NCBI GenBank assembly: GCA_030019105.1
Contig: JASEGY010000059.1
Coordinates: 1-12,533, forward strand
Direction: 5' to 3'
Source: a bacterium
GTDB lineage: Bacteria; UBA9089; JASEGY01
DNA: 12,533 nucleotides
Position numbers and translations under genes: made by a program
The notes under the pieces: generated by a model
The model's input: the letters and a program-made list of their open reading frames with translations, nothing else
Told to the model about the DNA's origin: nothing
Database searches by the model: none
Part shown: piece by piece, positions 1-12,533 of the stretch
Layout: each line of letters opens with the position of its first letter
Position numbering within the stretch: position 1 is the stretch's first letter

Positions 1-83
1 AAGCCTAAACTCCAATTACAACCAACCCCAAAATCTTTTTCTTAAATACTATAGTAGCGGATGAACACCGACGTGCCAGTATA

Positions 84-116
84 TTGTATTATAATACAAG
101 ACAGTAATGTTGTCAA
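84..116 (-). promoter_or_regulatory. Perfect-consensus sigma-70 promoter with a palindrome over its -10 box
   Basis: Read on the minus strand, TTGACA (116-111) is followed by a 17-base spacer and TATAAT (93-88), a perfect match to the sigma-70 consensus. The -10 lies inside a perfect 16-bp palindrome, TTGTATTATAATACAA (84-99), a plausible repressor site. Transcription would start near position 81 and run off the left edge. No start codon with a ribosome site is visible in the remaining 80 bases, so the target is either a gene beyond the window with a leader or a small RNA. It lies downstream of dnaE and is not its promoter. That this is a promoter is very likely; the operator role is inferred from symmetry only. 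Confidence 0.75.
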
Positions 117-191
117 TATTTTTATTGTAAGCATTCAGGTATCAGGTGTCAGCAATCAGTTTAGGGATGGGGAAGAAGAAATGAGAAAGAT

Positions 192-3100
192 TTACAGCCC
201 GCTGCTGTACCACATCCCGCCTCCACCGACTATTTCCTCTATCTTACCGGCTAACTTTTGGTTAAGGACTACCTTGAGATGCGGTGAGGTGGAAGTAATG
301 ATCTCTCCATGATGGGGAGTGACTAAATGGAGATAAACAGGGGCATTACCTTTGAATTTAGTCAATACCCCTTTAAGTTTTAAAAGTATATCTTCCTCCA
401 AACCAGGAGTAGCCAGCCGGATATGGACTGCTTTGGCCAGATGCTGGTCAGCCTCTGAAATGGGGATGATCTGTTGAGGTTCTATCTTGGTTTCCTGTTT
501 TTCCCCCTTACGATTAACTTTCCCCTCGACCAGGACCATCCGATCAATGGCAATAGCGGGTTTGAATGCCTGGTAATCAAAGATAATCAATTCTGTGGTG
601 CCGGTTAAATCTTCGAGTCCAATATATGCCATCTGATTTCCACGCCTGGTTATTTGTTCTTTTACCGAGGTAATAATGCCGCCCACAGTCACCGAGGCGC
701 CATCCTGAAGTTCGGATAATTCAGAGCTCTGGCAGGTGGTGTACCGTTCCAGTTCCTGCTCGTACTTAGCCAGAGGATGCCCCGTGATATAAAGACCCAG
801 GACCTCTTTTTCCGCGGCCAGCAGTTCGTGTTCTGACCATTCCGGAACATCGGGGATGATTTTCCGGGTTTGATCAACGCCGGTTTGTTCCTCCATTAAA
901 TCAAAAAGGGACCTCTGGCCTGAGGCCTGCTCTTTCTGCCTGGCAGAAGCAAGACTAATGGCCTTATCCACGGCCGCGAGAAGACCCGTCCGGCTTGCCC
1001 GGCCTAAAGAATCAAAGGCGCCGCATTTGATCAGGCTTTCTATTACCTTTTTATTGACTAACCTGAGGTCTACCCGCTCGCAAAAGTTAATTAGATTTTT
1101 AAACTTGCCATCCTTCTCTCTGGTCAAGACAACAGAATTAATAGCCGAAAACCCAACGTTCTTAACAGCGGCTAAGCCAAACCGTATTTTACCCTCCACT
1201 ACCCTGAATTTGGTATAAGACTCATTTACATCCGGAGGAAGCACCTTCAGGCCCATCTTCTTAGCCTCTCTAATATAAAGATTGATCTTGTCCGTATTAT
1301 TCATTTCACTGGTCAGGAGAGCAGCCATAAATTCAACCGGATAATGGGCCTTTAGATAGGCTGTCTGATAAGCGATCAGGGCATAGGCCGCCGAATGAGA
1401 TTTATTAAATCCATACTCGGCAAACTTGGACATCAATTCAAAGAGATCATTGGCCTTCTGACCGGGTATTTTATTTGCCCTGGCCCCCTCAAGAAAGAGA
1501 CCACGCATCTTCTCCATTTTCTCCGGAATCTTTTTACCCATGGCCCTTCGAAGCTCGTCTGCCTGACCAAGAGAAAAACCCGCGACGCTGCTGGCTATCT
1601 GCATAACCTGTTCCTGATAAACAATAACCCCGCAGGTTTCCTTCAGGATGGGTTCAAGTTGGGGAAGGGGATAAGATATTTTGGTCTTGCCATGCTTACC
1701 TTTAATGAATTCGTCTACCATCCCACTGCCCAGTGGCCCGGGCCGATACAGGGCCACCAGGGCAATCAGGTCCTCAAAGCACTCCGGCCGCATCTTTCTG
1801 AGTAAATCCCTCATCCCTGAACTTTCCAGTTGGAAGAGCCCCAGGCCTGCCCCGCTGGAAAGAAGTTTATAGGTGGCTTTGTCATCCATAGGCAGGGTAG
1901 GCAGATCAATTGCGGATTGTTCGGATTGCGGATTGTCATCCACAGACTGGGCTGGCTGGCTCCGGGTTTCTTCAATAAGGTCCAAACAATCCTTGATCAC
2001 AGTCAATGTCTTAAGCCCCAAAAAATCCATCTTCAGGAGGCCAATTGCCTCAGCGCCATGCATATCATATTGAGTAGTAATACTCTTGCTCTTTTGATCC
2101 TGATAGAGGGGGGTGTAGTCGGTCAGCGGTTTAGGGGCAATGACCACGGCCGCCGCATGCGTAGAAGCATGCCTGGTTAATCCCTCCAGGGTGATAGCAA
2201 TATCAAAGAGCCTTTTGACCTTCGGGTCGCCTTTAACCATAAGCTTCAGTTCCTCTACCTGATTAAGGGCTTTTTTAAGGGTGATATTCAACTCGGGGGG
2301 GATCAATTTGGCTATTTTGTCTGCCTCAGAATAAGAAAGAGAAAGTACCCGGGCCACATCCCGGATGGCCGCCCTGGCGGCCATGGTTCCGAAGGTAATG
2401 ATCTGGGCTACCCTGTCTTTCCCATATTTCCCGGTTACATAGTCAATGACCTCGTCACGGCCTTCATCAGAAAAGTCAATATCAATATCGGGCATACTAA
2501 CCCGTTCAGGATTCAAAAAACGTTCAAAGAGGAGATTATACTTCAAGGGATCGATATCGGTAATTCCTAAACAATAAGCAACCAGGCTGCCGGCGGCTGA
2601 ACCACGCCCCGGGCCGACCGGAATACCTTTTTCTTTGGCATACCTTATAAAATCCCAGACAATAAGAAAATAGCCTACATAACCCATACGTTTAATGATA
2701 TTTAGTTCATGATTCAGGCGGGACCTGATTCCATCCGTTATTTCTTCGTATCTTCTCTTCAGGCCTTCTTCACAAAGCTTAGTCAAATAACTTTCCGGGG
2801 TCTCATCTGAGGGAACCTGGTATGGGGGAAGATGAAGCTTGCCTAATTCCAGCTCCAGATTACATCTCTGGGCAATATCAATAGTATTGGAAATAGCTTC
2901 GGGAACATCAGAGAAAAGCTCCTTCATCTCTTCCGCGCTCTTGAAGAAAAACTCAGAGGATGAAAATTTAAGACGGTTAGTATCATCCACATTTTTCCCG
3001 GTCTGAATACATACCAGGGCATCGTGGGCGGCAGCATGCCCGGAAACCAGATAGTGGGCATCATTGCTGGCCACTAAGGGGATAGAGAGATCACGACCCA

Positions 3101-3692
3101 TCCTGATCAATTCTTCGCTAACCTTATTCTGGGCTTCTATTCCGTGACGGTGGAGTTCCAAAAAGAAATTCTCTTTCCCAAAGAGGCCCTGATATTCCTG
3201 GGCGACTTTTCTGGCCTCCTCCAGTTTGCCCTTAAGGATAAGGTAGGGGATTTCTCCTTTTAGACATGCGGAAAAGGCAATCAAGCCCTGATTAAATTCA
3301 GCCAGAACCGCTTTATCCACTCGGGGTTTGTAGTAGAAACCTTCCAGATAACCAATGGAGGAGAGCTTCATCAGGTTGTGGTAGCCGGTCTCGTTTGCGG
3401 TTAAGAGGAGGAGATGAAAGGAGGCGTCACTTATTCCATAATTATTCGACTTATCCCTTCGATCATGGGGGGCGACATAAAGTTCGCAGCCAATGACAGG
3501 TTTTACTCCCCCGTGGGACATGGCCTGCCGGTAGAACTCAATTGCCCCGAACATATTGCCGTGATCAGTTATGGCCACGGCCGGCATCTTGAACTCATGG
3601 GCCTGTTTGATTAAATCAGATATTCGAATGGCTCCGTCAAGGAGGCTGTATTCGGTGTGATTATGAAGATGGACAAAATCAGCGTGGTGCAT
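192..3692 (-). CDS. dnaE: DNA polymerase III alpha subunit (DnaE1 type), complete
   Basis: Catalytic subunit of the cytoplasmic replicative DNA polymerase, 1166 aa, full length for the family. An N-terminal PHP domain (about 1-280) begins with HLHNHTEYS and keeps candidate metal ligands H10, H12, D43, H44, E70, H93, C143, D211 and H213, so a PHP proofreading exonuclease may be active. The polymerase core shows PGRGSAAGSLVAY (361-373) and the catalytic aspartates D402 and D404 in PDIDIDF and D556 in MDFLGL. QRSLF at 926-930 fits the internal sliding-clamp motif. An OB-fold nucleic-acid domain follows (about 1000-1080). The ATG at 3692 is preceded by GAGGAG and gives the canonical N-terminus. 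One oddity is a longer linker near residues 576-598, partly encoded by a CAATCCG repeat. No terminator is visible after the stop. Confidence 0.98.
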   Translation of the reverse strand: MHHADFVHLHNHTEYSLLDGAIRISDLIKQAHEFKMPAVAITDHGNMFGAIEFYRQAMSHGGVKPVIGCELYVAPHDRRDKSNNYGISDASFHLLLLTANETGYHNLMKLSSIGYLEGFYYKPRVDKAVLAEFNQGLIAFSACLKGEIPYLILKGKLEEARKVAQEYQGLFGKENFFLELHRHGIEAQNKVSEELIRMGRDLSIPLVASNDAHYLVSGHAAAHDALVCIQTGKNVDDTNRLKFSSSEFFFKSAEEMKELFSDVPEAISNTIDIAQRCNLELELGKLHLPPYQVPSDETPESYLTKLCEEGLKRRYEEITDGIRSRLNHELNIIKRMGYVGYFLIVWDFIRYAKEKGIPVGPGRGSAAGSLVAYCLGITDIDPLKYNLLFERFLNPERVSMPDIDIDFSDEGRDEVIDYVTGKYGKDRVAQIITFGTMAARAAIRDVARVLSLSYSEADKIAKLIPPELNITLKKALNQVEELKLMVKGDPKVKRLFDIAITLEGLTRHASTHAAAVVIAPKPLTDYTPLYQDQKSKSITTQYDMHGAEAIGLLKMDFLGLKTLTVIKDCLDLIEETRSQPAQSVDDNPQSEQSAIDLPTLPMDDKATYKLLSSGAGLGLFQLESSGMRDLLRKMRPECFEDLIALVALYRPGPLGSGMVDEFIKGKHGKTKISYPLPQLEPILKETCGVIVYQEQVMQIASSVAGFSLGQADELRRAMGKKIPEKMEKMRGLFLEGARANKIPGQKANDLFELMSKFAEYGFNKSHSAAYALIAYQTAYLKAHYPVEFMAALLTSEMNNTDKINLYIREAKKMGLKVLPPDVNESYTKFRVVEGKIRFGLAAVKNVGFSAINSVVLTREKDGKFKNLINFCERVDLRLVNKKVIESLIKCGAFDSLGRASRTGLLAAVDKAISLASARQKEQASGQRSLFDLMEEQTGVDQTRKIIPDVPEWSEHELLAAEKEVLGLYITGHPLAKYEQELERYTTCQSSELSELQDGASVTVGGIITSVKEQITRRGNQMAYIGLEDLTGTTELIIFDYQAFKPAIAIDRMVLVEGKVNRKGEKQETKIEPQQIIPISEADQHLAKAVHIRLATPGLEEDILLKLKGVLTKFKGNAPVYLHLVTPHHGEIITSTSPHLKVVLNQKLAGKIEEIVGGGGMWYSSGL
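1907..1936. repeat. CAATCCG tandem repeat inside dnaE
   Basis: On the coding (minus) strand three CAATCCG units plus a partial unit are embedded in frame within dnaE and encode part of a polar linker (about residues 586-595) just after the polymerase active-site segment. The same CGGATTGC-type sequence occurs upstream of the dnaE start at about 3714-3735. The linker appears longer than is usual for DnaE1, so it looks like a dispersed repeat tolerated inside an essential gene. Confidence 0.6.
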
Positions 3693-3775
3693 TTAAGTTC
3701 TCCTCTTCTCATTTCGGATTGCAGAATGCGGATTTTCGGGATGGTTCACCTTACTGTGATAGCTTGCGGCAGGTT

Positions 3776-3857
3776 GCCAGGTTCAAAGTTCGAGGTTCAA
3801 GGTTGGTCACCTTACGCTATTTGAACCGTGAACCGTGAACCCTGAACCTTGAACCCT
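3776..3857. repeat. Palindromic array of GGTTCAA-like units
   Basis: The left arm (about 3776-3804) carries AGGTTCAA-type units in tandem. After a spacer of about 16 bases, the right arm (3821-3857) carries GAACC-type units (TGAACCGTGAACCCTGAACC and so on) in the opposite orientation, so the single strand can fold into a long imperfect stem. It lies about 85 bp upstream of dnaE. No coding sequence overlaps it. Its function is unknown; it is one of four loci here with the same design and different unit sequences. Confidence 0.75.
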
Positions 3858-3970
3858 AAGGTTTCACAAGAAAATGGACGATTATGAACTGTCCCGGATT
3901 TTCTCATTTTCGGATTTGCGATAGTGTCTGTTCAGCCACTATATTTAGAACGCAGATTTCCAGGATTTCT

Positions 3971-4337
3971 TAATTTCTCCTGGTGGCCTACTTAGCTTGC
4001 CATTCGATTATTGCAAATCAAGAACTTAGAGCGATGGCACCCTATTTCTCGTCATTAAATGTCATTAAATATGATATTTAAGTATCCTCTTCAAATCTAT
4101 GGGTGTATCTGGTTGTAGGTTGTAGGTTGTAAGTTAACCGTCACACCAGCGAACTTACAACTTACAACTTACAACTTACAACAGATACCCATTAAATTTG
4201 AAGAGGATACATATTTAATTAGGATTTGGTCACCAATAATCCTTGCGGTGAAATGCTATCATATTGCAAATCAAGGAGTTGTACATCGAGTCATTTTGGC
4301 CCATCTATCAATTCAAGTAGGCCACCAGGTAATTTCT
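3971..4337. mobile_element. MITE-like element with 15-bp terminal inverted repeats and 8-bp target duplication
   Basis: The termini CCTGGTGGCCTACTT (3979-3993) and AAGTAGGCCACCAGG (4315-4329) are perfect 15-bp inverted repeats. They bound a 351-bp element with no credible ORF. Immediately outside, TAATTTCT occurs on both sides (3971-3978 and 4330-4337) as an exact 8-bp direct repeat, the signature of a transposition target duplication. Inside are a direct repeat ATTGCAAATCAAG (4010-4022 and 4263-4275) and a second, nested element. It is non-autonomous: no transposase is present, so it must have been moved in trans. Several IS families (for example IS1595, IS66, ISL3) make 8-bp duplications; the parent family cannot be assigned here. 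Confidence 0.85.
4074..4218. mobile_element. Second MITE-like element nested in the first, with its own 8-bp target duplication
   Basis: GTATCCTCTTCAAAT (4082-4096) and ATTTGAAGAGGATAC (4196-4210) are perfect 15-bp inverted repeats bounding a 129-bp element. It is flanked on both sides by ATATTTAA (4074-4081 and 4211-4218), an exact 8-bp direct repeat. Between the termini, tandem GTTGTAG/GTTGTAA units (about 4111-4135) face inverted ACTTACA units (4152-4182), so almost the whole element can fold into one hairpin. Its ends differ in sequence from those of the host element, but TIR and duplication lengths are the same. Confidence 0.85.
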
Positions 4338-4408
4338 CGCAAAGGCGTTGAACATCATCTCGGCCACTCTGTGGTTTAAATCTATTTGCACAGGTCGAGC
4401 TTTTTTAC

Positions 4409-4437
4409 TTGACTTGACCATTGCTATAAGCTATAAT
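4409..4437 (+). promoter_or_regulatory. Sigma-70 promoter for the helix-turn-helix gene
   Basis: TTGACT (4409-4414), a 17-base spacer and TATAAT (4432-4437) form a near-consensus promoter facing right. Transcription would start near 4444, leaving a leader of about 180 nt before the ATG at 4625. It is the only good promoter between the MITE-like element and this gene. Confidence 0.75.
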
Positions 4438-4480
4438 ATACCCACTACTGAACAAAGAGCATTGAGCCGCAAGAAGATAG

Positions 4481-4608
4481 AATTCGGTAAAAAGTGTAAA
4501 GCGATCTCCGGCTATTTTTAGGCCGGATGAAACGATGCCGAATTTGGTTATCGTTTGATACCTGAACGCTTACTCCATACCCGCATACCACCTGCCCAAT
4601 GAAGCAGG
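4481..4608 (+). promoter_or_regulatory. Structured 5' leader with a possible pseudoknot
   Basis: Within the leader, AATTCGG (4481-4487) can pair with CCGAATT (4538-4544), enclosing a CCGGC/GCCGG hairpin (4508-4526). ACGAT (4532-4536), inside that loop, can pair with ATCGT (4550-4554) outside it, giving an H-type pseudoknot. A third stem, CCTGC/GCAGG (4591-4608), ends directly before the AAAGGAGG ribosome site. I do not recognise a known riboswitch class. The pairings are read directly; regulatory function is inferred, and short stems can arise by chance. Confidence 0.35.
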
Positions 4609-4624
4609 AAAGGAGGTTGATAAA

Positions 4625-4993
4625 ATGCAAGAGGTTTTGACCCTAAAGGAGGCAGCCGACTTCTTAAGAGCTTCTCCTAATACTATCTACAACCTCATCA
4701 AGAAGCACGAAATCCCAGCCTCAAAGATAGGCAGACAGTATAAATTCACCAGACTTGAACTCCTCTCCTGGCTGGCAGAACATTCCCTTTACCATCGCAG
4801 CTACCTCAAGGAATACTTAGAGGCTATCTTCCAGGATGCCTGGGATGAGGATAAAGCAAAGGACGAACCACCCTGGAGCGATGAGCAGATAGTCGAGTTT
4901 GTCGAGTCCGTCCGAAAGAAGAAGGGATCAAGATACTCTCTCCATATCAATTCCGAAAGCTTTTATAATGGCAACCCCACCTCAGGCATCTGA
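4625..4993 (+). CDS. Excisionase-like helix-turn-helix DNA-binding protein
   Basis: A 122-aa protein whose residues 4-50 (LTLKEAADFLRASPNTIYNLIKKHEIPASKIGRQYKF...) are a classic excisionase/MerR-type winged helix (HTH_17 family): a helix-turn-helix followed by the basic IGRQYKFTR wing. Proteins of this type bind DNA as small regulators or recombination directionality factors. The remaining 70 residues are polar, with a PPWSDEQIVEFVESVRKKK segment and no recognised domain. The ATG at 4625 is set by AAAGGAGG eight bases upstream. It has its own promoter and structured leader. Its last 31 bp overlap, tail to tail, the DUF4126 gene on the other strand. No integrase or partner toxin is adjacent, so whether it acts as an excisionase, antitoxin or ordinary regulator is open. 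Confidence 0.85.
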   Translation: MQEVLTLKEAADFLRASPNTIYNLIKKHEIPASKIGRQYKFTRLELLSWLAEHSLYHRSYLKEYLEAIFQDAWDEDKAKDEPPWSDEQIVEFVESVRKKKGSRYSLHINSESFYNGNPTSGI

Positions 4994-5982
4994 TTTTCCC
5001 CTGTTTCTTGACTACGCCGGAATAAATCCTTTTTTATCGCCTCAATAATATTCCTCTGATGTTTGTAAAAGCGGACATCAAATCCTCTGTCAGTTTCAGA
5101 AGTAAAAAAAGAGATTTCATCGAATAACACGCCTTTACTGTCATGAACCTCCAGGTTTTTGACAGGCAGCCACGTGGTTGATTTGCCCCCAACGAGCACA
5201 CCTATCCGGTCCGGTTGTTCGACCAGAACAAGATGGGCTGACTTATTTCGCGGCACAGAGGGGACCATGCCTGTGGTTATTGGAACAGCCCAGACCAGGC
5301 GGTCCGCGCGGCCAAGCTGATTTCTGGCTTTTAATGGAAGGCTGCGGCCTAATTCCGCCTCCTCTTCTTCCTTTGATCCAAAGCTGAACAACTTAAAGAA
5401 GACGAATCGAATGGTCGCGATAATATGCCGGGCTAATTTGGGGGCGAGGTAAATAAATAATGCCAGGAAGAGGAGGACCAACACTGCCGAGATAATCGGG
5501 TGCTGATAAATAAGCACTAAGCCGCCAATTACTACCACGTCTTCGCCCACACTTACCGCAATGTTAGAAACCGGCTCAGGTGAAGTATTTATTGCCAGGC
5601 GGGCGCCGGCTTTTGTGGTATGGGCAGCCAGGGCTACTCCACCGCAAAGGAGGGCGGCTAAGACTTCCAGAGTCGGATCCGCCTCACCGAGAACCGTAAT
5701 AGCCAGAAAGGCAGCGCCCAGAGGCCGGACCGCGGTATGAACAGCATCCCACATAGAATCAACCCAGGGCACTTTGTCTGCAAAGAATTCCACAAAGTAA
5801 AGGAAACCGGAAACCAACAGGATAACCGGATGCCCTAATATTTCCAGTTGCTGCATTTCGGGACTCAGGGCAATCCAATCCAGGTTCAAGGATAGGCTGA
5901 GGGCAAAGACCGTGAGGTAAAGATTTATGCCCGCAAGAGCAGAAAGGCCCAGGGCAGTGGATAGCAACTGGAGTGTTTGCAT
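4963..5982 (-). CDS. DUF4126 family integral membrane protein
   Basis: A 339-aa protein. Residues 1-200 are hydrophobic and match the DUF4126 family: an opening LGLSALAGINLYLTVFALSL segment, then likely membrane helices near 51-68, 84-98, 105-121, 143-159 and 162-180, with conserved-looking WDAVHTAVRPLGAA and HTTKAGARLAINTSPEPVSN loops. The C-terminal 140 residues are soluble and charged, starting with KEEEEAELGRS. I do not recognise them, and they are longer than I expect for the family. The biochemical role of DUF4126 is unknown; location in the cytoplasmic membrane is clear. The ATG at 5982 has only a weak AAGAGAA ribosome site. The gene stands alone and overlaps the convergent helix-turn-helix gene by 31 bp. 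Confidence 0.88.
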   Translation of the reverse strand: MQTLQLLSTALGLSALAGINLYLTVFALSLSLNLDWIALSPEMQQLEILGHPVILLVSGFLYFVEFFADKVPWVDSMWDAVHTAVRPLGAAFLAITVLGEADPTLEVLAALLCGGVALAAHTTKAGARLAINTSPEPVSNIAVSVGEDVVVIGGLVLIYQHPIISAVLVLLFLALFIYLAPKLARHIIATIRFVFFKLFSFGSKEEEEAELGRSLPLKARNQLGRADRLVWAVPITTGMVPSVPRNKSAHLVLVEQPDRIGVLVGGKSTTWLPVKNLEVHDSKGVLFDEISFFTSETDRGFDVRFYKHQRNIIEAIKKDLFRRSQETGENQMPEVGLPL

Positions 5983-6004
5983 AACATTGTTCTCTTGAAA
6001 ATGA

Positions 6005-6093
6005 GGTAAATAGACTGAAGGCTGAAGGCTTTTAGGAACAATCTTCAGTCTTCAGCCTTCAGCCTTCAGCCTTCAGCCTTCAGACTATCTACC
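6005..6093. repeat. Palindromic array of CTGAAGG/CTTCAGC heptamers
   Basis: The left arm GGTAAATAGACTGAAGGC continues to 6030. The right arm (about 6043-6093) carries tandem CTTCAGC heptamers ending CAGACTATCTACC, the inverse of the left end. The right arm runs into the 3' end of the RpnS-thioesterase gene and supplies its last codons (LKAEG) and its TGA stop. As RNA from that gene it would form a strong stem at the 3' end. No U-run follows, so a classical terminator is not supported. Confidence 0.8.
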
Positions 6094-6575
6094 TGAATAG
6101 TTACCATTGCCTTCAATTCTGGAGGTAATCTTATAGGCCGGCCGGATTTATTCAAACAGGCTATCCGGGTTATTCCCTGAACGATGAGTCGTGGATCAGA
6201 TTTGCTTTTGACAGTATGCTCCAGGGTGAAGCTGGCCCGGCTGAGGTTGGTCAGCTTAGTTTCTATCTCAAGGATTTCTCCATATCCGGCGGGGGATTTG
6301 TAATCTATCTCTACCCTGACCACCGGGAAAAGTGTCCCCTGGGAGTGGTAGTCTGAAAGGGCTTCCAGTAGGCTCAATTCTCTAATTTCCTGCAACAAAG
6401 GGCCAACCGACTCAGCCATACCAGACCCGTAGCGTCGTTTTACCAGCCGGGCGAGCATTCGCCGTTCCGACTCCAAACCCTGCTGAAGACCCTCCTGGCG
6501 TCCTGCTTGGAGCCCTGCTTGGAGCCCTTCCTCCTTCCATTCCCTGGTCCATTCTTTAACCCGTTCGGCTAACAT
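6066..6575 (-). CDS. RpnS-like C-terminal domain fused to the C-terminal part of a hotdog acyl-CoA thioesterase
   Basis: A 169-aa hybrid. Residues 1-72 are nearly identical to the C-terminal domain of the rpn gene at 7438-8583: MLAERVKEWTREWKEEG, four LQxG/RQxG tetrapeptides, then a DUF4351-like RRYGSGMAESVGPLLQEIRELSLLE. Residues 73-158 are a YbgC/4-hydroxybenzoyl-CoA-thioesterase-type hotdog domain (LFPVVRVEIDYKSPAGYGE, then LEIETKLTNLSRASFTLEH, ending NKSGRPIRLPPEL). The first 35-40 thioesterase residues, including the usual catalytic D-x-x-GVVYYANY segment, are absent, so thioesterase activity is doubtful. The start is the ATG at 6575, preceded by GGGAGGTGA at good spacing; a TTG at 6593 is in frame but lies upstream of that site. 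The gene follows leuD and ends inside a heptamer repeat. It may be a functional stand-alone RpnS, a novel fusion or a decaying remnant. Confidence 0.75.
   Translation of the reverse strand: MLAERVKEWTREWKEEGLQAGLQAGRQEGLQQGLESERRMLARLVKRRYGSGMAESVGPLLQEIRELSLLEALSDYHSQGTLFPVVRVEIDYKSPAGYGEILEIETKLTNLSRASFTLEHTVKSKSDPRLIVQGITRIACLNKSGRPIRLPPELKAMVTIQVDSLKAEG
6477..6524 (-). repeat. Four-unit 12-bp minisatellite (LQxG/RQxG) in the fusion gene
   Basis: Four 12-bp units encode LQAG-LQAG-RQEG-LQQG. The paralogous position in the intact rpn gene holds fifteen units, so copy number has changed since the duplication while flanking codons stayed nearly identical. Confidence 0.85.
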
Positions 6576-6676
6576 ATTCTTCACCTCCCGCAATTCTGTT
6601 GATGGGAAAAAAGCTGTTTGTAACTGTGATCGTGGTCACGTTTCATCACTTTTTTTCGGATGCTCAGTGTAACTTG
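6576..6676 (-). pseudogene. 5' remnant of an rpn gene with a duplicated leuC tail
   Basis: From 6676 down to about 6600 this matches the leuC/rpn junction at 8611-8540 almost base for base. It includes the codons of the LeuC tail (YTEHPKKSDET then TGA, out of context here) and the rpn start, MKRDHDHSYKQLFSH. The match then jumps to the segment just before the internal RpnS start, so about 680 bp of nuclease domain is missing. CATC flanks both deletion points in the intact copy. The leftover frame is a 21-codon ORF (6581-6646) whose TGA overlaps the GGAGGTGA ribosome site of the downstream fusion, which could couple their translation. Confidence 0.75.
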
Positions 6677-6727
6677 ACGTCAGGATCGAGGTCGAGGCAA
6701 CTGTTGCGGAATAGAAGAACCTGCAAG

Positions 6728-7276
6728 TCAGCTTTCTGTTAACTCGAAATCCCCATGCTTATTGATATGTGCTACCAGACCCCCGTCAGAAAGAATAGTA
6801 GTCATTACTTGAGGCAGCGGAGAGAAAGGGATAGTCTCGTCTTTAGTTCTATTGATTACCTTGCCCTCCGAGAGGGTAACTTCCAGTTCATCTCCGGGCT
6901 CAATCCGGTCAGTATCACAGATAATCACCGGCAGGCCCACATTTATGGCATTCCGATAGAATATTCGGGCAAAGGACCTGGCCAGCACGGCAGAGACACC
7001 TGACAGTTTGATGATGGTTGGGGCATGTTCCCGTGAGGAGCCCAGACCAAAGTTCTTGCCTCCAACCACAAAATCTCCGGGCTTCATTCTGGAAACGAAT
7101 TTAGGATCAGCATCTTCCAGCACGTGTTTGGCTAGTTCCGGCAGATTAGACCGAAGATGAAAATACCGTCCCGGACAGATTAAATCGGTACTAATATCGT
7201 CGCCAAATTTAAAGGCGTTACCTTTAAGTTTCGAGTTCGGGGCACCCGCTTGCGGGTCGTCGGGTTTCGAGTTCAT
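6728..7276 (-). CDS. leuD: 3-isopropylmalate dehydratase small subunit
   Basis: Small subunit of isopropylmalate isomerase, which with LeuC converts 2-isopropylmalate to 3-isopropylmalate in leucine synthesis (cytoplasm). 182 aa of the short LeuD/homoaconitase-small type: KGNAFKFGDDISTDLICPGRYF (18-39), the GKNFGLGSSREHA signature (73-85) and ARSFARIFYRNAINVGLPVI (99-118). Homoaconitase small subunits share these motifs; pairing with leuC supports but does not prove the leucine role. The ATG at 7276 has AAGGGAG upstream. Residues 2-17 (NSKPDDPQAGAPNSKL) are not part of the family core: they are encoded by a short repeat (TTTCGAGTTC twice on the plus strand) around a small ACCCGC/GCGGGT palindrome, an apparent repeat insertion that extended the N-terminus. 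No leuA or leuB is in the window. Confidence 0.93.
   Translation of the reverse strand: MNSKPDDPQAGAPNSKLKGNAFKFGDDISTDLICPGRYFHLRSNLPELAKHVLEDADPKFVSRMKPGDFVVGGKNFGLGSSREHAPTIIKLSGVSAVLARSFARIFYRNAINVGLPVIICDTDRIEPGDELEVTLSEGKVINRTKDETIPFSPLPQVMTTILSDGGLVAHINKHGDFELTES
7228..7276. repeat. Repeat-derived 5' extension of leuD
   Basis: On the plus strand TTTCGAGTTC occurs at about 7229-7238 and 7265-7274, enclosing ACCCGCTTGCGGGT, an ACCCGC/GCGGGT palindrome with two bases at its centre. Both copies are inside the leuD reading frame and encode NSK on either side of PDDPQAGAP. This looks like a small dispersed repeat fused in frame to the start of leuD. Confidence 0.55.
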
Positions 7277-7437
7277 TTTTCTCCCTTCTTTCCATTTTAC
7301 TGCTACGCTGCTAAGAGCTTCTCCCGCGTGACCAGAAATCAGGTTTTTTGAAGGAACCTGGTTTCTATCGCGCCGGTTTTGGGATAGGCACTAATTGAGG
7401 GCAGGCTTTTGTTCCCCGCTCTGCGTGGGGGATACAT
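7277..7437. other. rpn-leuD gap with two hairpins
   Basis: This 161-bp gap holds a GGGGGATAC-adjacent stem TCCCCGC...GCGTGGGGGA (about 7413-7432), directly after the rpn stop, and an imperfect hairpin GAAATCAGGTT...AACCTGGTTTC (about 7335-7365). Neither is followed by a clear U-run on the minus strand, so readthrough into leuD is likely; the first stem could protect or attenuate the rpn mRNA. Confidence 0.45.
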
Positions 7438-7860
7438 TTATCTTCCAGCTACTTCATTCAACTTCTTAAAAAACACCTGACCATCATCATATTCAATCAC
7501 CCACTCTCCAACGGATTCCAGTAAGCTCAATTCTCTAATTCCCTGTAACAAAGGGCTAACCGACTCAGCCATACCCTGCCCGTAGCGCCGTTTTACCAGC
7601 CGGGCAAGCATGCGTCGTTCCGACTTCAAACCCTGCTGGAGTCCCTCCTGGCGTCCCTCCTGGCGTCCCTCCTGGCGTCCCTGCTGGCGTCCCTCCTGGA
7701 GACCCTCCTGGAGTCCCTGCTGGAGTCCCTGCTGGAGTCCCTGCTGGAGTCCCTGCTGGAGTCCCTGCTGGAGTCCCTGCTGGCGTCCCTCCTGGAGACC
7801 CGCCTGGAGACCTTCTTCCTTCCATTCCCTGGTCCATTCTTTAACCCGTTCAGCTAACAT
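7438..7860 (-). CDS. Predicted intragenic RpnS product within rpn
   Basis: Inside rpn, AGGAGGTGA (7866-7874) sits eight bases before an in-frame ATG (7860), a near-ideal ribosome site within coding sequence. Initiation there gives a 140-aa protein lacking the nuclease domain: MLAERVKEWTREWKEEG, fifteen tetrapeptide repeats, then the DUF4351-like tail. In E. coli, rpn genes are reported to make such a short C-terminal protein (RpnS), which binds and inhibits the full-length nuclease. The homologous start is retained in the truncated copy at 6575. That it is translated, and inhibitory, is inference. Confidence 0.6.
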   Translation of the reverse strand: MLAERVKEWTREWKEEGLQAGLQEGRQQGLQQGLQQGLQQGLQQGLQQGLQEGLQEGRQQGRQEGRQEGRQEGLQQGLKSERRMLARLVKRRYGQGMAESVSPLLQGIRELSLLESVGEWVIEYDDGQVFFKKLNEVAGR

Positions 7861-8583
7861 ATTTTTCACCTCCTGCAGTTCTGTTACCGATGGTATCTCT
7901 ACTCCCTTAAAACGGGCAGGGAGCAGAACACGGTGTAACCAGACGGTAAAGGCACGCCTTAAACTCGTCTGTTCGGGGGATTGCAACCATTCCACAAGAC
8001 TGCTGACCACCCTTTGAATGTCTACCGGCTTCCTGCTATTCTCTAAACGAAACAAGGCCGCCGCCAGGTTTCGTTCAGCGGGAAGATCCGTTTCCGTGTA
8101 TGTGCCTTCATCCAGAAGTAAATAGCGGAACCGGGGCCGGTAAGCTCCCAGCCCACCAGGCACCGACACGATAAGATCCGCCACTTCTTCCGCCGCATCC
8201 CAGCTATCCTCCCCATTATACAAAACAACCGGAAAAACCGGAGGTAATCGCCCATCAGAAAGGGTCTGTTTACTCTTAATCAGATCTTGATAGAGCAAAG
8301 CTATATAGGCCAGGACCCGTACCGCCATGTAAGAGTCAACCGTAGACTGAAATTCCAGAAGCAGGTAAACGTAAAGCCAGCCGTCGCCCCACCTGAGCCG
8401 CCAGATTATATCGTCTTCTCTGTCTCGAAGATCGTCGGTGACATAACTTCCGCTCACCTTTTCCAGACTCGAAAAATCAAGTTCCTTTACCCATTCCTCC
8501 CGGACAAAACCCTGGATAAGGTCCCGAACCATCTCCGGATGAGAAAAAAGCTGTTTGTAACTGTGATCGTGGTTACGTTTCAT
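7438..8583 (-). CDS. Rpn family PD-(D/E)XK nuclease (Transposase_31 / DUF4351 type)
   Basis: A 381-aa protein of the Rpn (recombination-promoting nuclease, PF04754-like) family. The nuclease domain (about 1-230) opens with HDHSYKQLFSHPEMVRDLI and shows a PD-(D/E)XK-like site: D57/D58 in REDDIIWRLRW, then E77 and Q79 in LLLEFQS. Family members cut DNA; E. coli Rpn proteins act as toxic anti-phage effectors. After residue 241 come a basic coiled helix, fifteen tetrapeptides (LQxG/RQxG, 259-318) and a DUF4351-like SERRMLARLVKRRYGQGMAE tail. The ATG at 8583 was chosen because it matches the family start and the duplicated copy; it overlaps the leuC stop (ATGAAACGTAA). An upstream ATG at 8634 lies in leuC. 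The gene is inserted between leuC and leuD and probably cotranscribed. A strong internal start (7860) predicts a separate C-terminal product. Confidence 0.88.
   Translation of the reverse strand: MKRNHDHSYKQLFSHPEMVRDLIQGFVREEWVKELDFSSLEKVSGSYVTDDLRDREDDIIWRLRWGDGWLYVYLLLEFQSTVDSYMAVRVLAYIALLYQDLIKSKQTLSDGRLPPVFPVVLYNGEDSWDAAEEVADLIVSVPGGLGAYRPRFRYLLLDEGTYTETDLPAERNLAAALFRLENSRKPVDIQRVVSSLVEWLQSPEQTSLRRAFTVWLHRVLLPARFKGVEIPSVTELQEVKNMLAERVKEWTREWKEEGLQAGLQEGRQQGLQQGLQQGLQQGLQQGLQQGLQEGLQEGRQQGRQEGRQEGRQEGLQQGLKSERRMLARLVKRRYGQGMAESVSPLLQGIRELSLLESVGEWVIEYDDGQVFFKKLNEVAGR
7630..7809 (-). repeat. Fifteen-unit 12-bp minisatellite in rpn
   Basis: A pure 12-bp period (coding consensus close to CTCCAGCAGGGA) encodes fifteen LQxG or RQxG tetrapeptides without frame loss. 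The five central LQQG units are almost identical in DNA, which points to recent slippage or unequal exchange. The paralogous copy has four units. Confidence 0.92.
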
Positions 8584-9856
8584 CACTTTTTTTCGGATAT
8601 TCAGTATAACTGGTTCTCGGATCGGTAATCTCACCAGTCAGGGCAGATGCGGCGGCGGTAGCAGGTGAGGATAGGTAAATATTACCTTTGGGATTACCCA
8701 TCCGGCCCAGAAAATTGCGGTTCTGAGTGGAAAGGCAGTTTTCATTATCCCCTAACACGCCCTGATGAACCCCGACACAGGCGCCACATCCCGGAGAAAC
8801 TATGGTCGCCCCGGATTCAATAAGGGTTTCTATCAGCCCTTCTCTCAGGGCATCTAAATAGACCTGCCGCGAGGCCGGAGTAATAAGCAGTCGGACCCGG
8901 GGATGTTTTTGTTTGCCTCGCATAATCCGGGCCGCTACTCTGAGATCAGCCGGACGGCCGTTGGTGCAGGTGCCAATCAGCACCTGATGAATGGGTGTCC
9001 CGGCTACTTCATCTCCTGATTTAACGTTATCTACGGTATGTGGGAGAGCAACCACCGGAGTAAGACTCCCCGCATCAATCTTTATCTCTCTTTCATAGAC
9101 TGCATCGGCATCAGGGGCTATGGGCCGAAATACATCTTCCCGGCCATCCTCGGCCAGAAACAAACGGGTCACCTCATCGGAGGGGAACAGACCGGCCTTG
9201 GCCCCGGCTTCAACGGCCATATTAGCCATGGTCATCCGGTCGGTTAGTTCCATAGCCTCAATAGCTTCTCCCCCGAATTCGAGGGCTTTGTAAGTAGCCC
9301 CGTCAGCGCCGATCATCCCTATAAGGTGAAGAATAAGGTCCTTGGCGTAAACACCCGGCGGAAAGGTCCCGGCTACTTCAATCCGGAAGGTCTCCGGCAC
9401 CTGAAGCCAGGTCTTACCTAAGACCATCCCCACCGCCACATCAGTTGATCCCATCCCGGTGGAAAAGGCCCCTAATGCCCCACCGGTACAGGTGTGAGAA
9501 TCGGCCCCGATCAATATCTGTCCTGGCTCAAGGTAGGATTCACACACAATCTGGTGACAGACCCCGTCACCGATATCAAATATCTTAGCCCCGGTCTTTT
9601 GGGCAAATTCACGCAGAAAGATATGGTCATTAGACAGCTCCTTGCGCGGACTGGGCGCAGCGTGATCCAGGAAAAAGAAACACTTCCGGGGGTTAGCCAG
9701 AGACTTAAAGCCCATTGATTCTATTTGACGAACCGTAAGCGGCCCGGTGCCATCCTGCGCCAGACAAAGGTCCACCCCGACTACAACAAAATCGCCGGCC
9801 TTCACCTCCTGGCCGGCATGAGTTGAAATAATTTTTTCAGCTATCGTTAATCCCAC
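8573..9856 (-). CDS. leuC: 3-isopropylmalate dehydratase large subunit
   Basis: The 427-aa catalytic, [4Fe-4S]-bearing subunit that partners LeuD in leucine synthesis. It has the LIGADSHTCTGGALGAFSTG motif (115-134), CTNGR with cluster ligand C297, and SPGCGAC with ligands C357 and C360; length and architecture fit the short LeuC/homoaconitase-large type, so a homoaconitase role cannot be excluded. The start is GTG at 9856 with AAGGGAG upstream. The last 13 residues (TSYTEYPKKSDET) extend beyond the usual ITDPR end, and their DNA is duplicated near 6646-6676, next to the rpn remnant. This suggests the tail came with the rpn cassette. The stop overlaps the rpn start by 11 bp. No clear promoter is visible; an inverted-repeat element begins 44 bp upstream of the start. 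Confidence 0.94.
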   Translation of the reverse strand: MGLTIAEKIISTHAGQEVKAGDFVVVGVDLCLAQDGTGPLTVRQIESMGFKSLANPRKCFFFLDHAAPSPRKELSNDHIFLREFAQKTGAKIFDIGDGVCHQIVCESYLEPGQILIGADSHTCTGGALGAFSTGMGSTDVAVGMVLGKTWLQVPETFRIEVAGTFPPGVYAKDLILHLIGMIGADGATYKALEFGGEAIEAMELTDRMTMANMAVEAGAKAGLFPSDEVTRLFLAEDGREDVFRPIAPDADAVYEREIKIDAGSLTPVVALPHTVDNVKSGDEVAGTPIHQVLIGTCTNGRPADLRVAARIMRGKQKHPRVRLLITPASRQVYLDALREGLIETLIESGATIVSPGCGACVGVHQGVLGDNENCLSTQNRNFLGRMGNPKGNIYLSSPATAAASALTGEITDPRTSYTEYPKKSDET

Positions 9857-9899
9857 TTTTTATTCTCCCTTATTCTGGCACCCTTCAAAATCCAGTTAA

Positions 9900-10162
9900 C
9901 CGTTTGAAAGGAACACGAATAACACGAATGTTCGAATAGCACGAATAATACTTAAAAACTGGACAGCAGTAAGTTCTCAGCTTTTCCCAGAATGAATACT
10001 CTGTAAGTTGTTGAAACTAAAGCCTTTTCTCTACGCGATTGCGTCTGAACTGCGAAAAACTCAAGTGTCGAAAAATCAAGTACTTATGGAGAACTTGCTA
10101 CTGACCAGTTAAAAATATTCGTGTAATTCGTCTATTCGTGAGATTCGTGTTCTCTTAAACGG
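9900..10162. repeat. Long inverted repeat built of ACGAAT units, with a 110-bp spacer
   Basis: The left arm (9900-9978) and right arm (10089-10162) are imperfect inverted copies of about 75-80 bp: both begin CCGTTT and contain several ACGAAT units, then TTAAAAACTGG and AAGTTCTC (read inward). The spacer 9979-10088 has no ORF. No target duplication is visible. It lies 44 bp upstream of the leuC start. It could be a non-autonomous mobile element or a structural palindrome; I see no coding sequence or promoter in it. Confidence 0.8.
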
Positions 10163-10652
10163 ATCCCCTCATGGTTTGTTAGCCCTTGTTGAAGTCATGG
10201 AGTAGTAATGTGACCTTCTAAACTGTTAACTACTTTTTGGCTTTTCTGAAGGAACATAGGGAAGGAACATGGGGAACGTAGTTAAAAAACGTAAGAAATT
10301 ACCCTAATAGCTCGTCTTTCAACTCAGTATCACCAGCATAGTCAGTGGTACTGACTTATGCCCACGGTTTTTTTCGTTTTTTAACTACGTCCCCCAAGTT
10401 TCCCCAACCTATTTAATACCAGGTAGTAATAAATAAAATATCTCCTTCCTTCACTTCCAAGACATGATAAAATGATAATATGTCAACATTTTTGTTATAA
10501 CTGTTTGAACTTTATAGTATTGTATAAACCGTCCCCTTTCTTACTCCTAAGTAAGCGAAAATAAACAACCTTTACACGTGAGCAAACTTACTCTTTGGCC
10601 ATCAAGTAAGGATATGGCAAGGTGTAGCAGTTATATATTTTCAATTACTAAG
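10163..10652. other. Non-coding stretch with a second inverted-repeat element
   Basis: No gene is seen. The main feature is an inverted repeat at 10258-10405: ACGTAGTTAAAAAACG (10276-10291) matches CGTTTTTTAACTACGT (10375-10390) perfectly, with GGGAAGGAACATGGGGA-like outer extensions. Its loop contains a strong hairpin, GCATAGTCAGT-GGT-ACTGACTTATGC (10336-10361). The rest (10406-10652) is AT-rich, with one isolated TTGACA on the minus strand that lacks a -10 partner. Confidence 0.7.
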
Positions 10653-10892
10653 TTAATTCAATTCAGAATCCAGTTGTTGAAAGATCATATTTAATTCTTC
10701 CATGTTCTTTGGGGCCAGTTCTTTTTCAGAAGCGATTGGATGTCTCAAAATTCGTTGAGCCATTTGGATTTCACCTATCAGTCTGCCTTTCTCCATTCCT
10801 TTCTCCATTCCTTTCTCCATTCCTTGCGCTAATCCTATCTGGACAAGCTCTCGACCGGCAACTGTTTGTTCGAGTGGGGTTAACTGCAACAT
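10653..10892 (-). CDS. Predicted intragenic short product of the DUF2887 gene
   Basis: AAAGGAGG (10901-10908) is followed after eight bases by an in-frame ATG at 10892, a near-perfect internal ribosome site. It would yield a 79-aa protein, MLQLTPLEQTVAGRELVQIG, then LAQG, three MEKG units and a helical tail, without the nuclease domain. The position relative to domain boundary and tetrapeptides is the same as in the rpn gene, and the site is encoded by an analogous EV-x-M context (LKEVQTM here, LQEVKNM there). By analogy with E. coli RpnS it may be an intragenic antitoxin. Translation is not demonstrated. Confidence 0.55.
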   Translation of the reverse strand: MLQLTPLEQTVAGRELVQIGLAQGMEKGMEKGMEKGRLIGEIQMAQRILRHPIASEKELAPKNMEELNMIFQQLDSELN

Positions 10893-11483
10893 AGTCTGAA
10901 CCTCCTTTAAGGTTAATTTGGGAAACCGCTGGATAATGGCATATTCCAATAATTCTATCAGTATCTTTGTTTTGTCTTCAGGCAAATTTAATGATTGGAT
11001 GTCTGCTTTCCATTTAGGAACGGCTCCCACCAGTTCTTTTTTACTCAAAACAACCAAAGGCTTCAAAATGGTTAAGGCCCCTGGTTTATCTTTTACCGTT
11101 TTGAGAGAGTCAATCAAATTGACTCGAATCAGTTGATGGGGAGGAATACATGAGAAGAGAGGAGGTATTCCCGGGTCGTATTTCTGATCAAGAAAGAGGA
11201 CAATAGCCACAGCCGAGGTAATATCCTCTTTTTGTTCATAATAGGTACAGATTTCTCGAAATAATCTCCAGTAAATCTTAGGATCAAGGTAGCCTTGAAC
11301 TTCGAGAAAAATATTTGGCCCTTTACCGTCCACGTTTTTGAAGAACCCATCCAAACGCTTTTCGGTAGTCTTAATAGTAATACTCTCGAAGGTATACTGA
11401 CCTTCGACCTTCAAGTGGACGAGTTGCAAAAGACTCTGAGGATCGAATTGAAACAACTCATAAAATAAAGAATCTGTTTTCAA
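10653..11483 (-). CDS. DUF2887 protein, Rpn-like PD-(D/E)XK nuclease
   Basis: A 276-aa protein if started at TTG 11483, giving the family's usual KTDSLFYELFQFDPQSLLQLV N-terminus; GGAGTG lies seven bases upstream. An in-frame ATG at 11528 would add 15 residues, but it lies in an inverted repeat and has no ribosome site. The nuclease-like motif is D45 in KRLDGFF, then E61 and Q63 in IFLEVQGY, and the body (YWRLFREICTYYEQ, DPGIPP, LSKKELVGAVPKW) fits DUF2887, classed with the Rpn/PD-(D/E)XK putative transposases. The C-terminus has three MEKG tetrapeptides. Likely a DNA nuclease; defence, toxin or mobility role is inferred. It stands alone, downstream of repeat elements and a distant promoter at 12140-12168. 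Confidence 0.85.
   Translation of the reverse strand: MKTDSLFYELFQFDPQSLLQLVHLKVEGQYTFESITIKTTEKRLDGFFKNVDGKGPNIFLEVQGYLDPKIYWRLFREICTYYEQKEDITSAVAIVLFLDQKYDPGIPPLFSCIPPHQLIRVNLIDSLKTVKDKPGALTILKPLVVLSKKELVGAVPKWKADIQSLNLPEDKTKILIELLEYAIIQRFPKLTLKEVQTMLQLTPLEQTVAGRELVQIGLAQGMEKGMEKGMEKGRLIGEIQMAQRILRHPIASEKELAPKNMEELNMIFQQLDSELN
10785..10820 (-). repeat. Three-unit 12-bp repeat encoding MEKG
   Basis: Three consecutive 12-bp units encode MEKG-MEKG-MEKG in the C-terminal domain of the DUF2887 protein. Period and position are equivalent to the LQxG/RQxG array of the rpn gene, although the sequence differs. Confidence 0.85.
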
Positions 11484-11515
11484 GACTTCACACTCCGGAA
11501 TGATAGGAATTAAAT

Positions 11516-11764
11516 GATAACTCACCATTCGCTTAATTTTTTGACTAAAAGTTTATTTTCAAGGCCACCGGATCGAAAATTGTTAAAAATAGTTAGAGGG
11601 GACAGATTGCCTCGTATTGACATCCAGGATAACGATAATCATTTTCATAATTTCCTGTCTGATGGTTTGCGATAGTCACACGAGGATTCTTCTATAACTG
11701 CCTGATTCGCACAGAGTTGTAAATTAGCAAAACTCTAATTTTATTAAGCGAATGGTGAGTGATA
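11516..11764. mobile_element. TIR-bounded element next to the DUF2887 gene
   Basis: ACTCACCATTCGCTTAAT (11520-11537) and its exact inverse (11743-11760) are perfect 18-bp terminal inverted repeats bounding 241 bp without an ORF. GATA flanks both ends (11516-11519, 11761-11764), a possible 4-bp target duplication, though the flanks are ATAAATG-rich and a chance match is possible. The left end carries the apparent ATG (11528) of the DUF2887 gene, which argues for that gene's real start being the TTG further in. Confidence 0.55.
11628..11646. promoter_or_regulatory. Fur-box-like palindrome
   Basis: GATAACGATAATCATTTTC matches the classical 19-bp Fur box GATAATGATAATCATTATC at 17 positions. It lies 145 bp upstream of the DUF2887 TTG start, inside the TIR-bounded element. 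A TTGACA (11617-11622) adjoins it on the plus strand but lacks a properly spaced -10. Iron control of a flanking transcript is possible but unproven. Confidence 0.35.
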
Positions 11765-11776
11765 AATGATAAATGA

Positions 11777-12031
11777 TAAATCGTGGATTTCGACAGGGCG
11801 CTATCGGTTTTGTCTATTTTTTAAGCTTAGAAGTAGTCAGCACTTACAGCAGATTGCGGCATTCCGGCCAATCATCTACCGTAGCCCAAAAAAGCCCAAA
11901 AACTCGGTTTTGCCCCTGAAAAGCCAATTTCTGGAATTCTTGGAGGTTACCCCAAAATCCAGAGAAGTAATGTTTATCGGCACTTAAAAAATCGAGATTT
12001 TTCCCAAAGGGGTGTCGAAATCCACGATAAA
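11777..12031. mobile_element. Second TIR-bounded element with perfect 15-bp ends
   Basis: TCGTGGATTTCGACA (11781-11795) is inverted exactly at 12013-12027, with weaker inverted similarity reaching about 45 bases inward (to a TTTTTTAAG block). TAAA flanks both ends (11777-11780, 12028-12031), compatible with a 4-bp duplication but embedded in ATAAATGATA repeats, so weak evidence. A 73-codon plus-strand ORF crosses it, but I recognise no protein family. Repeats related to AATGATAGGAATTA occur at 11499-11512 and 12031-12056, framing both this element and its neighbour. Confidence 0.5.
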
Positions 12032-12061
12032 TGATAGGAATTAATGATAGGAATTTTGATT

Positions 12062-12319
12062 TTAGGGTAATTGGGAAGAAGTGTCACAGAAGCCGCCCCC
12101 CCAGATGTTTTTTAGTGCTTTTAAGCCTACTGATTTTGAATTATAGTATATAGAAATGGGTGAGTCAAGTGAAAAGTTGAGGAAAAGAGGAAAATTTGGG
12201 AAATAATTTGGGGGATCGAGCAGCCAAAGAGAGCGGGTGGGTAAAATTGGGGCACACTCCTCCCGTGGTGTCCCAGGATGATAGCGCAAGAGTTGTCTCG
12301 TCTCGACAGTGAAAAGTTT
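12062..12319. other. Non-coding stretch carrying a leftward promoter
   Basis: Between the repeat cluster and the partial gene at the right edge I see no credible coding sequence; minus-strand ORFs here are overlapping and of low-complexity composition. The only supported feature is the promoter at 12140-12168. Confidence 0.5.
12140..12168 (-). promoter_or_regulatory. Sigma-70 promoter facing left
   Basis: On the minus strand TTGACT (12168-12163), a 17-base spacer and TATAAT (12145-12140) form a near-consensus promoter with a predicted start near 12133. It points to the DUF2887 gene about 650 bases away, through both TIR-bounded elements. It may serve that gene with a very long leader, or a small RNA; no closer good promoter was found. 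Confidence 0.65.
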
Positions 12320-12532
12320 TCACCCCGAGATAGGTTTAAATTCCCCAGCATTATTGGGCTGAAATTGTCTGGAGCGAATTAAAGTGTAAATCGCATGGGG
12401 ATTGACTCTGCCTAAATTCATAAGGACCGTTTGGGCCAGGACATTCTTGGTGATATATTCAGAGGGAATTGTATTGCTATAGGTTCTTAGCCAATGAATA
12501 TTATCTCTCCAGATCTCTTTAGGAAACCGTAG
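12320..12532 (-). CDS. C-terminal end of an unidentified protein (cut by the window edge)
   Basis: An open minus-strand frame enters from the right edge and ends at TGA (12322-12320), giving 70 residues with ordinary protein composition: LRFPKEIWRDNIHWLRTYSN, then TIPSEYITKNVLAQTVLMNL, GRVNPHAIYTLIRSRQFQP and a polar end, NNAGEFKPISG. Long uninterrupted frame and balanced composition support a real gene. I do not recognise the family. The promoter at 12140-12168 lies downstream of its stop and does not belong to it. Confidence 0.55.
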   Translation of the reverse strand, partial: LRFPKEIWRDNIHWLRTYSNTIPSEYITKNVLAQTVLMNLGRVNPHAIYTLIRSRQFQPNNAGEFKPISG

Positions 12533-12533
12533 G

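Follow-up and report, generated by a model that had tools for sequence, protein, structure and literature searches.

The window, i.e. the whole stretch of 12,533 nucleotides that was analysed, is contig C608 of G000, a 4.3-Mb draft genome that is 95% complete and consists of 1053 contigs. On its minus strand, the window encodes, in this order, leuC, an intact rpn gene, leuD and a hybrid open reading frame (Table 1). The intact rpn gene contains an internal ATG at position 7860, from which an RpnS protein of 140 amino acids is encoded. In G001, a genome of the same genus, leuC (4343-5587), leuD (5605-6144) and a gene coding for a thioesterase of 127 amino acids (6162-6545) are contiguous on L069 and no rpn gene is present. 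Relative to this arrangement, the window carries two rpn insertions, one between leuC and leuD and one between leuD and the thioesterase gene.

Table 1. Features of the leuC-leuD region, in positions of the window
Feature	Position	Strand	Evidence
leuC, 3' end overlapping the rpn start, TAA stop within rpn codons 3-4	8573..9856	-	Pfam Aconitase, comparison with G001
Intact rpn, 381 aa, Transposase_31 nuclease domain, 16 repeat units	7438..8583	-	Pfam PF04754, E=4.4e-32
leuD, 3-isopropylmalate dehydratase small subunit type	6728..7276	-	Pfam Aconitase_C, synteny with G001
Relic rpn sequence, made up of 5' leader and codons 1-15, with the ATG at 6646-6644	6601..6674	-	69 of 74 nt shared with the intact rpn starting at 8583
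Retained internal Shine-Dalgarno region, AACAGAATTGCGGGAGGTGAAGAAT, 5' of the fusion ATG	6576..6600	-	Equals 7861-7885 of the intact copy
Fusion ORF, 169 aa, RpnS piece and truncated thioesterase	6066..6575	-	Translation, open frame
RpnS piece, residues 1-72 of the fusion, with five repeat units of GxQx type, the last degenerate	6360..6575	-	
Thioesterase piece, from G001 L40 to the end, then read-through into a 7-nt repeat	6066..6359	-	Pfam PF13279/PF03061, partial TIGR02799/TIGR00051, blastn to G001

Both rpn genes that have a nuclease half begin inside the end of a housekeeping gene (window 8573-8611; C1019, i.e. L021, 3305-3315), namely leuC in the window and, by eye, a 6-phosphofructokinase gene in C1019, and in both cases the stop codon of the upstream gene is made by rpn codons 3-4 (ATGAARCGTAA). 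In G001, no rpn gene lies directly behind leuC or behind the 6-phosphofructokinase-like gene. A second, different Rpn-like gene (10653-11528, minus strand; DUF2887, PF11103, E=2.2e-38) is also encoded in the window; its C-terminal part includes a short array of GMEK repeats. Furthermore, a 245-nt MITE-like repeat (11782-12026, plus strand) is present, with inverted ends of 14 nt (CGTGGATTTCGACA / TGTCGAAATCCACG); a 6-nt target duplication was seen by eye at four places. A search of G000 with positions 11700-12100 gave at least 41 matches, the window itself included (40 of 57 candidates scored); among the matches listed, 12 besides that of the window are nearly full-length, with 95-100% identity, and a further four have 72-75% identity. 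One copy of this repeat sits within an Rpn gene on C230.

The hybrid ORF joins an rpn-derived RpnS piece in frame to the C-terminal two thirds of a YbgC-type hotdog thioesterase; Pfam and blastn matches to both halves agree with the initial annotation in this respect, and only small corrections to it are needed. Its extent had been given as 6066..6646: the end at 6066 stands, while 6646 corresponds to the first base of the former rpn start codon and the likely start is the ATG at 6575-6573 behind GGGAGGTGA (a mechanical ORF list puts it at TTG 6593 instead). The internal Shine-Dalgarno and ATG (GGGAGGTGAAGAATATG) are present at 6575 and align with the intact rpn copy. The N-terminal RpnS residues are MLAERVKEWTREWKEEG, followed by five GxQx-type units and by SERRMLARLVKRRYG...LSLLEA, after which the frame continues as hotdog thioesterase with LSDYHSQGTLFPVVRVEIDYKSP. 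As had been claimed, the frame is open across the join, with 169 codons without a stop. Such an in-frame continuation is a 1-in-3 outcome, as the thioesterase sequence has stops after 13 and 27 codons in its two alternative frames. In blastn searches, the fusion matches the two rpn copies that have a nuclease half at E=2e-52 and 3e-43, i.e. more than by chance. A 7-nt tandem repeat (CTTCAGC, 5.9 copies, 6043-6083) overlaps the end of the ORF and, in part, a 27-nt inverted repeat (6004-6030 / 6068-6094). Between positions 5950 and 8700, a promoter scan found none (1.8 expected) and a terminator scan found five (3.5 expected).

The C-terminal piece is matched by the Pfam models 4HBT_2 (PF13279, E=2.4e-9, profile positions 38-120 of 122) and 4HBT (PF03061, E=1.2e-8, from profile position 19) and, partially and below cutoff, by the NCBIfam YbgC models TIGR02799 and TIGR00051. 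The fusion shares with YbgC/FadM-type acyl-CoA thioesterases (TIGR02799/TIGR00051) the sequence from residue 40 on. Indeed, similarity to the G001 thioesterase, whose solved structural relatives are 3hm0, 5v10 and 1s5u, begins at L40 and not at about residue 36 as first described, with 77% identity at the protein level and 84% at the DNA level (208/249, blastn). The catalytic segment is absent, as previously noted: unlike a YbgC/FadM-type thioesterase, the fusion lacks the first 39 residues with the TD motif and D11, which we take from the 4HBT/YbgC literature to be the catalytic Asp, and the same stretch presumably also holds the central hotdog helix. In an alignment of seven thioesterases, 9 of the 14 invariant columns, D11 included, fall in the lost segment, and the remaining five (G47, Y59, Y65, G101 and T103) are all kept in the fusion. 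At E<=0.001, the fusion is the only match to PF13279 and PF03061 in G000, a genome incomplete enough for a second thioesterase copy to have been missed, and G001 has one match to the former and two to the latter. Judging from these matches, the event would in practice most likely have cost G000 the one thioesterase of this family recognised in its assembly.

Immediately upstream of the fusion, a relic of the rpn 5' end, leader DNA included, shares 93% identity with the intact copy (blastn), and a DNA search of G000 likewise matched it to C1019. The relic peptide, MKRDHDHSYKQLFSH, spans 6646-6601 and then runs out of frame to a TGA (6583-6581) inside the Shine-Dalgarno of the hybrid, to whose translation that of the relic could therefore couple. 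Similarity to rpn picks up again at 6600, which is 25 nt ahead of the internal ATG, and alignment with the intact window copy places the missing part, about 652 nt, at 8537-7886 of that copy. The join between RpnS and thioesterase lies at about 6360/6359, with a microhomology of 2-3 nt by eye, and cost the last 24 residues of RpnS together with the first 39 of the thioesterase. That the nuclease half was deleted and the internal Shine-Dalgarno and ATG were kept, as initially proposed, is borne out by the empty site in G001 and by four sibling rpn copies. Since this site is empty in G001, G000 would have received an rpn insertion and then undergone two deletions. An rpn gene would have inserted between leuD and the YbgC-type thioesterase gene, like the other one between leuC and leuD, and then lost most of its nuclease half; through a second deletion, the RpnS region would have become continuous with the thioesterase from codon 40 on. 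With the internal Shine-Dalgarno and ATG surviving, the hybrid can probably be translated. Strain-specific debris, according to the initial annotation, would show itself by close relatives with the thioesterase intact; G001 indeed encodes an intact one, yet it represents another species of the genus and not another strain. A misassembly between rpn repeats could also give rise to a chimeric ORF, given a draft of 1053 contigs in which the rpn repeat array of C1019 contains a run of N. However, no sibling copy has the same sequence as the fused RpnS piece (80-89% DNA identity in matching blocks) and both joins share, by eye, only a few nucleotides, too short for a repeat-driven misjoin, so that an assembly artefact appears extremely unlikely.

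The close rpn family of G000 has five members, with 75-100% protein identity in matched blocks. A nuclease half is present in the window copy (7438-8583) and in C1019, whose repeat array, interrupted by the run of N, has at least 11 units counted by eye. The three members without it are the hybrid, C85 (an RpnS of 88 amino acids from the ATG) and C188 (92 amino acids), in which 25, 110 and 100 nt, respectively, are kept upstream of the internal ATG; the breakpoints of C85 and C188, 10 nt apart, may be one event. All three retain the Shine-Dalgarno, the ATG and at least most of RpnS, including its tail in C85 and C188, and have 3, 4 and 5 repeat units among them, the fusion having 5. More distant Rpn genes are also present in G000; PF04754 has six matches in this genome, two of which are pieces of one gene on C230. 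At E<=0.01, the C85 RpnS found matches only in G000 and G001 among 19 genomes of the phylum, and that in G001 is weak. Antitoxin-only RpnS remnants thus recur in G000, and this recurrence is the part worth a second look: three truncated copies that all keep Shine-Dalgarno, ATG and RpnS suggest something more regular than random decay, which argues against their being mere debris.

By eye, the solo RpnS gene of C85 lies in the context rpsB-tsf-pyrH-rpnS-frr. The gap between pyrH and frr is occupied by this gene in G000 (L019 3380-3996, C85) and by a small ORF and a PIN-like ORF, of VapC type by eye, in G001 (L102 2232-3447, C74). The same site thus holds different toxin-antitoxin-like parts in the two genomes.

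Relative to G001, dN/dS is 0.185 for the thioesterase piece, 0.083 for leuD and 0.113 for leuC, the nonsynonymous excess in the thioesterase piece not being significant (Fisher p 0.08-0.16 depending on rounding). The pN/pS of the RpnS piece is 0.16 against the full copy of C608, 0.23 against C85, 0.20 against C188 and 0.39 against the full copy of C1019. These ratios cover both sides of the join, the comparison that the initial annotation had put forward. The low pN/pS of the RpnS piece was rejected as proof of function, because the relict nuclease codons of C85 and C188 are equally constrained. Indeed, the 28 relict codons of these two copies, compared with the two copies that have a nuclease half, gave nonsynonymous to synonymous counts of 0:4, 1:4, 1:7 and 2:7, and C85 compared with C188 gave 1:5. 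Since the relict codons show the same signal, the low pN/pS is not assignable to the time after truncation. Recent truncation is the likelier account of these counts, and translation of the C85 and C188 relicts is possible, their upstream frames being open. Over 50 shared codons, with the unalignable repeat arrays left out, the copy-unique changes (synonymous/nonsynonymous: fusion 2/2, C85 4/2, C188 5/2, full C608 1/0, full C1019 2/5) are too few to decide. The differences between fusion and G001 thioesterase, polarised with 12 outgroup proteins, split 10:10 over 20 sites, a count that included the poorly aligning C-terminal ends; this lack of skew toward the fusion side is as compatible with continued constraint as with a recent event.

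These counts bear on whether the three RpnS remnants have been kept by selection as antitoxin-only genes, with the thioesterase part as a passenger; possible targets would then be, for example, Rpn copies with few repeats that arrive from outside or are missing from the assembly. We consider such maintenance unlikely. It would fit the presence of three RpnS-only copies against two with a nuclease half (at >=75% protein identity), the position of all three truncations 25-110 nt upstream of the internal ATG, and the mutually close repeat numbers of 3, 4 and 5. However, the equal constraint on the relict nuclease codons means that this signature either arose before truncation or has nothing to do with RpnS, and no RpnL with 3-5 repeats was seen in the close family of five. 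Moreover, the neighbouring C85 and C188 breakpoints possibly reflect a single event, and the RpnS tail, still present in C85 and C188, is missing from the fusion.

The fusion was also sought in related genomes, as the initial annotation had suggested. It was not found in 60 other genomes, 15 of which matched one or the other of its halves. A contig scan of further genomes yielded 26 loci, 25 of which were inspected, with no match beyond residue 88 of the 175-aa query, and none of 12 pattern matches in viral contigs was confirmed as a fusion. Records from the genome itself may be missing from the contig and viral scans, so that the absence of the fusion elsewhere is weakly tested; these limited searches revealed no second genome with it.

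According to Zhong et al. (PMC10327210), RpnS blocks its own RpnL and is a dimeric three-helix bundle, and one four-residue repeat added to S or L of E. coli RpnC abolishes neutralisation, which matching repeats restore. In the intact 140-aa RpnS of the window, helices are predicted at residues 2-93, 95-106, 111-123 and 127-138 (model, pLDDT 89). The match of the fusion to this protein ends at residue 116 of 140: an RpnS domain is present, as initially annotated, but its last 24 residues, a loss that had been overlooked, are missing, and with them half of helix 111-123 and all of helix 127-138, leaving the C-terminal helical bundle incomplete. The long first helix with the four-residue repeats is kept (helix 2-49 in the model of the fusion), with 5 units compared with 16 in the Rpn of the window, both counts including the last, degenerate unit. 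In the AlphaFold model of the fusion, pLDDT is 87-92 for the RpnS part up to residue 70 and 30-56 for the hotdog part, a range that is uninformative by itself, as the alignment held one thioesterase. The DUF4351 model (PF14261) matches the relatives L043 and L045 and has no match in the fusion, the two solo copies or the intact RpnS of the window, and is blind to the whole subfamily. A PDB fold search with the RpnS model gave 11 matches, none at E <= 0.001, the published RpnAS crystal not being among them; a PDB sequence search gave two, both to the repeat helix, and PADLOC only weak ones, in the C-terminal helical part.

With its RpnS C-terminal end missing and its repeats mismatched (5 vs 16), the fusion appears poorly suited to neutralise the neighbouring Rpn, and such neutralisation is not supported. 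The repeat-matching rule itself is extrapolated from one E. coli pair, RpnC. The missing end and the mismatch bear on the proposal that the fusion is a working solo antitoxin which binds the neighbouring RpnL, its hotdog part serving as a fold or oligomer scaffold. In favour of it, the Shine-Dalgarno, the ATG, the long helix 1 and the next helix are kept, the RpnS part is well modelled, and PMC10327210 describes separate rpnS genes in E. coli, such as rpnES (ypaA) and second rpnCS copies, and the detection of one solo RpnS as protein. Nevertheless, given the lost helices, the repeat numbers and the absence of any relative with the fusion among the genomes and contigs scanned, we regard such an antitoxin as very unlikely; its scaffold element is not supported either, the thioesterase piece being without the segment up to residue 39.

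Solo RpnS genes as a kind are already published. A search of the literature from 2023 on for an orphan RpnS antitoxin found nothing, and among the papers listed only PMC10327210 deals with these genes. Like the solo rpnS genes of E. coli in that paper, the fusion contains an rpn-derived RpnS apart from the nuclease half, with its own Shine-Dalgarno and start. Those named there lie downstream of the parent rpn; unlike them, the RpnS of the fusion has its C-terminal end cut, is joined to an unrelated enzyme piece and differs in repeat number from its neighbour. The intact neighbour shares with the Rpn / Transposase_31 (PF04754) genes-within-genes toxin-antitoxin systems the nuclease domain, the internal Shine-Dalgarno and ATG and the four-residue repeats, whereas the fusion copy lacks the nuclease domain.

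Overall, we read the fusion, with reasonable confidence, as most likely being debris of recent origin and without function, in which two broken genes became joined in frame by chance. The open frame can be explained without selection by the 1-in-3 chance of the frame and the retained start. Decay is not clearly visible, as there is no stop in 169 codons, the pN/pS of RpnS is low and the dN/dS of the thioesterase piece is 0.185. At the far end of speculation, and hardly to be expected, RpnS genes might be repeatedly excised and kept in housekeeping operons of this lineage, the captured hotdog part of one of them replacing the lost helices and making a new oligomer that binds short-repeat Rpn from phages or plasmids.

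If the fusion is debris, its significance is mainly that of a warning, namely that the ORF should not be named acyl-CoA thioesterase. A single genome would here show a decay path of a gene-within-gene toxin-antitoxin system, in which the toxin half goes while the antitoxin start and frame stay, and the antitoxin frame left after such decay can read into adjacent genes. Should all three RpnS-only copies turn out to be maintained, they would form a natural set for testing repeat-number specificity outside E. coli.
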